Part shown: positions 1-64,000 of the stretch, piece after piece
Position numbering within the stretch: the first letter of the stretch is position 1
Layout: every line of letters starts with the position of its first letter
Source of the DNA: Sporosarcina pasteurii
Lineage (GTDB): Bacteria > Bacillota > Bacilli > Bacillales_A > Planococcaceae
Assembly: GCF_041295575.1 (NCBI RefSeq)
Contig: NZ_CP160452.1
Coordinates: 2,604,001 to 2,668,000 of the forward strand
DNA: 64,000 nucleotides
Reading direction: 5' to 3'
Made by a program: the position numbers and the translations under genes
Notes under the pieces: generated by a model
Seen by the model: the letters and a program-made list of their open reading frames with translations, nothing else
What the model was told of the DNA's origin: nothing
Database searches by the model: none

Positions 1-440
1 ATCCCCATATAATATTCTGGTGCAGTTTCAGCTAAGCGCACGTTTGGACGTACGGTATTCCCCATCATTGGCACCATACTCATCGATTCTGCTCCGCCTG
101 CTAGCATCGCTTTTGAATGGCCAAGCATGATCCTTTCAGCCCCGTAAGCGATGGACTGAAGCCCAGACGAACAAAATCGGTTAATTGTAATCGCCGGCGT
201 TGTATCTGGTAATCCGGCAAGTGCCCCGATATTTCTTGCCATATTCATCCCTTGTTCCGCTTCTGGCATCGCACAACCGATAATTAGATCATCAATTGCA
301 CCGTCATAACCGTCTGCGCGTCTTAATGTTTCTTTTACTGCTAGTGCTCCTAAATCATCTGGACGCACGGTTGCAAGTGAACCTCTTTTCGCTCTCCCAA
401 CCGGTGTTCTCGCCCCGGCTACAATCACTGCTTCACGCAT
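1..440 (-). CDS. fadA: Acetyl-CoA acyltransferase (thiolase), N-terminal part
   Basis: Last step of the beta-oxidation cycle: thiolytic cleavage of 3-ketoacyl-CoA to acetyl-CoA and a shortened acyl-CoA. About 146 N-terminal residues are present; the gene runs off the left edge. The start MREAVIVAGARTPVGRAKRG is typical of the family, and NRFCSSGLQ holds the nucleophilic cysteine. An upstream in-frame ATG at 446 is only 2 nt from the GGGAGG site, whereas the ATG at 440 is 8 nt from it, so 440 is preferred. It lies 158 nt downstream of fadN on the same strand, as in the B. subtilis fadN-fadA-fadE operon, so co-transcription from the FadR-controlled promoter is likely. Confidence 0.93.
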   Translation of the reverse strand, partial: MREAVIVAGARTPVGRAKRGSLATVRPDDLGALAVKETLRRADGYDGAIDDLIIGCAMPEAEQGMNMARNIGALAGLPDTTPAITINRFCSSGLQSIAYGAERIMLGHSKAMLAGGAESMSMVPMMGNTVRPNVRLAETAPEYYMG

Positions 441-598
441 ATTCATATCCTCCCTATTCAAACTTCCCTATAAAATCCAACTCCAAGGCGTCATCCGCTG
501 CTCAAGTCATAAACAAACTGTCTATATCGCAAAGTGCGCTACTCCACCAATTCGCCTCATACTTGTCGCGGATAAACAACACCTTTAGCTTTACTTAA

Positions 599-2983
599 TT
601 AATTACGAAGCGGCTTTCCTTTTATGAGCATGTGCTGCATACGTTGCTGTGACATTGGATCTGCCACCAAGCTTAGGAATGCTTCACGTTCTAAATCCAA
701 TAAGTATTGTTCATCAACGAACGTGCCGTACGGAACTTTTCCGCCTGCAATCACATACGCAAGCTTTTTCGCAATTTTTAAATCGTGATCGCTTATATAA
801 CCTGATAAATGCATCGCTTCCGCACCAAGCAATAACGTTGCATAACCAGACTCGCCCGTTACTGGAACTTTTTCGCGCTTCGGTGCTTTGTATCCGTTCT
901 CATATAACGCAAGCGCTACTTGTTTGGCATCATAAATTTGATGGTCGCCGTTTACACTAATGCCATCCGCAAAATCTAAGAAGTTATTTTCGCGTGCTTC
1001 ATCGCCAGAAGTTGAAACTTTCGCCATCGCAATTGTTTCAAATACTTTATTGGCGATGTTTTGGTAATCAACATCCACGCCATTCGGTAATCCTTTCAAA
1101 TGCTTCGTATATAAGTTGACATTTCCACCCCCGCCTGGAATTAACCCGACGCCGACTTCAACAAGTCCCATATACGTTTCTGTTGTTGCTTGGATATGCG
1201 CAGCTGGTAAACAAACCTCGGCTCCTCCGCCAAGTGTCATTGCAAATGGTGCCGCAACAACTGGTTTTTTCGCATATTTAATATTCATCATCGCTTGTTG
1301 GAATGAACGAATAACAAAGTCTAATTCAAAAATATTGTCATCTTGTGCTTCCATTAAAATTAAACCGAGATTGGCACCCACGCAGAAGTTTTTCCCCTGG
1401 TTTCCAATGACGAGTCCTTTATAATTTTTCTCTACTTCTTCAATCGCAAAGTTAATCATTTGAATAATGTCTAAGCCAATCGCATTCGATTGTGAATGAA
1501 ATTCAAGAAGCGCAACCCCGTCGCCTAAGTCAATTAAGCTCGCACCTGAATTTTTCTTAATGACGCCATGCTTCTTTTTATATTGTTTTAAATCAATCAC
1601 TTTTTCATTAACAGGTACCGGCTCATACGTTTCTCCATTAAAGAAGAATCGTTCGCCATCTTCTTCCTTATAGAAAGTTTCATAACCTTTCTCTAATAAA
1701 CTTTGAACGAAGCTTGGAATTTCAAATCCTTCAGCTTTCATCTTTTCTACAGATGTTTTCACACCGATGGCATCCCATGTTTCAAATGGTCCTTGTTGCC
1801 AGCCGAATCCCCATTTCATTGCATTGTCAATCGCGACAATGTCATCAGCAATTTCTCCGTTTAATTCTGCCGAATAAAGAAGTGTTGGTGCAAAGATACT
1901 CCATAAAATTTCCCCTGTACGATCTTCTGAATAAATAAGTGTTTTTACTCGATTGCCAAGACCTTTTTGCTGTTTTGCCATTTCAATTGAAGGCGTTTTC
2001 AACTTTTTCGTTGGAACGTATTCAAATGTTGCACGATCCAGTTCTAAAATTTCCTTGCCTTTTTTCACGTAAAAACCTTGTTTTGTTTTTGCACCGAGCC
2101 ATCCGTTTTCCACCATTTTCTTCATGAATTCAGGTGTATCAAATACTTGTTGCTCTTCACCATCAGTGTGGTCATAAACATTTTTTGCGACATGAACGAA
2201 TGTATCTAATCCAACAACATCCAGCGTTCTAAATGTCGCTGATTTTGGTCTTCCAATTAACGTGCCTGTCACGGAGTCAACTTCCCCAATTGAATAACCG
2301 CGTTTCTCCATTTCACGCAAAGTTACTAACAAACCGTATGTGCCAATGCGATTGGCAATAAAGTTTGGTGTATCTTTCGCGATGACGACACCTTTTCCTA
2401 ATGTATCTTCCCCAAAGCGAACCATGAAATCGACAACTTCTGGCGCTGTCGTACTTGCTGGAATCACTTCTAATAACTTCAAATAACGTGGTGGGTTAAA
2501 AAAGTGCGTCCCTAAGAAATGCTTTTGAATATCTTCCGAACGCCCTTCCATCATCGCCTCAATGCTAATGCCGGATGTATTTGAAGTGACAATCGTTCCG
2601 GAAGAGCGTACTGCATCAATTTTTTCATATAGGCTCTTCTTCACGTCTAAGTTTTCAACAACTACTTCAATAATCCAATCAACATCTTTTAATTTGTCTA
2701 CATCATCTTCTAAATTTCCTGCCTCGATAAGCGACATATTCTTTTTCGTCGTTAATGGTGCAGGTTTTTGTTTCATTAATTTTTGTAAAGCACCTGTTGC
2801 AAATCGATTCCGTACTTGACGATCCTCTAAAGTAAGTCCCTGCTTTTCTTCATCAGCTGTTAATTCCCCAGGGACGATGTCTAGTAAAAGTACTGGAATC
2901 CCGATATTTGCAAGATGTGCTGCAATACCAGACCCCATTACACCTGAACCTAAAACTGCTGCCTTTTTTATTTGATAAGCCAC
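599..2983 (-). CDS. fadN: 3-hydroxyacyl-CoA dehydrogenase / enoyl-CoA hydratase fusion
   Basis: Bifunctional beta-oxidation enzyme: hydrates trans-2-enoyl-CoA and oxidises 3-hydroxyacyl-CoA with NAD. 794 residues, close to B. subtilis FadN. The NAD-binding Rossmann motif GSGVMGSGIAAHLA begins near residue 12. Dehydrogenase C-terminal domains follow to about residue 420. A crotonase domain occupies roughly 490-700, with the oxyanion-type stretch TLGGGAEVCLPAA. Domain order (dehydrogenase first, hydratase last) is the Gram-positive FadN arrangement and the reverse of E. coli FadB. First gene of fadN-fadA; a FadR operator and promoter lie just upstream. Function is assigned from domain order and family motifs. 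Confidence 0.95.
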   Translation of the reverse strand: MAYQIKKAAVLGSGVMGSGIAAHLANIGIPVLLLDIVPGELTADEEKQGLTLEDRQVRNRFATGALQKLMKQKPAPLTTKKNMSLIEAGNLEDDVDKLKDVDWIIEVVVENLDVKKSLYEKIDAVRSSGTIVTSNTSGISIEAMMEGRSEDIQKHFLGTHFFNPPRYLKLLEVIPASTTAPEVVDFMVRFGEDTLGKGVVIAKDTPNFIANRIGTYGLLVTLREMEKRGYSIGEVDSVTGTLIGRPKSATFRTLDVVGLDTFVHVAKNVYDHTDGEEQQVFDTPEFMKKMVENGWLGAKTKQGFYVKKGKEILELDRATFEYVPTKKLKTPSIEMAKQQKGLGNRVKTLIYSEDRTGEILWSIFAPTLLYSAELNGEIADDIVAIDNAMKWGFGWQQGPFETWDAIGVKTSVEKMKAEGFEIPSFVQSLLEKGYETFYKEEDGERFFFNGETYEPVPVNEKVIDLKQYKKKHGVIKKNSGASLIDLGDGVALLEFHSQSNAIGLDIIQMINFAIEEVEKNYKGLVIGNQGKNFCVGANLGLILMEAQDDNIFELDFVIRSFQQAMMNIKYAKKPVVAAPFAMTLGGGAEVCLPAAHIQATTETYMGLVEVGVGLIPGGGGNVNLYTKHLKGLPNGVDVDYQNIANKVFETIAMAKVSTSGDEARENNFLDFADGISVNGDHQIYDAKQVALALYENGYKAPKREKVPVTGESGYATLLLGAEAMHLSGYISDHDLKIAKKLAYVIAGGKVPYGTFVDEQYLLDLEREAFLSLVADPMSQQRMQHMLIKGKPLRN

Positions 2984-3007
2984 GTGTCCTGCCTCCCTTT
3001 ACCCCTT

Positions 3008-3025
3008 TGAATGAATACTCATTCA
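3008..3025. promoter_or_regulatory. FadR operator upstream of fadN
   Basis: The 18-bp inverted repeat TGAATGAATACTCATTCA matches the Bacillus FadR consensus TGAATGAnTAnTCATTCA without mismatch. It abuts the -10 region of the candidate fadN promoter, the position expected for repression relieved by long-chain acyl-CoA. The regulator itself is not in this window. Confidence 0.88.
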
Positions 3026-3053
3026 TTATTAGTCAAAAAAAATATAGAAACAA
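3025..3053 (-). promoter_or_regulatory. Candidate sigma-A promoter of fadN
   Basis: On the minus strand a TTGTTT -35 (3048-3053) is separated by 17 nt from an AATAAT -10 (3025-3030). The -10 touches the FadR box, consistent with repression by occlusion. Recognised by eye only. Confidence 0.5.
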
Positions 3054-3120
3054 CCTCTATGAATATTATTGTAATCTATTATTCTTGTTTTCGCAATATT
3101 TTTATTTAAAAAACTTATAA

Positions 3121-3138
3121 TTAATGAATCATCATTCA
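3121..3138. promoter_or_regulatory. Second FadR-like operator
   Basis: TTAATGAATCATCATTCA matches 16 of 18 positions of the FadR box at 3008-3025. It lies 113 bp from the first box and immediately upstream of the promoter of the divergent gene at 3215, so it could extend FadR control to that gene or assist looping. Regulatory role is inference. Confidence 0.5.
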
Positions 3139-3153
3139 TATTGTTTTATATGT

Positions 3154-3184
3154 TTGTTTGGCGTGAAAAGTGCTAGCATATAAT
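3154..3184 (+). promoter_or_regulatory. Candidate promoter of the C39-like gene
   Basis: A perfect TATAAT -10 (3179-3184) is preceded by weak -35 candidates (TTGTTT at 3154 or TTTGGC at 3157). It sits 30 nt upstream of the start codon. Confidence 0.45.
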
Positions 3185-3214
3185 GAACAAAACACTTTTT
3201 CAAGGAGCCTTTTT

Positions 3215-3742
3215 ATGAGAAATATTCTACCATTAAAGAAAATATCACAATTCGACCCCGATATTCATAAACGTTACCGCGCATCTGCATGTGGCCCTGT
3301 TACAGCCTATGCCATCCTTGATTATTATTTCCCGAACCGTTTTCAAGATATTAATCAATTATATAAACGGCTAGGGGGAACAGCAATTGGCTTATTTACG
3401 TGGCGTTTCGTTCGCAATCTTTCTAAACTGTTAGGTGATGATTGGGTCGTAGCAACTTGTTCAATTGAAGAAGTGAAAAAACAAATCGACAAAGGATATC
3501 CTGTCGCAGCGAAGTTTGATAAATGGTTTAGGTGGAAGTGGCGCGGTCGTTATTCCTTTGATTATCATTGGGTTCCTATCGTTGGTTATGAGGAAAGTGA
3601 AAGCGGGTTGATGCTATTTATTCATGATAATGGCGGTAAAAATCGCCCTTGCCAAATCCGAAAAGTGCCATACGCTCCAAATCGGGACATTTTGACTTTT
3701 GTTAAAATAGATAGAAAAAAACGCCAACAAGACGACTGGTAA
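3215..3742 (+). CDS. C39-like (papain-fold) peptidase domain protein
   Basis: Product of 175 residues resembling the peptidase C39-like (Peptidase_C39_2/YvpB-type) family. Candidate catalytic elements are Cys in SACGPVTAYAIL, His in DYHWVPIVGY and an Asn/Asp in IHDNGG. No signal peptide or membrane segment is evident, so a cytoplasmic site is likely. An in-frame ATG at 3170 lies before the promoter -10; the start at 3215 follows CAAGGAG with good spacing and is preferred. Divergent from fadN and flanked by a FadR-like site. Substrate is unknown, and the domain might act as a transglutaminase-like or non-proteolytic enzyme. Confidence 0.72.
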   Translation: MRNILPLKKISQFDPDIHKRYRASACGPVTAYAILDYYFPNRFQDINQLYKRLGGTAIGLFTWRFVRNLSKLLGDDWVVATCSIEEVKKQIDKGYPVAAKFDKWFRWKWRGRYSFDYHWVPIVGYEESESGLMLFIHDNGGKNRPCQIRKVPYAPNRDILTFVKIDRKKRQQDDW

Positions 3743-3763
3743 CTGTCTTGTTGGCGTTTTTTT
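3721..3763. terminator. Bidirectional intrinsic terminator
   Basis: A 13-bp perfect stem ACGCCAACAAGAC/GTCTTGTTGGCGT is followed by T7 on the plus strand and preceded by A6, so it can end both the C39-like gene (its stop lies in the loop) and the convergent exonuclease gene. Confidence 0.9.
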
Positions 3764-4673
3764 AATTCGTCACATAAAGTGAATTCGCATGTCTCATGAC
3801 AAGTGAATAACCTAGTTGTTCAAGCGTTTGCTTCACATTGTCATCGTAATTTGGAATGGGCATTTCCTCGAGTGATGCCTCGACTTCCAAATCGCAATGT
3901 ATTTCCGCAAGTTTTCTTGAAAGCATGAGCATGTCCATACCATCTTCAATTCTTTTTCGACGTGCTGGGGTTAATTCATCTATCGCAGCAACGACACCAT
4001 CCACAGAGCCATATTGTTTAATAAGCGTAAGCGCGGTTTTCGGACCGATGCCTTTCACCCCTGGATAACCATCAGCTGTGTCCCCAGTGAATGCTTTTTT
4101 ATCGATATACTGTAAAGGTGTAATGCCGTATTCTTCTACAAATCGGTCTTCCGTGTAAATATCATATTCGCTATATCCTTTTTTTATCAAAGCGATATTG
4201 ACGCCTGGACGAAGCAATTGCAGTAAATCTCTATCTCCGCTGACAACTGTAATTTCGGCTTTCCCGTCCCAATGTGCGATCATTGAACCGATTAAATCAT
4301 CAGCTTCCATCCCTTTTTCACCGTAATTTTTCCAGCCAATTAATGCCGATGCGTCACGCGCCATATCAAACTGTGGCACAAGTTCCTCAGGTGGCGCAGG
4401 ACGATTCGCTTTGTAGCCGTCATACAGATCATTACGGAATGTGTGCGCCCCCATATCCCAGCAAACTGCCATATGGGTCGGTTTAAAAACCGACGCCGCA
4501 GTCATCGTATGACGTGCAAATCCTTGAACCCCATTCGTCGGCACACCTGCCGCATTCGGAAAAAAGTGTCCCATTGCAGAAGTTGCAAAAAAGGAACGAA
4601 ATAAAAGCGCCATGCCATCTATAATAAGAATATGTGGTTTTTCTTCTGTCATCAATTTATATATTTCCTCCAT
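3762..4673 (-). CDS. ypcP: 5'-3' exonuclease / flap nuclease family
   Basis: Stand-alone nuclease similar to the 5' nuclease domain of DNA polymerase I, expected to remove RNA primers and flaps. Acidic metal-binding motifs are visible: IIDGMALLFRSFF near the N-terminus, VSGDRDLLQLL in the middle, and the helix-hairpin-helix GVKGIGPKTA. Length of 303 residues fits YpcP. The start is uncertain. No ribosome site precedes ATG 4673; GGAGG at that codon better serves a TTG at 4655 or an ATG at 4652, giving MTEEKPHILIIDG. Monocistronic between two terminators. Confidence 0.88.
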   Translation of the reverse strand: MEEIYKLMTEEKPHILIIDGMALLFRSFFATSAMGHFFPNAAGVPTNGVQGFARHTMTAASVFKPTHMAVCWDMGAHTFRNDLYDGYKANRPAPPEELVPQFDMARDASALIGWKNYGEKGMEADDLIGSMIAHWDGKAEITVVSGDRDLLQLLRPGVNIALIKKGYSEYDIYTEDRFVEEYGITPLQYIDKKAFTGDTADGYPGVKGIGPKTALTLIKQYGSVDGVVAAIDELTPARRKRIEDGMDMLMLSRKLAEIHCDLEVEASLEEMPIPNYDDNVKQTLEQLGYSLVMRHANSLYVTN

Positions 4674-4789
4674 TTGCTAGCTAGTCTCTGTACATTATAG
4701 CAAACTTTCATGCACTCTAACTGAATTTCAAAGACGTTTAAATTATCGAAGAATTCCCACCCACGTTTGTTATGTACGATTTGAATTTA

Positions 4790-4842
4790 AAAAAGATTCA
4801 TTCGCTCAACATATTTGAGATGTTGAACGAATGAATCTTTGC
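4790..4842 (-). terminator. Terminator of the isd/srtB operon
   Basis: A 21-bp stem (one G-U pair) with arms AAAGATTCATTCG... and ...CGAATGAATCTTT around a 7-nt loop is followed on the minus strand by T6. It lies 42 nt after the srtB stop codon. Confidence 0.85.
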
Positions 4843-4883
4843 GCTTCGGAGTGGCAATCCTCGTAATACCTAGATAACCGCCG

Positions 4884-5639
4884 TTACCCCTTCTTTACCA
4901 ATTTCGCCTGTACAACCAACCTTCCATCATTTGGATCTAGTGCATAATCGCATGTAGATAACGTAAGAATGTGATCATCTGCTTTTACTTCCACGTCTGT
5001 TTCATACATAGATTTCTCACGAATGCCTGCGAGTAGCTGTTCATATTCCTCGTCAGTTGAAAAATCAGTTTGTATATAATCAAAGTCTGTCTTTGTAATG
5101 TACACAGCAAAAATTTCCGCTACATAACTGTCATACAACGTATCATACTCGAATGTTTGGTGATTCTTAAAAAAGTCCTTGTCCTGAAACTTCGTTAATT
5201 GTTCGAACATGGAACCGTCCTTCATCCGATGGCCATAGAGAATCGTATTTAAACCTGGGGTTTGTACGTCGTTCCGAAAATCCATAAAAATACTGCCCGC
5301 AATATTCTTCTCTTTATAAAAATTTCTTCTTAAATAATCAACATTATTGTCTGCTTGTAAAATAGGATAATCAATTTGTGTTCCCTCAATCGTAATCCAA
5401 CCGACAAGTTCATCATTTTCTTTTAACAACCTATCAAATCCGGAACGAATGGAGGCAGACTCATCGTCAATAACGGGATGATCCGCGTTGTAAAATGTTT
5501 CCTGGAGATTGTTTAACACTTTCCGATTTTTATAGTAATCAATCGCCGTATCAATCAAACCATATGCCGCATAAATAAACACACCTAAACATAAACAAGT
5601 GAGCATGATTGATAAAGTTTTCTTCGTCTTCGCGTTCAT
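4884..5639 (-). CDS. srtB: Class B sortase
   Basis: Membrane-anchored transpeptidase that attaches proteins carrying an NPxTG-type signal to peptidoglycan. One N-terminal membrane segment (about residues 8-28) is followed by the sortase domain. Catalytic His is in TILYGHRM and catalytic Cys in ILTLSTCDYA; the Arg is probably in NDGRLVVQA. 251 residues fits SrtB. Start at ATG 5639 is 9 nt from GGGGG; ATG 5645 is too close. Last gene of the heme locus. Its likely substrates are the two NEAT proteins ending in NPQTG and NPKTG upstream. Confidence 0.93.
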   Translation of the reverse strand: MNAKTKKTLSIMLTCLCLGVFIYAAYGLIDTAIDYYKNRKVLNNLQETFYNADHPVIDDESASIRSGFDRLLKENDELVGWITIEGTQIDYPILQADNNVDYLRRNFYKEKNIAGSIFMDFRNDVQTPGLNTILYGHRMKDGSMFEQLTKFQDKDFFKNHQTFEYDTLYDSYVAEIFAVYITKTDFDYIQTDFSTDEEYEQLLAGIREKSMYETDVEVKADDHILTLSTCDYALDPNDGRLVVQAKLVKKG

Positions 5640-5668
5640 CAACATATTCCCCCAGGTATTAACATCAA

Positions 5669-6439
5669 TCAGATGCCAATCGGTACAATATACATCCCGA
5701 CATCCGTATCATTTTTCACAACAACATTTACACCGTAAACTTCTTGCATTAATTGTTTCGTAACAATCTGTTGTGGATTGCCCTTTTCTATTACTCTTCC
5801 TTCTTTCATCGCAATAATATGATGGCTATATTGTATTGCTTGATTAATATCATGCAAAACCATCACAATCGTTAAGCCATGTTCTTCACATAATTGTTTC
5901 ACAAGCTCTAGTATCTCATATTGATAATAAATATCTAAGTTAGATGTTGGTTCATCTAAAAATAAAAATGGTGTATCTTGAGCAAGGGCCATCGCAATCC
6001 AAACACGTTGTTGTTGACCACCAGACAATGTATCAATCGCATCATGTCGTTTTTCAGACAGCCCTGTACATTCAATCGCCCAATTCACCATCTGTTCATC
6101 CTTATCAGATTGAGGAGAGAATGTATTTCTATGTGGCAGACGACCATAATAGACAAGTTTTTCCACTGTCATATCTGCAGGTGCACTGTTTTGTTGATGA
6201 ACAACGCCTAACTTTTTTGCCAGTTCTTTCGGTTTGTATGTATTGATTGCCTTCCCGTCCAGGATCACTTGTCCGATTTGCGGCTGAAGATTATTCGTAA
6301 GTACCCCAAGCAGTGTCGACTTTCCAGACCCGTTCGGCCCTAGAATCGTTGTGATTTGGCCTTTATGGATACTTGCTTCTACATCGTGCAGACGCTTAAC
6401 TTTATCTTGGTAGGAAAAAGATATATCTTTAATTTCCAT
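5669..6439 (-). CDS. Heme/iron ABC transporter ATPase
   Basis: FecE/BtuD-like ATP-binding subunit that powers uptake by the adjacent permease. Walker A GPNGSGKST, signature LSGGQQQRVWIAMALAQ, Walker B FLFLDEP and the switch His in VLHDINQA are all present. 256 residues. The true start MEIKDISFSY at 6439 overlaps the permease stop by 11 nt, typical of translational coupling; a longer reading frame to 6487 runs inside the permease gene. Third transport component after the IsdE-like lipoprotein and permease. Substrate heme is inferred from the NEAT/sortase context; a siderophore transporter is the alternative. Confidence 0.9.
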   Translation of the reverse strand: MEIKDISFSYQDKVKRLHDVEASIHKGQITTILGPNGSGKSTLLGVLTNNLQPQIGQVILDGKAINTYKPKELAKKLGVVHQQNSAPADMTVEKLVYYGRLPHRNTFSPQSDKDEQMVNWAIECTGLSEKRHDAIDTLSGGQQQRVWIAMALAQDTPFLFLDEPTSNLDIYYQYEILELVKQLCEEHGLTIVMVLHDINQAIQYSHHIIAMKEGRVIEKGNPQQIVTKQLMQEVYGVNVVVKNDTDVGMYIVPIGI

Positions 6440-7412
6440 AAATACGATCACTCTTTCTAAGCAAGAATATGAGGAATGGTCCCCCAATCACAGCCATAAT
6501 AATGGATGCTGGAATTTCAATGGGCGAGAATAGTGCTCTTCCCAATGTATCTGCTACTAATATTAATAGTGCCCCTGCAAATGCAGAAAACGGAATGAGT
6601 AGCTTATGGTCATTGCCGACAAGCGTTCGCCCAATATGCGGGATGAGTAAGCCAACAAACGTAAACATCCCAGCAATTGCGGTGGCAATGGATGCAAGCA
6701 AAACAGCAATGATAGAAATAATCAGTCGTGCTCGATTCACTTGAAAACCAAGATTTTTCAATGTTTTATCTCGTAACCCCAAATGGTTACACCATGCATA
6801 CAACAGCATACTGAGAATCAGTCCAATCGAACCATATAGGACAATCACTTGCACATCCGTCCAAGTCTTCATCGTAAGTGTTGAAGACGTAACAGAAATT
6901 CCCGACATCATGCTGCTCGCATTTTGCGCACTGATCAATTCACTTAATCCCGTAAAGACCGCGTTTATCGCAACGCCAATTAAAATCATTCTGAGTGGAT
7001 TGAGTCCCGATTTCCATGAAAATATATAGACAAGTAAAAAGGCAACCGCCCCACCGATGAAGGAAAACAATGGCGTGTAGAAAAATAACGTCGGAAAGAA
7101 GGTAACCATAACGATGGACATGAATCCAGCGCCAGACGATACACCGATAATCCCTGGTTCAGCTAGCGGGTTCCGCATGACCGCTTGCAAAAGCACACCC
7201 GAAACCGATAAAGCCGCGCCGGCAAATAGTGCGATGATAATCCTCGGCAAACGTAAATCTTTTATAATCTCTACATTTTCATTCGTGCCTGTAAAGAGGC
7301 CTTTTAGCAGCTCTCCCGTTGTAATTGCAATACTCCCAGTCGTCATCGAATAGATTGTCAAAATAAAGAGTGCGCAGATGACAACAACAAAGCTGATAAT
7401 CTTTTTATACAT
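6429..7412 (-). CDS. isdF: Heme/iron ABC transporter permease (FecCD family)
   Basis: Integral membrane subunit with about nine hydrophobic segments and the family stretches LRLPRIIIALFAGAALSVSG, NPLAEPGIIGVSSGAG and HIGRTLVG. 327 residues. Start is ATG 7412, 8 nt after AGAGG; a GTG 18 nt earlier has no ribosome site. It lies between the lipoprotein gene (24 nt) and the ATPase gene (11-nt overlap). Symbol is given by context with the NEAT proteins and sortase B. Confidence 0.88.
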   Translation of the reverse strand: MYKKIISFVVVICALFILTIYSMTTGSIAITTGELLKGLFTGTNENVEIIKDLRLPRIIIALFAGAALSVSGVLLQAVMRNPLAEPGIIGVSSGAGFMSIVMVTFFPTLFFYTPLFSFIGGAVAFLLVYIFSWKSGLNPLRMILIGVAINAVFTGLSELISAQNASSMMSGISVTSSTLTMKTWTDVQVIVLYGSIGLILSMLLYAWCNHLGLRDKTLKNLGFQVNRARLIISIIAVLLASIATAIAGMFTFVGLLIPHIGRTLVGNDHKLLIPFSAFAGALLILVADTLGRALFSPIEIPASIIMAVIGGPFLIFLLRKSDRIYGN

Positions 7413-7436
7413 ACGATAAACCTCTTTCACAACCTA

Positions 7437-8375
7437 TTATTCATAAAGGATTTTCATTAATTCTTCTAATGCTTCGGCAGCCGCTAAGTTTGCAGTCGTC
7501 CCAAAAAGCTCTTCTTCTAAATCATAAACTCGGTCATTTTTAACTGCTTTAAAATGGCGCCAAATTGTATTCTCTTTAAATTCTTTATTAAACATGTCAA
7601 CGACTTCTTCCGGCATCCCATGCGCCATACGCAAAATAATATCTGCATCAGCCTGCTGCAGGGTTTCCGTGTTAGCAGACATATATTCCACATCTGTTTC
7701 TGTCATTGCGTTTACACCACCGGCGCGTCGAACGAGATCGCCTACATACGACTTTTCTGTTGCAACGAGATAACTGCCTGGTACGCCAAGTAAAATAAGG
7801 ACTCTCGGTGATTCTTGGTCTTCTATTTTCGCTTCAATTTCAGCTAACTTTTCTTCAAATGCTTTTACTAATTTCTCTGCATGTTCTTCGCGATTATATT
7901 TTTCACCAAGATACTGGATGCCTTCATACATACCTTCAACACTTTCAAAGTCAAGATAAGTCGCTGGCGTATCCGTTTCAGTGAACGTATCTTCGACATA
8001 AGATGTTAACGTTGTCACCGTTAAAACATCTGTCGGTTTTAACGACTTAATGATTTCCATATCCGGATTCATCGCCAAGCCAACTTCCGGTAACCCTTTA
8101 TATCGCTCTGGCAATCCTTTATAGGTCGTCGGAATTCCGACAAGGTCTAATTCCAATTCGTTCGTAATTTCCGTAATTGCGACGGTCGTTGAAATGATTT
8201 TCCCATCCGTTTCAAGTTTCTTTTCATTTTCGATTGCATCCGTTACTTCTGAACTTGATTGTTGAGTATCATTTGAGGATTGATTTTCAGTTACGGCGGA
8301 TTTGTCATCTGTGCCACAACCTGCTAATACGATGAGAAGGACTACGATGAGGAATAAACTTAATTTATTTTTCAA
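7437..8375 (-). CDS. isdE: Heme-binding lipoprotein (IsdE-like)
   Basis: Substrate-binding protein of the heme transporter, a class III periplasmic-binding fold. Lipobox VLAGC with the lipidated Cys at residue 20, then a Ser/Asp/Gln-rich linker and the TroA-like domain with IISTTVAITEITNELEL. 312 residues. The start is TTG 8375, 8 nt after AAGAGGTG; the ATG at 8459 would add an untypical 28 residues and passes through the intergenic hairpin. Receives heme handed over by the wall NEAT proteins. Heme specificity is inferred from the operon. Confidence 0.88.
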   Translation of the reverse strand: MKNKLSLFLIVVLLIVLAGCGTDDKSAVTENQSSNDTQQSSSEVTDAIENEKKLETDGKIISTTVAITEITNELELDLVGIPTTYKGLPERYKGLPEVGLAMNPDMEIIKSLKPTDVLTVTTLTSYVEDTFTETDTPATYLDFESVEGMYEGIQYLGEKYNREEHAEKLVKAFEEKLAEIEAKIEDQESPRVLILLGVPGSYLVATEKSYVGDLVRRAGGVNAMTETDVEYMSANTETLQQADADIILRMAHGMPEEVVDMFNKEFKENTIWRHFKAVKNDRVYDLEEELFGTTANLAAAEALEELMKILYE

Positions 8376-8440
8376 AACCTGTACACCTCTTATTAGGTAT
8401 TTAAAATCTGATTTCTCCGAAAAACTATATATAAAATTTA

Positions 8441-8474
8441 GAGCCTTACTGCTTGGCATAAACAGTAAGACTCT
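8441..8474 (-). terminator. Hairpin between NEAT gene and isdE (attenuator-like)
   Basis: On the minus strand GAGTCTTACTG pairs with CAGTAAGGCTC around an 11-12-nt loop, followed by an A/T-rich run lacking a clean U tract. It may partly terminate or protect the NEAT-protein mRNA so that wall proteins are made in excess of the transporter. Confidence 0.55.
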
Positions 8475-8498
8475 CGTAAATTATAAATTTATTTTTGG

Positions 8499-10676
8499 TT
8501 ATGCGACATTAGCGTAACGTCTTTTAAGTTGAATCGCTAGCGGAATTGCTGACCCAATGAGTAGCAACACATAAAGCATGATGTTTGTTGTATCGCCTGT
8601 TTGTGGGTTCTTTTCTTGTCCAGAAACTTTCGTTTTGGTTGTTGATCCATTCTTTTCATTGGAATCGAGTTCTGGTTTTTTGATTGTTGGATTGTGCTTT
8701 GTTTTAGTATTGTTATCTTTAGCGCCTGGTAATGGTGTATTCTTAATAGCTTCTCCATCAACTGTTGGACCATTTCCATTGGTAGAAGCAACTAAACGAT
8801 AATCACCCACTTCAATTTCTTCCATGCTACTTTCATCTAAAAAAAGACGCGCTTTATGCTTTTGATTTTCGTAAACTCCGGGTACAGTAATCATCATATC
8901 TAACTCAATTACATCCGATATTTTTCCATCTACCTTGAACTGGACAACGATGGAACCGTCTCCATTATCCTTAACAACAACCACATCGCCATGTTTTGTC
9001 TTCAGTGAATTAATATATTCGCTTCCTGTTACAGTGATTTGAATATATCGTTCGCCATCTTTCTCTAATAAAATTGCAGGGCCTTTAAAGAATGAATCCG
9101 CTGAAGAAGGCCTATCTTCTGTTTCATGCTTAATGACAAAACCAATTTTATATGCTTTATCTGGTGTTAATTGATCCTTCTTTTTAGGAGTTTTAGGTTT
9201 TCCGTTTTCCTCTTTATCGTTTGCTACAGGATTATCTTTTTCATTAGCTTTTTCATCTTTTGTAGGTTCTTCATTTTTATTATCATCTTGTGAGTCATTA
9301 TCTATTGGTAAAAGTGTGTAATCTTTAATGTCAACGGCTTCTTGAGTACTTTCATCAAATGAAAGGTCAACCGTATGTGGCATGATAGTTCCACGCGCAT
9401 TAATAATCATTCCAAAATCTAATACTTCTGACAGAGAGCCTTCTACTTTAAATTGAATCGTAAAAGTTCCATCAGCATTTTTTGTGCCCCATGTAACCTC
9501 TTTACCGTTTATAGACAATGACTCTATAAATTGGCCGCCTGTTCCATTTATTTGAATATATTTCACTCCATCTTTAATGAGTAATACAGCCGGATTAATA
9601 AATTGACGATTTACTGATGCAGATTCGGAAACATAATTAATTTCGTATGCTTGATCAGGTACTAACGCCGAATTTTTATTTTCAACTTTGTCGCCATCGT
9701 TCTCAACCGGTGGTTCTGATTTTGTTGGTTCTTCCGGTTCAACCGGCTCTAATGGATCTACGTCTGGAATTCCAAATCCTGGTTTATTCGATGCAACAGT
9801 TTCCGTAATACTAGTCTCATCCAATTGGATACGGAATCCTGATTGTCCATAGTGCATCTTCTCATTACCCATCGGTGCTTGATATTCAACATAGGCATTA
9901 TATAAATATTGCAAACTATCTAACTTGAATGTTTCATGACGCTTTTTCCCGTCACCTTTCTTTTCCAAAGCATTCTTTCCATTAAGCTTCAATAACGTTA
10001 CCGTATTATCATCATTAATTGATATTGTTAATTCGGCTTTTCCTTCTTTAATAGATAAGAATAATTCATCGCCTAAATGTCTGCCCATTGCGGATTGATT
10101 ATCGTTATCATCTCTTAAATAGCTAGCATTTACAGTATAGTAACCGTCTGCTAGGTCAGCCAATCCTACCTGTTTTTCCTCTTCTTCAACTGGCCCAGTT
10201 GATTCTTCTTCGGGTTCAGATTCAACTGGTTCTTCTTCAATTACATCTTCTTTTACAGGCACATTACTTACATCAAAAAAGGCACGCGCAGTATGTTGAC
10301 CGCCATAGGACATATGCATTTCCAGTATTACAGGATCAGATAAATTACCATCTACCTCAAACTTTACACTCCTTTTGTTTTCTTCTTCACTAACGACAAC
10401 AACTTCATTGCCGTTTGCTTTCAATGATAGAATCATATTACTTTGGTCTATTTTAAACTGAATGAATTGCTTTCCATTTTCAACAATTAATGACGCTGGT
10501 TTACTGAAGAAAGGATCAGCCAATGATACCTCATCCTTATCTTCATGCTTGACAACATATTCAATATTATGTGTTCCGTCTTCAAACTGTTTCGTTTCTT
10601 CCGCAAACACCGCACCACTAAAAAATGGCAGTGCAAGTATTACGATAAACAGGGACATAAGCCATTTGTTTCGCAT
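8499..10676 (-). CDS. Cell-wall heme-binding protein with four NEAT domains
   Basis: Sec signal (about residues 1-25) and four NEAT-like domains at roughly 30-140, 172-295, 340-455 and 512-630, separated by acidic Glu/Pro linkers. A wall-sorting signal follows: NPQTG, a hydrophobic segment and RR. NPQTG is the sortase B type of motif, matching the srtB downstream. Domains 1, 3 and 4 share a GKQFIQF/VKYIQI/ERYIQI strand; domain 2 is divergent and lacks the S-x-x-x-x-YF-x-x-PA helix. At the heme-ligand hairpin there is YGGQH in domain 1 and Y-E-N-Q-K-H in domain 4, and no Tyr in domain 3. 725 residues. Binds or relays heme at the surface by family; no Isd letter is assigned. Confidence 0.9.
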   Translation of the reverse strand: MRNKWLMSLFIVILALPFFSGAVFAEETKQFEDGTHNIEYVVKHEDKDEVSLADPFFSKPASLIVENGKQFIQFKIDQSNMILSLKANGNEVVVVSEEENKRSVKFEVDGNLSDPVILEMHMSYGGQHTARAFFDVSNVPVKEDVIEEEPVESEPEEESTGPVEEEEKQVGLADLADGYYTVNASYLRDDNDNQSAMGRHLGDELFLSIKEGKAELTISINDDNTVTLLKLNGKNALEKKGDGKKRHETFKLDSLQYLYNAYVEYQAPMGNEKMHYGQSGFRIQLDETSITETVASNKPGFGIPDVDPLEPVEPEEPTKSEPPVENDGDKVENKNSALVPDQAYEINYVSESASVNRQFINPAVLLIKDGVKYIQINGTGGQFIESLSINGKEVTWGTKNADGTFTIQFKVEGSLSEVLDFGMIINARGTIMPHTVDLSFDESTQEAVDIKDYTLLPIDNDSQDDNKNEEPTKDEKANEKDNPVANDKEENGKPKTPKKKDQLTPDKAYKIGFVIKHETEDRPSSADSFFKGPAILLEKDGERYIQITVTGSEYINSLKTKHGDVVVVKDNGDGSIVVQFKVDGKISDVIELDMMITVPGVYENQKHKARLFLDESSMEEIEVGDYRLVASTNGNGPTVDGEAIKNTPLPGAKDNNTKTKHNPTIKKPELDSNEKNGSTTKTKVSGQEKNPQTGDTTNIMLYVLLLIGSAIPLAIQLKRRYANVA

Positions 10677-10707
10677 CTATATTCTCTCCTCTTATGGATT
10701 CTATTAA

Positions 10708-11325
10708 TTAGTTACGTACAGGTCGAAACTTGCGAATTGCGAATAAAGCAATTGCAGATCCAAGCATTAATAGCGCGTACATTCCAATAGGAGAGTTATC
10801 CCCTGTTTTTGGATTCTCTACAGTTTCGGCTATATTGCCGCTAGTTTCGGAACCACTTTCCACTGATTTTTGTTCTCCAGCTGATGTGGCTTGCGGTAAT
10901 CCGCTTACATTAAATACAGCACGGGCAGTATGCGTCATGTCGTACATATCTGGAACAACAATGTGCATGTCCATATTTAGAGGTTGAGATAAATCACCTT
11001 TCACTCTAAACTTCACTGTTCTTGTCTGATTTGCAGTATTTTCACTGACAACCGAAACCGGACCTGTTGGTGTTGAAAGCGATTTAATATAATTGCTGCC
11101 AGTTACCGTTAACTGGATATATTGAACACCATTTTGAACGGTTAGTGTTGCAGGCTTTGTAAAATAACCATCCGCAATGGATGTATTCGCACTACCTGAC
11201 TCTTTCATTTCATAATTTACCTTATATGTACCATCTGCAATTTGAGCAGAAACTGGTGAAGCAACAAAGAAGGTAGCTAAAATGATAGCCGCGAACGTCA
11301 TGAAAAATGAAAATTTGTTCTTCAT
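10708..11325 (-). CDS. isdC: IsdC-like single-NEAT wall protein
   Basis: Conduit protein that passes heme from surface receptors to the lipoprotein. Signal peptide (residues 1-27, cleavage after PVSA), one NEAT domain (about 30-145) with SIADGYFTKPATLTV, a Ser/Glu linker, then NPKTG, a hydrophobic segment and a basic tail (sortase B substrate). The heme-ligand hairpin reads YDMTH, a Y-x-x-x-H where Y-x-x-x-Y is usual. 205 residues. Start ATG 11325 follows AGGAGG. First gene of the heme locus, 31 nt upstream of the four-NEAT gene. Confidence 0.9.
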   Translation of the reverse strand: MKNKFSFFMTFAAIILATFFVASPVSAQIADGTYKVNYEMKESGSANTSIADGYFTKPATLTVQNGVQYIQLTVTGSNYIKSLSTPTGPVSVVSENTANQTRTVKFRVKGDLSQPLNMDMHIVVPDMYDMTHTARAVFNVSGLPQATSAGEQKSVESGSETSGNIAETVENPKTGDNSPIGMYALLMLGSAIALFAIRKFRPVRN

Positions 11326-11738
11326 TCTGAATTCCTCCTAATCATTTTGATCGTCGAGCTAAAAAGGTCTAACAGTCTTGCATATGTTGTCGAAAAATAT
11401 ATTTTCCTTTTAAACCTTCTAGAAATTACTTTCCTAAACGTTGGAAACCCCGACACTACTAAACCTATCAATGAAGGTTGCATTGAGCAATAGACGAAGT
11501 GTGAACAAGAAACGACATATTTGTGAATGTTATTGTGGAATAAAGTATTTTTAGATACTAATCTTGCATAACTTGTAATCATCGCCCTTCGTATATTGTC
11601 GAAAACACATCTGCAATCAGTATAGTTCAAGAAGAAGAGAATGAATGTGATGTTAATGCATTCGCTAAATCAGTCGTTTATATGAAAGAGATATAATGTG
11701 GAATTCCGGGGGATGACTCTTTTAACATACTAATAGTA
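11326..11738. other. Leader/intergenic region of the heme locus
   Basis: About 410 bases without a credible gene. It holds two copies of TTTTCGACAAyATAyG (minus strand, near 11378-11394 and 11590-11606) of unknown meaning. I saw no convincing Fur box or strong -35/-10 pair by eye, so the isd promoter is not placed. A 102-codon minus frame here has no family resemblance and overlaps the isdC start; it is not called. Confidence 0.5.
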
Positions 11739-11780
11739 AACAAAAAAAGATGGTATACGAGTTCTAACCATCTTTTGTTT
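11739..11780 (-). terminator. Terminator of the acetyltransferase gene
   Basis: Stem AGATGGT/ACCATCT with flanking A7 and T4 runs; on the minus strand followed by T7. Lies 37 nt past the acetyltransferase stop. Confidence 0.8.
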
Positions 11781-11816
11781 ATTCGTTTCATGATATTTTC
11801 ATTATTTATTCTATAC

Positions 11817-12365
11817 CTATAAATACCATGCTAAAAACTTATCCTTCTCAAAAACATTCAACACACATTTCGAACCAGTTTGCGCCTCTATAAGCTTTAG
11901 TTCTTCGGGAAATTTATTTTCAACACGTAATGTAATATAAGGTAGCTTTTCTTGTGCTTTTTGAGAACGGTAATTATCCGCTTTAGCCCCAGCGAAAACA
12001 TAATTGAGTCCTAATTGATTAAACGCAGTGGATAATATTGCTGCTTTCGCAAGCTCATTATAACCTCGTCCCCAGTACGCATAACCTATCCATGTGCCAA
12101 TATGAGAGGTCTTCTTGATTGGATCAATATCTTTAAGAGTAATCACCCCTATAAGCTTCTCTTCTTCATTTACGATACATCTGGAATATTGTCTCCCTAG
12201 TTTTTCCTCTTCTAAAATAAACTCAATGAAGCCCTTCGTTCCTTCAACTGTCGTTTGTTCATCGCTCAGTCCTAATGCCATTTTCACTTTCGGATTCGAG
12301 GATAAAGCAGATATTTCTTTCGCATATTTTAACGCATGTGGTACTAATCTAATTTTCCCCATCAT
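11817..12365 (-). CDS. GNAT family N-acetyltransferase (RimJ/RimL-like)
   Basis: Acetyl-CoA-dependent acetyltransferase of about 182 residues. The GNAT fold is seen as a beta-strand IGVITLKDI, then IGTWIGYAYWGRGYNELAKAA (pyrophosphate-binding loop with G-R-G-Y-N) and LNYVFAGAKADNYRSQKAQEKL. Start is ATG 12365 or 12362 after GGGGG; both fit, and longer in-frame starts have no ribosome site. Single gene ending at its own terminator. Substrate unknown; ribosomal protein, antibiotic or polyamine acetylation cannot be told apart. Confidence 0.8.
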   Translation of the reverse strand: MMGKIRLVPHALKYAKEISALSSNPKVKMALGLSDEQTTVEGTKGFIEFILEEEKLGRQYSRCIVNEEEKLIGVITLKDIDPIKKTSHIGTWIGYAYWGRGYNELAKAAILSTAFNQLGLNYVFAGAKADNYRSQKAQEKLPYITLRVENKFPEELKLIEAQTGSKCVLNVFEKDKFLAWYL

Positions 12366-12677
12366 ACATTCCCCCATTTTTATTAAAGAGATAGCGATAA
12401 ATTGCAACTATCTCTTTATTACGATTGATAACGTTGAATCCGTTTCTTTGTGTTATCCACCTTGCATTTCCTCCCTACTCATCTAGTACTATCTTACATG
12501 ATGAAAATAGTAAAAGAACGCTTTCCTAGGAAGTTCAGTCTTCGTATCAGGTGGTTAGAGCGTTTTAAAAATTGGATACGAATTAACGAACTTAACAACA
12601 TCCTTGCCGAAAAGTCCAAACATCTATTTTCTGTATTGCATATAGTAATTAGAATCGTTCGGAAGGAGAGAAATTTG

Positions 12678-13298
12678 ATGGTAAATAACAATTCAGGACA
12701 AAATAATGAGCAATACTGGTACCCGCGTTTACCTGATGGATATGATGGGAATGATAGAAGGGGACATGGTGGCCCCGTCCCAATGCCTTCAACAAATCCA
12801 GGCGAATATCGACCTAACCACGGTTGGACTCCGTACGGAATGCCTAGTGATCACACAGGATTTACTGCACAAAGACCACCATCTCACGGCATGCCCGGAT
12901 TTCCACCTGGACATGGCGGTCCCCCACATGGCACACCAGGTTTTCCACCGGGGCACGGAGGACCTTCTCACGGATGGCCAGGATTTCCTCCTGGACATAG
13001 CAATCAACCCGGCAGACCGCCTGGACAACACGGTGGCAATCAAGCCCCTCAAAGTGCACCGCCAAGTTGGACACCAGAATATCCAAGTCACCAATTATTC
13101 GCCGTAGATCCTGGTGCCATTGCGAGATGTATGTATCGTTTTACGTACATTTGGCTATCTAGAAGACAAGGATTTTGGTTTTACCCAGTTTTCTTAGGAA
13201 GACGATCTGTGGCGGGCTACCGCTGGAACTCAAGGCGTAGAAGATGGGAATATACGGGACTAGATTTAGACAATATTAATTCATTTACTTGCGTCTAA
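12678..13298 (+). CDS. Gly/Pro/His-rich repeat protein with conserved-looking C-terminal domain
   Basis: 206 residues, function not recognised. The N-terminus is polar (YWYPRLPDGYDG). The middle third carries a collagen-like but irregular array of roughly 15-residue units around PGFPPGHGGP with frequent His. The last 75 residues form an aromatic and Arg-rich module (RFTYIWLSRRQGFWFYPVFL, then SVAGYRWN). There is no signal peptide or membrane segment. Start ATG 12678 follows GGAAGGAGAG; an upstream frame to 12450 looks like noise. A terminator follows at 13388. The composition recalls spore coat or exosporium-associated proteins, but this is a guess from composition only. Confidence 0.7.
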   Translation: MVNNNSGQNNEQYWYPRLPDGYDGNDRRGHGGPVPMPSTNPGEYRPNHGWTPYGMPSDHTGFTAQRPPSHGMPGFPPGHGGPPHGTPGFPPGHGGPSHGWPGFPPGHSNQPGRPPGQHGGNQAPQSAPPSWTPEYPSHQLFAVDPGAIARCMYRFTYIWLSRRQGFWFYPVFLGRRSVAGYRWNSRRRRWEYTGLDLDNINSFTCV

Positions 13299-13387
13299 AT
13301 ATTTTTGGCAATGAATGCTATTTTCATATCGATTAAGAAAGTTAAAATACCCCTAACTAATCACCTAAAAATTACAATAATTAAAAT

Positions 13388-13422
13388 GCGTTCTAAGTGA
13401 ATAATTCGCTTAGAACGTTTTT
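13388..13422 (+). terminator. Terminator after the Gly/Pro/His-rich gene
   Basis: Stem CGTTCTAAG/CTTAGAACG with a short A/T loop, followed by T5. Confidence 0.85.
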
Positions 13423-13547
13423 ATTTGAAATTACTTTCACCTATGGTTATACTATATTTTTTACATAATTTCTCTCATATGCTGTAAAAACTGGATAATC
13501 ACTGTTTTAGAAATCAGTTTTATTGATTTTTTTATGTCACTGATACA

Positions 13548-13573
13548 GTTTAAGATGGCCTAATGAGGGGAAG
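13548..13573 (+). promoter_or_regulatory. Weak sigma-B-like promoter candidate before opuD
   Basis: GTTTAA, 14 nt, GGGAAG compares with the sigma-B consensus GTTTaa-N12-14-GGGwAw. The -10 is poor. General-stress control would suit an osmolyte transporter, but this is a visual match only. Confidence 0.25.
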
Positions 13574-13653
13574 ATATAAAGTAATTCTTCTGTAAAGCGA
13601 TTTTTTTCGATGGGGAATTTTTCATTACTTTATAATATAAGAATGGAGGAACT

Positions 13654-15165
13654 ATGAGAAAAATATCAAATGTTTTTTGGATAACGGTCGCTCTTGTTTT
13701 GGCAGCAGTAGCCTATGGAGCATTTGCGCCTGAAAATTTTAGCGCAATTACCGGAAATATGCAAGCTTTTATCACCTCATCATTTGGGTGGTATTATTTA
13801 CTAGTTGTTTCTGCAATCGTAATCTTCTGTCTGTTTTTCATTTTTAGCCCAGTTGGACAACTTCGTCTCGGTAAACCCGATGAAAAACCAGAATACTCTC
13901 GTATGAGTTGGTTTGCTATGCTATTTTCAGCTGGGATGGGGATTGGACTCGTGTTTTGGGGAGCTGCTGAACCACTTTCCCACTTTGCGATAAGTCCCGC
14001 AACCGCGACACCCGAGAGTCAAGAAGCTTTTCGTGAATCCATGCGCTATACATTTTTCCATTGGGGTATTCACGCGTGGGCAATATACGGCATCGTCGCG
14101 TTGTCACTCGCGTATTTCCAATACCGTAAAGGTGCACCAGGCTTAATTTCTTCAACATTAAGACCCATTTTAGGGGATCGTGTAGACGGACCTATCGGTA
14201 CTATCATAAACGTACTAGCCGTTTTTGCAACTGTTGTAGGAGTCGCAACAACATTAGGTTTTGGTGCAGTTCAAATTAACGGTGGACTGGCATATCTTTT
14301 TGATTTACCTATTAGCTTCCCAGTGCAAGTAGTTATTATCATCATCGTAACGATTTTATTTATTTTTTCTGCATGGAGTGGACTTAGCAAAGGGATTAAA
14401 TATTTATCCAATACGAATATGGTTCTTGCTGCTATATTACTGATACTGATTGTGATTGTTGGACCGACACTTCTTATTTTCAATACATTTACTGATTCAA
14501 TCGGTATGTACTTACAGAACATTATTCAAATGAGCTTTAACGCAGCCCCCGTTGATAAAGACCTGCGTTCTTGGATTGACGGATGGACTGTTTTCTATTG
14601 GGCTTGGTGGATTTCATGGTCACCGTTTGTTGGCGTGTTTATTGCCCGTGTTTCACGTGGTCGTACGATACGAGAGTTTTTAGGAGGCGTCCTTTTACTA
14701 CCCGCATTAATTAGTTTCTTTTGGTTCTCCGCTTTTGGAGCAACAGCTATGGATGTTCAGACTAAAGGAACTGATCTAACTGGGTTGTTAACGGAAGAAA
14801 CACTCTTCGCAGTGTTTCACGATTTACCTATGTCGATGATATTATCGGCTGTCGCAATATTACTAGTTGCGATCTTCTTTATTACATCAGCTGACTCGGC
14901 AACATTCGTACTCGGTATGCAAACGTCTTACGGATCGCTTCATCCGCCGAATGCAGTCAAATTAACATGGGGAATTGCGCAATCAACAATCGCCATAATT
15001 CTACTTTCAACAGGTGGGCTCGGTGCGCTACAAAACGCCCTAATTATCGCTGCACTACCTTTCTCTTTCGTCATGATTTTAATGATGATTTCGCTTTATA
15101 AAGCATTGGATCATGAGAAAAAAGAATTGGGCTTAATGATTCGCCCAAAACGCCGTAAAAAATAA
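13654..15165 (+). CDS. opuD: BCCT family osmolyte (glycine betaine) transporter
   Basis: Secondary transporter that imports trimethylammonium osmoprotectants such as glycine betaine with Na+. 503 residues with about twelve membrane segments. [18 protein letters not shown] lies in TM2-3, and the family tryptophan motif is in [22 protein letters not shown] (split here as [10 protein letters not shown] and [10 protein letters not shown]). Length fits OpuD/BetL. Start ATG 13654 follows AATGGAGG. Monocistronic, with a strong terminator immediately downstream. Exact substrate (betaine, carnitine or choline) cannot be read from the sequence. Confidence 0.9.
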
Positions 15166-15170
15166 CAATT

Positions 15171-15207
15171 TCCCCAATCACTATTCTCAGTGATTGGGGA
15201 TTTTTTT
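15171..15207 (+). terminator. Terminator of opuD
   Basis: 12-bp stem TCCCCAATCACT/AGTGATTGGGGA, 6-nt loop, T7. Confidence 0.93.
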
Positions 15208-15216
15208 CAGTATGAA

Positions 15217-15843
15217 TCAACAAAACACTTTACCTCGAATCAGCAGTTTAACCGCTTGAATCAATATTTTACAATCCAACAAAATTGATTGATGTTGCAT
15301 ATAATATAAGTCATACTCAATCATCTGGTTATGCGAATCGATGACATCGGTGTTTACTTGTGCATAGCCAGTCAAACCAGGTTTTATGCTGAGTCGCTGA
15401 GATTGGTAAGGACAATAGCGTTGAGTCACCTTAATAATCTCTGCCCTCGGTCCAATAAGACTCATATCACCTTTGATAACATTTAATAAAAGAAGCATCT
15501 CTTCGAATTTTAATTTCCTTAATAGCTTTTCTGTTTGTAGTCGGCGTTTATGAGCGTCCACTTGGTCATTCGAATCATTGACAGACCTTGTCTTCCAATC
15601 ATCTCCTGTATATGATGCTGGTTTCCTTACGACGAGCGGCTGATTATTTTTTCCTCCATACAAACACTTTGAAAAAATCGGTTTATCTCCATTAATTAAG
15701 TGAACCAGTAAACAAAATAAGAGAATAGGCCATAACAAGAGCAATAAAACTAAGGTAACAATACTATCAAAAACTCTTTTCTGTACATCTTTTACATACA
15801 TTGCAGTTCGATGATATGGTTGTCCCACTTGCGTCTTTTCCAT
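15217..15843 (-). CDS. Bacterial sugar transferase (undecaprenyl-phosphate glycosyl-1-P transferase family)
   Basis: Membrane enzyme family that starts polysaccharide subunits by moving a sugar-1-phosphate to undecaprenyl phosphate. One N-terminal membrane segment (LVLLLLLWPILLFCLLVHLI) precedes the catalytic part with LNVIKGDMSLIGPRAEI and SIKPGLTGYAQVN. 208 residues. Start is ATG 15843 after GGAGGAGG; an ATG 30 nt upstream has no ribosome site. The region normally reading R-x-D-E-L-P-Q-L is KFEEMLLLL and the usual F-R-T-M segment is altered, so it may be a diverged member. No glycosyltransferase neighbours; convergent with opuD. Confidence 0.85.
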   Translation of the reverse strand: MEKTQVGQPYHRTAMYVKDVQKRVFDSIVTLVLLLLLWPILLFCLLVHLINGDKPIFSKCLYGGKNNQPLVVRKPASYTGDDWKTRSVNDSNDQVDAHKRRLQTEKLLRKLKFEEMLLLLNVIKGDMSLIGPRAEIIKVTQRYCPYQSQRLSIKPGLTGYAQVNTDVIDSHNQMIEYDLYYMQHQSILLDCKILIQAVKLLIRGKVFC

Positions 15844-15966
15844 AAGCCTCCTCCAATCTCCTAATCTATTCATTCACTAGGTGTAAGACTTATTATATGC
15901 GCGAACAACTATCAATATGCGGAGTATCGTAGAACAAATTCAGACAAATTTTTTATTATTCAAGTC

Positions 15967-16001
15967 AAAATAAAAATAGCCTTATCTACTGATAAGACTA
16001 C
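15967..16001 (-). terminator. Terminator of the nik operon
   Basis: On the minus strand TAGTCTTATC pairs with GATAAGGCTA around AGTA, followed by TTTTTATTTT, 17 nt after the nikE stop. Confidence 0.87.
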
Positions 16002-16016
16002 TTTCCTAATACCTAT

Positions 16017-16610
16017 TCACAATTCGACAACACGGTCACATAATCTTTGGATTAAATTCTTCTCATGACTCACAACGATGATGCCCATATTTCTTTTTTT
16101 AGCGGTTTCTAAAACAGCTTGCCAAATTTGTGCTTGGGTAATCGCGTCGAGCATTGTGGTCATTTCATCCGCAATTAAATACCGGGGATTCGACGCAAGT
16201 GCACGGGCAACGCAAAACCTCTGCAATTCTCCCCCTGATAATTCATTCGGCCAACGTGACAGCCATGATTGTTTAATCCCTAACAATGTAAGTAATTCGG
16301 GATCTGGTTGCCCACTTTCATGCAACACTTTTTGCATCTTCCAGCGTGGATTCACTGCTTTTTCTGGGTGTTGCAATACTAATTGTACGGGATACATTCC
16401 TTTATTTGGAATCCGATTTCCGCCAAGCGTGATATCACCTTCCAAAGGTTGCTCAAACCCGGCTAAAATCCGACAAAAAGTTGTTTTTCCTCGTCCACTT
16501 GCGCCGGTTAAGCCAACGACCTCGCCAGGCTCGATTGCAAAATGCACATCTTTTAATAACCAAGGGTCATTGCCATAACGAAACCCTATATGATTTGCTT
16601 CAAGTCGCAT
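16017..16610 (-). CDS. nikE: Nickel/peptide ABC transporter ATPase NikE
   Basis: Second ATPase of the nickel importer. Walker A GASGRGKTT (Arg in place of the usual Ser/Cys), signature LSGGELQRFCVARALAS, Walker B YLIADEMT, H-loop VVSHEKN. 197 residues, shorter than NikD because the oligopeptide-transporter C-terminal extension is absent. The ATG at 16610 overlaps the nikD stop by 11 nt; a longer frame to 16724 runs inside nikD. The Glu after Walker B Asp is present in DEMT. Confidence 0.88.
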   Translation of the reverse strand: MRLEANHIGFRYGNDPWLLKDVHFAIEPGEVVGLTGASGRGKTTFCRILAGFEQPLEGDITLGGNRIPNKGMYPVQLVLQHPEKAVNPRWKMQKVLHESGQPDPELLTLLGIKQSWLSRWPNELSGGELQRFCVARALASNPRYLIADEMTTMLDAITQAQIWQAVLETAKKRNMGIIVVSHEKNLIQRLCDRVVEL

Positions 16611-17523
16611 CGATACATCGCACCTTCCCTTCCCGCAGTTCTCGCATATCAGGACGAGCTTCCGTACATTCTTTTGTTGCAAGTGGACAACGCGGTGCGA
16701 ATAAACAACCTGGGGGCAAGTCATTTAGTTGAGGTTGGGCGCCTGGAATTGGTATAAAGTCATTTTGAGGTAAAGCATTCCAAAGTGCTTTACTGTATGG
16801 GTGACGTAACTTTTCTCCTTTACCCGTAAAGTCATGGACAGAAGCAATTTCAACAACGGTTCCAGCGTAGAACACTGCAATTTTATCAGCAATCTTTAAT
16901 GCAGATTCGATATCATGCGTAATGAGCATAACTGCACAGCCAGCATTCGCGAACTCCCTAAAGTTTGACAGTGCTTCTTGTATGACAACTTCATCTAAAC
17001 CTGGTGTCGGCTCATCCGCGATAATAACTTTCGCGCCACTTACCGCAGCTGTTGATAATAATGTACGTCTTGCCATCCCACCCGACAATTGGAACGGATA
17101 CATCTTCTCCACTTGCGGATTAAGATGATACCTTTCAAAAACCGCCCGCTGAGCAGCAAAGGCATCTCCTTCTCCAACCGAATGACGCACTTGTTTACCG
17201 ACTTGCATTAACGGATCTAAGAAATTGACGGATTGCGGAATTAAGGCAATTTCTTTTCCTCTTAAAGTAACAAGCTTGTCATCCGTGAGTTCCTCTCCAT
17301 CGTATTGAATTGTTCCAGTTGTACCAGCATTTTCGGGAAGAATCCCTAATATCGCATGCGCCAATAAACTTTTCCCAGAGCCGCTTGCACCAACAACGGC
17401 TAAAATTTCTCCTTCTTCGAGCTCGATGCTTAAATTCGACATCACATCGAGTGTTTGCCGTTTTAAACCACTGCCATACTGTTGAAAGGAGATTGATAAA
17501 TTTTGTACTTCTAAAATCGACAT
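16600..17523 (-). CDS. nikD: Nickel/peptide ABC transporter ATPase NikD
   Basis: ATPase of the Opp/Dpp/Nik class. Walker A GASGSGKS, signature LSGGMARRTLLSTAA, Walker B VIIADEPT, then the C-terminal OppD/F-type module PPGCLFAPRCPLATKEC whose cysteines bind an Fe-S cluster in some relatives. 307 residues. Start ATG 17523 is 7 nt after AGGAG. 86 nt separate it from nikC. Nickel is inferred from the nikR linkage; peptide transporters share the same domains. Confidence 0.9.
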   Translation of the reverse strand: MSILEVQNLSISFQQYGSGLKRQTLDVMSNLSIELEEGEILAVVGASGSGKSLLAHAILGILPENAGTTGTIQYDGEELTDDKLVTLRGKEIALIPQSVNFLDPLMQVGKQVRHSVGEGDAFAAQRAVFERYHLNPQVEKMYPFQLSGGMARRTLLSTAAVSGAKVIIADEPTPGLDEVVIQEALSNFREFANAGCAVMLITHDIESALKIADKIAVFYAGTVVEIASVHDFTGKGEKLRHPYSKALWNALPQNDFIPIPGAQPQLNDLPPGCLFAPRCPLATKECTEARPDMRELREGKVRCIDAT

Positions 17524-17609
17524 TCGGCTTCTCCTCTCTGCTCACTAGTTCATTTTTGTTCATTAATACAGGTAATTCTTGATACATTTATATTTAGGTT
17601 GATTTTCAT

Positions 17610-18443
17610 TCACAAATGAGATTTTGTTGGATCAATCAGTAACCGCAAACTTTCACCGATTTTATCAAACATCCGAACGACAAATAGTAAAGCTAATCCC
17701 GGGAAAAAGGCGAGCCACCATAACCCTGAAGATAAATACTTCATCGATTCCGATAAAATAATGCCAATTGCCGGTTCATGCGGCGATAATCCTAGCCCTA
17801 AAAATGTAACTGCCGCTTCATGTAAAATTACATGCGGAAACAATAACATAAAACCAATAATCACTTGTGGCAATAAATGCGGAAAGATATGATGGACAGC
17901 AATCCACCCGTTCGACTTTCCTAATTGTTTGGATACTTGCACATATTCCGCGTTACGCACTTGCATCACTTCCGCACGAATGACACGCGCTAAACTTGGC
18001 CAATGGGTCACCATTAGTCCAATCACGACGCCTTTAAAACCGCCGCCTAGTGTAAAGGAAATTAATATAAGCATGACTAAATGAGGAACACTTAAAAACA
18101 AATCTATAATCCATGAGACAAAACGGTCCACAACTTTCCCCATTGTTGCAGCCGCCATTCCAAGCGTTAGCGCAATGGCTGTACTACCAATCGCACCTAG
18201 TAATCCAACACCTATACTTAACGAAAGCCCCATCATCGTTCTGGTAAACATATCTCTTCCAAGCCAATCTGTACCAAATAAATGTTGAAATGATGGTGCT
18301 AAATTACGTGCGTTTAAATTCGTCATTATTTTTCCGGTATCTAGCCAACTGCTGCTAAAGATAATACTTACAAGTATCAATGTACCGACGATAATTGTAA
18401 AAATTGTTCGCTGTCTTTGATTTGATCTGAGGAGCGTTTTCAT
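17610..18443 (-). CDS. nikC: Nickel ABC transporter permease NikC
   Basis: Permease of the OppC/DppC class, 277 residues with six membrane segments. The characteristic start reads ..HLFGTDWLGRDMFTR.. and the EAA-like loop is AEVMQVRNAEYVQVSKQLG. Its ATG overlaps the nikB stop codon (TAATG), so the two permeases are probably made in equal amounts. Confidence 0.9.
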   Translation of the reverse strand: MKTLLRSNQRQRTIFTIIVGTLILVSIIFSSSWLDTGKIMTNLNARNLAPSFQHLFGTDWLGRDMFTRTMMGLSLSIGVGLLGAIGSTAIALTLGMAAATMGKVVDRFVSWIIDLFLSVPHLVMLILISFTLGGGFKGVVIGLMVTHWPSLARVIRAEVMQVRNAEYVQVSKQLGKSNGWIAVHHIFPHLLPQVIIGFMLLFPHVILHEAAVTFLGLGLSPHEPAIGIILSESMKYLSSGLWWLAFFPGLALLFVVRMFDKIGESLRLLIDPTKSHL

Positions 18444-19429
18444 TACATACGTCCCTCCCTCGTTCTCGGATCAACGATTTGATAAATCAAATCTGCGATT
18501 AAGTTTCCGATAAATACAAATAACGTACTAAAGATGACGAGTCCCAATAATAATGGCACATCGCCTCGTAGGCCCGCTTCTACCGTCGCTTGACCAAGTC
18601 CTGGATAGGAAAACACTTGCTCTGCAAGTACGGCCCCGCCAAACAACTCGCTAAATGCAGCAAATTGCAACGTAATTGCTGGCAATGCTACGTTACGTAA
18701 GCCATGTCTCCAAAACAATGTAAAACCACGTTCGCCTCTCGCCTTGGCGAATAGCACATAATCGCTTGCTAGCACGTCAATGAGCTTTTGCCTTGTATGT
18801 AAAGCAACGTTTGCAACACCGAGAATGCTTAGCGTAATCGCTGGCAATAATAAATGTTGAAGGCGATCTGTTAAGGTGACATCTTCCGCAAGCACGCCAA
18901 CTGGCACACCTAATCCAATTGGGAACCAGCCGAGCCAAACCGCAAACACGATCAACATGAGAAGTCCTACCCAAAATGTAGGGGTTGAAGCAAGTGTATA
19001 GCAATACCACTGAATAATACGGTCAATCCACGTATTTCTCTTCATTGCGGCAACAACACCGAGAATAAATCCAACAATGCCCGAAAAAATCCATGCAGTA
19101 ATCATCAACACAACCGAATTGAGAAATCTTTCTCCAATCACATCACTGACAGGACTTCGATAAATCATCGAAGTCCCTAAATCACCTTTCAAAACAGCTG
19201 AACCCCAATTTAAAAACTGAACAAATGTAGGTTCATTCAACCCCCAATATTCAGCAATTTTTTCACGTTGTTCAGGTCCAACTTTTAACATATCAGCACC
19301 AATATACGCTTGAATCGGATCTATCGGTGAATTTTTCACAAGTAGAAAGGATATCAAACAAATGGCCACTAATAATGTAGCAATACGTATGGTTTTAAAT
19401 AGTAAAAACCGAACTAACTTCTTCATCAT
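18443..19429 (-). CDS. nikB: Nickel ABC transporter permease NikB
   Basis: Permease of the OppB/DppB class. An N-terminal membrane anchor is followed by the DPP-type domain with FVQFLNWGSAVLKGDLGTS and the EAA loop DYVLFAKARGERGFTLFWRH. 328 residues. A GTG at 19441 precedes, but ATG 19429 is 7 nt from AGGTGA and is preferred; nikA ends 16 nt upstream. Partner of NikC in the membrane channel. Confidence 0.9.
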   Translation of the reverse strand: MMKKLVRFLLFKTIRIATLLVAICLISFLLVKNSPIDPIQAYIGADMLKVGPEQREKIAEYWGLNEPTFVQFLNWGSAVLKGDLGTSMIYRSPVSDVIGERFLNSVVLMITAWIFSGIVGFILGVVAAMKRNTWIDRIIQWYCYTLASTPTFWVGLLMLIVFAVWLGWFPIGLGVPVGVLAEDVTLTDRLQHLLLPAITLSILGVANVALHTRQKLIDVLASDYVLFAKARGERGFTLFWRHGLRNVALPAITLQFAAFSELFGGAVLAEQVFSYPGLGQATVEAGLRGDVPLLLGLVIFSTLFVFIGNLIADLIYQIVDPRTREGRM

Positions 19430-19445
19430 TTTTATACTCACCTAA

Positions 19446-21056
19446 TTACTTCCATTTCCAATCGACTATATTATCTGTTGCAGGCCATCCATGTCCATGT
19501 ACATGGGTTCTTTGATGACCGATATCTAATCCCTCTTTAACGATATACAAATGGTCAATATTCACTAGCCAAGCCCACGGTGCATCACCTTTTGCACTTA
19601 AGCCCGTTGTGCCATCCCATTGCGCTTTTTGCCAATATTCAATGGCTTCTTCTTCACTTAATGCACGTAACGCTTTTTCAAAATATTGATCAACTGTATC
19701 GTTTTTATAAAAACCTGTATTGTAATACTCAACACCAGCATTATCAGAACCATAAATATTGTATAATTCATGTGGGTCATGACTTCCCCAACCTAATAAT
19801 ACGGCTTCTGAATACATCTTTTGCGCAATAATATCCCAGCTTGCTCCCTCAACCTTTATGTTGATACCAAGTGGTTTTATCATATCTGCAACAGTAATCG
19901 CTAACGATTGACGTACTTCATCATTCGCAGGGTAATAAAGACTAAACTCCGCCTTTAATCCGTCTTTTTCAACGATGCCATCACCGTTCGCGTCTCTCCA
20001 ACCAGCTTCTTCTAATATTTTTTTAGCTTCTTCCATATTTCCATCGGCAATAACTGTCTCAGGATTCCACCAAGGTAACCCATCAACTGATGTATACGCT
20101 GGTGTTCCATACCCTTCTAAAACGCCATCAATTAGCGCTTGACGGTCGACGCCAATATTAATGGCGTGACGAATCGCAGCATCCGCAGTTACATCATTGC
20201 CAATAGGGAACCCATCTTCTGTCATTTCTCCGGATTCAACATAAGGAAAGACAATCCCGCGGTTATCCACTGTTTTTACTGCTTTCAATTCCGTCCCAGG
20301 AACTCTCTTCTGACTAAATGAAGCTGGAATATGGGCAAGATCTACAGTACCTGCTTGTGCCGCTGCAAATGCCGCATCTTCAGTTAAAAATAAGAACGTG
20401 ATTTTTTTAATATTAGGCTTTTTTCCGTAATAATTTTCATTAGCTTCAACGATTAGTTGCTGACCTTTATCCCATTGGACAAGTTTAAATGGACCTGAAC
20501 CGATTGGATTTTCAGCATACGATTCGTTATAAGCATGTTCAGGAACAATTCCCGTTGCAATAAGATTATTAATAAAAGTCGACTGGGCTTCTTTTAATGT
20601 AAAGACGACTGTCGTTTCATCGATGGCTTCAACTTTTTCCAAAGCATTCATATCTACGACTGAACCGCTTTCCAATGTTTGTTCATACGTAAACACAACG
20701 TCTGTAGCCGTCAGCTGTTCGCCGTCGGAAAATTGCACATCATCTCGCAAATGAACGGTCCACGTTTTTCCGTCTTCACTTACTTCGTAATCTGTTGCTA
20801 AGTCATTGACAACTTTCAAGTCATCATCTCTTTTTAATAACGTACTTTGAAACAATGGCGAACCATAACGGCCCCATCCTATCACCGGGTCAAAGCCTGT
20901 TTGAGGCTCCGAATTGAAGGCGAGTACTAACTCATCCTTTTTCGTATTGTCAGTACTTGTATTCTTTTCAATTGATTTTGACGATGAACAACCTGCTAAA
21001 ATTGTTGTTACCAACAATATAGCGATTAAGCCAAATCCCAAAATTCGATTTCGCAT
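19446..21056 (-). CDS. nikA: Nickel-binding lipoprotein NikA
   Basis: Extracytoplasmic solute-binding protein (SBP family 5) of 536 residues with lipobox ILAGC (Cys 23). Typical SBP5 stretches are LVLAFNSEPQTGFDPVIGWG, DVVFTYEQTLES and NPIGSGPFKLVQWDKGQQ. The C-terminus has a compact His cluster, GHQRTHVHGHGW, which could bind the metal or a metal-ligand complex. Start ATG 21056 is 7 nt from AAGGAG. It follows nikR by 16 nt. Ligand (free Ni, Ni-His2 or a metallophore complex) is not decided by sequence. Confidence 0.9.
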   Translation of the reverse strand: MRNRILGFGLIAILLVTTILAGCSSSKSIEKNTSTDNTKKDELVLAFNSEPQTGFDPVIGWGRYGSPLFQSTLLKRDDDLKVVNDLATDYEVSEDGKTWTVHLRDDVQFSDGEQLTATDVVFTYEQTLESGSVVDMNALEKVEAIDETTVVFTLKEAQSTFINNLIATGIVPEHAYNESYAENPIGSGPFKLVQWDKGQQLIVEANENYYGKKPNIKKITFLFLTEDAAFAAAQAGTVDLAHIPASFSQKRVPGTELKAVKTVDNRGIVFPYVESGEMTEDGFPIGNDVTADAAIRHAINIGVDRQALIDGVLEGYGTPAYTSVDGLPWWNPETVIADGNMEEAKKILEEAGWRDANGDGIVEKDGLKAEFSLYYPANDEVRQSLAITVADMIKPLGINIKVEGASWDIIAQKMYSEAVLLGWGSHDPHELYNIYGSDNAGVEYYNTGFYKNDTVDQYFEKALRALSEEEAIEYWQKAQWDGTTGLSAKGDAPWAWLVNIDHLYIVKEGLDIGHQRTHVHGHGWPATDNIVDWKWK

Positions 21057-21072
21057 ATTCTTACTCCTTATA

Positions 21073-21492
21073 TTAAAGTTTTTCTACGGGGGCGACTGTT
21101 AGCTTCCCATATTCCACACCTATTAAACTCGTTAATTGATTACTTAATTTGCGCACATCACTTGCTTTTCCTTGAACAACAATCAGTTCTATACAACTAT
21201 CATGGTTAAGATGAAAATGAGTTGTTGCCATGATCAAATCATGCATCTCATGTTGAACGGTCGTCATTTCCTCAAGTAAATTCCTCTGATGATGGTTATA
21301 AAACAATAATATTGTTCCCGCAATTAGCTGGTCATCCTCTTCCGAAGATTGCTCGATAATCGCTTCACGCACAAGATCTCTGACAGCCTCCGAACGATTC
21401 GAATAGCCTTTCTGCGTGACAAGCTGATCGAATTTTCGAAGCAAACTTCCTTCCATTGACACTCCAAACCTTTTTAATGTTGAATCTTCCAT
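21073..21492 (-). CDS. nikR: Nickel-responsive regulator NikR
   Basis: Ribbon-helix-helix repressor of 139 residues. The N-terminal RHH domain (about 1-50: LKRFGVSMEGSLLRKFDQLV.., NRSEAVRDLVREA) binds DNA. The C-terminal ACT-like domain carries the nickel site H81, H92, H94, C100 in THFHLNHDSC, which lines up with E. coli H76, H87, H89, C95 at a constant offset of five. Start ATG 21492 (MEDSTLKRFG) follows GGGGGGCGAG; a longer frame to 21558 is unlikely. First gene of nikR-ABCDE, so it probably represses its own operon when nickel is plentiful. Confidence 0.94.
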   Translation of the reverse strand: MEDSTLKRFGVSMEGSLLRKFDQLVTQKGYSNRSEAVRDLVREAIIEQSSEEDDQLIAGTILLFYNHHQRNLLEEMTTVQHEMHDLIMATTHFHLNHDSCIELIVVQGKASDVRKLSNQLTSLIGVEYGKLTVAPVEKL

Positions 21493-21569
21493 AGTGAACT
21501 CGCCCCCCAGTAGCACGATTGTTAACTTTCGTAACACCGATAACCAAAAAAATTTCACGAATACCCTTA

Positions 21570-21671
21570 ATTATAGGTTTTACAAGATAAAAAATCAATG
21601 AATTCGATGCACTTTTAATTGAAGATATACTACCATTTTCATTGGTATACATTATGGCCATTGGACGATAT
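21570..21671. repeat. Imperfect direct repeat, copy 1
   Basis: Starts ATTATAGGTTTTACAAGATA; contains the shared core ACCATTTTCATT inside a partial palindrome TATACTACCA...TGGTATA. Pairs with 21775-21876 at a 205-bp offset; roughly two thirds of positions match by eye. Confidence 0.65.
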
Positions 21672-21774
21672 TCCCTCAACTAGTTAATACCTTTTCTAAA
21701 GTGTATTTATAAATAGTGTCACGATTACTGACATTCGTAGCACTGACATACAAAAAAATATAACTTCAAATATG

Positions 21775-21876
21775 ATTATAGTTTTAGCGAGATAAAGAAT
21801 CAAGGATTTCGATGTTGATTTTACGAATACCGCGTAACCATTTTCATTCGCGTACGTCATGGTGATAGGATGCTAT
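21775..21876. repeat. Imperfect direct repeat, copy 2
   Basis: Starts ATTATAGTTTTAGCGAGATA and contains the same ACCATTTTCATT core flanked by TACCGCG and CGCGTA arms. The conserved core with differing palindromic arms suggests paired regulator sites or an old duplication. Confidence 0.65.
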
Positions 21877-22051
21877 AAAAACTTTTTAAAAAAGTTACTA
21901 TGCGCGCATTTCATTCTTATGGTATGTGAGCATTTTGTATTCATGCCACGTTATTAATTTTGTAAAAAGTATAACTTGAATCCGATTGAAATGATATAAA
22001 AAGGGAAAGTATATAGAGAGAGGTAATTTTGACTAGAAACGAGGGTGTGCC

Positions 22052-22300
22052 ATGAAAAAACAAAACATAAAAAACATTCGAATGACTTATTATTTCACAA
22101 GTATATTTATAACTGTTGGTACCATTGTAGTTTTATATCTATTACTTCAAAAAACAACAAAGCTCAGCCCTTTTATATTATTTCTTTCGCTAGCTGGCGG
22201 CGGATTACCACTAGGTATCATCGGCGTCTTTGTCGATTATAAAATCTCGGAATTTAAAGGTAAAACAAGAAACGTAAGACAGTTAAAAGGGGATTTATAA
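22052..22300 (+). CDS. Small membrane protein, 82 aa
   Basis: Function not recognised. Two hydrophobic segments (about residues 11-30 and 36-60, the second with LAGGGLPLGIIGVFVDY) are flanked by basic ends, so an inner-membrane hairpin is likely. Start ATG 22052 is 4-5 nt after GAGGGTG. Divergent from nikR, followed by a decayed repeat element. No terminator seen directly after. Confidence 0.65.
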   Translation: MKKQNIKNIRMTYYFTSIFITVGTIVVLYLLLQKTTKLSPFILFLSLAGGGLPLGIIGVFVDYKISEFKGKTRNVRQLKGDL

Positions 22301-22340
22301 TTTGTTTTCAGGCTCGTCATCATAATAGTACCTTACTAAC

Positions 22341-22422
22341 CCGTTGATTTCCGTTCTAGGCGGACGCTTTCCTAGGGGCATGAGGTGATCCCAAGGTATT
22401 GCCGCCTTCCGATCTAATCAAC
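22341..22422. repeat. Decayed MITE-like inverted-repeat element
   Basis: Ends are GTTGATT...AGGCGG and CCGCCTT...AATCAAC, an imperfect terminal inverted repeat of about 21 bp. The left part, GATTTCCGTTCTAGGCGGAC, resembles a repeat family I recall as common in Bacillales genomes (GATTTCCGTTCCAGGCGGAC...). This copy looks shortened and mutated. Family identity is from memory, not a search. Confidence 0.6.
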
Positions 22423-22591
22423 TAAGTGTCCGTGCTAAACAAACGCGCCCAATTTTTATATTAATTAATAGTTGGTTTGGTGCTTCTTATTTTTTTGCAC
22501 ATGTTGATTTGCGATTTGCTGAGTTCCAAAAACCTCTTTAAAAAGCGGCTTACATCTGGATTAACTGCGCCAGATAATCTAAGTATGCAAT

Positions 22592-22726
22592 TTACCCTTT
22601 TTCAAAACTCTTAGCGAACCTTATAAACCAATATAATGCAATCCAAGGAAAAATAAACTTTGTAACCCATTCTATTAATGCAGGAACAAAATAATTATTA
22701 ATGCTATAAACCAATATATCTTCCAA
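22592..22726 (-). CDS. Possible 44-aa membrane peptide
   Basis: A TTG-initiated frame gives MEDILVYSINNYFVPALI.. then a Trp/Phe-rich segment ..FPWIALYWFIRFAK and a stop. One long hydrophobic stretch; sequence composition is protein-like. No ribosome site precedes the TTG, so it might be translated by coupling to the gene ending 28 nt upstream, or be a remnant. Uncertain. Confidence 0.3.
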   Translation of the reverse strand: MEDILVYSINNYFVPALIEWVTKFIFPWIALYWFIRFAKSFEKG

Positions 22727-22754
22727 AGATCGTCGCTTATATTAATTCAATTAC

Positions 22755-23084
22755 TTACCAACCATCCCATTTCTTACTCAATACCCCCAACTCTTTAAGT
22801 AAACTCGGTAAAAGCCTGTCATCCTCGCTGTCCAAAGCTTCCTCGGTACATGGTGAGTGTGGCGGATAATTTAAACTTTTGGCTTCTTTTAAAGTTGATT
22901 CAGCTAGAAAGTTTGTTGCATTCGATTCCTCAAAACAAATAGGTGCAATATAAGTTTGATAAGTATGGTCTAAAATAACTCTAGTATCTGCCGATGGGTG
23001 AGTTTCTTTCGGCATCAACATACCAATCACTACAATAACAGCAATGATAAGTACAGCCCATAACCATTTTTTAGATGACTTCAT
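22755..23084 (-). CDS. Membrane-anchored hypothetical protein, 109 aa
   Basis: Not recognised. N-terminal basic residues and a single membrane segment (WLWAVLIIAVIVVIGMLM, about residues 7-25) are followed by a soluble domain with two Cys (PICFEES and SPCTEE) and an acidic tail, presumably outside the cell. Start ATG 23084 follows AAGGAG. Stands alone in an accessory-looking stretch. Confidence 0.65.
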   Translation of the reverse strand: MKSSKKWLWAVLIIAVIVVIGMLMPKETHPSADTRVILDHTYQTYIAPICFEESNATNFLAESTLKEAKSLNYPPHSPCTEEALDSEDDRLLPSLLKELGVLSKKWDGW

Positions 23085-23499
23085 GTAAATTACTCCTTTT
23101 AACCAACAGTTTGATAGCGGTATAAATCCGGTTACTAATTTACGTTCATTACATCTATTGTACTAGAAAATATATATATTAAAAATATTTTGATAGCACT
23201 CTGAACTAAAAACACCTTCACTGTTAAAACTCTGGACATAATCTTCCAATTGCCCACCCGATTATGACCGCCCCGCCACCTGCAAATGAAGCTACTGCCA
23301 GTATGCTTTACATACATTTTCAGAGAAAAGAACCATTCCTTTATTAATCTTTCTTAAGAGATTTATCAAAATCGTCTCCTACGGACAAGTTTCACCCTGA
23401 CATTCTCTTACGATCTTTTTCATGTTTCAAAATTATTTTCATCAATTTGTATTCTTTTCATCAAATTTTCTCTATGTAGTAAGTAAAGGGGGAATTTTG
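23085..23499. other. Intergenic region with a small coding-like fragment
   Basis: About 415 bases. On the minus strand 23304-23224 reads ILAVASFAGGGAVIIGW.. then AIGRLCPEF and a stop, a plausible membrane-peptide fragment, but an in-frame stop precedes it and no start is visible. Otherwise nothing recognisable. Confidence 0.35.
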
Positions 23500-24248
23500 A
23501 TGACACATTACTTAAAAGACTATGCATATTTTACGAACAAATTTGACTTGGACAAGGCAGCTTCATTGCAAAAACAAGAGCATTGGCAGGAGATGAATCA
23601 GACTGATCGTGATGTACTTGACGTGATTCGTCGTTATTCTGTGAAGTTTGGCGCCGCACATTTGAAACATTACACCATTGAAAAGGCAATTAAGAAATCT
23701 AACGCTACAGTTCGCCGCGCAATTCGTAAACTGGAGAAGCTTGGTATTATTGATCGTATTCATTATGTCCGTCCTGTCATGAATGGACTCGGTGCGAATA
23801 TTTATGCGATTAAACCTTTTAAACAACCTTCGAAAATTGAGAAGAGAGTGAAGGATAACCCTGCAACAGTAAAACAAGCACGCAATCAGGAAAGAAAAGC
23901 CAGCAATTCTGCTGAAATGCTACCAGTACCTACAACTTTTTTGAGCGAATGAAAACGATACTTGCTTCAACTATTGGCGAAAACACACTCGCACGCCGTT
24001 TTTTTGGCGTATACCGTCAACACACACTGCCGATGTTAAGATTTAGCTTTCACGAACATAAAAGAGAGTTGTTTGAACAACTGGGTATCCAAGCATTGCA
24101 GATTGCCGTTCAAGCAACGAAACGAAGACATATCAAAAATTTGTCGGGCTATTATTCGGGGGTCCTACGTGAACTCGTTAACAAAGCTTTATTTAGCGAC
24201 GCTTTTAAAGATTTTGACGTGCCTGTTGAAGGTTTTTATTGGAAGTGA
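23500..24248 (+). pseudogene. Winged-helix DNA-binding protein gene split by a frameshift
   Basis: First frame, 23500-23952, 150 residues: MTHYLKDYAYFTNKFD.. with a helix-turn-helix region HYTIEKAIKKSNATVRRAI and KLGIIDRIHY (winged helix). Second frame, 23949-24248, 99 residues: MKTILASTIGENTLARRFFG.. ending ..VPVEGFYWK. The frames overlap by ATGA. Upstream of the second ATG the reading continues without a stop to the tract ACAACTTTTTTGAGCG, where one more T (or a -1 slip) joins them as ..TTFFERMKTIL... This suggests a single original gene. The tract reads T TTT TTG in the zero frame, a canonical -1 slippery heptamer. Mutation, assembly error, slippage and two coupled genes all remain possible. 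Start ATG 23500 follows GGGGGAA. Function as a regulator or replication-type protein is only inferred from the wHTH. Confidence 0.6.
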
Positions 24249-24317
24249 AAAAAACATTCAATACATCAACAAGAAAAGTCGTATCGGAGAACAACTATAT
24301 CTTTGGATAATTAATAA

Positions 24318-24371
24318 AAAAGAGTGTGTTAGAAGGTCATTTTACAGACCTTCCACGACACTCCTTTCTTC
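24318..24371 (+). terminator. Terminator after the split winged-helix gene
   Basis: Stem GAGTGT....GAAGGTC / GACCTTC....ACACTC with a small internal mismatch, followed by CTTTCTT. Preceded by A6, so it may act both ways. Confidence 0.75.
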
Positions 24372-24452
24372 TTACCTAAGTTTTGTCCCAACTTACTATA
24401 TTGCTTTATGCAATTGTAGTGTATTGGCACAATAACGCGTAGATACACGATT

Positions 24453-24893
24453 TTATTGCCTTTTAAAATACCATTGACTATCTGGCCGATCTCGCGGCGT
24501 CATATTGATGATAAAATATCCGATAATGAGTATCAAAATGACAAAGGAATAAATTAATGTGTGGATGGGATGATCGTGATCAACAATGACCAATCTGACC
24601 ATTGCAGTGATCCCAATATAAATAAAATAACGAAGTGGGAAATGATATTCTTCTTTAAAATACTTAACAATCATCGCGATAAATTCGAAATATAAGAAGA
24701 AAATTAATATATTCGCTAAGTATGTTTTGTAGTCAGTATGATCGCCAGAAAGCAATAGATCACCAAAGACAAATAGTTCTTTTATTAATACTACTGACAA
24801 AATAATTGCGAGAATCACAAGCATTATATTCAAGAACATTTGTAAAGCTTTAGGAAAAATATGCAAAGCATACGTATACTTTTTCTTGATCAT
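24453..24893 (-). CDS. psiE: PsiE family membrane protein
   Basis: Phosphate-starvation-inducible E family, 146 residues with four membrane segments; biochemical role unknown. Family stretches are KELFVFGDLL, LIFFLYFEFIAMIVKYF, HFPLRYFIYIGITAMVRL and VDHDHP. Start ATG 24893 follows AGAGGAGG. Monocistronic. No Pho box was identified upstream. Confidence 0.88.
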   Translation of the reverse strand: MIKKKYTYALHIFPKALQMFLNIMLVILAIILSVVLIKELFVFGDLLLSGDHTDYKTYLANILIFFLYFEFIAMIVKYFKEEYHFPLRYFIYIGITAMVRLVIVDHDHPIHTLIYSFVILILIIGYFIINMTPRDRPDSQWYFKRQ

Positions 24894-24962
24894 ATGAACG
24901 CCTCCTCTTTGATGATGTTTTATTATAAGCGGTTACGGAATTGTTTGTCAATTGAATTATCT

Positions 24963-25055
24963 AGGTGACAGTCGCCTAAACAAACACAACAAACGCGAAT
25001 TTCATGACACTCGATTTTCTTTTAATTAACGTGAAAGTTTGAGTGACTGGCACCT
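24963..25055. repeat. Short element with imperfect terminal inverted repeats
   Basis: Left end AGGTGACAGTCGCCTAAAC and the reverse complement of the right end AGGTGCCAGTCACTCAAAC match at about 15 of 19 positions over a 93-bp A/T-rich element. Similar AGGTGnCnGnCACC ends are, from memory, common as dispersed repeats in Bacillales. No gene inside. Confidence 0.6.
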
Positions 25056-25067
25056 CATTGGAAAAGA

Positions 25068-25096
25068 AGCATCAGTGATAAAAATCACTGATGCTC
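25068..25096 (-). terminator. Terminator of dps
   Basis: Stem AGCATCAGTGAT/ATCACTGATGCT with a 4-nt A loop, followed on the minus strand by TCTTTTCC, 14 nt after the stop codon. Confidence 0.8.
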
Positions 25097-25109
25097 CTTT
25101 AAGTTTCTG

Positions 25110-25547
25110 TTATTCTCCTAAGTAAGCAGATAACATCCAAATATGTAGGTCAAGTTTTACTAATAACCCAACAGCGAGATCATTAATTCCATCGTCTCCG
25201 TGCTGTTCTGATAGTTCCGCTAAACCCTTTAACTCTTCTTTCAGATGCTTATAATCTTCTACAAGGCTTGCAACCATTTCATTGGCAGTTGTTTCTCCAT
25301 TAGTCTCTTCTAAAGTCGCAACAGCCAGGTATTCCTTCATTGTTGCAACAGGCGTCCCACCAGACGCTAGCAGTCTTTCTGCTACTTCGTCCACCACACT
25401 AGCTGCTTCATTATACAGTTCCTCAAATTTTTCATGAAGGGTGAAAAAATGCGGCCCTTTTACGAACCAATGATAACGGTGAAGCTTCGTATAAAGGACA
25501 CTCCAGTTTGCGATTTGACCATTTAATGCTGTATGTAATTTTTCCAT
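25110..25547 (-). CDS. dps: Dps family DNA-binding ferritin
   Basis: Mini-ferritin that stores iron by oxidising Fe(II) with peroxide and shields DNA. 145 residues. The inter-subunit ferroxidase ligands are visible in LHRYHWFVKGPHFFTLHEKFEELY (His, His, Asp/Glu: given here as YHWFVKGPHFF and HEKFEELY) and in VDEVAERLLASGG. Start ATG 25547 follows GAGGAGG-like GGAGG. A PerR/Fur-like box lies 66 nt upstream, consistent with peroxide induction of dps/mrgA genes. Confidence 0.9.
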   Translation of the reverse strand: MEKLHTALNGQIANWSVLYTKLHRYHWFVKGPHFFTLHEKFEELYNEAASVVDEVAERLLASGGTPVATMKEYLAVATLEETNGETTANEMVASLVEDYKHLKEELKGLAELSEQHGDDGINDLAVGLLVKLDLHIWMLSAYLGE

Positions 25548-25612
25548 CTAATAAAACCTCCTCAAGTTCCTACTCTAATTGTAACACATATTATATAATA
25601 ATCAATATTAAC

Positions 25613-25627
25613 TAATAGTTATTATAA
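25613..25627. promoter_or_regulatory. PerR-like box upstream of dps
   Basis: The 15-mer TTATAATAACTATTA (minus strand) differs from the Bacillus PerR consensus TTATAATnATTATAA at two positions. Placement 66 nt before the dps start fits peroxide-responsive control; Fur and PerR boxes are similar, so the exact regulator is uncertain. Confidence 0.55.
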
Positions 25628-25636
25628 AGTATGTTC

Positions 25637-25676
25637 TCACCTCTGTTTTCACCTCTGTTTTCACCTCTGTTTTCAC
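25637..25676. repeat. Tandem repeat, 12-bp unit
   Basis: Three and a third copies of TCACCTCTGTTT between dps and tatC. Perfect copies suggest recent slippage expansion. No function evident. Confidence 0.8.
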
Positions 25677-25718
25677 TGGATCCTATACAGCTGCAGTAGG
25701 TCCTTAATACGAGTTCGC

Positions 25719-26549
25719 TTATGCGCTTCGCTGTTCAGCACGTCTTACGATATAAATACTCGTTTCGTAAAGCAGCATCATCGGAATCAACACAATCAGT
25801 TGGCTAATGAAGTCGGGTGGTGTAATAAGAGCCGATACAACTGCAAGCGCCAAATAGGACCATCTACGAACTTTTTTCATTGAATCAGCTGTCAACAATC
25901 CAATTGCAGCGAGAAACATTGCAACGATTGGCAGTTCAAAAATCAATCCGAGTGGAACCGTTGTCATTAAAAGAAAACTGACATACTCCTGTGCAGAAAT
26001 CATCACATCAAAATTGACAGCACCTAACGTTGTTAAGAAATTATAACTAATCGGATTGACGACAAAATATCCAAAGGCTAATCCACCAACGAACAGGAGC
26101 AACATGACCGGCGCATATAAACTTAAAAATCGTCTTTCATTTTCATTTAACCCAGGACCTACAAATTGCCAAAGAAAATGACATACAAACGGCAATGCAA
26201 GTCCAACCGCAAGTGCTATCGAAATGGACATATAAAACTTAACAACTTCTAATGGACCCAGCACAATTAACTGATGTCCACGTGTTACATAAGGAAACCA
26301 AATATTAATTGTCGCGAAAACAATGACGAAAAAGAGGATAAATACAACAATACTTTTAATGAGCTGTTTCCTTAATTCTCCAAGATGAGCGACTAACGGT
26401 AACGATGGGGTTTCTTCAGTCTTCGAATCCTGTTCCTCTACTACTTGGTCGTCATCTTTTAAATCTCGCTCTGTTTTTACTTCTATTTCTGCATTTTCTT
26501 TATCTAACGGACTCAAACTTTTATGGTTGTGATCTCCAGTTGGACGCAT
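25719..26549 (-). CDS. tatC: Twin-arginine translocase subunit TatC
   Basis: Polytopic receptor that recognises twin-arginine signals. Six membrane segments and the hallmark LVAHLGELRKQLIKS and FELPIVAMFLAAIGLL are present. 276 residues, with an unusual charged, acidic N-terminal extension of about 50 residues (rich in Glu, Asp, Lys) before the usual start of homology. Start ATG 26549 follows GTAGGTGA. It lies 8 nt downstream of tatA, at the end of the DMSO-reductase-type operon, so it probably serves DmsA. Confidence 0.93.
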   Translation of the reverse strand: MRPTGDHNHKSLSPLDKENAEIEVKTERDLKDDDQVVEEQDSKTEETPSLPLVAHLGELRKQLIKSIVVFILFFVIVFATINIWFPYVTRGHQLIVLGPLEVVKFYMSISIALAVGLALPFVCHFLWQFVGPGLNENERRFLSLYAPVMLLLFVGGLAFGYFVVNPISYNFLTTLGAVNFDVMISAQEYVSFLLMTTVPLGLIFELPIVAMFLAAIGLLTADSMKKVRRWSYLALAVVSALITPPDFISQLIVLIPMMLLYETSIYIVRRAEQRSA

Positions 26550-26557
26550 ACAATCAC

Positions 26558-26758
26558 CTACTTCTTATGTCCCTTTTCCTTCGTTGCTTTTGGCGTTTCT
26601 TCGTCATCACTTATAACATCCTTGGCTGATTTCTTAAACTCTGAAAGTGTCTTTCCAACTGCCGATCCGATTTCTGGTAATTTCTTTGGACCAAATAAAA
26701 TCAGTACAATGACAAGGATAATGATTAAACCGGGTACACCGATGCCTGATAAATTCAT
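26558..26758 (-). CDS. tatA: Twin-arginine translocase subunit TatA
   Basis: Single-span pore-forming component, 66 residues: short N-terminus, membrane helix [21 protein letters not shown] with the FGPKKLP hinge, amphipathic helix, and a charged tail. Start ATG 26758 follows AAGGAGG. Pairs with tatC as a minimal TatA-TatC system. Confidence 0.93.
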
Positions 26759-26789
26759 AGGTAGTGCCTCCTTATTTTTTCAATTAAAA

Positions 26790-27707
26790 TTAATTTCTAT
26801 TATAAAACGATAACTCATTCTTCTTTCGACAAGCGTGACACATATGCTCGGCTTCATCTAATGTTTTAAAATTCTCTTCACAACTTGTACATTCATTTTC
26901 CTGAAGCAAATAATTGATAGGTGTAACGGGTGAAATTTTACTTGTAATGGATATCGCTTGTTCTGGACAAATATCTTCACAGAGTGAACAATTCGAGCAT
27001 TGTTCAGGCGCAACAGTAAAATGGGTGTCTGTCAGATGAATACACGCTTTGGGACATAGAATTTCACACGCTTTACATAAAGTACATGTACTTGTATCTA
27101 AAGAAAACTCAATAAACTGATGATCAGGATAGTACTTTGTTAAATTGAGACTTTCTTGATTAAAACGCCATTTAGCTGGCGCCATTTCTTTCGCAATGTT
27201 TTTAACATCTTTTTTCCAAAAAGAAAACAACTCTTTTCGCGTCATCGTTTGTTCAGTTTCTTCCACTGCTTTATTAAATTGAATCGCAAAAGCAGCTTCT
27301 CCAAGTTCACTTAACGCTTCATTCGCATTTTTTATCATATGTTGCCATTCATCTGAAACATCCTCGTGTTTGAACACAATCGTTGTGACTTGTTTTTGAT
27401 AATAAACGAGTAATTCTTTTAAAGAGATAACGTCCTCATTAGATACGATTAACTGGTTATTCTCAACCGTCCGCTTAGGAAGAAAACCTTCCACCGCTTG
27501 TACAGGACAAGCGACAATACACTGACTACATTGTGTACACTTCACCGTATCAATGAATGGTTTTCCGTCTTTTAAAATTATCGCTTGCTCAGGACACTGA
27601 TCAATACATTCCCTACAACTAGAACGGGGGCTTTGATAATGCGTACAAGATGGTAAAATTCGATATTCATAATCTAAACTTTCCAACCAACTTTGCAATA
27701 GATTCAT
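26790..27707 (-). CDS. Polyferredoxin (four 4Fe-4S motifs)
   Basis: Cytoplasmic-looking iron-sulfur protein of 305 residues with two pairs of ferredoxin motifs: CRECIDQCPEQA and CTQCSQCIVACP near residues 30-70, then CTLCKACEILCPKAC and CSNCSLCEDICPEQA near residues 205-255. A C-terminal CTSC...CHAC pair may hold another cluster or zinc. The 130-residue middle has no obvious motif. It sits between dmsC and tatA and is probably an extra electron carrier or assembly factor for the reductase. Start ATG 27707 follows AAGGGGG. Confidence 0.8.
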   Translation of the reverse strand: MNLLQSWLESLDYEYRILPSCTHYQSPRSSCRECIDQCPEQAIILKDGKPFIDTVKCTQCSQCIVACPVQAVEGFLPKRTVENNQLIVSNEDVISLKELLVYYQKQVTTIVFKHEDVSDEWQHMIKNANEALSELGEAAFAIQFNKAVEETEQTMTRKELFSFWKKDVKNIAKEMAPAKWRFNQESLNLTKYYPDHQFIEFSLDTSTCTLCKACEILCPKACIHLTDTHFTVAPEQCSNCSLCEDICPEQAISITSKISPVTPINYLLQENECTSCEENFKTLDEAEHMCHACRKKNELSFYNRN

Positions 27708-27738
27708 TTACAATCCCCCTTCCTTTCTAGTTTATTAA

Positions 27739-28587
27739 TTAACCTGGCATGACATAAAACACATAGCGACTTAATCCTTGTGCGACGACAAATATTGCTA
27801 ATGCCGTAAATGTTAGACTGACGAATGTCTTTTTCGACTTGGATACTGCCAAATAACCGAATAAAAACATACCGATAATCGAAGCAATCCAGCCAGAAGC
27901 AATCATTCCTTTATAGTTTGCTAAAATCGAAGAAGCCGGCACTGCATCAATCATCGTTACCTCATGAACGGCTGTAAAGAACATAGCAGATCCTACGACT
28001 TGAATTGTGAAACCCAATACCGCAACAGCAAATGCACCTCTAATAATGCCTTTTGCATTAATGCCCGATGTCTCCTTAGAAAACTTCGGAGCTACTAAAG
28101 AAACAGCTAATACAGCACCTAAGATTAAAGTTGTTCCAAAAAAGGACGTATACGTATTGATTGAATTCCAACCGCTCACTAGAGTAGTTGCATAAAGCGC
28201 CCCCATAGCGTACACATCTATTAATCCCACAATTGCAGTCACAAGCATAAGCCATGGCGTCACTTTTTTCTGCACAATCGTTAAACCAGCTGTTAAACAA
28301 GTTAAGCCAATAAAGGCGCCCGTTAAAACGATTTCTCTACTCATCCATGAAGAACCGATATTTCGAATCGTATTGAACGCATTCATCGGTGCACCTAAGT
28401 GAGAGAATGATGCCGCTAAACCTAATAACGAAAGGACAGAAATAACAATCAAAGGCATTCTAAATAAATGATAGGCTTCGTCTTCTTTCAGCTCAGAACT
28501 TCTTAGGTTGAATAGATATAACACAAACGTACTGCCAATTGATGCCTGTACAGCTAATGTAAATATGAACAATGCCCATTCATCCAT
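27739..28587 (-). CDS. dmsC: DMSO reductase membrane anchor subunit (DmsC family)
   Basis: Quinol-oxidising membrane anchor, 282 residues with eight hydrophobic segments. Family hints are the N-terminal EWALFIFTLAVQASIGSTF and SFSHLGAPMNAFNTIRNIGSSW (written here as SHLGAPMNAF and IGSSWMSREI). Start ATG 28587 follows GGAGGG. It lies 15 nt after dmsB, in the usual dmsABC order. Transfers electrons from menaquinol to DmsB. Confidence 0.9.
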   Translation of the reverse strand: MDEWALFIFTLAVQASIGSTFVLYLFNLRSSELKEDEAYHLFRMPLIVISVLSLLGLAASFSHLGAPMNAFNTIRNIGSSWMSREIVLTGAFIGLTCLTAGLTIVQKKVTPWLMLVTAIVGLIDVYAMGALYATTLVSGWNSINTYTSFFGTTLILGAVLAVSLVAPKFSKETSGINAKGIIRGAFAVAVLGFTIQVVGSAMFFTAVHEVTMIDAVPASSILANYKGMIASGWIASIIGMFLFGYLAVSKSKKTFVSLTFTALAIFVVAQGLSRYVFYVMPG

Positions 28588-28602
28588 TGATATCCCTCCT
28601 CT

Positions 28603-29139
28603 TTACTTTGTTTTAATCACAAGATTTGGTTTTGTGATGGACGCACTTGGCATCCCTTTAATTTCACTAACATTACCGTACTTTTTTCTTAATTCTTTGA
28701 TAGGCCCAAACTCGATTGCTCTCAGTGGACACGATGTAACACAGACAGGTTCTTCGCCAGCATCACGTAAGTCAAAGCACGTGTCACATTTTGTCATTTT
28801 CCCTAACTGTTCGTTAAATTGCGGTGCGTCATATGGACAATTCCACTCACAATATCTGCAGCCAACACATTTGTCGTGATCAATTAAAACCGCACCATCT
28901 TCGGCACGCTTAAAAATTGCGGTCGTCGGACAATTCGGGATACATGTAGGCACATCACAATGATTACATGACAGAGAGACATGGGTCAGTGATGGATTTG
29001 GAAACACCCCTTGTTCAAAAGAATAAACTCTGCGGAAATTTCTGCCGACTTCTAAATTATTTTTATCTTTACAAGCAACTACGCATGTTTTACACCCTAT
29101 ACATTTTGTTACATCGATAAAAAAACCGATTTGAGTCAT
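28603..29139 (-). CDS. dmsB: DMSO reductase iron-sulfur subunit (DmsB family)
   Basis: Electron-transfer subunit with four 4Fe-4S clusters, 178 residues. Cys groups are CIGCKTCVVAC, CNHCDVPTCIPNC, CVGCRYCEWNC and CDTCFDLRDAG.....CVTSC. Start ATG 29139 is 6 nt after TAGGTG; the preceding GTG at 29148 abuts the dmsA stop and is less likely. Located directly after dmsA. Family includes DmsB, NrfC and PhsB, so the electron acceptor cannot be fixed from this subunit alone. Confidence 0.92.
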   Translation of the reverse strand: MTQIGFFIDVTKCIGCKTCVVACKDKNNLEVGRNFRRVYSFEQGVFPNPSLTHVSLSCNHCDVPTCIPNCPTTAIFKRAEDGAVLIDHDKCVGCRYCEWNCPYDAPQFNEQLGKMTKCDTCFDLRDAGEEPVCVTSCPLRAIEFGPIKELRKKYGNVSEIKGMPSASITKPNLVIKTK

Positions 29140-29148
29140 ATATGACAC

Positions 29149-31734
29149 CTACCCTTCTGGAAATACAATTAGCTGTTCCCAATCTTTATCCTCAGTCAAT
29201 GGCTTACCCGCATACTTTTTAACATCGCATACGACTGTGTTCCAGCCCGACGTCCCTAACCCTGTAGAGATTGGCGCTTGTAATATATTATCTGCACCAG
29301 CTTTATCAATTTTTTCATCTTTATCAAATCTTGGCCACGCACCGTGTGGTAAGGCAAGTACACCTGGCGTCATTGTTTGCGTGACTCTTGCCGGGCGTAA
29401 TGTTTTGCCGTGGTCATTATAAATAATGACGGTATCGCCATCTTTAATGCCGCGTTCTTTTGCATCCGTCGCATTCATAAATAGTGGACTTGGCATCATT
29501 TCACGTAACCAAGGAATATTATCAAAAACAGTATGTGATCTTCTTAAATAATGTGGGTTATACAACTGAAACGGATACTTTCCTTTTTCTTTGCTTTTCC
29601 AATTTCCAAATGTATTCTCATAACCTAATGTTTTAGGCGTATACTTCGGTATTGGCGGAATTTCCGACCAACCTTCTTTCGACTTCTCGTGAATTGTTTC
29701 ACAATAAATCTCAAACTTACCGCTTGGTGTATCTACCGGATTGTTTTCCGGATCATTGACAAAGTCTTCATACGCGATATGCCCGAAATTATCTCCCGGT
29801 CTGCGCGCGACTTGATAAACGCCTCTTTCAATTAATTCAGCCATAGGGACTCTTCCCTTTTGTGGCTTCCCTTTTACGCCCCATACTTTAATATCCGCTG
29901 CTGTAATTTCTACTAATGGTTCAAAATCTACGCCATTTTCCATAATGACATTCGTTGTCGCAAGTTCGTTAAAGAATGCTTGTTTTTCATTAAATGGATA
30001 TAACAAATTCGGATCTTTTCCAAGCCTTTTCATCAGTTCCTTCGCAATCCAAATATCACTTTTCGCTTCATATAACGGGTCAACGATATTACTGTGGACG
30101 ATAATCATTTCTCGGTTACCATCTAAAAGTCCGCCTTCTCTTTCCCACATAGATGTAACAGGTAACACAATATCCGAGTACTGTGCATTCGTCGTTAAGT
30201 TATAAGCATTCGTGACGACGAATTCAACTTCACGGTGCGCCTTAATCCCTTGGTTTATAGAAGTACGCGTTTGTAATGTTGCATTGTACTGATGATAAAT
30301 AAACTGGATATTCGCCTTGCGTTCACCTTCACCTCTTTGGTGAAACTTCCCATCTAATATCGCTGAAAATACTTCATTGTGGTTAATTAAATTCGTTACA
30401 GCGTTTTCTTTTGGTGCCGGGTATCCTTTACTTCCTTGTTCAATTAACCAAGGGCCGCCATTTCCTGCTGCTCGGTGGACACTTACGCCTGTCATTCTTC
30501 CAGGACGTCCCATATGTCCTGTCATAAAACCGAGTGTAGAAAATGCTTGGACCCAGCCTTCACCATCATTAATCCGTGCAGCTGCCCATCCGGTTAATAA
30601 AGCGACACGTTTTGTCCCACCAATTTGACGCGCAAGTTGGCGAATAAGGTCTGGTGAGATTCCACAAATTTCAGATGCCCATTCGGCTGTTTTCGGTTCA
30701 TGATCATAGGTGCCTAGTAAATAATCTTTAAAGTTATCTTTGGGATCTGCACCTTCTGGCATATGATTTTCATCAAAACCAACCGTACAACTGTTTAAAA
30801 ATTCCCAGTCTATCAGCGGGTTTGTTTTGGGATCATCTTCATCAAGTAACGTGTGCATAATAGCGAGTGCTAACGCATGGTCTGTACCTGGTCTAATCGG
30901 GAACCATTCAGCATCAAAAACTTCTGCGGAGTCAGTATACATCGGATCAATCGAAATAAATTTTGCGCCTGCTTTCTTAGCTTGTAAATAGTTATACGTA
31001 GGGCTTCCCGGGCTACTCCATGCCGGATTTAATCCCCATAGAACAATTAGTTGTGAATTCCGTAAGTCTAAACGGTCGTTCATGCCTACTTCATAATATC
31101 CTTCAGCGACCCCCATCATTGTAGAAGCCCACATCCATGCTCCCCAAGATGTCGTCCCGTAATCTTTCGTACATCCACCATTTTCAAACAACACTTTGTC
31201 TATTTCGCCATCTCCAGTTGCCCAGATCGCTTCATTTCCATAGTTATTTTTCACTCGTTTTATTTCACTAGAGACGATGTCCAGTGCCTCATCCCATGAA
31301 ATTCTCACCCACTGGTCTTTTCCACGAAGTTCTTTTTTCCCTCCGCCAGGTTTCCAGTTTTTACGCTTCATTGGATATTTGAGGCGATCTGCACCAAAAA
31401 CTTGTTGACGTTGTGACCGACCTCTCAAGCAACCTCTTTGTTGTGGAAAATCAGGGCTATCTATATGCGTATCATCTGTCTTCTGACGAATGACAACCCC
31501 GTCTTTTACGAACACTTTATTCACACAACGACCACCACAGTTATGCCAACATGCTGCTGATTTCCATATTCCATCTGCGTCATCACTTGTCTCGCCTACT
31601 GCTTGTCCTTGTATTTTCTTCGTTAAACCGCGACTGAACGGAATGCTCGCAGAGGCGGTAATAGCTGCCGACCAACCAAGAAAAGATCTTCTTGTCATTT
31701 TGATACTTTCAATTTTCTCTTTAATATTAAACAT
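29149..31734 (-). CDS. dmsA: Molybdopterin oxidoreductase catalytic subunit (DmsA family), Tat-exported
   Basis: Catalytic bis-MGD subunit, about 861 residues. A twin-arginine signal MTRRSFLGWSAA lies at residues 13-24. The 4Fe-4S ligands are in CWHNCGGRC with the fourth Cys in QRGCLRGRS. RLKYPMKR and the C-terminal molydopterin-binding domain ( VIIYNDHGKTLRPARVTQT ) follow the DmsA/YnfE pattern. Start ATG 31734 follows AAGGGGG by 9 nt; ATG 31758 overlaps the upstream gene. DMSO, TMAO, or another S/N-oxide are possible acceptors. Exported folded by the TatAC pair of the same operon. Confidence 0.9.
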   Translation of the reverse strand: MFNIKEKIESIKMTRRSFLGWSAAITASASIPFSRGLTKKIQGQAVGETSDDADGIWKSAACWHNCGGRCVNKVFVKDGVVIRQKTDDTHIDSPDFPQQRGCLRGRSQRQQVFGADRLKYPMKRKNWKPGGGKKELRGKDQWVRISWDEALDIVSSEIKRVKNNYGNEAIWATGDGEIDKVLFENGGCTKDYGTTSWGAWMWASTMMGVAEGYYEVGMNDRLDLRNSQLIVLWGLNPAWSSPGSPTYNYLQAKKAGAKFISIDPMYTDSAEVFDAEWFPIRPGTDHALALAIMHTLLDEDDPKTNPLIDWEFLNSCTVGFDENHMPEGADPKDNFKDYLLGTYDHEPKTAEWASEICGISPDLIRQLARQIGGTKRVALLTGWAAARINDGEGWVQAFSTLGFMTGHMGRPGRMTGVSVHRAAGNGGPWLIEQGSKGYPAPKENAVTNLINHNEVFSAILDGKFHQRGEGERKANIQFIYHQYNATLQTRTSINQGIKAHREVEFVVTNAYNLTTNAQYSDIVLPVTSMWEREGGLLDGNREMIIVHSNIVDPLYEAKSDIWIAKELMKRLGKDPNLLYPFNEKQAFFNELATTNVIMENGVDFEPLVEITAADIKVWGVKGKPQKGRVPMAELIERGVYQVARRPGDNFGHIAYEDFVNDPENNPVDTPSGKFEIYCETIHEKSKEGWSEIPPIPKYTPKTLGYENTFGNWKSKEKGKYPFQLYNPHYLRRSHTVFDNIPWLREMMPSPLFMNATDAKERGIKDGDTVIIYNDHGKTLRPARVTQTMTPGVLALPHGAWPRFDKDEKIDKAGADNILQAPISTGLGTSGWNTVVCDVKKYAGKPLTEDKDWEQLIVFPEG

Positions 31735-31735
31735 A

Positions 31736-32473
31736 TTAGGAGGCCCCCTTCTTTCCATCCGTTGTAATGGCTACATCTAATTTAGCGATTTCACGAAGGA
31801 TTGCTTGATCCAGTTTTAAATAAGCATCTAATAATTTCGCCATTCCTTTAAAAAACTGAGTGTCTGCATTTTCAATCACCTTTTCAGAAAATGCAGGAAT
31901 GAAAGCCAGTAAGTGGTTTTCTAGAAATTTTTCCTGTTGATCAATCAAATAAGACAAATAACTGATCGCATGAGGTTCTGCTTTTTCAATCGTCTCAATG
32001 CATAATTCATTTAAATGAAACATGAAATTAAGCTCGAACCCAACGTGATCTTCAGCTTCTAAGTTTTGGTCGCGAATGACGAAGCCAAATTCCTCGTACT
32101 TCCTTTGAACTGCCACGGTATTTTCTTGAAATAATAAACGATCCTTTCGTACATAAACCGATTCCCAAGGGGGCGCTGTCAGTTCCAATGGTCCAATAAA
32201 CATTTTTGTGTAATCCCAGTGTAAATTTTCATAGTCATCATCATTATGAATGACATCATGTTCTTTTAAATACGCTTTAATATCCTCAATCGCTTCCTCG
32301 ATACCTTTGGATTCTTCTACAAACGGAAAAATATTGACGAGTTCGTTTTCCACAAAATACGTAAGATACTCTTTCGAAGGCTCTTCGACGAAAAATCTTG
32401 CTAAAATATCATAAATAAATTGTCGAGCCCGGAGAATATAATTTAATTCTTCTTGCGTAATAGACTGCTTCAT
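31736..32473 (-). CDS. TorD/DmsD family molybdoenzyme chaperone
   Basis: Cytoplasmic chaperone of 245 residues that holds the Tat signal of the molybdoenzyme and helps cofactor insertion. The family stretch is YTKMFIGPLELTAPPWESVY, followed by E-x-x-x-GFVIRDQNLEAEDHVGFELNFM (quoted as EAEDHVGFELNF). Start ATG 32473 follows AAGGGAG. First gene of the operon; its stop lies 1 nt before the preferred dmsA start, so translation is coupled. Confidence 0.88.
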   Translation of the reverse strand: MKQSITQEELNYILRARQFIYDILARFFVEEPSKEYLTYFVENELVNIFPFVEESKGIEEAIEDIKAYLKEHDVIHNDDDYENLHWDYTKMFIGPLELTAPPWESVYVRKDRLLFQENTVAVQRKYEEFGFVIRDQNLEAEDHVGFELNFMFHLNELCIETIEKAEPHAISYLSYLIDQQEKFLENHLLAFIPAFSEKVIENADTQFFKGMAKLLDAYLKLDQAILREIAKLDVAITTDGKKGAS

Positions 32474-32563
32474 GAATTTCTCCCTTCAAAACCGCTAGTG
32501 TTACATCTTCACGAATTGGTACCTGTGCGTGGTTAATGTGTATTGCATAGGTAACTTAAAATT

Positions 32564-32614
32564 ATTCTACTTCTTTTTTCATGGACACTCTGCACTTTGT
32601 GAAATAATTCACAA
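32564..32614 (-). promoter_or_regulatory. FNR-type operator and candidate promoter of the dms operon
   Basis: TTGTGAAATAATTCACAA (32597-32614) is an 18-bp perfect palindrome containing TGTGA-N6-TCACA, the Fnr/Crp family site. On the minus strand a TAGAAT -10 lies at 32564-32569, placing the operator about 48 nt upstream of the expected transcription start, reasonable for activation. Anaerobic induction of the reductase would follow. CcpA/ArcR-type readers of the same motif cannot be excluded. Confidence 0.7.
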
Positions 32615-32753
32615 GTCGTTCGATTTTTTTTGTCCTTTTTGTGACTAAATCAAGGAGATATCGAGAAAGTATTATCTTCTTGGTATACCTCATTTTATTT
32701 TATGCGATTGTAGTGAAAGATTAGTGAAATAAGAAAATTAAGTAAATCGATAG

Positions 32754-32768
32754 TGATAGTCATTCTCA
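32754..32768. promoter_or_regulatory. Fur-like box before the efflux ATPase
   Basis: TGATAGTCATTCTCA matches the 7-1-7 Fur consensus TGATAATnATTATCA at all but two positions. It is 27 nt upstream of the -35 of the candidate ATPase promoter. Confidence 0.55.
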
Positions 32769-32794
32769 ATTGTATTCATTTTTTCTCAATTAGG

Positions 32795-32824
32795 TTGACA
32801 AAGATAAGCATACTACACTATCCT
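32795..32824 (+). promoter_or_regulatory. Candidate sigma-A promoter of the efflux ATPase
   Basis: Perfect TTGACA -35 (32795-32800), 18-nt spacer, TATCCT -10 (32819-32824). Confidence 0.6.
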
Positions 32825-32827
32825 AAA

Positions 32828-32842
32828 TTAGAATAAATTTAA
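32828..32842. promoter_or_regulatory. PerR-like box just downstream of the promoter
   Basis: TTAGAATAAATTTAA agrees with the PerR consensus TTATAATnATTATAA at 11 of 14 fixed positions and overlaps the expected transcription start, a repressing position. PfeT genes of B. subtilis are known PerR targets. Confidence 0.4.
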
Positions 32843-32928
32843 TTCATAGAAGGTGTTAGCATAGACAGGAAATATTTTTTGAATAGGCATGATGAAGACT
32901 AATAAAAACTTAGAAAGGATATTGTAAA

Positions 32929-34770
32929 ATGTTGAACTATTTAATGAAGACCCGACCCGGGCAATTTTTACTCATTGGTATTTTATTCACGATTTCAGGG
33001 TTTATTTTTACATTGGTTAACGAAAGTTATAGTCTGTTGGCATTCTATACTGCTATTTTCTTTTTAGGTTTTTTTGCAGCAAAAAATGCAGTTGTTGAAA
33101 CCATACAATCAAAATCCCCCAATGTTGATTTACTAATGATTCTTTCGGCTTTGGGCGCCATGTTAATCCACTATGAATCGGAAGCTGCCATGTTATTACT
33201 CATCTTCGCGGGTGCAGAGGCATTAGAAGACTTTGCTTCTGACAAATCAACGAGTGCGATTTCAGAGCTCCTATCACAAGTCCCTTCAACTGCTCAGGTT
33301 TTACAAGCAAATAGTGAAGTTGTTGAACTTCCTGCTGAAGCATTAAATGTAGGAGATATTGTGATTGTGTCAAAAGGAGCTCAAATTCCAATTGATGGCT
33401 ATACTGATCGAAAAACAATGATCAATGAAGCAGCTTTAACAGGAGAATCCCTTCCAGTTGCAAAAGAAAATGGCGATGAAGTCTTTGCTGGAACAATTAA
33501 CGAAGGCAATGTCTTTTATCTTCAAGTAAATAAATTAAGTAACGAAACGGTTTTTTCAAATATCATTCGAATGGTTGAGGAAGCGCAAAATAGACCATCC
33601 AAAATCTCCAATTTTATCGATCGTTTTGAGAGCCGATATGTGATTGGTGTACTTATTGTCGTACCGATATTTATTCTTATCTTATTTTATTTCAATGACT
33701 TTACCTTCCAAGAGGCTTTTTACCGAGGAATGGTATTGCTAACTGTCGCAAGTCCATGTGCTTTAGTCGCATCGGCAACACCTGCTACACTGAGTGCGAT
33801 AAGTAATGGTGCAAAAAACGGCGTGTTATTTAAAGGCGGAGCAGCTATGGAAGCACTGAGTACGATGGACATTTTGTATAGTGACAAAACAGGCACCATT
33901 ACACTCGGTGAGTTTAAAGTCATTAGTTATGAGGCAAATGAGGATGTATTAAAAGAAGTTGTATATATGGAACAGCAATCTAGTCATCCGATTGCAGATG
34001 CGATCGTGTCCGCGTTTAACGATATAGATCTCAATCGTGTAGATCAAACCGAAGAAATTGAAGAAATAGCAGGGTCTGGAATGAAAAAAGGCGCTATCTA
34101 TGTTGGTAAACCTTCAGCGTTTGCTGATTATGAAGATCCTCATCATTACAGAAGCAAATTGAGTGCTGGATATACAACGGTTTTTGTCGGTAAAGAACAT
34201 CAAATTGTTGGTTATTTCTCGCTATCTGATCAAGTTCGTCCCGAATCTGCACCCGCAATTGCAGGTTTTCAAGATGAGAAAATTAAGGTTGTTTTATTAA
34301 CCGGAGATAACGAAATGACAGCGAAAAAAGTTGCGGAAGAAGTGAATATTGATACCTATGCGGCTTCGTGTTCACCAGAAGACAAAATCAAATATGTATT
34401 AGATAGTCAAAAACAAAAGAAAGTTGTGGGTATGATTGGCGATGGTATCAATGATGCTCCGGCTCTAGCGAATGCCGATATCGGAATTGCAATGGGAAGC
34501 GGTTCCTCTGTAGCCATGGAATCTGCAGATGTTGTCATAGTAAAAAATAATTTAGCAAAACTTTTTTATAGCTTTAAATTAAGTAAAAAGCTAAATCGTA
34601 TTATTCTACAAAACGTTATCTTTGCCGTTGCAGTCATTATTGCATTGATTGTCTTAAATATTTTAGGCTATTTGGATTTGCCTATGGGGGTTGTCTTCCA
34701 TGAGGGTTCAACGATTTTAGTCATTTTAAACGGACTACGCTTACTACAGCAAGAAAAAGAAGTGGTGTAA
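32929..34770 (+). CDS. pfeT: P1B-4 metal efflux ATPase, PfeT-like (Fe(II) exporter)
   Basis: Heavy-metal P-type ATPase of 613 residues. Order: N-terminal membrane pairs; actuator domain with the TGES loop (AALTGESLPV); TM with VASPCALVASATP (SPC motif, not CPC); phosphorylation loop YSDKTGTIT; nucleotide-binding SSHPIADAI and GSGMKKG; hinge MIGDGINDAPALANAD; and a last TM with FHEGSTILVILNGLRLL. SPC plus HEG(G/S)T is the P1B-4 signature of CoaT/PfeT/CtpD proteins. No N-terminal CxxC metal domain. Fe(II) is the likely substrate given the Fur/PerR-like boxes upstream; cobalt or zinc remain possible. Start follows AAAGGAT. Confidence 0.85.
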   Translation: MLNYLMKTRPGQFLLIGILFTISGFIFTLVNESYSLLAFYTAIFFLGFFAAKNAVVETIQSKSPNVDLLMILSALGAMLIHYESEAAMLLLIFAGAEALEDFASDKSTSAISELLSQVPSTAQVLQANSEVVELPAEALNVGDIVIVSKGAQIPIDGYTDRKTMINEAALTGESLPVAKENGDEVFAGTINEGNVFYLQVNKLSNETVFSNIIRMVEEAQNRPSKISNFIDRFESRYVIGVLIVVPIFILILFYFNDFTFQEAFYRGMVLLTVASPCALVASATPATLSAISNGAKNGVLFKGGAAMEALSTMDILYSDKTGTITLGEFKVISYEANEDVLKEVVYMEQQSSHPIADAIVSAFNDIDLNRVDQTEEIEEIAGSGMKKGAIYVGKPSAFADYEDPHHYRSKLSAGYTTVFVGKEHQIVGYFSLSDQVRPESAPAIAGFQDEKIKVVLLTGDNEMTAKKVAEEVNIDTYAASCSPEDKIKYVLDSQKQKKVVGMIGDGINDAPALANADIGIAMGSGSSVAMESADVVIVKNNLAKLFYSFKLSKKLNRIILQNVIFAVAVIIALIVLNILGYLDLPMGVVFHEGSTILVILNGLRLLQQEKEVV

Positions 34771-34889
34771 AATTCAAGTGATTAGTTATTCCCACCAAAA
34801 TCATAAGCTCTTCCAAAAGTTCATAAGCTAGTAAACAAGCACAAGATCGATAACTTGTCCAAGACATTGCGAAGAAGGGAGGCTACTGA

Positions 34890-35081
34890 ATGATTAAGCA
34901 CTGGGGCTTCTGGACTGGATGGCTCGGCATTATTTTGGCGGTACTTGGATTCTTCTTTGATCCTGCTTTAGGTGGGGTTTCAATTATGTTAGGATTAATC
35001 ACTTTTATATTCCCGAAAAAAATGCTTGCTTCGTTTTCAATTGGGCTTGGAATTATCGTACTCTTATTGCAACATATATAA
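34890..35081 (+). CDS. Small membrane protein, 63 aa
   Basis: Not recognised. Nearly all hydrophobic, with three short segments (WTGWLGIILAVLGFFF, GVSIMLGLITFIF, FSIGLGIIVLLLQHI) separated by DPALG and PKKML. Start ATG 34890 is 7 nt after GGGAGG. It follows the efflux ATPase by 119 nt and ends before a strong terminator, so it could share the transcript. Confidence 0.7.
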   Translation: MIKHWGFWTGWLGIILAVLGFFFDPALGGVSIMLGLITFIFPKKMLASFSIGLGIIVLLLQHI

Positions 35082-35096
35082 TAGCTGTTGTCGTAC

Positions 35097-35138
35097 GAAA
35101 AGGTGTATTGTCATTTACTAGTGACAATACACCTTTTT
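35097..35138 (+). terminator. Terminator after the 63-aa gene
   Basis: 16-bp stem AAAAGGTGTATTGTCA/TGACAATACACCTTTT, 8-nt loop, T5. Confidence 0.92.
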
Positions 35139-35184
35139 GTATAGATGCCTATGCGAATTTCAATAGGATAACTTATATAAATGC

Positions 35185-35220
35185 AAAAGTAGGAATCCCG
35201 CTAATCGGATCCCTACTTTT
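35185..35220 (-). terminator. Terminator of the DMT transporter gene
   Basis: Stem AAAAGTAGG/CCTACTTTT directly at the stop codon; on the minus strand it ends in CTTTTGC. A convergent pair with the 35097 terminator. Confidence 0.7.
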
Positions 35221-36145
35221 ATTTCATGTAATGGCTAGCGCTTCGCTGATTCCGTTTTCTCCTGATTTTAAAAAGATTCGCGCCAAGTTCATTTAAAACG
35301 ATAGCCGCCAGTATAATCAACGTCCCTATCCACTGTAGCGGAGTTACTATTTCTGACAGAATTGCGCTTGCTAATAAGATCGTAACCGGTAATTCAATCG
35401 ATGTTAATATGTTTGCGAGTCCTCCTGAAATTAATGGAGCACCTACTGCGAAAAATAGTGGTGGAAGAACAGCACCAAATAAAGAAACGCCGATGGAAAC
35501 GATGATCAAGTTCCATTCCAAAGGCAACACTGTCGAGATATCACGTATAAACACAACAAACACTAGGATGGTTGATCCAGTCACCATAAATGCACCGCGT
35601 GTCAACGAATCCACATTGACAGCAACCTTTCCGCTGAAAAAGATAAATCCTGCATAGGTGAATGCAGAAAGGATTCCAAACACAAAACCTCTTATAGGTA
35701 GTCCCTGAATATCACCGTTAATAATATTCGAAGCGAAAAAGACGCCTATTAATATGAGGATAATTGATAGAATTGTGATTGGTGCGGGCGCGATTTTGCT
35801 GAAAATCCATTCCAAAATGATCCCTATCCAAATGAATTGAAACATTAATATAATTGCCAATGAGGCGGGCAAATATTGCATCGAAGCATAATAAAATATA
35901 GTCGTTAAACCGATAAAGCAGCCGGTCATCATAATTTGAAAAATATTTTTTAATGTGATTCCTTTGAAGCTAGACCTTTTAAGTAGCGAAATAGACCATA
36001 ATAATATAAAAGAAAACGTCATTTGAACGATGTTAATTTGTCCAAGTGTATAGCCATAGCCGAATCCAAGTTTTGCAAATACAGGTGTGAAGCCGAAACA
36101 TGCCGCCCCTATTAATACAAAAAGAATGCCTTTATTCCATTTCAT
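35219..36145 (-). CDS. EamA/DMT family permease
   Basis: Drug/metabolite transporter superfamily, 308 residues with ten membrane segments in two EamA repeats (GAACFGFTPVFAKLGFGYG in the first; GFVFGILSAFTYAGFIFFSG at the start of the second). The basic tail RRKRNQR is cytoplasmic. Start ATG 36145 follows AAGGAGG. Single gene. Substrate unknown; family members export amino acids, nucleotides or metabolites. Confidence 0.88.
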   Translation of the reverse strand: MKWNKGILFVLIGAACFGFTPVFAKLGFGYGYTLGQINIVQMTFSFILLWSISLLKRSSFKGITLKNIFQIMMTGCFIGLTTIFYYASMQYLPASLAIILMFQFIWIGIILEWIFSKIAPAPITILSIILILIGVFFASNIINGDIQGLPIRGFVFGILSAFTYAGFIFFSGKVAVNVDSLTRGAFMVTGSTILVFVVFIRDISTVLPLEWNLIIVSIGVSLFGAVLPPLFFAVGAPLISGGLANILTSIELPVTILLASAILSEIVTPLQWIGTLIILAAIVLNELGANLFKIRRKRNQRSASHYMK

Positions 36146-36268
36146 GATGTTACCTCCTTGATGCTTGAGACGAACTGTTCTATTATATCATGAACTAAAA
36201 AATAACCTGAAGCGGCTATTCTAGGTAAAGTGGGCCTGTATGACAATTCATGTATCAATAGAAACATA

Positions 36269-36310
36269 AAAAAGTAATCCCACCACATATTTATAGGGTG
36301 GGATTACTAG
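36269..36310 (-). terminator. Terminator of the S-box-controlled binding protein gene
   Basis: 12-bp stem AGTAATCCCACC/GGTGGGATTACT (minus strand), followed by TTTTTTAT. Lies 81 nt after the stop codon. Confidence 0.87.
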
Positions 36311-36390
36311 CAGTTAGGTTGTTGAACGAGAGTCCTATGTATCAGAAGTGATTTCATTTTTTAGAGACTGGTCGAACAGTCCCTCTTTAT

Positions 36391-37977
36391 TTACTCTACA
36401 AACTGTACTTTTTCCAAATGATAAATTCCACCCGAATTGATTGAGAAACCCTTGATCTTATTACTAACACCTGTTAAATACTCCCTATAATCTAAAAAGA
36501 GCATCGGTGCATCTGCGATAATTTCTTCCTGCGCTTGTTTATACAATTTCAATCGTTCTTCTTCGTCAGTTGCTGCTCGACCTTTGTCCAGCAAATCATC
36601 AACAACAGATGAACCATACCACATCGCATTTGGCGGAATCCCCTCAGTAGATGAATGGAATAAAGAATACAAACCATTGTCTGCATCTGCTAACGGATTC
36701 GTCCACCCTAACATGTACATATCGTGGTCGCCGGACTTAAGTTTTTCTATATAGGTTCCAAATTCCATTTGTTCAATCGTCAATTCTACATTTATTTCTT
36801 TTAAAGTATTTTGAAGAATGATTGCTGTATCAATACGTTGCGGATTATCATTCGTCCAAAGCGTGGCTTTAAATCCATCTGCATAGCCTGCTTCTTTCAT
36901 CAATTTTTTGGCTTCTTCAATATTTTGGTCAATGCCTTTTATGTCTTCTGAATACCCGAATACTCCAGGTGCAAGAGGTCCTTCAGCTGCAATGCCATAT
37001 CCATCATAAACACCGTTAATAATTTCCTGTTTATTGATGATCATTGACACAGCTTTTCGCACCAAAACATCATCAAATGGCGCTTTACTCATATTAAATC
37101 CGATAAATGAAAGCCCTGTTGAAGGGGTTTGTACCACTGTTGCATAGTCACTATCATTTAATTGAGGAACTTCGCTCGGTTGCACAGGATCTACGATATG
37201 AACGAATCCACGCTCCAAGTCTGCATTACGGGTTCCGCTTTCCGGGATAATTTTGAAAGTTACTGTATCGACAAGTGCTTCTTCTCCCCAATAATTCTCA
37301 TTTTTCACAAGTTTTACTTCCTCGCCAGGTGTCCAACTATCAAACTTAAAATGTCCGGTTCCAACTGGATTTTCTGAAATAGCTGTACCAGGTTTTTGAC
37401 CATTCTTTATTGCCTCGTAATCTGCTTCAATTGCTTTCGGGCTAATGATTGCGGCCCCACTATGGGATAGATGTGCCAAAATTGGTGAAAACGGATATTC
37501 TGTCTTAATGCGAACGATATACTCATCTACCACTTCTACTTCAGAAATCATTTCAAAATAATCATATTTTGATGAAGCAACTTCTGGATCGAGAAGGCGT
37601 TCTACATTTATTTTCACGGCTTCCGCATTAAACGCTTCCCCATCATGAAAGCTTACACCTTCTTGCAAGATAAACTCATAAGTCAAATCGTCAATCACTT
37701 TCCATTCCTTCGCCAAACCTGGAATTAACTTATTCTCACTGTCACGTTTAATGAGCCCTTCAAAAATTGGTTGTTGAATGTTATGTGACGGCACATCATT
37801 CGAGCCAGCCGGATCTAAAGTACTCGCGTCAGAATGAACAGCGACAACAAGGTCCTTTTCTATCTTCCCGTCTCCTGGCTGATCGTTCTCCGCTTCACTA
37901 CCGCCGCCCGCGCAAGCTGCTAGTATCATAGTGAACGACAATATTAAAACACTTAACCACTTCTTACTATTCTTCAT
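36391..37977 (-). CDS. Peptide-type ABC transporter substrate-binding lipoprotein
   Basis: SBP family 5 lipoprotein, 528 residues. Lipobox ILAAC (Cys 22), then a Gly/Ser/Glu-rich linker and the binding fold: DLVVAVHSDASTLDPAGSND, NVERLLDPEVASSKYDYF (quoted short), NPVGTGHFKFDSWTPGEEV, AGYADGFKATLWT. Start ATG 37977 follows TAGGAGG. No permease or ATPase gene is adjacent, so it must share another transporter. A SAM riboswitch precedes it, which argues for uptake of methionine, methionine-containing peptides or a sulfur compound rather than general peptides. The ligand is inference. Confidence 0.88.
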   Translation of the reverse strand: MKNSKKWLSVLILSFTMILAACAGGGSEAENDQPGDGKIEKDLVVAVHSDASTLDPAGSNDVPSHNIQQPIFEGLIKRDSENKLIPGLAKEWKVIDDLTYEFILQEGVSFHDGEAFNAEAVKINVERLLDPEVASSKYDYFEMISEVEVVDEYIVRIKTEYPFSPILAHLSHSGAAIISPKAIEADYEAIKNGQKPGTAISENPVGTGHFKFDSWTPGEEVKLVKNENYWGEEALVDTVTFKIIPESGTRNADLERGFVHIVDPVQPSEVPQLNDSDYATVVQTPSTGLSFIGFNMSKAPFDDVLVRKAVSMIINKQEIINGVYDGYGIAAEGPLAPGVFGYSEDIKGIDQNIEEAKKLMKEAGYADGFKATLWTNDNPQRIDTAIILQNTLKEINVELTIEQMEFGTYIEKLKSGDHDMYMLGWTNPLADADNGLYSLFHSSTEGIPPNAMWYGSSVVDDLLDKGRAATDEEERLKLYKQAQEEIIADAPMLFLDYREYLTGVSNKIKGFSINSGGIYHLEKVQFVE

Positions 37978-38083
37978 GATGTTGAATCCTCCTAGATATT
38001 TTATATTTTTATATAAATTATGTTTTTAGCATAATTATATCTAAATGGTAATGCTCTAAATACCAGGCTCTACCGTTTTCCAA

Positions 38084-38241
38084 AATAAAAAGAACCCTCA
38101 AACAAGAAGAGGGTCCATTCGTAAAGACAATCTTCTCATCTGCCAGGTATTATGAAAATACCTATTGGAATTAGCACCATACCTAAAAAGGCTGGTTGCT
38201 GAGACTTCTAAGGGCCATTCCCTCCATCTCTCTTGATAAGA
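38084..38241 (-). promoter_or_regulatory. SAM riboswitch (S box) with terminator
   Basis: Minus-strand reading: CTTATCAAGAGAGATGGAGG starts the aptamer near 38240, then GGAATGGCCC, CTCAGCAACCAGCC, GGTATGGTGCTAATTCC and GCAGATGAGAAG (38143-38132) closing P1. These are the conserved S-box elements in order. The expression platform is the hairpin GGACCCTCTTC/GAGGGTTC with a U run near 38090-38084. When SAM binds, the terminator forms and the downstream binding-protein gene is off. Very confident from motif order and spacing. Confidence 0.94.
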
Positions 38242-38375
38242 ATTGAAAGTATTTAATTATTTAAAAACTAAGTGTTCTTACTATATCATGTTCTAAAAAA
38301 CAAAACAAGTAGAAAAAGGTAGAATAAAGTCAATATTAACTTCAATCCATCTATTCATTTCTCGTTGCTAGATGC

Positions 38376-38864
38376 TTAATGTTTCCCTGCATAAAATTGA
38401 CGGTGGAGTTCGCGAACTTGCTCCGCGAGTTCTAGAACAGGGCCCTCTACTGTAATATCACGCAGTACATCTCGGATTGGAAGATTACGCACGCGCGATT
38501 CCGATACATTGATCCCCATTTCGCTCAACCATTGTACCAGCTGCCCGGATGAACTGACATAAACAATTCGCCCCAAACCTACCCAACCGTGGGCTGCAGC
38601 GCACATAGGGCAATGTTCACCCGAAGTATATACTGTCGCCTTCTCTCTTTCTTCCAACGTCATATTCTCGGCTGCCCAACGCGCCAAAGCAAATTCCGGA
38701 TGTTGGGTGTGATCACCACCTCCAACACGGTTACGGTCTTCCGCAAGCACGTCCCCGCTGGCTGACACTAGAACTGAACCAAATGGCTCGTCACCTTTCT
38801 CCAGAGCAACTTTTGCTAGTTCAATGCAACGTTGTAAATGCTTTAAATCTTGATCATTTATCAT
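38376..38864 (-). CDS. Nucleoside/cytidine deaminase-like zinc enzyme
   Basis: CDA-fold deaminase of 162 residues, in the guanine-deaminase/TadA-like group. The zinc site is HPE (in QHPEFALARWAAE; usual form HAE, catalytic Glu kept) and CPMC (in GEHCPMCAAA; usual form PCPMC). PFGSVLV is the substrate-loop strand. Start ATG 38864 follows AAGGAGG. Codon choice is somewhat richer in G/C than neighbours, a weak hint of transfer. Monocistronic. Substrate (guanine, cytosine or other base) is not decided. Confidence 0.82.
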   Translation of the reverse strand: MINDQDLKHLQRCIELAKVALEKGDEPFGSVLVSASGDVLAEDRNRVGGGDHTQHPEFALARWAAENMTLEEREKATVYTSGEHCPMCAAAHGWVGLGRIVYVSSSGQLVQWLSEMGINVSESRVRNLPIRDVLRDITVEGPVLELAEQVRELHRQFYAGKH

Positions 38865-38966
38865 GAATAATCCTCCTTGTACTAATGCTTTGAACTGGAC
38901 CTTCTTATACTCTATCCGCTGAAAGTTCTTTGATAATCAAATTGTGCTGTTTGTATACATAATATA

Positions 38967-38996
38967 ATGGGACAGGGTTTACGCCTATCCCACCAT
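38967..38996 (-). terminator. Weak hairpin after the 5'-nucleotidase gene
   Basis: TGGGATAGG...CCTGTCCCA hairpin with one mismatch, followed by ATTATATT rather than a U run; starts 5 nt past the stop codon. Confidence 0.4.
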
Positions 38997-39001
38997 ACGT
39001 C

Positions 39002-41023
39002 TTATTGTGCCAAATCGATAATTCGCCCTTCAATCATTGGAGTAATATTTCCTAAAACACTTAAATGTTCGGCAAAGTTTTCCCAATCACTTTGGCCTAA
39101 ATCCGTTACTCTACCTGCTTCATATGCTTTTGCAAAAACTGTGTATCCGTCTCCGCCTTTCGCGGTAAATGCATTTGTCGCTACGGTATAAGTCTCATGA
39201 TCACTAACTTCCGTATAAGTACCATCTACATTTTTATAGGCTACGGAAACAACCCGCTCACCAGAGGCTTTTCCTGAATCGAATGTCACTTTTGCACCTG
39301 ATACATGTAAGAAACCGCCATTTTCGCGCGGGTATTCTCGGAAACTAATTTCAAATGCTTCTTTTAATTCAGCGCCAGTTAGGTCCATCGTTGCTAACGT
39401 ATTGCCAAATGGAAGAACTGTAATTACTTCTCCAATTGTAATTGGACCCGCATCAATTGCAGCCCTTATACCGCCACCATTTTGTAATGCCATCATAACT
39501 TCTGGATTATACATTTTCGCTTTTGCTAGCATACCGTCTGTTATCAAGTTACCTAATGCTGTTTCATTTTTACGTACACTATCCTCATTCGTTCGTGGAT
39601 TTTCTAATTTACTTTCCGCTGTTGCTCCAATTTCTGTTTGTGCAATATCTTCTACTCTGTCTGAATATGGTTTCAACATTTCGACAGCTTCTGGATCTGC
39701 AGCTTTTTCACTAACAGGGATTAATTCACCCCTAAAGTCATTAATGACACCCTCTTTATCAAACACAATGTCTACGGACCCTAAAAATTGATTGTATTGA
39801 TAGGATTGGACAATGAGTGTCGGATCTTTCGTTGCGCCAGTTTCATCTTGGTCAACGACTATAGGTTCATTTAATTGTGTGTGGCTATGTCCGCCAACAA
39901 TCACATCAATTCCATCGACTGTTGCAGCTAAAATTAAATCATTATCAACTGCAGGGTTATCATCATATCCAATATGTGTCAAAGCAATAATTTTGTTGAC
40001 GCCTAGGTTTTCAAATGCAGCTACTGCTTTTTCAGCTTCTTCAATATAATCACTGAAAGTTATTGCACCAGGACTTGAAATATCGGCTGTCTCAGCGGTT
40101 GTCAGGCCAAAGACCCCCACTTTTTCTCCATTAATTTCCTTAATGATTCCATTATAGATTTTCCCTTTTTCAGGTTCGCTTGAAATTAAATCGCTGAATA
40201 AGCCATTAAATTTATCATCTCTTGAAAAATCAACATTGGAGCTGACAAATGGGAACTCGGCCGCTTCAACAAAGTCCGCTAAAGCTTGATGTCCCTCTGG
40301 TGTTGAACCCAAATCAAATTCATGATTACCAAATGTCATTGCATCATAACCCATTAAGTTCATAAATTGTAAGTCTGCCATTCCCTTAAATTCGTTGAAA
40401 TACAATGTTCCCGACATGACATCGCCGGCATCAAGAAGAAGAGCGTTCGGTTTTTCTGCTCGCACTTCCTTCACTGCTGTCACACGTTTTGCAATACTGT
40501 CTAAATTTCCATGTGTATCATTGGTATGCATGATAGATAGATCAAAAGGAAACTTGATCGCATCTGGATTCGCACCCTTTACATAATCAATTTGTTGAAC
40601 GTTTCCTGCTCCCCTTATTTCAGAAACCTTATTTCCCTCAATAATCACTTTAGACATTTCAATCCCACTAAAATCGACAATCGTACCTGCTTTTTTAGGT
40701 TTGATTGTAACGGAAGTATCTTTAAATCCATCACCATAAAACTCCGCATAACTACCGGTGAATACAACGCCATTCTTTATTGTTGACATTGAATCTAGTG
40801 TAATCGAAACACTTGATTCGTGGATCATCAATTTTCCAGTTTTATAGTTGTTTAAATCATATACTTTATCGAAATCCGTTACTGATGATGCTTGTTCTTT
40901 TATTACATTAGATGAAGTCATCGCAGCTCCGACTGTTGCCTGCAAGCCTGTTACTGATAAACTAACCGCTAAACTTGCTGACAATACTAGATTTAAGCTT
41001 TTACTCCATTTACTTAAACGCAT
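39002..41023 (-). CDS. Secreted 5'-nucleotidase / UDP-sugar hydrolase
   Basis: Extracellular metallophosphoesterase that salvages nucleosides from nucleotides. 673 residues: signal peptide (about 1-33), a beta-rich N-terminal domain of unknown family (about 45-155), then the metallophosphatase domain with HTNDTHGN, DAGDVMSG, GNHEFD and GGHSHTQL, and the 5'-nucleotidase C-terminal domain with LGNLITDGML, ALQNGGGIRA and FTAKGGDGY. No wall-anchor motif. Start ATG 41023 follows AAGGAG. Single gene. The exact substrate (AMP, UDP-glucose, cyclic nucleotide) is not readable. Confidence 0.9.
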   Translation of the reverse strand: MRLSKWSKSLNLVLSASLAVSLSVTGLQATVGAAMTSSNVIKEQASSVTDFDKVYDLNNYKTGKLMIHESSVSITLDSMSTIKNGVVFTGSYAEFYGDGFKDTSVTIKPKKAGTIVDFSGIEMSKVIIEGNKVSEIRGAGNVQQIDYVKGANPDAIKFPFDLSIMHTNDTHGNLDSIAKRVTAVKEVRAEKPNALLLDAGDVMSGTLYFNEFKGMADLQFMNLMGYDAMTFGNHEFDLGSTPEGHQALADFVEAAEFPFVSSNVDFSRDDKFNGLFSDLISSEPEKGKIYNGIIKEINGEKVGVFGLTTAETADISSPGAITFSDYIEEAEKAVAAFENLGVNKIIALTHIGYDDNPAVDNDLILAATVDGIDVIVGGHSHTQLNEPIVVDQDETGATKDPTLIVQSYQYNQFLGSVDIVFDKEGVINDFRGELIPVSEKAADPEAVEMLKPYSDRVEDIAQTEIGATAESKLENPRTNEDSVRKNETALGNLITDGMLAKAKMYNPEVMMALQNGGGIRAAIDAGPITIGEVITVLPFGNTLATMDLTGAELKEAFEISFREYPRENGGFLHVSGAKVTFDSGKASGERVVSVAYKNVDGTYTEVSDHETYTVATNAFTAKGGDGYTVFAKAYEAGRVTDLGQSDWENFAEHLSVLGNITPMIEGRIIDLAQ

Positions 41024-41195
41024 TCAGTTAACTCTCCTTTTTTTACTAGAACAATTAATCCAAAAATAATAGTTTTGGCAAATCTCCTAACCAAGAATTA
41101 TATTTAACTTAATATTCTAGTTTTTATTCAAATCAAGTTTAGTATAAGTATCAGCCAATAATATGTCAATTGCAGCTATGTAATCGAAGTACACC

Positions 41196-41236
41196 AAAAA
41201 ACGACTTCATCCTGAGATGAAGTCGTTTTTTTTACT
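41196..41236. terminator. Strong terminator (probable original ssrA terminator)
   Basis: 12-bp stem AACGACTTCATC/GATGAAGTCGTT with CTGA loop, T8 on the plus side and T6 on the minus side. On the minus strand it lies 25 nt after the displaced ssrA 3' end, where an ssrA terminator would be. Confidence 0.9.
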
Positions 41237-41260
41237 TTGTTTATCACATTCAAAATGTAT

Positions 41261-41360
41261 GGAGACGGCGGGAGTCGAACCCGTGTGCAAAGACTCTAAT
41301 TACTCAAGCATCTACTCGAATAGATTATCGATTGATTTTCGCGTATTAGTTTGCCACTAG
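41261..41360 (-). repeat. Displaced, decayed copy of the ssrA 3' end (relic attachment site)
   Basis: The first 23 bases GGAGACGGCGGGAGTCGAACC(CG) match the ssrA 3' end at 41786 exactly, and homology continues for about 100 bases with rising mismatch (for example GCATCTACTCGAATAGATT versus GCGTCTACGCGCATAGATT). No 5' tmRNA half and no tag frame is present, so it is not a gene. Such partial copies arise when an integrase inserts an element in the 3' end of ssrA and restores it. Confidence 0.85.
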
Positions 41361-41370
41361 CCTATTTTGA

Positions 41371-41396
41371 TAAAAGGAAGAAATATCTTCCTTTTA
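41371..41396 (-). terminator. Hairpin at the end of the 49-aa gene
   Basis: AAAAGGAAG/CTTCCTTTT stem with a 6-nt loop overlapping the stop codon; flanked by T-rich sequence on the minus strand. Confidence 0.65.
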
Positions 41397-41543
41397 TTTA
41401 TCTGTTTGTTTTTGCTTCTTTTTCAAATACTCCGTACGTAATTTTTCAAGATGCTGCTTTTTATCAAATTGGGCAGGCTTGTTTTTTTCATGATACTTTG
41501 TCACAGCTGCCTTACCTTTATTATCCAATTGATATTTTCCCAC
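41394..41543 (-). CDS. Small basic protein, 49 aa
   Basis: GTG-initiated frame: MGKYQLDNKGKAAVTKYHEK.. ending ..LRTEYLKKKQKQTDK. Lys-rich, predicted largely helical; function not recognised. GTG 41543 is 7 nt after AGTAGGTG, a good ribosome site, and a TTTACT-16-TATTAT promoter candidate lies at 41620-41593. It sits between ssrA and the displaced ssrA 3' end, so it may be the last cargo of an integrated element. Short length limits certainty. Confidence 0.65.
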   Translation of the reverse strand: MGKYQLDNKGKAAVTKYHEKNKPAQFDKKQHLEKLRTEYLKKKQKQTDK

Positions 41544-41592
41544 TTTTTTTCACCTACTTTTCTTGTCTTTAAAGAGAATCTATTCGATAAAT

Positions 41593-41620
41593 ATAATATA
41601 TCCTGTTTTACTGCAGTAAA
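41593..41620 (-). promoter_or_regulatory. Candidate promoter of the 49-aa gene
   Basis: Minus strand TTTACT (41615-41620), 16-nt spacer, TATTAT (41593-41598). Confidence 0.4.
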
Positions 41621-41691
41621 CCTTATTAGTGTCCTGCGTGAATCGCACCTTTGCACCACACAATTCAAACCAATTCTGAATGATGAAGATG

Positions 41692-41740
41692 AAAATAGGG
41701 ATATTGAACAAGAGTACAACTCCCGTTCAATATCCCTACT
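41692..41740 (-). terminator. Current terminator of ssrA
   Basis: 14-bp stem TAGGGATATTGAAC/GTTCAATATCCCTA followed by TTTTC on the minus strand, 45 nt after the tmRNA 3' end. Confidence 0.8.
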
Positions 41741-41784
41741 CATCAAAAACATTGATACGACTACATTTATCAGCCATAAAATTA

Positions 41785-42143
41785 TGGAGACGGCGGGAGT
41801 CGAACCCGCGTCCAGAGGCCCCAACACTTAAGCGTCTACGCGCATAGATTGACTACTTAGGTTTCGCGCATCATTATGCCGTCAATCACGGCGTCCTGTG
41901 CGCTATCCTGGTAATCTCTTCTAGTTACCTCAGGAGGCGATAACTAGCGTATCCCACTAATAAGTGAACCTTAGCGCGCCACATGGGCGATGGTACGATA
42001 AGGCAGATTCAGTCAGCTATTAAGCTGCGAATGCTAAATTGTTGTTTGTTTTGCCTGTTATTATAAATGGCGTTTTTACGGAGCCGACCCCTCCGACGCG
42101 CAACTTAAGCTCAGACTACCCCTGTCGAATCCGTAACGTCCCC
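41785..42143 (-). ncRNA. ssrA: tmRNA (transfer-messenger RNA)
   Basis: Rescues stalled ribosomes. Acceptor stem GGGGACG (5', ends at 42143) pairs with CGTCTCC (3', 41786-41792), and GGGTTCGACTCCC is the T arm. The tag frame reads GKTNNNLAFAA followed by TAA, giving the degradation tag (A)GKTNNNLAFAA. CCA is not encoded after the discriminator A. It lies 82 nt downstream of smpB, its protein partner. A promoter overlaps the smpB end. Confidence 0.97.
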
Positions 42144-42200
42144 GTATAATGGGAAGTTAGGAGTACCTATAAAAGGTTCCGAACTACTGCTACAAGAAAT

Positions 42201-42229
42201 AGTATACTATAATCTCAGTAAAAAATCAA
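42201..42229 (-). promoter_or_regulatory. Promoter of ssrA
   Basis: Minus strand TTGATT (42224-42229), 17-nt spacer, TATACT (42201-42206), overlapping the last codon and stop of smpB. Transcription would start about 50 nt upstream of the mature 5' end, which is then processed. Confidence 0.65.
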
Positions 42230-42693
42230 TACTGCTGTCTGTCTTTTAACGCACGCGCCATGTCCCGCTTCGCTTCTTTACGCTTTAGATCTTCACGTCT
42301 ATCGTGATGCTTTTTACCTTTACCAACGCCGATTAATACTTTTGCGAAGCCGTCTTTTAAATGCAATTGAATCGGAACAATCGTATATCCTTGTTGTTTT
42401 GTTTTTCCGATTAACTGATTAATTTGTCGTCTATGCAAAAGAAGTTTTCGCGATCTAATCGGGTCATGGTTAAAACGGTTCCCTTGATCATAAGGACTAA
42501 TATGCATATTTAAAATCCACGCTTCGTTATTTCTAATTTGAACGAATGATTCTTTCAATTGGACCTTCCCTGCACGGATCGATTTAATTTCTGTGCCTTG
42601 CAGGACAATTCCCGCCTCTATCGTGTCTTCAATGGCATAATCAAAGTTTGCTCTTCGATTTCTTGCAAGAATTTTTCCTTTTCCTTTTCCCAT
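42226..42693 (-). CDS. smpB: SsrA-binding protein SmpB
   Basis: Binds the tRNA-like part of tmRNA and delivers it to stalled ribosomes. 155 residues: [40 protein letters not shown] (given as [13 protein letters not shown]), and the basic C-terminal tail ..[12 protein letters not shown]. Start ATG 42693 is 10 nt from AGGGGGAA; a longer frame to 42744 touches the rnr stop. Order rnr-smpB-ssrA. Confidence 0.96.
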
Positions 42694-42743
42694 ATTATGT
42701 TTCCCCCTACTACAGCCAAGGGACAAAATAAATGTCCCCGGCA

Positions 42744-45077
42744 TTATCTTCTTTTTCTTGGACTTCTTTTTGATTTTTTGGCAATACCTTCATAAAACTT
42801 TTTCTTTTGATTGCCTCGCTTAGACTTTCGCTCATTATTGGCATTCGACGATTTGCCTTGCTGTCTTCCGCCTTGATTTGAACCTCGTTTCGTATGAATC
42901 ACTTTAGGCGCTTCTCTTCTCGTGCGATGCATATTCGGTTTCATTCCAACAAGTTCAAAATCAATTGCGGATTCTTCAGGTTTAACCGCAACAACACGAA
43001 TGGTTACTTCATCGCCAAGTCGGAATTGCTTCCCTGTATGCTCACCAATCATGATCATTTGCCTGTCGTCAAAACGGTAATAATCATCCGTCATATAACT
43101 GACGTGGACAAGCCCTTCAATCGTATTTTCAAGCTCAACAAATATACCGAAATTCGTGACTGAGGAAACGATTCCTTCAAATTCCTCACCAATTTTATCA
43201 ACCATATATTGTGCTTGTTTCAGTGCGGTCGTATCACGTTCCGCGTCAACTGCACGACGTTCACGTTCTGACGTATGTTCCGCAATTTCCGTCAGATTTG
43301 CATTCCAGTGTTCTATCGTTGTGTGCGAAACGTCCTTTTCAAGCAAATACGTGCGAATTAAACGATGAACGATCAAATCCGGATAACGTCGAATTGGCGC
43401 TGTAAAATGCGTATAATACTCAGTCGATAAACCAAAGTGTCCAAGGCTTTCCTCAAAATATTTCGCCTGTTGCATGGACCGTAATAACATTGTAGAAATG
43501 ACCGCCTCTTCCGGCAAGCCTTCAATAGATTCAACAATTTCTTGCAATGCTCTCGGATGCACTTCATTTCCAGCACCTTTGACGACAATCCCGAAATTCG
43601 TTAAAAACTCGAAGAACTTTTGCAGTTTTTCCGCTTTCGGATCTTCGTGAATTCGATAAAGAAACGGAACTTCCATCCAGTGGAAATGCTCTGCAATCGT
43701 TTCGTTTGCCGCAAGCATAAACTCTTCTATTAACCGTTCAGATACTGTTCTTTCAAGTACAACAACATCTGTCGGCCAACCTTCTTCATCTACGAGCACT
43801 TTTGATTCTTTAAAATCAAAATCGATAGCACCGCGTTCCATTCGTTTATTACGCAATATAGCAGCGAGATCCGCCATATCATTTAACATCGGAACGATAT
43901 GTTCATATTTCTTAATAAGTTCCTCATCTTTTTCTTCAATAATTTGGTACACATCTGTATACGTCATTCTTTCTTTGGAATTAATGACGCTTTCATAAAT
44001 TTCGTGTTCAATCACTTTTCCGTTTTGATCAATCGTCATTTGACAAGTCAGTGTCAAACGATCAACGCCAGGATTCAATGAACAAATGCCATTGGATAAC
44101 GCATGCGGCAACATCGGAATCACACGGTCTGTTAAATAAACACTGGTGCCTCTGTCAAACGCCTCTTCATCCATCGGGGAGTGTTCCGTCACATAATAAC
44201 TCACATCAGAGATATGGACATACAACGTATAGGTTCCATTGTTATGGTTCACAACGGCAATCGCATCATCTAAATCTTTCGCATCTGCCCCGTCAATTGT
44301 AATCGCCATTTCATTACGTAAGTCACGACGTTTTCCGATATCTTCTTCACGTACTTCGTTCGGCACACTTTTCGCATGGTTAATCACTTCATCTGGAAAT
44401 TCGATGGTGATTCCATGTTTATAAATAATCGATAAAATATCAATGCCTGGGTCGTTTTTATGGCCTAATATTTTCGTTACCATGCCCGTTGCGGATTTTG
44501 TATCTCCAGGCCAACCAGTAATTTCAACAATAACTTTATGACCTTCTACCGCACCAAGTGAATCACCTTTTGCAATAAAAATATCCATCGGCAGCTTTTT
44601 ATCATCTGGAATCACAAATCCAAATCCGCGATTATCTTGATAAGTCCCGATAATTTGAGTCGTTTTCCTCTCTGCGATTCGCGTAATCGTTCCTTCTCTT
44701 CTTTCACCTGAACTGCCGCCTGATACACGGACAAGTACGATATCTCCATTCATCGCCCCATTTACTTCATGCGGCGGTATGAAAATGTCGTCCATTCCTT
44801 CTGCTTCTGGTGCCACAAATCCAAACCCTTTTGCATGCCCAATAAACTTTCCACGCACATGGTTCATGCGCTCAGGAACGCCGTAACGATTTGTTCTCGA
44901 GCGGATTAAATACCCGCCCTGTTCTAAGTGAACGAGCATTTTCACCAGTTCTTTAAATTCAGCTGCTTGTTCGATTTCTAGCATGTCTTGAATCTCTTGC
45001 ACCGTCATCGGCTTATATGATTCTTCTTTCATCATCTCTAAAATTTTGTCTTGTAGTTCTTGAGCGAACGTATCCAA
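42744..45077 (-). CDS. rnr: Ribonuclease R
   Basis: 3'-5' exoribonuclease that degrades structured and tmRNA-tagged mRNA. About 777 residues: an N-terminal winged-helix, cold-shock domains ([28 protein letters not shown]), the RNB catalytic domain with [16 protein letters not shown] and [10 protein letters not shown], then an S1 domain ([20 protein letters not shown]) and a Lys/Arg-rich tail. Start is uncertain: ATG 45092 and 45083 lack well-placed ribosome sites, while TTG 45077 is 7 nt from GGGAGG. Upstream of smpB, matching their linked role. Confidence 0.95.
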
Positions 45078-45213
45078 AGACATCCCTCCCATTCGTATTG
45101 ATTACTCGATGTAATCTTGTTTAATTCAACCAACCATTTCAACTTAGTTTAGCCTTTTATTCTCTTTTTATCACTTTCATGACTATGTACAGTATAGGCA
45201 TTTAAACTTTCAT

Positions 45214-45960
45214 TCACACATGCCAATCTAGTGACTCTAAGAATTGATAAATATCTTCATGCAGCTGTTCTTTTTCTGGTCCAAGTGTTATGACATGACC
45301 TGACTCCTCATACCATTTTAATGTTTTATCATCCGCTTGTATATCTTCATAAATCACATTCGCGGAATCTGGTTCAATAACTTTATCTAAAGAACCTTGT
45401 GTCACAAAAGTTGGTGTGTAAATATGGTCAACATGTTCACGTACTTCGTAAATTAATTCACGTAAGTCCTTCAGTGACGGCATCGTTTGACCACGTAATT
45501 TTTCTACTTCTTCCTCGATTACTTCTTTGCTTTTTCCTTCGTACTTCTTATATTCACCGGCGTATTGAAGAACTCCTTCATACATTAGGTCAGTCGTTCT
45601 CATGGACATTGGGGCACACATTGTTACAATTCCCTTTAATGGAAGGTTATAACCTAATTTTAAAGAAAAAACACCGCCGAGTGATAATCCAGCTACTGCG
45701 ATTTCATCATAACCCGCGTCTTTTAGTTGTTGATAGCCAGCTAGAACATCTTCCCACCATTCTTCGGGTCCTGTTTGAATTAATTCCTCAGGCGGTACAC
45801 CATGTCCCTTATAATGAGGAGCAAGTGATGTATACCCTTTTTTCTCCAAGAAACGCCCAAGCATACGTACATCCGCAGACGTCCCTGTAAATCCATGTAA
45901 CAATAATACAGCACGTGGACCTTGTTCAAAAAAGAAAGGTTTCGGTTGTGCAATTCTCAT
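45214..45960 (-). CDS. est: Carboxylesterase (Est30 type)
   Basis: Alpha/beta hydrolase of 248 residues, the length of Geobacillus Est30. [14 protein letters not shown] holds the oxyanion region, AGLSLGGV the nucleophile Ser, SLDKVIE the acid and ESGHVITL the His. Start ATG 45960 ([11 protein letters not shown]) is 11 nt from GGAGG; a frame to 46047 adds unlikely residues. It lies between secG and rnr, the usual Bacillales order. Natural ester substrate unknown. Confidence 0.92.
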
Positions 45961-46084
45961 TTTTAAATAAACCTCCGCGTATTTCTTTTTAGTTTTACTT
46001 TGCAATACATCTATAATTTCCCATCTATACATTAGTGTAGCATTCATTGCTTAATCTATTGTAGTATAAGGCTTCAAAGCACTA

Positions 46085-46120
46085 AAAAAGCCTGAGCATT
46101 CGTAATCGGAATGTCAGGCG
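46085..46120 (-). terminator. Terminator between secG and est
   Basis: Minus strand GCCTGACATTC pairs with GAATGCTCAGGC (one bulge) followed by T6. Confidence 0.88.
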
Positions 46121-46159
46121 ATTATTATTTATAAAAGTTATATCGTCATATTGAATTCA

Positions 46160-46387
46160 TTAAAATTTAACAACTAAAATAGCGAGGACAAAAAATAAGA
46201 CCGAAAGAATGATTGTCACCCGTTGGAGAACTAAGTCAAGCCCGCGTGCTTTTTGCTTCCCAAAAAGCTGCTCGGCTCCACCAGAAATGGCTCCCGAAAG
46301 ACCTGCACTTGATCCAGATTGTAATAATACAACTACAATTAATGATAATGCTACAATTACTAGTAAAGTCATTAGCAATACGTGCAT
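46160..46387 (-). CDS. secG: Preprotein translocase subunit SecG
   Basis: Accessory subunit of SecYEG. 75 residues with two membrane helices and the conserved loop [21 protein letters not shown] (quoted as [17 protein letters not shown]). Start ATG 46387 follows AGGAGG. Lies downstream of eno as in many Bacillales. Confidence 0.95.
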
Positions 46388-46580
46388 CCTGTTCCACCTC
46401 CTGATAGAAACTCCACAACTCCATACATTTTACCAAATAGATGAAAATGTTACAACTGTAAATTTAATTGGCTCTATCTGTAACTGGTCATTTCCTCCCG
46501 TTTTTTCGGTCGGCGTTAGCGTTGAGTGCCGCCGTTCCATATGTTTACCGATGATTTGGCAGACATCATGTGAGGTTGCG

Positions 46581-46630
46581 CGGACATAATGTTGATTTGC
46601 TCGGACATAATGTTGATTTGCTCGGACATA
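46581..46630. repeat. Tandem repeat, 21-bp unit
   Basis: About 2.4 copies of CGGACATAATGTTGATTTGCT in the 313-base eno-secG gap. The rest of this gap holds the eno terminator and nothing else recognisable. Confidence 0.8.
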
Positions 46631-46663
46631 TTCCAGTGAAGAACGTACATTTAACGCTGACCA

Positions 46664-46693
46664 GCAAAAAACCCGCCAAGTGGCGGGTTTTCT
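46664..46693 (-). terminator. Terminator of the glycolytic operon
   Basis: AAAACCCGCCA/TGGCGGGTTTT stem with a 2-nt loop and T6 on the minus strand, 9 nt after the eno stop. Confidence 0.92.
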
Positions 46694-46701
46694 TCTAAAT
46701 A

Positions 46702-49523
<2,822 letters not shown>

Positions 49524-49531
<8 letters not shown>

Positions 49532-50285
49532 TTGCACCAGCCTCAACTAACTTTAAGAAAGATGCAGGCTCTAAACTCGCACCGCCGACCAATGCGCCAT
49601 CAATATGTTCCATGGACAGTAGTTCTTCAATATTGTTTGGATTTACACTTCCGCCGTATTGAATTCGAACAGCATTTGCAACGTCAGCGCCGTATAAGTT
49701 TTCAATTGTATTACGAATCGCACCGCAAACTTCATTCGCATCTTCAGCCGTTGCTGTTTTACCCGTTCCAATTGCCCAAATTGGCTCATAAGCAATGACT
49801 GCCTGTTTAGTATCTTCTGCACTTACATCTGCAAACGCTTTCGTTACTTGGTCTGAAACGACTTTAACCGTTGCATCGCTTTCACGTTCTTCCAATGTTT
49901 CACCTACACAAACAATTGGTGTCAGTCCATTTTCAAATGCAGCTTTTGTTTTTGCGTTAACAGACGCGTCAGTTTCATTGTAATACTCACGACGTTCTGA
50001 GTGTCCAAGAACAACATGCTTCACACCGATACTCGCCAGCATTGCCGGGCTAACTTCACCAGTAAATGCCCCTTCTTTTGCTTCGTGCATCGTTTGTGCA
50101 CCAATGCTTAATTTCGATTCTTTCGCCATTTCTACAAGGTTTTCTAAATACAAAGCCGGAGGACAAACAATCGCTTCTACCTTTTCAGATAGCGGAATAT
50201 TGGGTAACACTTCTTCCGTAAACTGTTTTGCCTCTTGAGCTGTTTTATGCATTTTCCAATTTCCCGCAATAATTCTTTTACGCAA
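49524..50285 (-). CDS. tpiA: Triosephosphate isomerase
   Basis: Interconverts dihydroxyacetone phosphate and glyceraldehyde 3-phosphate. 253 residues: [11 protein letters not shown] (active Lys), LGHSERR (active His), [11 protein letters not shown] (active Glu) and IQYGGSV (phosphate loop). The start is TTG 50285 (giving [11 protein letters not shown]), 8 nt from AGGAG; the GTG 9 nt upstream is too close to the site. pgk ends 12 nt upstream. Confidence 0.96.
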
Positions 50286-50297
50286 AAATCTCACTCC

Positions 50298-51485
50298 TCA
50301 TTCATTATCGTCTAACGCAGTAACACCTGGTAACGCTTTACCTTCCATGAACTCTAGTGAAGCACCGCCACCTGTAGAAATATGATCCATTTTTTCACCT
50401 AGATTAAATTTCTCAACAGCAGCTGCTGAGTCTCCGCCGCCAATCACCGTGTAACCTACAGTTTCAGCCATCGCTTCCGCCACTTGTTTCGTACCACCCT
50501 CAAATGGTTCTAGTTCAAATACACCCATCGGTCCATTCCAAATCACTAACTTTGAATCCTTAATGACATCTGCATAGTTCTTTGCAGTTTCTGGTCCAAT
50601 GTCTAATGCTTCCCAATCGCTTGGAATTGAATCAACTGGTACAACTTTCGTATTTGCATCTACCGAGAAATCATCCGCGATGACAACATCTGTCGGCAAA
50701 TGGAATTTCACACCATTTTCTTCTGCTTTTTTAATAAAGGACAAAGCAAGGTCCATTTTATCTTCTTCAAGTAGAGAGTTACCAATTTCATAGCCTTGCG
50801 CTTTTAAAAACGTATAGGCAAGTCCTCCACCAATAATTAAGTGATCCACTTTATCTAATAAATGATCAATCACACCAATTTTATCCGCAACTTTCGCGCC
50901 ACCAATAATGGCAGTAAATGGACGTTCTGGTGTTGATAGTGCCTTACCAAGTACATCTAATTCTTTTTCTAAGAGCAATCCTGAAACAGCTGGAATATAC
51001 TCTGCAATACCTGCTGTTGAAGCATGTGCTCGGTGTGCCGCTCCAAATGCATCGTTTACAAAGACATCTGCAAGTTCCGCAAACTGTTTCGCTAATGCAG
51101 CGTCATTCTTCTCCTCGCCCGCATGGAAACGAACGTTTTCTAACAATATGACATCGCTGTTTTGCATGTTAGTAACCGCATTCACAACTTCTTCACCAAT
51201 CGATGCATCCAGTTTCATCACTGGCTTTTCTAACAGCTCTGAAAGTCTTTCGCTAGCTGCAGTAAGACGCATGTCTTCATGGACTTCGCCTTTGGGTCGT
51301 CCGAGATGGCTCGCTAAGATTACTTTTGCACCTTGATCAATTAAGTATTGAATCGTCGGAATCGCAGCACGGATTCGTGTATCATCCGTTATGTTCCCTT
51401 CCTCCATTGGCACATTAAAATCTACGCGACAAAATACGCGTTTTCCTTCAAGTTGCATATCTTTCATCGTTTTCTTTACCTTCAT
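50298..51485 (-). CDS. pgk: Phosphoglycerate kinase
   Basis: Makes ATP from 1,3-bisphosphoglycerate. 395 residues with [23 protein letters not shown], the hinge region and [12 protein letters not shown], and the C-terminal [15 protein letters not shown]. Start ATG 51485 lies 10 nt from GGAGGTG; ATG 51467 is an alternative. A strong terminator separates it from gapA. Confidence 0.97.
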
Positions 51486-51504
51486 TAAAACTTGCCACCT
51501 CCAA

Positions 51505-51543
51505 GTTTATTAAAAAAATAAGGAACGGGGTTCCCCGTTCCTT
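51505..51543 (-). terminator. Strong terminator between gapA and pgk
   Basis: Nearly perfect 24-nt palindrome AAGGAACGGGGTTCCCCGTT(CCTT), 11-bp stem, followed on the minus strand by ATTTTTTTAAT. It lies 45 nt after gapA. It should separate a short cggR-gapA mRNA from the full operon; B. subtilis also makes a bicistronic cggR-gapA transcript. Confidence 0.87.
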
Positions 51544-51588
51544 CTACCCAACTATATTATAAGGGGTGTTTTGCGTTATGGCTATATT

Positions 51589-52596
51589 TTACAATCCTTT
51601 TTTGTACATATGAAGCGCTAAATCGATACAACGTGCAGAATATGCAGTTTCATTGTCATACCATGCAATTACTTTGACCATATTGTCGACTAGCACCATT
51701 GTGGATAGTCCATCTACTGTTGAGGAAGATGGATTGCCGTTGTAATCAATCGATACAAGTGGTTTATCTGAGTAAACTAGGATATCTTTTAATTCATTCT
51801 CAGATGCGTCTTTAAATGCTTGGTTTACATCTTCAGCAGTAACATTTTCGTTTAGCTCTGCTACGAAGTCCACCATGGATACGTTTGGCGTTGGAACACG
51901 AACTGCCATCCCATCAAGTTTTCCTTCTAACTCAGGAATTACTTTCGTTACCGCTGAAGCAGCACCTGTACTTGTTGGAATCATTGATTCTGCTGCTGCA
52001 CGTGCACGTCTGTAGTCTGAGTGTGGTAAATCAAGCAGATGCTGATCGTTTGTATAAGCGTGAACAGTTGTCATTAAACCACGATTTACTCCGAACTTTT
52101 CATGCAATACTTTTACAACTGGCGCGAGACAGTTTGTCGTACATGAAGCGTTGGAAACAATATTGTCTGTTTCAGGGTTATACGCTTCATGGTTCACACC
52201 CATAACTAATGTAGTCACATCGCCTTTTGCCGGTGCTGAACAAATTACTTTTTTCGCGCCTGCTTCTAGGTGTTTTGCTAGAGATTCTTGATCCGTAAAT
52301 CTTCCTGTTGATTCAACAACAACATCTACGCCAAGCTCTCCCCAAGGAAGTGCTGCTGGGTCTCTCTCTTCATAAACACGGATTTTCTTACCGTTTACAA
52401 CGATATCATCGCCATCCGCGTGTACCTCTGCATCAAATGTACCGTGAACGGAATCATACTTTAAAAGATGTGCAAGCATGTTGGAATCTGTTAAGTCATT
52501 AATTGCTACAATTTCAATTTCCTCGGATTTTAAAGCTTCACGAAACACAACTCTACCAATACGTCCAAAACCGTTAATTGCCATTTTTAATGTCAT
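51589..52596 (-). CDS. gapA: Glyceraldehyde-3-phosphate dehydrogenase (glycolytic)
   Basis: NAD-dependent oxidation and phosphorylation of glyceraldehyde 3-phosphate. About 335 residues: INGFGRIGR (NAD site), NASCTTNCLAP (catalytic Cys), HAYTNDQ (His), WYDNETAYS. Start ATG 52596 (MTLKMAINGFGRIGR) is 6 nt after GGAGGGG; ATG 52599 and a TTG at 52611 are less well placed. GapA rather than GapB because it directly follows cggR. Confidence 0.95.
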   Translation of the reverse strand: MTLKMAINGFGRIGRVVFREALKSEEIEIVAINDLTDSNMLAHLLKYDSVHGTFDAEVHADGDDIVVNGKKIRVYEERDPAALPWGELGVDVVVESTGRFTDQESLAKHLEAGAKKVICSAPAKGDVTTLVMGVNHEAYNPETDNIVSNASCTTNCLAPVVKVLHEKFGVNRGLMTTVHAYTNDQHLLDLPHSDYRRARAAAESMIPTSTGAASAVTKVIPELEGKLDGMAVRVPTPNVSMVDFVAELNENVTAEDVNQAFKDASENELKDILVYSDKPLVSIDYNGNPSSSTVDGLSTMVLVDNMVKVIAWYDNETAYSARCIDLALHMYKKGL

Positions 52597-52625
52597 CATA
52601 AACCCCTCCAAAATTATATGAAATT

Positions 52626-53657
52626 TTAATTTGCGATTTGTTTCAACATTTCTTGTGCTGCTGCTTCGTCAGTAATTAAAACTGTTTGCTTTGGCGCAGT
52701 TGACATATATGCCAATATGGCCTCTGCTTTACTGCTTCCGCCTGCAACTGCATAAATCAGTGGCACTCGCTCTAATTGGTCAATCTGGATACCGATTGTA
52801 CGAATTCGATGTACAGCTTTCCCTGTCCGATTGAAATAATAACCAAATGCTTCACCTTTTGCCTCTGCTGTTTGAAGCATTTCTTTTTCTTCCGCAGATG
52901 ACTCCCGTAAGTTCGCCATCGTTTGCGCCTCTCCAATGCCATGTATCACGCAGTCGACCTGCTCATATAACTGAATCATCTTTCGTACAGATGGTTCGTT
53001 CTGGAATGCTTTATGCGTTTCTTCACTTAAAGATTCCGGATAATAAAATGTTCTATATTTCCCACCACATGCTTCCGCAAAGGATGCCGCAATGACATTT
53101 GCCTGTAACCCAATATCTTCTCCGACACCGCCACGAGCAGCGATGAATAGTAATTCCTGTAAATCAGTTGCTTTTTCGATGTAATTTGGAATCGACGCGA
53201 TCGTACTACCGCCTGTTACGGCTATAATTTGCCCATTATCAATAGCTGAAACGAAAGCTTCCGCTGTTTTCAAACCAAGTAAATTTTTCGTTACAGGATT
53301 TCTATCGCAATCCCCTGCAACAATTTTAACCGCGGAAATCCCAAGATATTCTTGAAGTCTTCTTTCCAGAGACGAACGACCCGTCCACTTTTCCATTATT
53401 GGTTCGAGTGCTGTGAGCACTGCCAATCCTTCATCTGTTACCGTTACCCCATTTTTTGCAACATTTATGAGTTGCTGGGTTCTTAAAAGATCTATCATCG
53501 TACGCGTTTCACGTTCCGATAAACCAGCCATCTCACCTAATGGGCGTCTACCTATTGGGCCAGCCATATTAATATATTTCAGTATTCGAAACCGCTCTTG
53601 TAATACTGTAATCATTTCAGGCACGAGCTTACCGTATGCCTCCATCGAAATATCCAA
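52626..53657 (-). CDS. cggR: Central glycolytic genes regulator CggR
   Basis: SorC/DeoR-type repressor relieved by fructose-1,6-bisphosphate. 343 residues: N-terminal helix-turn-helix (about 20-65, MAGPIGRRPLGEMAGLSERE region) and a sugar-phosphate-binding domain with GDCDRNPVTKNLLGLKTAE and AVTGGSTIASIP. The start is TTG 53657, 6 nt from GGAGGTGA. Autoregulated: its operator overlaps the leader upstream. Confidence 0.95.
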   Translation of the reverse strand: MDISMEAYGKLVPEMITVLQERFRILKYINMAGPIGRRPLGEMAGLSERETRTMIDLLRTQQLINVAKNGVTVTDEGLAVLTALEPIMEKWTGRSSLERRLQEYLGISAVKIVAGDCDRNPVTKNLLGLKTAEAFVSAIDNGQIIAVTGGSTIASIPNYIEKATDLQELLFIAARGGVGEDIGLQANVIAASFAEACGGKYRTFYYPESLSEETHKAFQNEPSVRKMIQLYEQVDCVIHGIGEAQTMANLRESSAEEKEMLQTAEAKGEAFGYYFNRTGKAVHRIRTIGIQIDQLERVPLIYAVAGGSSKAEAILAYMSTAPKQTVLITDEAAAQEMLKQIAN

Positions 53658-53680
53658 AAACCATCACCTCCACAAACATG

Positions 53681-53716
53681 GTCACATGACGTCCCACTAA
53701 AACAAGGAACGTCCCA
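53681..53716 (-). promoter_or_regulatory. CggR operator
   Basis: Minus strand reads TGGGAC-N6-TGTT-N4-TGGGAC-N6-TGAC, matching the two-half-site CggR operator known from B. subtilis (CGGGAC-N6-TGTC-N4-CGGGAC-N6-TGTC) in spacing and sequence. It lies 24 nt before the cggR start, so FBP-responsive control of the operon is expected. Confidence 0.88.
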
Positions 53717-53964
53717 CGTAGTGTAAAAAAATATTCCTACATATTTATTGTCTTTAAAATAAATGCATATTAATGCTTATTGCCGACGTACATGTAAGAA
53801 ACTATTATTCCAAAATTCTTCCCTATCTGTTTAGTAGTATACAGTGCATCTTTCAATTTATCAAACTAAACGCAAAACTTTTTTGAAATTTAAAAAGTAA
53901 AAGTAGATGTCTCATTCTTATATTATGTACCCGTTCTTGTAAATGATACACCTACTTTTACCCA

Positions 53965-54198
53965 TTATTTTTCAAATAAATCCACGAGATCAATATAGCC
54001 TATATTTCCATATAAAAGGACTTCTCCATCTTTTTCTAAAACCGGTACCATCAGCATATACTTTTCATGAATATCATCGTCGGTTTGAATATCAACAGAT
54101 GTCCACGTGAATGGATAGTCTTCTTGTGCGAGTTTCATCATCATTTCTGCTTCGTCACATAATGGACAGTTATCTTGCCAATAAAAAGTTACATGCAT
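53965..54198 (-). CDS. Glutaredoxin-like thiol protein
   Basis: 77 residues with a thioredoxin-like fold. CPLC is the redox pair in WQDNCPLCDEAEMM, and MVPVLEKDGEVLLYG holds the cis-Pro. Start ATG 54198 follows GGTGTGTAGG; a GTG at 54210 is possible. YruB/DUF836-type small glutaredoxin; partner unknown. Monocistronic between cggR and the TPM gene. Confidence 0.82.
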   Translation of the reverse strand: MHVTFYWQDNCPLCDEAEMMMKLAQEDYPFTWTSVDIQTDDDIHEKYMLMVPVLEKDGEVLLYGNIGYIDLVDLFEK

Positions 54199-54279
54199 CC
54201 TACACACCACACTTTTCGATTCTTACCATGAGTATAGTGAATAAAGAGACGACCTGCAAATTAGTTTGTCGTCTCCATG

Positions 54280-55089
54280 TCACCAACTTCTTCCAGCACC
54301 GCCTCCACCTCCGGAGCCACCGCCCCCACCTCGGAATCCACCACCTCCGCCGAACCCGCCACTTCCACCGCCAAATGATCCAGGGAAGAAAATAGGCCCA
54401 CTACCTCTTGAACTTCTTCTACCGCCAGGTCCGCCTCTTCCGCCAGGTCCTCCACGGTTGTTCATAAATCGTATGAGTAAGTAAACGATGATAAATATAA
54501 TGATTGGAGAGATACCGAAACCTCTAGCATTCGATTGGTGAATGGGCGCTGTTTCAATCGTTCCATCCCAATCATATTCTTTTGCAATTTCATTATAAAA
54601 AACTTGATAGGCGTTCATGATTGCTAGGTCGGGACGCCCTTCTCTTAAATAAGGCATCGCCACCTCATCAACGATGCGCCCGACTTTTCCATCCGGTAAA
54701 GCGCCTTCAAGTCCATAACCTGTCGTTAAAAAGAAATGCCGATTGCCACTAGAATTAGGTTCTGTTGTAACAACAAGCAAAGCGCCATTGTTACTTTCTT
54801 TTGTTCCAAGTCCGTATTCTCGTAGTGCCTTTACTGCAAACTCTTCGACAGGTTCATCCCCAATACTCGGTACAATTAACACACCAAGTTGCGCCGTCGT
54901 CCCGTCATCTAGCTGCATTGCATAAGTCGTCAACTGTTCCTTTTGCTCAGCTGACAGAACACCTGCAAAGTCTTGAATGTATATATGTCCTTTTGGCGCA
55001 GGAACATCAGCTGCCAATGCCACTGCAGAAAGGGAAATCGTCATAAGGAAAAGTATGCCAATTAGCCCACGAAGGACATTTCGAATCAC
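54280..55089 (-). CDS. TPM domain protein (YgcG family), secreted/membrane
   Basis: 269 residues: signal peptide or N-terminal anchor (about 1-27), TPM/DUF477 domain (about 35-165) with YIQDFAGVLSAEQKEQLTTY, a membrane segment (ISPIIIFIIVYLLIRFM) and a Gly/Ser-rich tail with long GGGG runs ending RSW. Related proteins act in photosystem II assembly or as acid phosphatases in other phyla; here the role is unknown. Its ATG overlaps the lemA stop (ATGA), so both are co-expressed. Confidence 0.88.
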   Translation of the reverse strand: MIRNVLRGLIGILFLMTISLSAVALAADVPAPKGHIYIQDFAGVLSAEQKEQLTTYAMQLDDGTTAQLGVLIVPSIGDEPVEEFAVKALREYGLGTKESNNGALLVVTTEPNSSGNRHFFLTTGYGLEGALPDGKVGRIVDEVAMPYLREGRPDLAIMNAYQVFYNEIAKEYDWDGTIETAPIHQSNARGFGISPIIIFIIVYLLIRFMNNRGGPGGRGGPGGRRSSRGSGPIFFPGSFGGGSGGFGGGGGFRGGGGGSGGGGGAGRSW

Positions 55090-55664
55090 TCTTTGTCATC
55101 TCCAAAATCTACTTTTGGTGGTTCTTTTGCAGCTTCATCCGCTTTAAAATATTCTTTTTCATCAAAACCAAATATTGAAGCAACCATCTTGCCCGGAAAT
55201 CTTTTTACTTGTCGATTAAAATTTGCAACTTCATTATTATAATCTTGTCGAGCGACACCAATCCGATTTTCTGTACCGGCAAGTTCGTCCATCAGTTGCT
55301 TAAAATTTTCATTTGCTTTTAAATCTGGATAATTTTCAACGACGACAAGTAATCGGCTTAACGCACCAGACAATTCATCATTCGCCGCCGCTTGTTCCTC
55401 AGGACCCGCAGCACCTGCAAGCCTAGAACGTGCATCCGCAATATCTCCAAGTACCTCTTGTTCATGTGCTGCAAACCCTTTTACTGTGTTGACGAGGTTG
55501 GGAATTAAATCCATTCTTCTTTGCAATTGATTCTCAACCTGTGCATAAGACTGGTCAACATTTTCCTCTAATGTCACAAACTTATTGTAACTCGGTACAA
55601 GTATCACTGCGAGGAGCACAACGATGCCTATTATGATTCCTAATGGTCCGAGTAATCTTTTCAA
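55086..55664 (-). CDS. lemA: LemA family protein
   Basis: One N-terminal membrane helix (LGIIIGIVVLLAVILV) then the coiled LemA domain with YNKFVTLEENVDQSYAQVE and RRMDLIPNLVNTVKGFA and the C-terminal NREVKRFPG-like NFNRQVKRFPGKMVAS. 192 residues. The start is TTG 55664 (MKRLLGPLGIII), 7 nt from GAGGAG; a TTG at 55679 sits on the site itself. Function uncertain. Co-operonic with the TPM gene. Confidence 0.9.
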   Translation of the reverse strand: MKRLLGPLGIIIGIVVLLAVILVPSYNKFVTLEENVDQSYAQVENQLQRRMDLIPNLVNTVKGFAAHEQEVLGDIADARSRLAGAAGPEEQAAANDELSGALSRLLVVVENYPDLKANENFKQLMDELAGTENRIGVARQDYNNEVANFNRQVKRFPGKMVASIFGFDEKEYFKADEAAKEPPKVDFGDDKE

Positions 55665-55842
55665 AATACCACTCCTCAATAAATTGTTATTTTTACTTTA
55701 CCCACTTTACTTGCACTATTAAACTTATGCCCAAGCATTTGGCTTTTCAGCGATACTTTAATCATTTTCAGTGTATCCATTCTTTATGTTATGCATATTA
55801 TTAAAAACACATGCACATACTAAGAGATGGAGGTGGCGACAA

Positions 55843-56001
55843 ATGCCTAAAGAAAATTCAAATAAAAAACCGATTCAAGTCCCAGAAGATGTGGAACTCG
55901 GAACAGAATTCAATATACGAGAAGTAAACAGAGACCAACAGAAGCATAAGAGAAAGCATAACGTCACATTAGATCCACGTGAAAACCGATTTAATCAATA
56001 A
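55843..56001 (+). CDS. Small charged protein, 52 aa
   Basis: MPKENSNKKPIQVPEDVELG.. ending ..NVTLDPRENRFNQ. Hydrophilic, no membrane segment, likely unstructured or helical; not recognised. Start ATG 55843 is 8 nt after GGAGGTGG. Divergent from lemA, followed by a terminator-like hairpin. Confidence 0.72.
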   Translation: MPKENSNKKPIQVPEDVELGTEFNIREVNRDQQKHKRKHNVTLDPRENRFNQ

Positions 56002-56064
56002 GATACACAAAACGGTAAGCGTAGAGAGCGCCAAATTTTTCAAGTGTTTTTTTATTCGATCATA

Positions 56065-56104
56065 AAGAGACCTTGTCCGTAAAATCGGTAAAGGTCTTTT
56101 TATA
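56065..56104 (+). terminator. Terminator after the 52-aa gene
   Basis: AAGAGACCTT.../AAAGGTCTTT stem with an 11-12-nt loop and T5. Confidence 0.7.
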
Positions 56105-56147
56105 AGCGGATCTCACATTGCTAAAAGGTAATCATTAGTACAACAAA

Positions 56148-56184
56148 AAACCTTACAAACTTTAAAGTTTGTAAGATTTTCTTA
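56148..56184 (-). terminator. Terminator of tRNA-Arg
   Basis: CTTACAAACTTTAAAGTTTGTAAG is a perfect 24-nt palindrome followed on the minus strand by GTTTTTTG, 28 nt after the tRNA 3' end. Confidence 0.85.
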
Positions 56185-56211
56185 GTTTTTTCTATAAACG
56201 TTTTGAATTAG

Positions 56212-56283
56212 CGCCCTCGAGAGGAATCGAACCCCTATCGTAAGAACCGGAATCTTATGTGTTATCCGTTACACCACGAGGGC
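56212..56283 (-). tRNA. tRNA-Arg (anticodon CCG)
   Basis: 72 nt folding as a tRNA: acceptor GCCCTCG/CGAGGGC, D arm with GGTGTAACGGATAACAC, anticodon stem TAAGA/TCTTA with loop TTCCGGT (anticodon CCG, reads CGG), T arm AGGGGTTCGATTCCTCT. CCA not encoded. Single gene. Confidence 0.95.
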
Positions 56284-56371
56284 ATATTGAAGTCACTTTA
56301 ATGACAGCAAGCATTATAGATTATACTGTTAAAACTAATATTTTGCAAGGTCTTTTTGAAAAAGCGTTATA

Positions 56372-56402
56372 TTTGACCTTTATTGACCATGCTATGTATG
56401 AT
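56372..56402 (+). promoter_or_regulatory. clpP promoter with CtsR operator
   Basis: GGTCAATAAAGGTCAAA on the minus strand (56372-56388) matches the CtsR tandem heptad RGTCAAAnAnRGTCAAA with one mismatch. The same bases give a TTGACC -35 (56373-56378), 18-nt spacer and TATGAT -10 (56397-56402), so CtsR would block RNA polymerase. Heat-shock control is inferred from this overlap. Confidence 0.87.
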
Positions 56403-56469
56403 AAGAGTACGGTTGAATGGGAAACTCATTTCAACGGACTACAATATCCACCTTGAAGGAGGAAATGAA

Positions 56470-57066
56470 ATGAATTTAATACCAACAGTTATTGAACAAA
56501 CGAATCGGGGCGAGCGTGCTTACGACATTTACTCACGCTTGTTGAAAGACCGGATTATTATGCTTGGTAGCGGAATTGATGATAACGTTGCAAACTCTAT
56601 CGTTTCACAGCTACTATTTCTAGAAGCAGAGGATCCTGACAAAGACATTTCGATTTACATTAACAGTCCAGGCGGAAGCATTACAGCAGGTATGGCAATC
56701 TTTGACACAATGCAGTTTATTAAACCTGACATTCAAACAATTTGTATAGGTATGGCTGCTTCAATGGGTGCGTTCCTACTTGCAGCTGGAACAAAGGGTA
56801 AGCGTTATGCACTTCCGAACTCTGAAGTCATGATTCACCAACCACTTGGCGGTGCACAAGGTCAAGCGACTGAAATTGAAATTGCAGCGAAACGTATCTT
56901 ATTCCTACGCGAAAAACTCAATACAATTCTTGCTGAAAGAACAGGTCAGCCAATTGATGTCATTGCAGCAGATACAGAGCGTGATAACTTCATGACAGCT
57001 GAGCGTGCGAAAGAATACGGTCTTATCGATAATATCCTAACGCGCAACGACTTAACTAATCAATAA
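56470..57066 (+). CDS. clpP: ATP-dependent Clp protease proteolytic subunit
   Basis: Serine protease that degrades unfolded and tagged proteins with ClpX/ClpC. 198 residues: catalytic Ser in [14 protein letters not shown], His in [11 protein letters not shown], Asp in ERDNFMTAE. Start ATG 56470 ([19 protein letters not shown]) is 7 nt after AAGGAGG; a longer frame to 56383 begins in the CtsR box and is excluded. Confidence 0.97.
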
Positions 57067-57085
57067 CCTATCAGTCATTCAATTT

Positions 57086-57117
57086 CGAGTTCGGTATTGC
57101 ACCGGACTCTTTTTTTA
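57086..57117 (+). terminator. Terminator of clpP
   Basis: GAGTTCGGT/ACCGGACTC stem with a 5-nt loop, then T7. Confidence 0.88.
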
Positions 57118-57236
57118 TTGCTTACTAGCCAAAGAACGTTGATACAAATAAAACTGCATCCTAACGATTAGAGTCATCCAATAATTAGGGTGCAGTTCAC
57201 ATAAATATCCGCTGTTTATTTGTAACATCTTTATCT

Positions 57237-57494
57237 TTAATTTTCTTTTTCAACAAGCTCTGCAAGCGCGGCCAATGCTTGTTCTTCATCATTACCCTCC
57301 GCGATTAATGTAATTTGCGATCCTTTCGCAATGGCAAGACTCATGACACCCATAATACTCTTGGCATTCACTTGTCGGTCGTCTCTCTTTAAAAATATAT
57401 CAGCCCCAAAGCGATTCGCTTCTTGGACAAATAACGCTGCTTGTCTTGCCTGTAATCCAGGCTTCATATTTACTGTTACTCTTCTTTCTGCCAT
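57237..57494 (-). CDS. crh: Catabolite repression HPr-like protein Crh
   Basis: HPr paralogue, 85 residues, acting as a CcpA co-effector when phosphorylated on Ser46 (AKSIMGVMSL). The EI-phosphorylated His15 of HPr is replaced by Gln (PGLQARQAALFV), which separates Crh from HPr; the next residue pattern (Q-A-R-Q) also lacks the usual Pro. Start ATG 57494 follows AAAGGAGAG. Last gene of the yvcI-rapZ-yvcK-whiA-crh cluster. Confidence 0.93.
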   Translation of the reverse strand: MAERRVTVNMKPGLQARQAALFVQEANRFGADIFLKRDDRQVNAKSIMGVMSLAIAKGSQITLIAEGNDEEQALAALAELVEKEN

Positions 57495-57522
57495 TTGGCA
57501 CTCTCTCCTTTAATTCACGGTA

Positions 57523-58470
57523 TTATGTAGTTCCTAATCCTCCAGTTCGGAGATTATCCGCTATTTCTTCTATTTTTCTTAATCGATGATTGACGCCTGA
57601 TTTACTTACTTTCGTACCTGTAACAAGTTCACCAAGTTCTTTTAGAGTAATGTCCTGATGCTCCAACCTTAAACGCGCAATCTCTTGTAATCGTTCCGGT
57701 AATTGATCAAGTCCTATCGTTCGTTGAATAAATTCGATGTTATTCACTTGTCGCTGGGCTGCACCAATCGTTTTATTTAAATTAGCTGTCTCACAATTCA
57801 CAAGACGATTTACACTATTTCTCATGTCGCGTATAATCCGTACGTCTTCAAATTTCATTAACCCAACATGCGCGCCTACAACACCTAGAAAGTCAGATAT
57901 TTTTTCTGCTTCTTTTAAGTACGCGATATAACCATTTTTTCGTTCAATTGATTTGGCATTTAAACGATAAGTATTCATTAACTCAACAAGCGCTTCACTA
58001 TGCTCTTTATAAATCGAAAAAATTTCAAGATGATAGGAAGAGGTTTCTGGATTATTTACTGAGCCACCTGCAAGAAATGCGCCTCGTAAATAAGCCCGTT
58101 TACAACAATCTTTTTCAATTAAAGCTGGTGAAATTTCATTTTTAAATTCAAACGTTCCCGTTAAGATGAGCAAATCTTTTAATAGCGGTTTTGCACCATC
58201 ACGAATTCGACAAATATAAACGTTATTTTTCTTTAATTGCATCTTTTTCCGTACGAGCAATTCAATTTTATAAGGATACAAACGTCTCAAATTCGAGTAA
58301 AGTCGCCTTGCTATGGCAGCGTTTTCAGTCTGAGCATCTAAACTTAATTTTTTATTGGAGAATGAAAGCGCACCATTCATACGGATAAATGCCGCAACTT
58401 CTGCACGTACACAACATTCATCTGCTTCAATTTGTGTTAATTCTTTTTTAGTTCTTGAAGCGAACGACAT
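57523..58470 (-). CDS. whiA: DNA-binding protein WhiA
   Basis: Cell-division and chromosome-segregation regulator. 315 residues: a LAGLIDADG-like degenerate endonuclease fold (about 20-200) with [17 protein letters not shown] and a C-terminal helix-turn-helix ([11 protein letters not shown]....[11 protein letters not shown]). Start ATG 58470 follows GGAGGGG. Between yvcK and crh. Confidence 0.95.
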
Positions 58471-58503
58471 CGTTTCCCCTCCTTCCTACTTTCCTTTAAG
58501 GAT

Positions 58504-59466
58504 TCAACGTGTTTTCATATAGTCCATCAGCCATGTAGCCACTGTTTCTGATTTATGGCGAATATGGCCATCTACCATGACTGCAATATCTTTTTGAACG
58601 ACATGCGGCACTAGCTTTCTTAATTCTTCTAAATCATGTTCTACTGGCCGCGGAGGACCTTCATACGTGCCAAGATCAAGCAATGATGTAAAATCGGCTG
58701 TATTTAATAATACTGTATCGATAAACGCTTCGCCGGCATGGTCATATAATGCTTGGACATGCTCTGAAGCAGTATATTCTAAAGTCTCTCCAGCTTGCGT
58801 TGTTAAATTACAAATATACACTTTTTTAGCTGAACATGAAATAACAGCATCCCGGATATCTCTAACAAGAATCGTCGGTAATATACTAGTGTATAAACTT
58901 CCAGGACCAAAAACAACTAAGTCTGCATTCATAATTGTTTCTACAGTTTCAGGAAGAGGTTGAACTTCCTCAGGTGTTAGATACACACGACGAATTCTTC
59001 TTCCGTAAACAGGTATTTTAGACTCACCAGTTACAATTGTGCCATCTTCTAGTTCACCATGCAACGTAATTCTTTGATTTGCAGCTGGAAGAACTTTCCC
59101 TTGTATATTTAATATGTGACTCATTTGTTCGACAGCTCTTGCAAAATCTCCTGTAATATTCGTCAAAGCTGCAAGCATTAAATTCCCAAGGGAATGCCCT
59201 TTTAAACTCTCCGAACTTGCAAATCTGTATTGAAACATTTTTTCGATGAGCGGTTCTACATCTGACAATGCCGCCATTACGTTTCGAACATCACCAGGAG
59301 GCGGGATATCATATTCATTCAGTAGTCTGCCCGAACTCCCGCCATCATCGGCCACTGTTACAACAGCAGTAATGTCTATCGGAAATTTCTTTAACCCACG
59401 GACTAATGTCGATAACCCTGTTCCGCCACCGAAAATGACAATTTTCTTTTCTTTAGAACGAATCAT
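58504..59466 (-). CDS. yvcK: YvcK/GlmR family gluconeogenesis and cell-wall factor
   Basis: Binds UDP-sugar and supports envelope synthesis and growth on gluconeogenic carbon. 320 residues of the CofD-like fold with IFGGGTGLSTLVRGLK, TVADDGGSSGRL, and HSLGNLMLAAL. Start ATG 59466 follows AAGGG-like site; rapZ ends 4 nt upstream. Confidence 0.94.
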   Translation of the reverse strand: MIRSKEKKIVIFGGGTGLSTLVRGLKKFPIDITAVVTVADDGGSSGRLLNEYDIPPPGDVRNVMAALSDVEPLIEKMFQYRFASSESLKGHSLGNLMLAALTNITGDFARAVEQMSHILNIQGKVLPAANQRITLHGELEDGTIVTGESKIPVYGRRIRRVYLTPEEVQPLPETVETIMNADLVVFGPGSLYTSILPTILVRDIRDAVISCSAKKVYICNLTTQAGETLEYTASEHVQALYDHAGEAFIDTVLLNTADFTSLLDLGTYEGPPRPVEHDLEELRKLVPHVVQKDIAVMVDGHIRHKSETVATWLMDYMKTR

Positions 59467-59470
59467 CGGA

Positions 59471-60370
59471 TTAGCCCTTTCTCAACTGAATATCACGGTG
59501 CGTAATAAGCGTTTTATATTCTTCTTGGAAATATTTCCCGAAGTGTTCAGCAAATGTCACAGAACGGTGCTGGCCTCCTGTACAACCAAATGCAATGACA
59601 ACTTGTGACTTACCTTCGTTTTTATATTGAGGAATGAGAAACTTGAATAAATCTGTCAACTTTTCGATAAGCTGTTTTGTTTCGCCCCATTTTAATACGT
59701 ATTCAGAAACCTCGCTTTGTAATCCAGTTTTCGGTCTCAAATCTTCAATATAAAATGGGTTAGGTAGGAAGCGTATGTCAAAAACAACGTCTGCATCAAT
59801 CGGCATGCCATGTTTAAATCCGAATGATATAAAGTTCACAGTGAATATAGTATCTTGCTTGGTAGAAAATTCCTCAATGATTTTTTCGCGTAATTTTCGT
59901 GGGAGTAAATTAGATGTATTGTAAATTGAACGCGCATGTCCGCGTAATTCTGATAAAAGTTCACGTTCTTTTTGTATACCCGTAAGTGGAAGTCCACCTT
60001 CTGCAAGTGGATGAGAACGTCTACTTTCTTTATAACGTCTGACAAGCGTTTCGTCATCGGCATCTAAAAATAAAATACGCCAAGATACACCGTTCGTTCG
60101 GCTTAATTCATCGAGTGCACCAATGAGCGAGTCAAATAAATCTCCGCCGCGTGTATCCATAACAGCTGCAATCCGCCTCATTTTATTTTCAGATTTCATC
60201 ATTAAGTCTAGAAATGTTACAAGTAACTCGGGAGGTAAATTGTCAATACAATAAAATCCTAAATCTTCAAAACTTTGCATCGCAACTGTTTTTCCTGCAC
60301 CCGACATCCCAGTAATAATGACCAATTCTACATCATCGTTATAATTTTTCACTTCTGCCAATCCCATCAT
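59471..60370 (-). CDS. rapZ: RNase adapter RapZ (P-loop nucleotide-binding)
   Basis: ATP/GTP-binding protein (YvcJ) of 299 residues. Walker [29 protein letters not shown]-type central motif ([19 protein letters not shown]); C-terminal [18 protein letters not shown]. In Gram-negatives it controls GlmZ; in Bacillus the partner is less clear. Starts at ATG 60370 or 60367, both overlapping the Nudix stop (ATGATG), after GAGGAAGG. Confidence 0.94.
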
Positions 60371-60840
60371 CCTTCCTCGGAGTTTTGAATGGTCTCTTTT
60401 AATAATTGAAATTGCTCTGTGTACGTAAACGTTCCGTACTGCATGCCTTCGTTTGAAACAGCAAACAATAAGTTTGTTCGATCGCCTTCAGCCATTGGAA
60501 GGGTTTTTAAACTTTCCACAGGATGCCATTCCAATTCACCTTCTATCGTAGTTTTAAACGGTGTGCCTGATAAATCATATGCAATAAACGTAAAAAGCAT
60601 CCACTCATCTTTTACCATCTGCTCTTTCTCATCCTTAATGACCATTGTGTAAGTTCCTTTTAAATGAGGATTGACTGGCGTCGTTCCTGTTTCCTCTGTA
60701 AATTCCCTCACAGCAGCTTCATATATCGATTCACCTGGGTCTACTTTTCCACCTGGTGCCACATACCATCCTCGGCGTGGTTTTTTTAACAATAAAACAT
60801 GATTATCTTTTAACACTAATAAATTTGCGATTCGTTGCAT
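60367..60840 (-). CDS. yvcI: Nudix hydrolase (YvcI-like)
   Basis: Hydrolase of nucleoside diphosphate-linked compounds, possibly a sanitising 8-oxo-dGTPase. 157 residues with a full Nudix box [18 protein letters not shown] followed by TEETG. Start ATG 60840 ([10 protein letters not shown]) is preceded by GGTGATAG; a frame to 60897 has no site. First gene of the cluster, overlapping rapZ by 4 nt. Confidence 0.9.
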
Positions 60841-60977
60841 CGTTCTATCACCATTTCTATATACGCTACCTTCTATTATACATATCTTCACCGACATTCG
60901 TCATTTGAAAGGCATAATTTTAATTCGTTTATTTTAAACGTACCTTAGTTATTATGTGATTTATAAAATTTTTCATT

Positions 60978-61018
60978 AAAAAAAGCCATCTTCTGTGACA
61001 AAACAGAAGATGGCTCAA
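60978..61018 (-). terminator. Terminator of trxB
   Basis: GCCATCTTCTGT(T)/ACAGAAGATGGC stem with a 5-nt loop, followed by T7 on the minus strand. Confidence 0.92.
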
Positions 61019-61121
61019 ATCATTCTATATCAAAAGGGGGGTCAATTGATATTTCCTTATCAGTATATCCTTTTGATATTGCATTCGTGTTACAACCACA
61101 TTAAAGGTATATTAATTTGCC

Positions 61122-62099
<978 letters not shown>

Positions 62100-62187
62100 C
62101 TACTCAAATCTTATAAGATTCAAGATAACCATTCAACTTTGATGCTTACAACCACCCAAGTGCTCCCCGATGAGAACTTTTATGCGA

Positions 62188-63702
62188 TTAACCATTTAAA
62201 TGCGGTAAAAACTCAATGAGTTCATTGACATATTTCGTCAAAGTCGGTGTTGAAACCCCATACTTTTTCGCCATCCCAATTTTTGTCACACCGGAATATC
62301 TCGCGGATTGAAACATATAATCAGCGGCAGATGCGAGTGCAGCTGGATTCGGAAATTCATACGAAACACTGATTGCCTTTTCACAAAGTGTAAACCACAT
62401 TTGAAATAGATGAGTCGATTCATAATCCAATGGCCCGTATTGTTCATACAATAGCTCTGTCGTTTCAAGGGCACGAGTAAAAGCTTTTTCGAAAGCCCCT
62501 TCAGGTAATAACTCATTACGAATCCCGCTCGCTAAAAACAACTTTTCAACTTCACTTAATTCTTCAATCTTTATATAAGAAGGATGTGAAAGTATCTCTT
62601 GTTTATGTGCCGATTTTCCAAGCAAATAAAATCCAAGCATTCTCTCACTACGATATTGGTTTTGAATTTTATTAAGCAAAAACTGTCGATCGTGTTCCAC
62701 TGAATCAGGAGACAACTCTTTTTCAATGTCTCGCCAAGGCTCATACCCTTCTTTTGTGGGATCCATTTCGAGCAGTGTTGCGTATGCCTTCCTAGCAATG
62801 TTTTCATGCCCCATTAAATATGCGGAGTGAGATAGCCAGAAGTAAAAACCTGCATCTCCTTCAAACCCTTGCTTTTGAAGTTGACGTAACAAAGAAAATG
62901 CCTCTTTATGCTTCCCAACAAGCGCAAATGTCGCACCTAATTTATATCGGTGCTCCACTAAGTATGGCTTTAATTTCAACAGTAATTCTAGAAGCCCTGC
63001 CAATTGCTCCTCATTTTTTTCGTAATAATAAAACACTGCAAGATTACATAATGCATGGAGATTACCTTTGTTCTGCTCTAACACATCATGCAGCACATCA
63101 TTTGCTTCCTTCTTTTTCCCGACATAAAAATAAGCAAGTGCTAAATTATTATAGGCTGCCCAAAAGTCTGGATAGTCCGTAATAATCGCCTCTAATAAAT
63201 CAATGGCTTCTTTAAATTCTCCTGTTTCCATTTGTCGGCGTGCCTTTTCCTGAAGTAATAGGACTTCACTATCCTCTTCGTCCAATGATGGCTCATTCTG
63301 TTCGGCAAAATCAATAATCTCTTTCGCTTCATCGTTAAAGGGTCCACTAACATCCATAATTAAATATTTTTCAGCGTATGCCTTAGCTTCTGATAAAAGC
63401 CCGAGATGTGCATGGACTTCCGCCAAATAAAAGACAATCTCTGACGCATTCGTATCTAACGTATAGGCTTGTTGTAAAATTTCTTGTGCATCGTGAAAAC
63501 GTCCTTCTTCCATAACGAGCACACCATATTGCATTAGAATTAACGGATCTCCAGGACTCAGCTCTGTTGCCCGCTTCAAATATTTATGCGCCTCTTCAAA
63601 ACAATCGCGTTGCATTGCTTGTATCGCTTTTTTATAATAAAATTCACCGTCTGGGATGAACGATATAACTTTCCTATTTTCTGAAACTCGCTTCTTATTC
63701 AA
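62188..63702 (-). CDS. TPR-repeat protein with C-terminal helix-turn-helix-like region (YvcD-like)
   Basis: 504 residues, cytoplasmic. Tetratricopeptide repeats occupy roughly 20-330 (for example AHKYLKRATELSPGDPLILM and EAIDLLEAIITDYPDFWAAY). The last 40 residues, GMAKKYGVSTPTLTKYVNEL, resemble a helix-turn-helix. A protein-interaction role is likely, client unknown. The start is TTG 63702, 7 nt from GGGGG. Confidence 0.85.
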   Translation of the reverse strand: MNKKRVSENRKVISFIPDGEFYYKKAIQAMQRDCFEEAHKYLKRATELSPGDPLILMQYGVLVMEEGRFHDAQEILQQAYTLDTNASEIVFYLAEVHAHLGLLSEAKAYAEKYLIMDVSGPFNDEAKEIIDFAEQNEPSLDEEDSEVLLLQEKARRQMETGEFKEAIDLLEAIITDYPDFWAAYNNLALAYFYVGKKKEANDVLHDVLEQNKGNLHALCNLAVFYYYEKNEEQLAGLLELLLKLKPYLVEHRYKLGATFALVGKHKEAFSLLRQLQKQGFEGDAGFYFWLSHSAYLMGHENIARKAYATLLEMDPTKEGYEPWRDIEKELSPDSVEHDRQFLLNKIQNQYRSERMLGFYLLGKSAHKQEILSHPSYIKIEELSEVEKLFLASGIRNELLPEGAFEKAFTRALETTELLYEQYGPLDYESTHLFQMWFTLCEKAISVSYEFPNPAALASAADYMFQSARYSGVTKIGMAKKYGVSTPTLTKYVNELIEFLPHLNG

Positions 63703-63722
63703 TCAAATTCCCCCGAAACATA

Positions 63723-63749
63723 AGAAGGATGATTTTTTGCCATCCTTCT
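63723..63749 (-). terminator. Hairpin after the acyltransferase gene
   Basis: AGAAGGATG/CATCCTTCT stem with a 9-nt loop; on the minus strand followed by TATGTTTC, so termination is only moderate. Confidence 0.5.
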
Positions 63750-63806
63750 ATTCATTATGCTTAGTATAGCATACAGCAAGTGAATACGAATCATCTCAAA
63801 CTTAAT

Positions 63807-64000
63807 TTATTCAAGTGAAAATTGTTCGTGACGTTTCTCCATTTCTTCCTTCGAATAAATAATTCGCACGGGGTTACCGCCAGCAAAAACGCCCGGCGGT
63901 ATATCTCGGTTCACAAGTGTTGCTGCTGATACAATCGCATTGTCGCCAATATGAACGCCCGGCAAGATCGTTGTATTGGCACCTATTAATACGTTTTCCC
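63807..64000 (-). CDS. Hexapeptide-repeat acyltransferase, C-terminal part (YvoF-like)
   Basis: 64 C-terminal codons are present; the gene runs off the right edge. Left-handed beta-helix turns read [20 protein letters not shown] and [20 protein letters not shown], followed by [15 protein letters not shown]. This is the maltose/galactoside acetyltransferase pattern. Adjacent to trxB/yvcD-like genes as in B. subtilis yvoF. Acyl acceptor unknown. Confidence 0.85.

Follow-up and report, generated by a model that had tools for sequence, protein, structure and literature searches.

A likely collapsed remnant of an ssrA-specific integrative element beside the tmRNA gene of Sporosarcina pasteurii

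Downstream of its tmRNA gene, ssrA, Sporosarcina pasteurii carries a second, decayed copy of the 3' end of that gene, which raises the question of how this copy came to lie there. We analyzed a 64,000-nucleotide stretch of DNA (here, the window), which is part of a single complete 3.3-Mb contig, the Sporosarcina chromosome. ARAGORN and Rfam both place the tmRNA, and the live ssrA encodes the tag GKTNNNLAFAA (Table 1). With a probability of roughly 0.88, we consider positions 41260-41784 to represent the collapsed remnant of an integrative element specific for ssrA and belonging to a class (class I) that we define below.

The decayed copy comprises the last 97 nt of ssrA and lies 525 bp downstream on the same strand, and this repeat, which was claimed in the initial annotation, is real. 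It aligned with ssrA nt 263-359 with a score of 47, compared with a maximum of 17 for shuffled sequences (n = 500), and it is 76% identical to live ssrA (E = 4e-12). On this strand, the sole biologically sensible match in Rfam was to tmRNA (E = 3e-6); this match was under the gathering score, as expected because the copy is a fragment. Rfam matches in 41180-41250 to a plant miRNA, a Burkholderia RNA, and other RNAs were rejected as representing the terminator hairpin. The limits previously given for the copy, 41261-41360, were off by one base at the start (41260), and the measured span is listed in Table 1. The copy had also been described as diverging progressively from its tip. Identity to live ssrA is 23/35 for nt 263-297, 28/40 for nt 298-336, and 23/23 for nt 337-359, i.e., the body is evenly decayed (66-70%), the tip is perfect (100%), and a gradient is absent. 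Using a search that allowed two mismatches, we found the 22-mer of the tip at two sites in the 3.3-Mb genome, and both are these copies.

Table 1. Coordinates of features at the ssrA locus in the window
Feature	Position	Strand	Basis
5'-Nucleotidase gene, first gene past the scar	39002..41023	(-)	
Terminator following the decayed copy (type B); hairpin at 41196-41233	41196..41259	(-)	Fold; relatives
Perfect tip, 24 nt, putative att core; point at which the window and G067 part	41260..41283	(-)	
Decayed copy of ssrA nt 263-359 (putative element right end and distal att)	41260..41356	(-)	Alignment, Rfam, nt-263 start of 8 full elements
Join of the 3' small-gene flank to ssrA nt 264; GGCAAA(A) is common to both	41350..41355	(-)	
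49-aa basic protein gene, putative retained passenger	41394..41543	(-)	Homologues and constraint
Terminator region of type A with hairpin at about 41696-41738; putative left end of class I ssrA element	41638..41784	(-)	Fold; cluster of ssrA ends
Intact ssrA (tmRNA), putative integration target	41785..42143	(-)	ARAGORN; Rfam RF00023, 193.8 bits

The two copies are followed by different terminators, both of which fold as described in the initial annotation. We gathered ssrA 3' ends in the genus Sporosarcina (66 live and 44 distal) and found that the DNA just past these ends can be sorted into a few terminator types, several of which occur after both live and distal ends. Sequence identity ceases at the ssrA 3' end, the outcome expected of exchange at that point. 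The type A cluster, to which the terminator after live ssrA in the window belongs, contains 17 live ends and 6 distal ends from this collection. Type B, which follows the decayed copy, is located after live ssrA in G005, G009, and G031 and after the outer tip in G042. Among these, G005, with live ssrA directly followed by terminator B, is a relative of the kind that the initial annotation proposed to look for. Part of the spacer past terminator A in the window (41638-41681) matches half of a palindromic repeat in G009 and G042 and is perhaps an interspersed hairpin element.

Based on Pfam, the integrases at these loci form two classes. Class I integrases are tyrosine integrases of about 330 aa with Phage_integrase, lack an arm domain, and are encoded on the ssrA strand; class II integrases are about 390 aa, have Arm-DNA-bind_4, and are encoded on the strand opposite ssrA. 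Across the Planococcaceae, type A ends were followed by a class I integrase in 18 cases and by a class II integrase in none, while for types C and D the counts were 22 for class II and zero for class I; for all non-A ends, the ratio of class I to class II was 2:23 (Fisher P of about 3e-10 for several genera, uncorrected for phylogeny). Counting against our reading, type A was also present at 25 further ends without an integrase and could, hence, persist as a plain terminator. Class I elements end with an ssrA copy that starts at nt 263 and is preceded by a conserved right-end motif, and class II elements end with a short tip copy, mostly of 22 nt (nt 338-359). Judged by these pairings, the terminator after live ssrA in the window is of the class I element type.

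Many Sporosarcina genomes have islands after ssrA that are bounded by partial or full ssrA copies. A far copy from nt 263 together with the common right-end motif was found in eight full elements in six genera (G042, G044, G147, G135, G085, G151, G031, and G107); the first six are complete, integrase-bearing islands at ssrA whose two ends are the same as in the window, and islands of this kind were what the initial annotation had proposed to look for. Planococcus sp. ISL-110 (locus L060) has, in this order, ssrA, type A, the first 31 codons of a class I integrase gene, the gene for a 49-aa protein that is also present in the window, the right-end motif, a decayed tail, and a native terminator that is the one observed after live ssrA in related Planococcus. 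From its gene order, L060 shows what we read as an intermediate between a full element and a collapsed scar. In another genus, G077 has ssrA, type A, the small gene, and the tip inside about 550 bp and is apparently an independent collapse. After the small gene in G021, G039, G033, and G015, no decayed tail scored above shuffles. In G031, a 20-kb class I element on contig C1 (L115:1553-1675 and L116:2208-2303) is bounded by ssrA tips on a contig other than that with live ssrA, and such tips may serve as secondary sites.

These comparisons bear on a different history, in which type A and the small gene are old residents beside ssrA, and the tail and terminator B were imported, e.g., by homologous exchange at the small gene. 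Such a history would fit with the order ssrA, type A, and small gene in G021, in which no tail copy was recognized, and with the presence of the small gene near ssrA in four Planococcus loci. However, type A is sporadic within other genera, in which most genus-mates match the ssrA tail only; Planococcus loci L059 and L062 have a different native terminator, which L060 has only past its distal tail; and new layers at an att site enter next to ssrA, and, therefore, A should be younger than B. We consider this history improbable and favor the collapse of a class I element.

We compared the tails to ask how much of the far copy could derive from the element. Class I elements with unequal tails (G147, G085, and, for the most part, G135) have their differences in the first 35 nt, and the remainder is identical. 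This pattern suggests that the element brings along the 5' part of the far copy and that the crossover point is further 3'; by extension, the 5' part of the window tail is probably element-borne, a conclusion that the tails of G107, which differ throughout, keep short of proof. The proposal in the initial annotation that the element restored the end of ssrA, with the far copy as the old host end, is, therefore, only partly right: the terminator after the live gene is of the element type, but the far copy probably derives in part from the element and is not simply the host end that was displaced. In the alignment with ssrA ends of relatives that had been proposed to determine which copy is ancestral, a consensus of the window and G067 tail copies had an identity of 0.81 to the live tails of G064, G055, G035, G026, and G015 and of 0.77 to their own. 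Several live tails match about equally, so that none stands out as the donor allele, a point that counts against the favored history.

Between the two copies lies one small gene, as noted initially. Homologues of the 49-aa gene are present in 66 of 120 sampled genomes, and its sequence is 97% identical to that in G067 at the nucleotide level while 4-fold sites differ by 35%. Based on its homologues and this constraint, we regard it as a real gene. The protein had no match in Pfam, NCBIfam, or the PDB. The gene is found at both ssrA loci (L060, L062, and L063) and tRNA-Arg(TCT) loci (L131, L133, L134, L138, and L020), and in many Planococcaceae it adjoins ssrA or tRNA-Arg as if hopping among integration hotspots. 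Its retention amid the decay of all else may reflect a benefit to the host.

The 3' flank of the small gene contains the junction to the decayed copy. At tRNA-Arg and other loci, this flank reads ...CCAATGGCAAAAGGCTATTTT; at such loci of G002, G005, G009, G031, and G042, its continuation is GGCAAAAGGCTATTTT. The corresponding flank of G067 is ...CCCAATGGCAAAATGATACG, and its second half represents ssrA from nt 264. The join lies inside the common 7-bp sequence GGCAAAA, as would be expected for a deletion between short repeats. While type A directly follows ssrA in the window and the far copy begins at nt 263, the conserved right-end motif is absent before nt 263, and the small-gene junction is in its place. 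Loss of this motif, which may once have been present, would be expected in a collapsed remnant. By tblastn, neither a class I nor a class II integrase matched at the window locus, and the Pfam integrase matches in this genome are elsewhere.

The closest relative, G067, has the same two ssrA copies about 545 bp apart. Taken literally, this is the finding that the initial annotation held against a relic, i.e., a close relative with the same two copies and interval; we read it as a shared ancestral scar because unreduced elements exist elsewhere. Common to the window and G067 are ssrA, type A, the small gene, and the tail. The two diverge exactly at the ssrA 3' end, past which the DNA is unrelated: terminator B and the nucleotidase gene lie there in the window, and transporter genes and a type D terminator that has decayed lie there in G067. 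In G003, G005, and G013, the 5'-nucleotidase gene is located about 7-14 kb downstream of ssrA. The window also contains a SAM riboswitch (90 bits) at 38133-38242 (-). Four of the 23 tip bases are changed in G067 and none in the window. The switch at the ssrA 3' end implies renewed use of the tip, probably upon departure of an outer element, and recombination there at a later time accounts better for the perfect tip than a gradient of decay does. G042 provides a model for such a step. There, the order is ssrA-A-IntI-tail263-C-IntII-tip-B, and removing the class II layer at its tips gives the order in the window. An excision like that of this layer, possibly by integrase action, or an exchange at the tip is the probable source of the renewed tip in the branch leading to the window.

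The perfect tip, together with tips of this kind that were used again in relatives and G067, might instead indicate that the second copy is kept for a function, as a regulatory RNA or as an att site that still receives incoming elements. The body, however, diverges like spacer DNA (86% identity for the decayed tail and 87% for spacer, against 98.6% for live ssrA), the tip has changed in G067, the structural basis considered is the weak Rfam tmRNA match, and the reuse of an att site fits with a collapsed class I element without selection; we, therefore, find maintenance for a function very improbable. The least likely origin, already disfavored, is that slippage during replication or an unequal exchange duplicated the ssrA 3' end locally, with no mobile element involved; Planococcus L060 comes close to the order ssrA, A, integrase, small gene, and nt-263 tail. 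A local duplication would suit the short, integrase-free interval, the common orientation of the copies, and the same layout in G067 but not the recurrence of the nt-263 breakpoint in eight integrase-bearing elements from six genera, the different and element-class-specific terminators of the copies, or tails that are 76% identical around an intact small gene.

Based on these results, we infer the following order of events. A class I element with a type A terminator and an integrase gene of the same direction as ssrA at its left end, and ssrA sequence from nt 263 at its right end, would have integrated in the 3' part of ssrA. This would have left ssrA functional and followed by the terminator of the element, while at the far end an ssrA tail would have been followed by the older downstream DNA. 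In the lineage of the window, the integrase gene, cargo, and right-end motif would then have been deleted, probably with the deletion ending in the GGCAAAA repeat and joining the flank of the 49-aa gene to ssrA nt 264. The small gene would have been kept by selection as the tail decayed. Later, in the branch of the window, recombination at the tail tip would have removed or replaced an outer layer and joined a perfect tip to terminator B. The initial reading of integration at the ssrA 3' end with its own terminator and later loss was, thus, largely right, as supported by the exclusive pairing of type A with class I integrases, the nt-263 breakpoint, and the full elements.

The scar is well explained because relatives still carry the full element, and it is an ordinary example of a known process. 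The part worth describing is the family of class I elements, in which a long piece of ssrA is combined with a matched terminator. Layers of past integrations are legible in a scar of half a kilobase, and because the terminator type points to the integrase class and the ssrA breakpoint to the element family, scars without an integrase become assignable. More tentatively, and in our view unlikely as a whole, the Planococcaceae ssrA elements could have an attP holding the 97-nt ssrA piece (nt 263 onward) and a replacement terminator, i.e., an unusually long att, and the 49-aa gene, retained more than once after loss of the element body and present at tRNA-Arg sites too, could be a passenger that serves the host, possibly in connection with its location next to smpB-ssrA.

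The ssrA gene of the Planococcaceae is a busy hotspot with defense cargo and a small conserved passenger gene. Cargo in ssrA islands matched the defense models LmuA and LmuB (Lamassu), PD-T4-1, TIR/SAVED-like, and PDC-S09 (L044:1600-5214, L044:9717-11084, L045:13777-14568, and L038:1959-2369). In L049 (9040-9397 and 12671-13031) and likewise in L054 (2943-3299 and 12294-12650), the ssrA locus of a single genome has two complete tmRNA genes, and the outer gene of L049 encodes the tag GKTNNNLAFVA. Mammaliicoccus phage phi6228 (PV425441.1:863-895) has 33 bp that match the ssrA 3' end in a feature annotated as SsrA, and this match is likely an attP-type piece.

Among known systems, the islands in tRNA and tmRNA genes collected by Islander (Hudson et al. 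2015, PMC4383910) are those in which island sequence restores the gene and the displaced fragment marks the far end. Like these, the window has an intact tmRNA gene at one end and a downstream 3' fragment on the same strand at the other, but there is no integrase gene in its interval of only 525 bp, and the integrase and length (2-200 kb) filters of Islander would reject it. In Dehalococcoides, islands are arranged in tandem downstream of ssrA, are bounded by ssrA 3'-end repeats, and have their integrase module beside ssrA (PMC3146451, PMC2764846). The Planococcaceae islands share these traits but use tyrosine recombinases and repeats of 97 bp (class I) or about 22 bp (class II), in contrast to the serine recombinase and 20-bp repeats of Dehalococcoides. 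Closest to the window are the Planococcaceae class I elements defined here (G042, G044, G147, and G135), which likewise have type A after ssrA and a far copy from nt 263, and which retain the integrase, cargo, and right-end motif that the window lacks.
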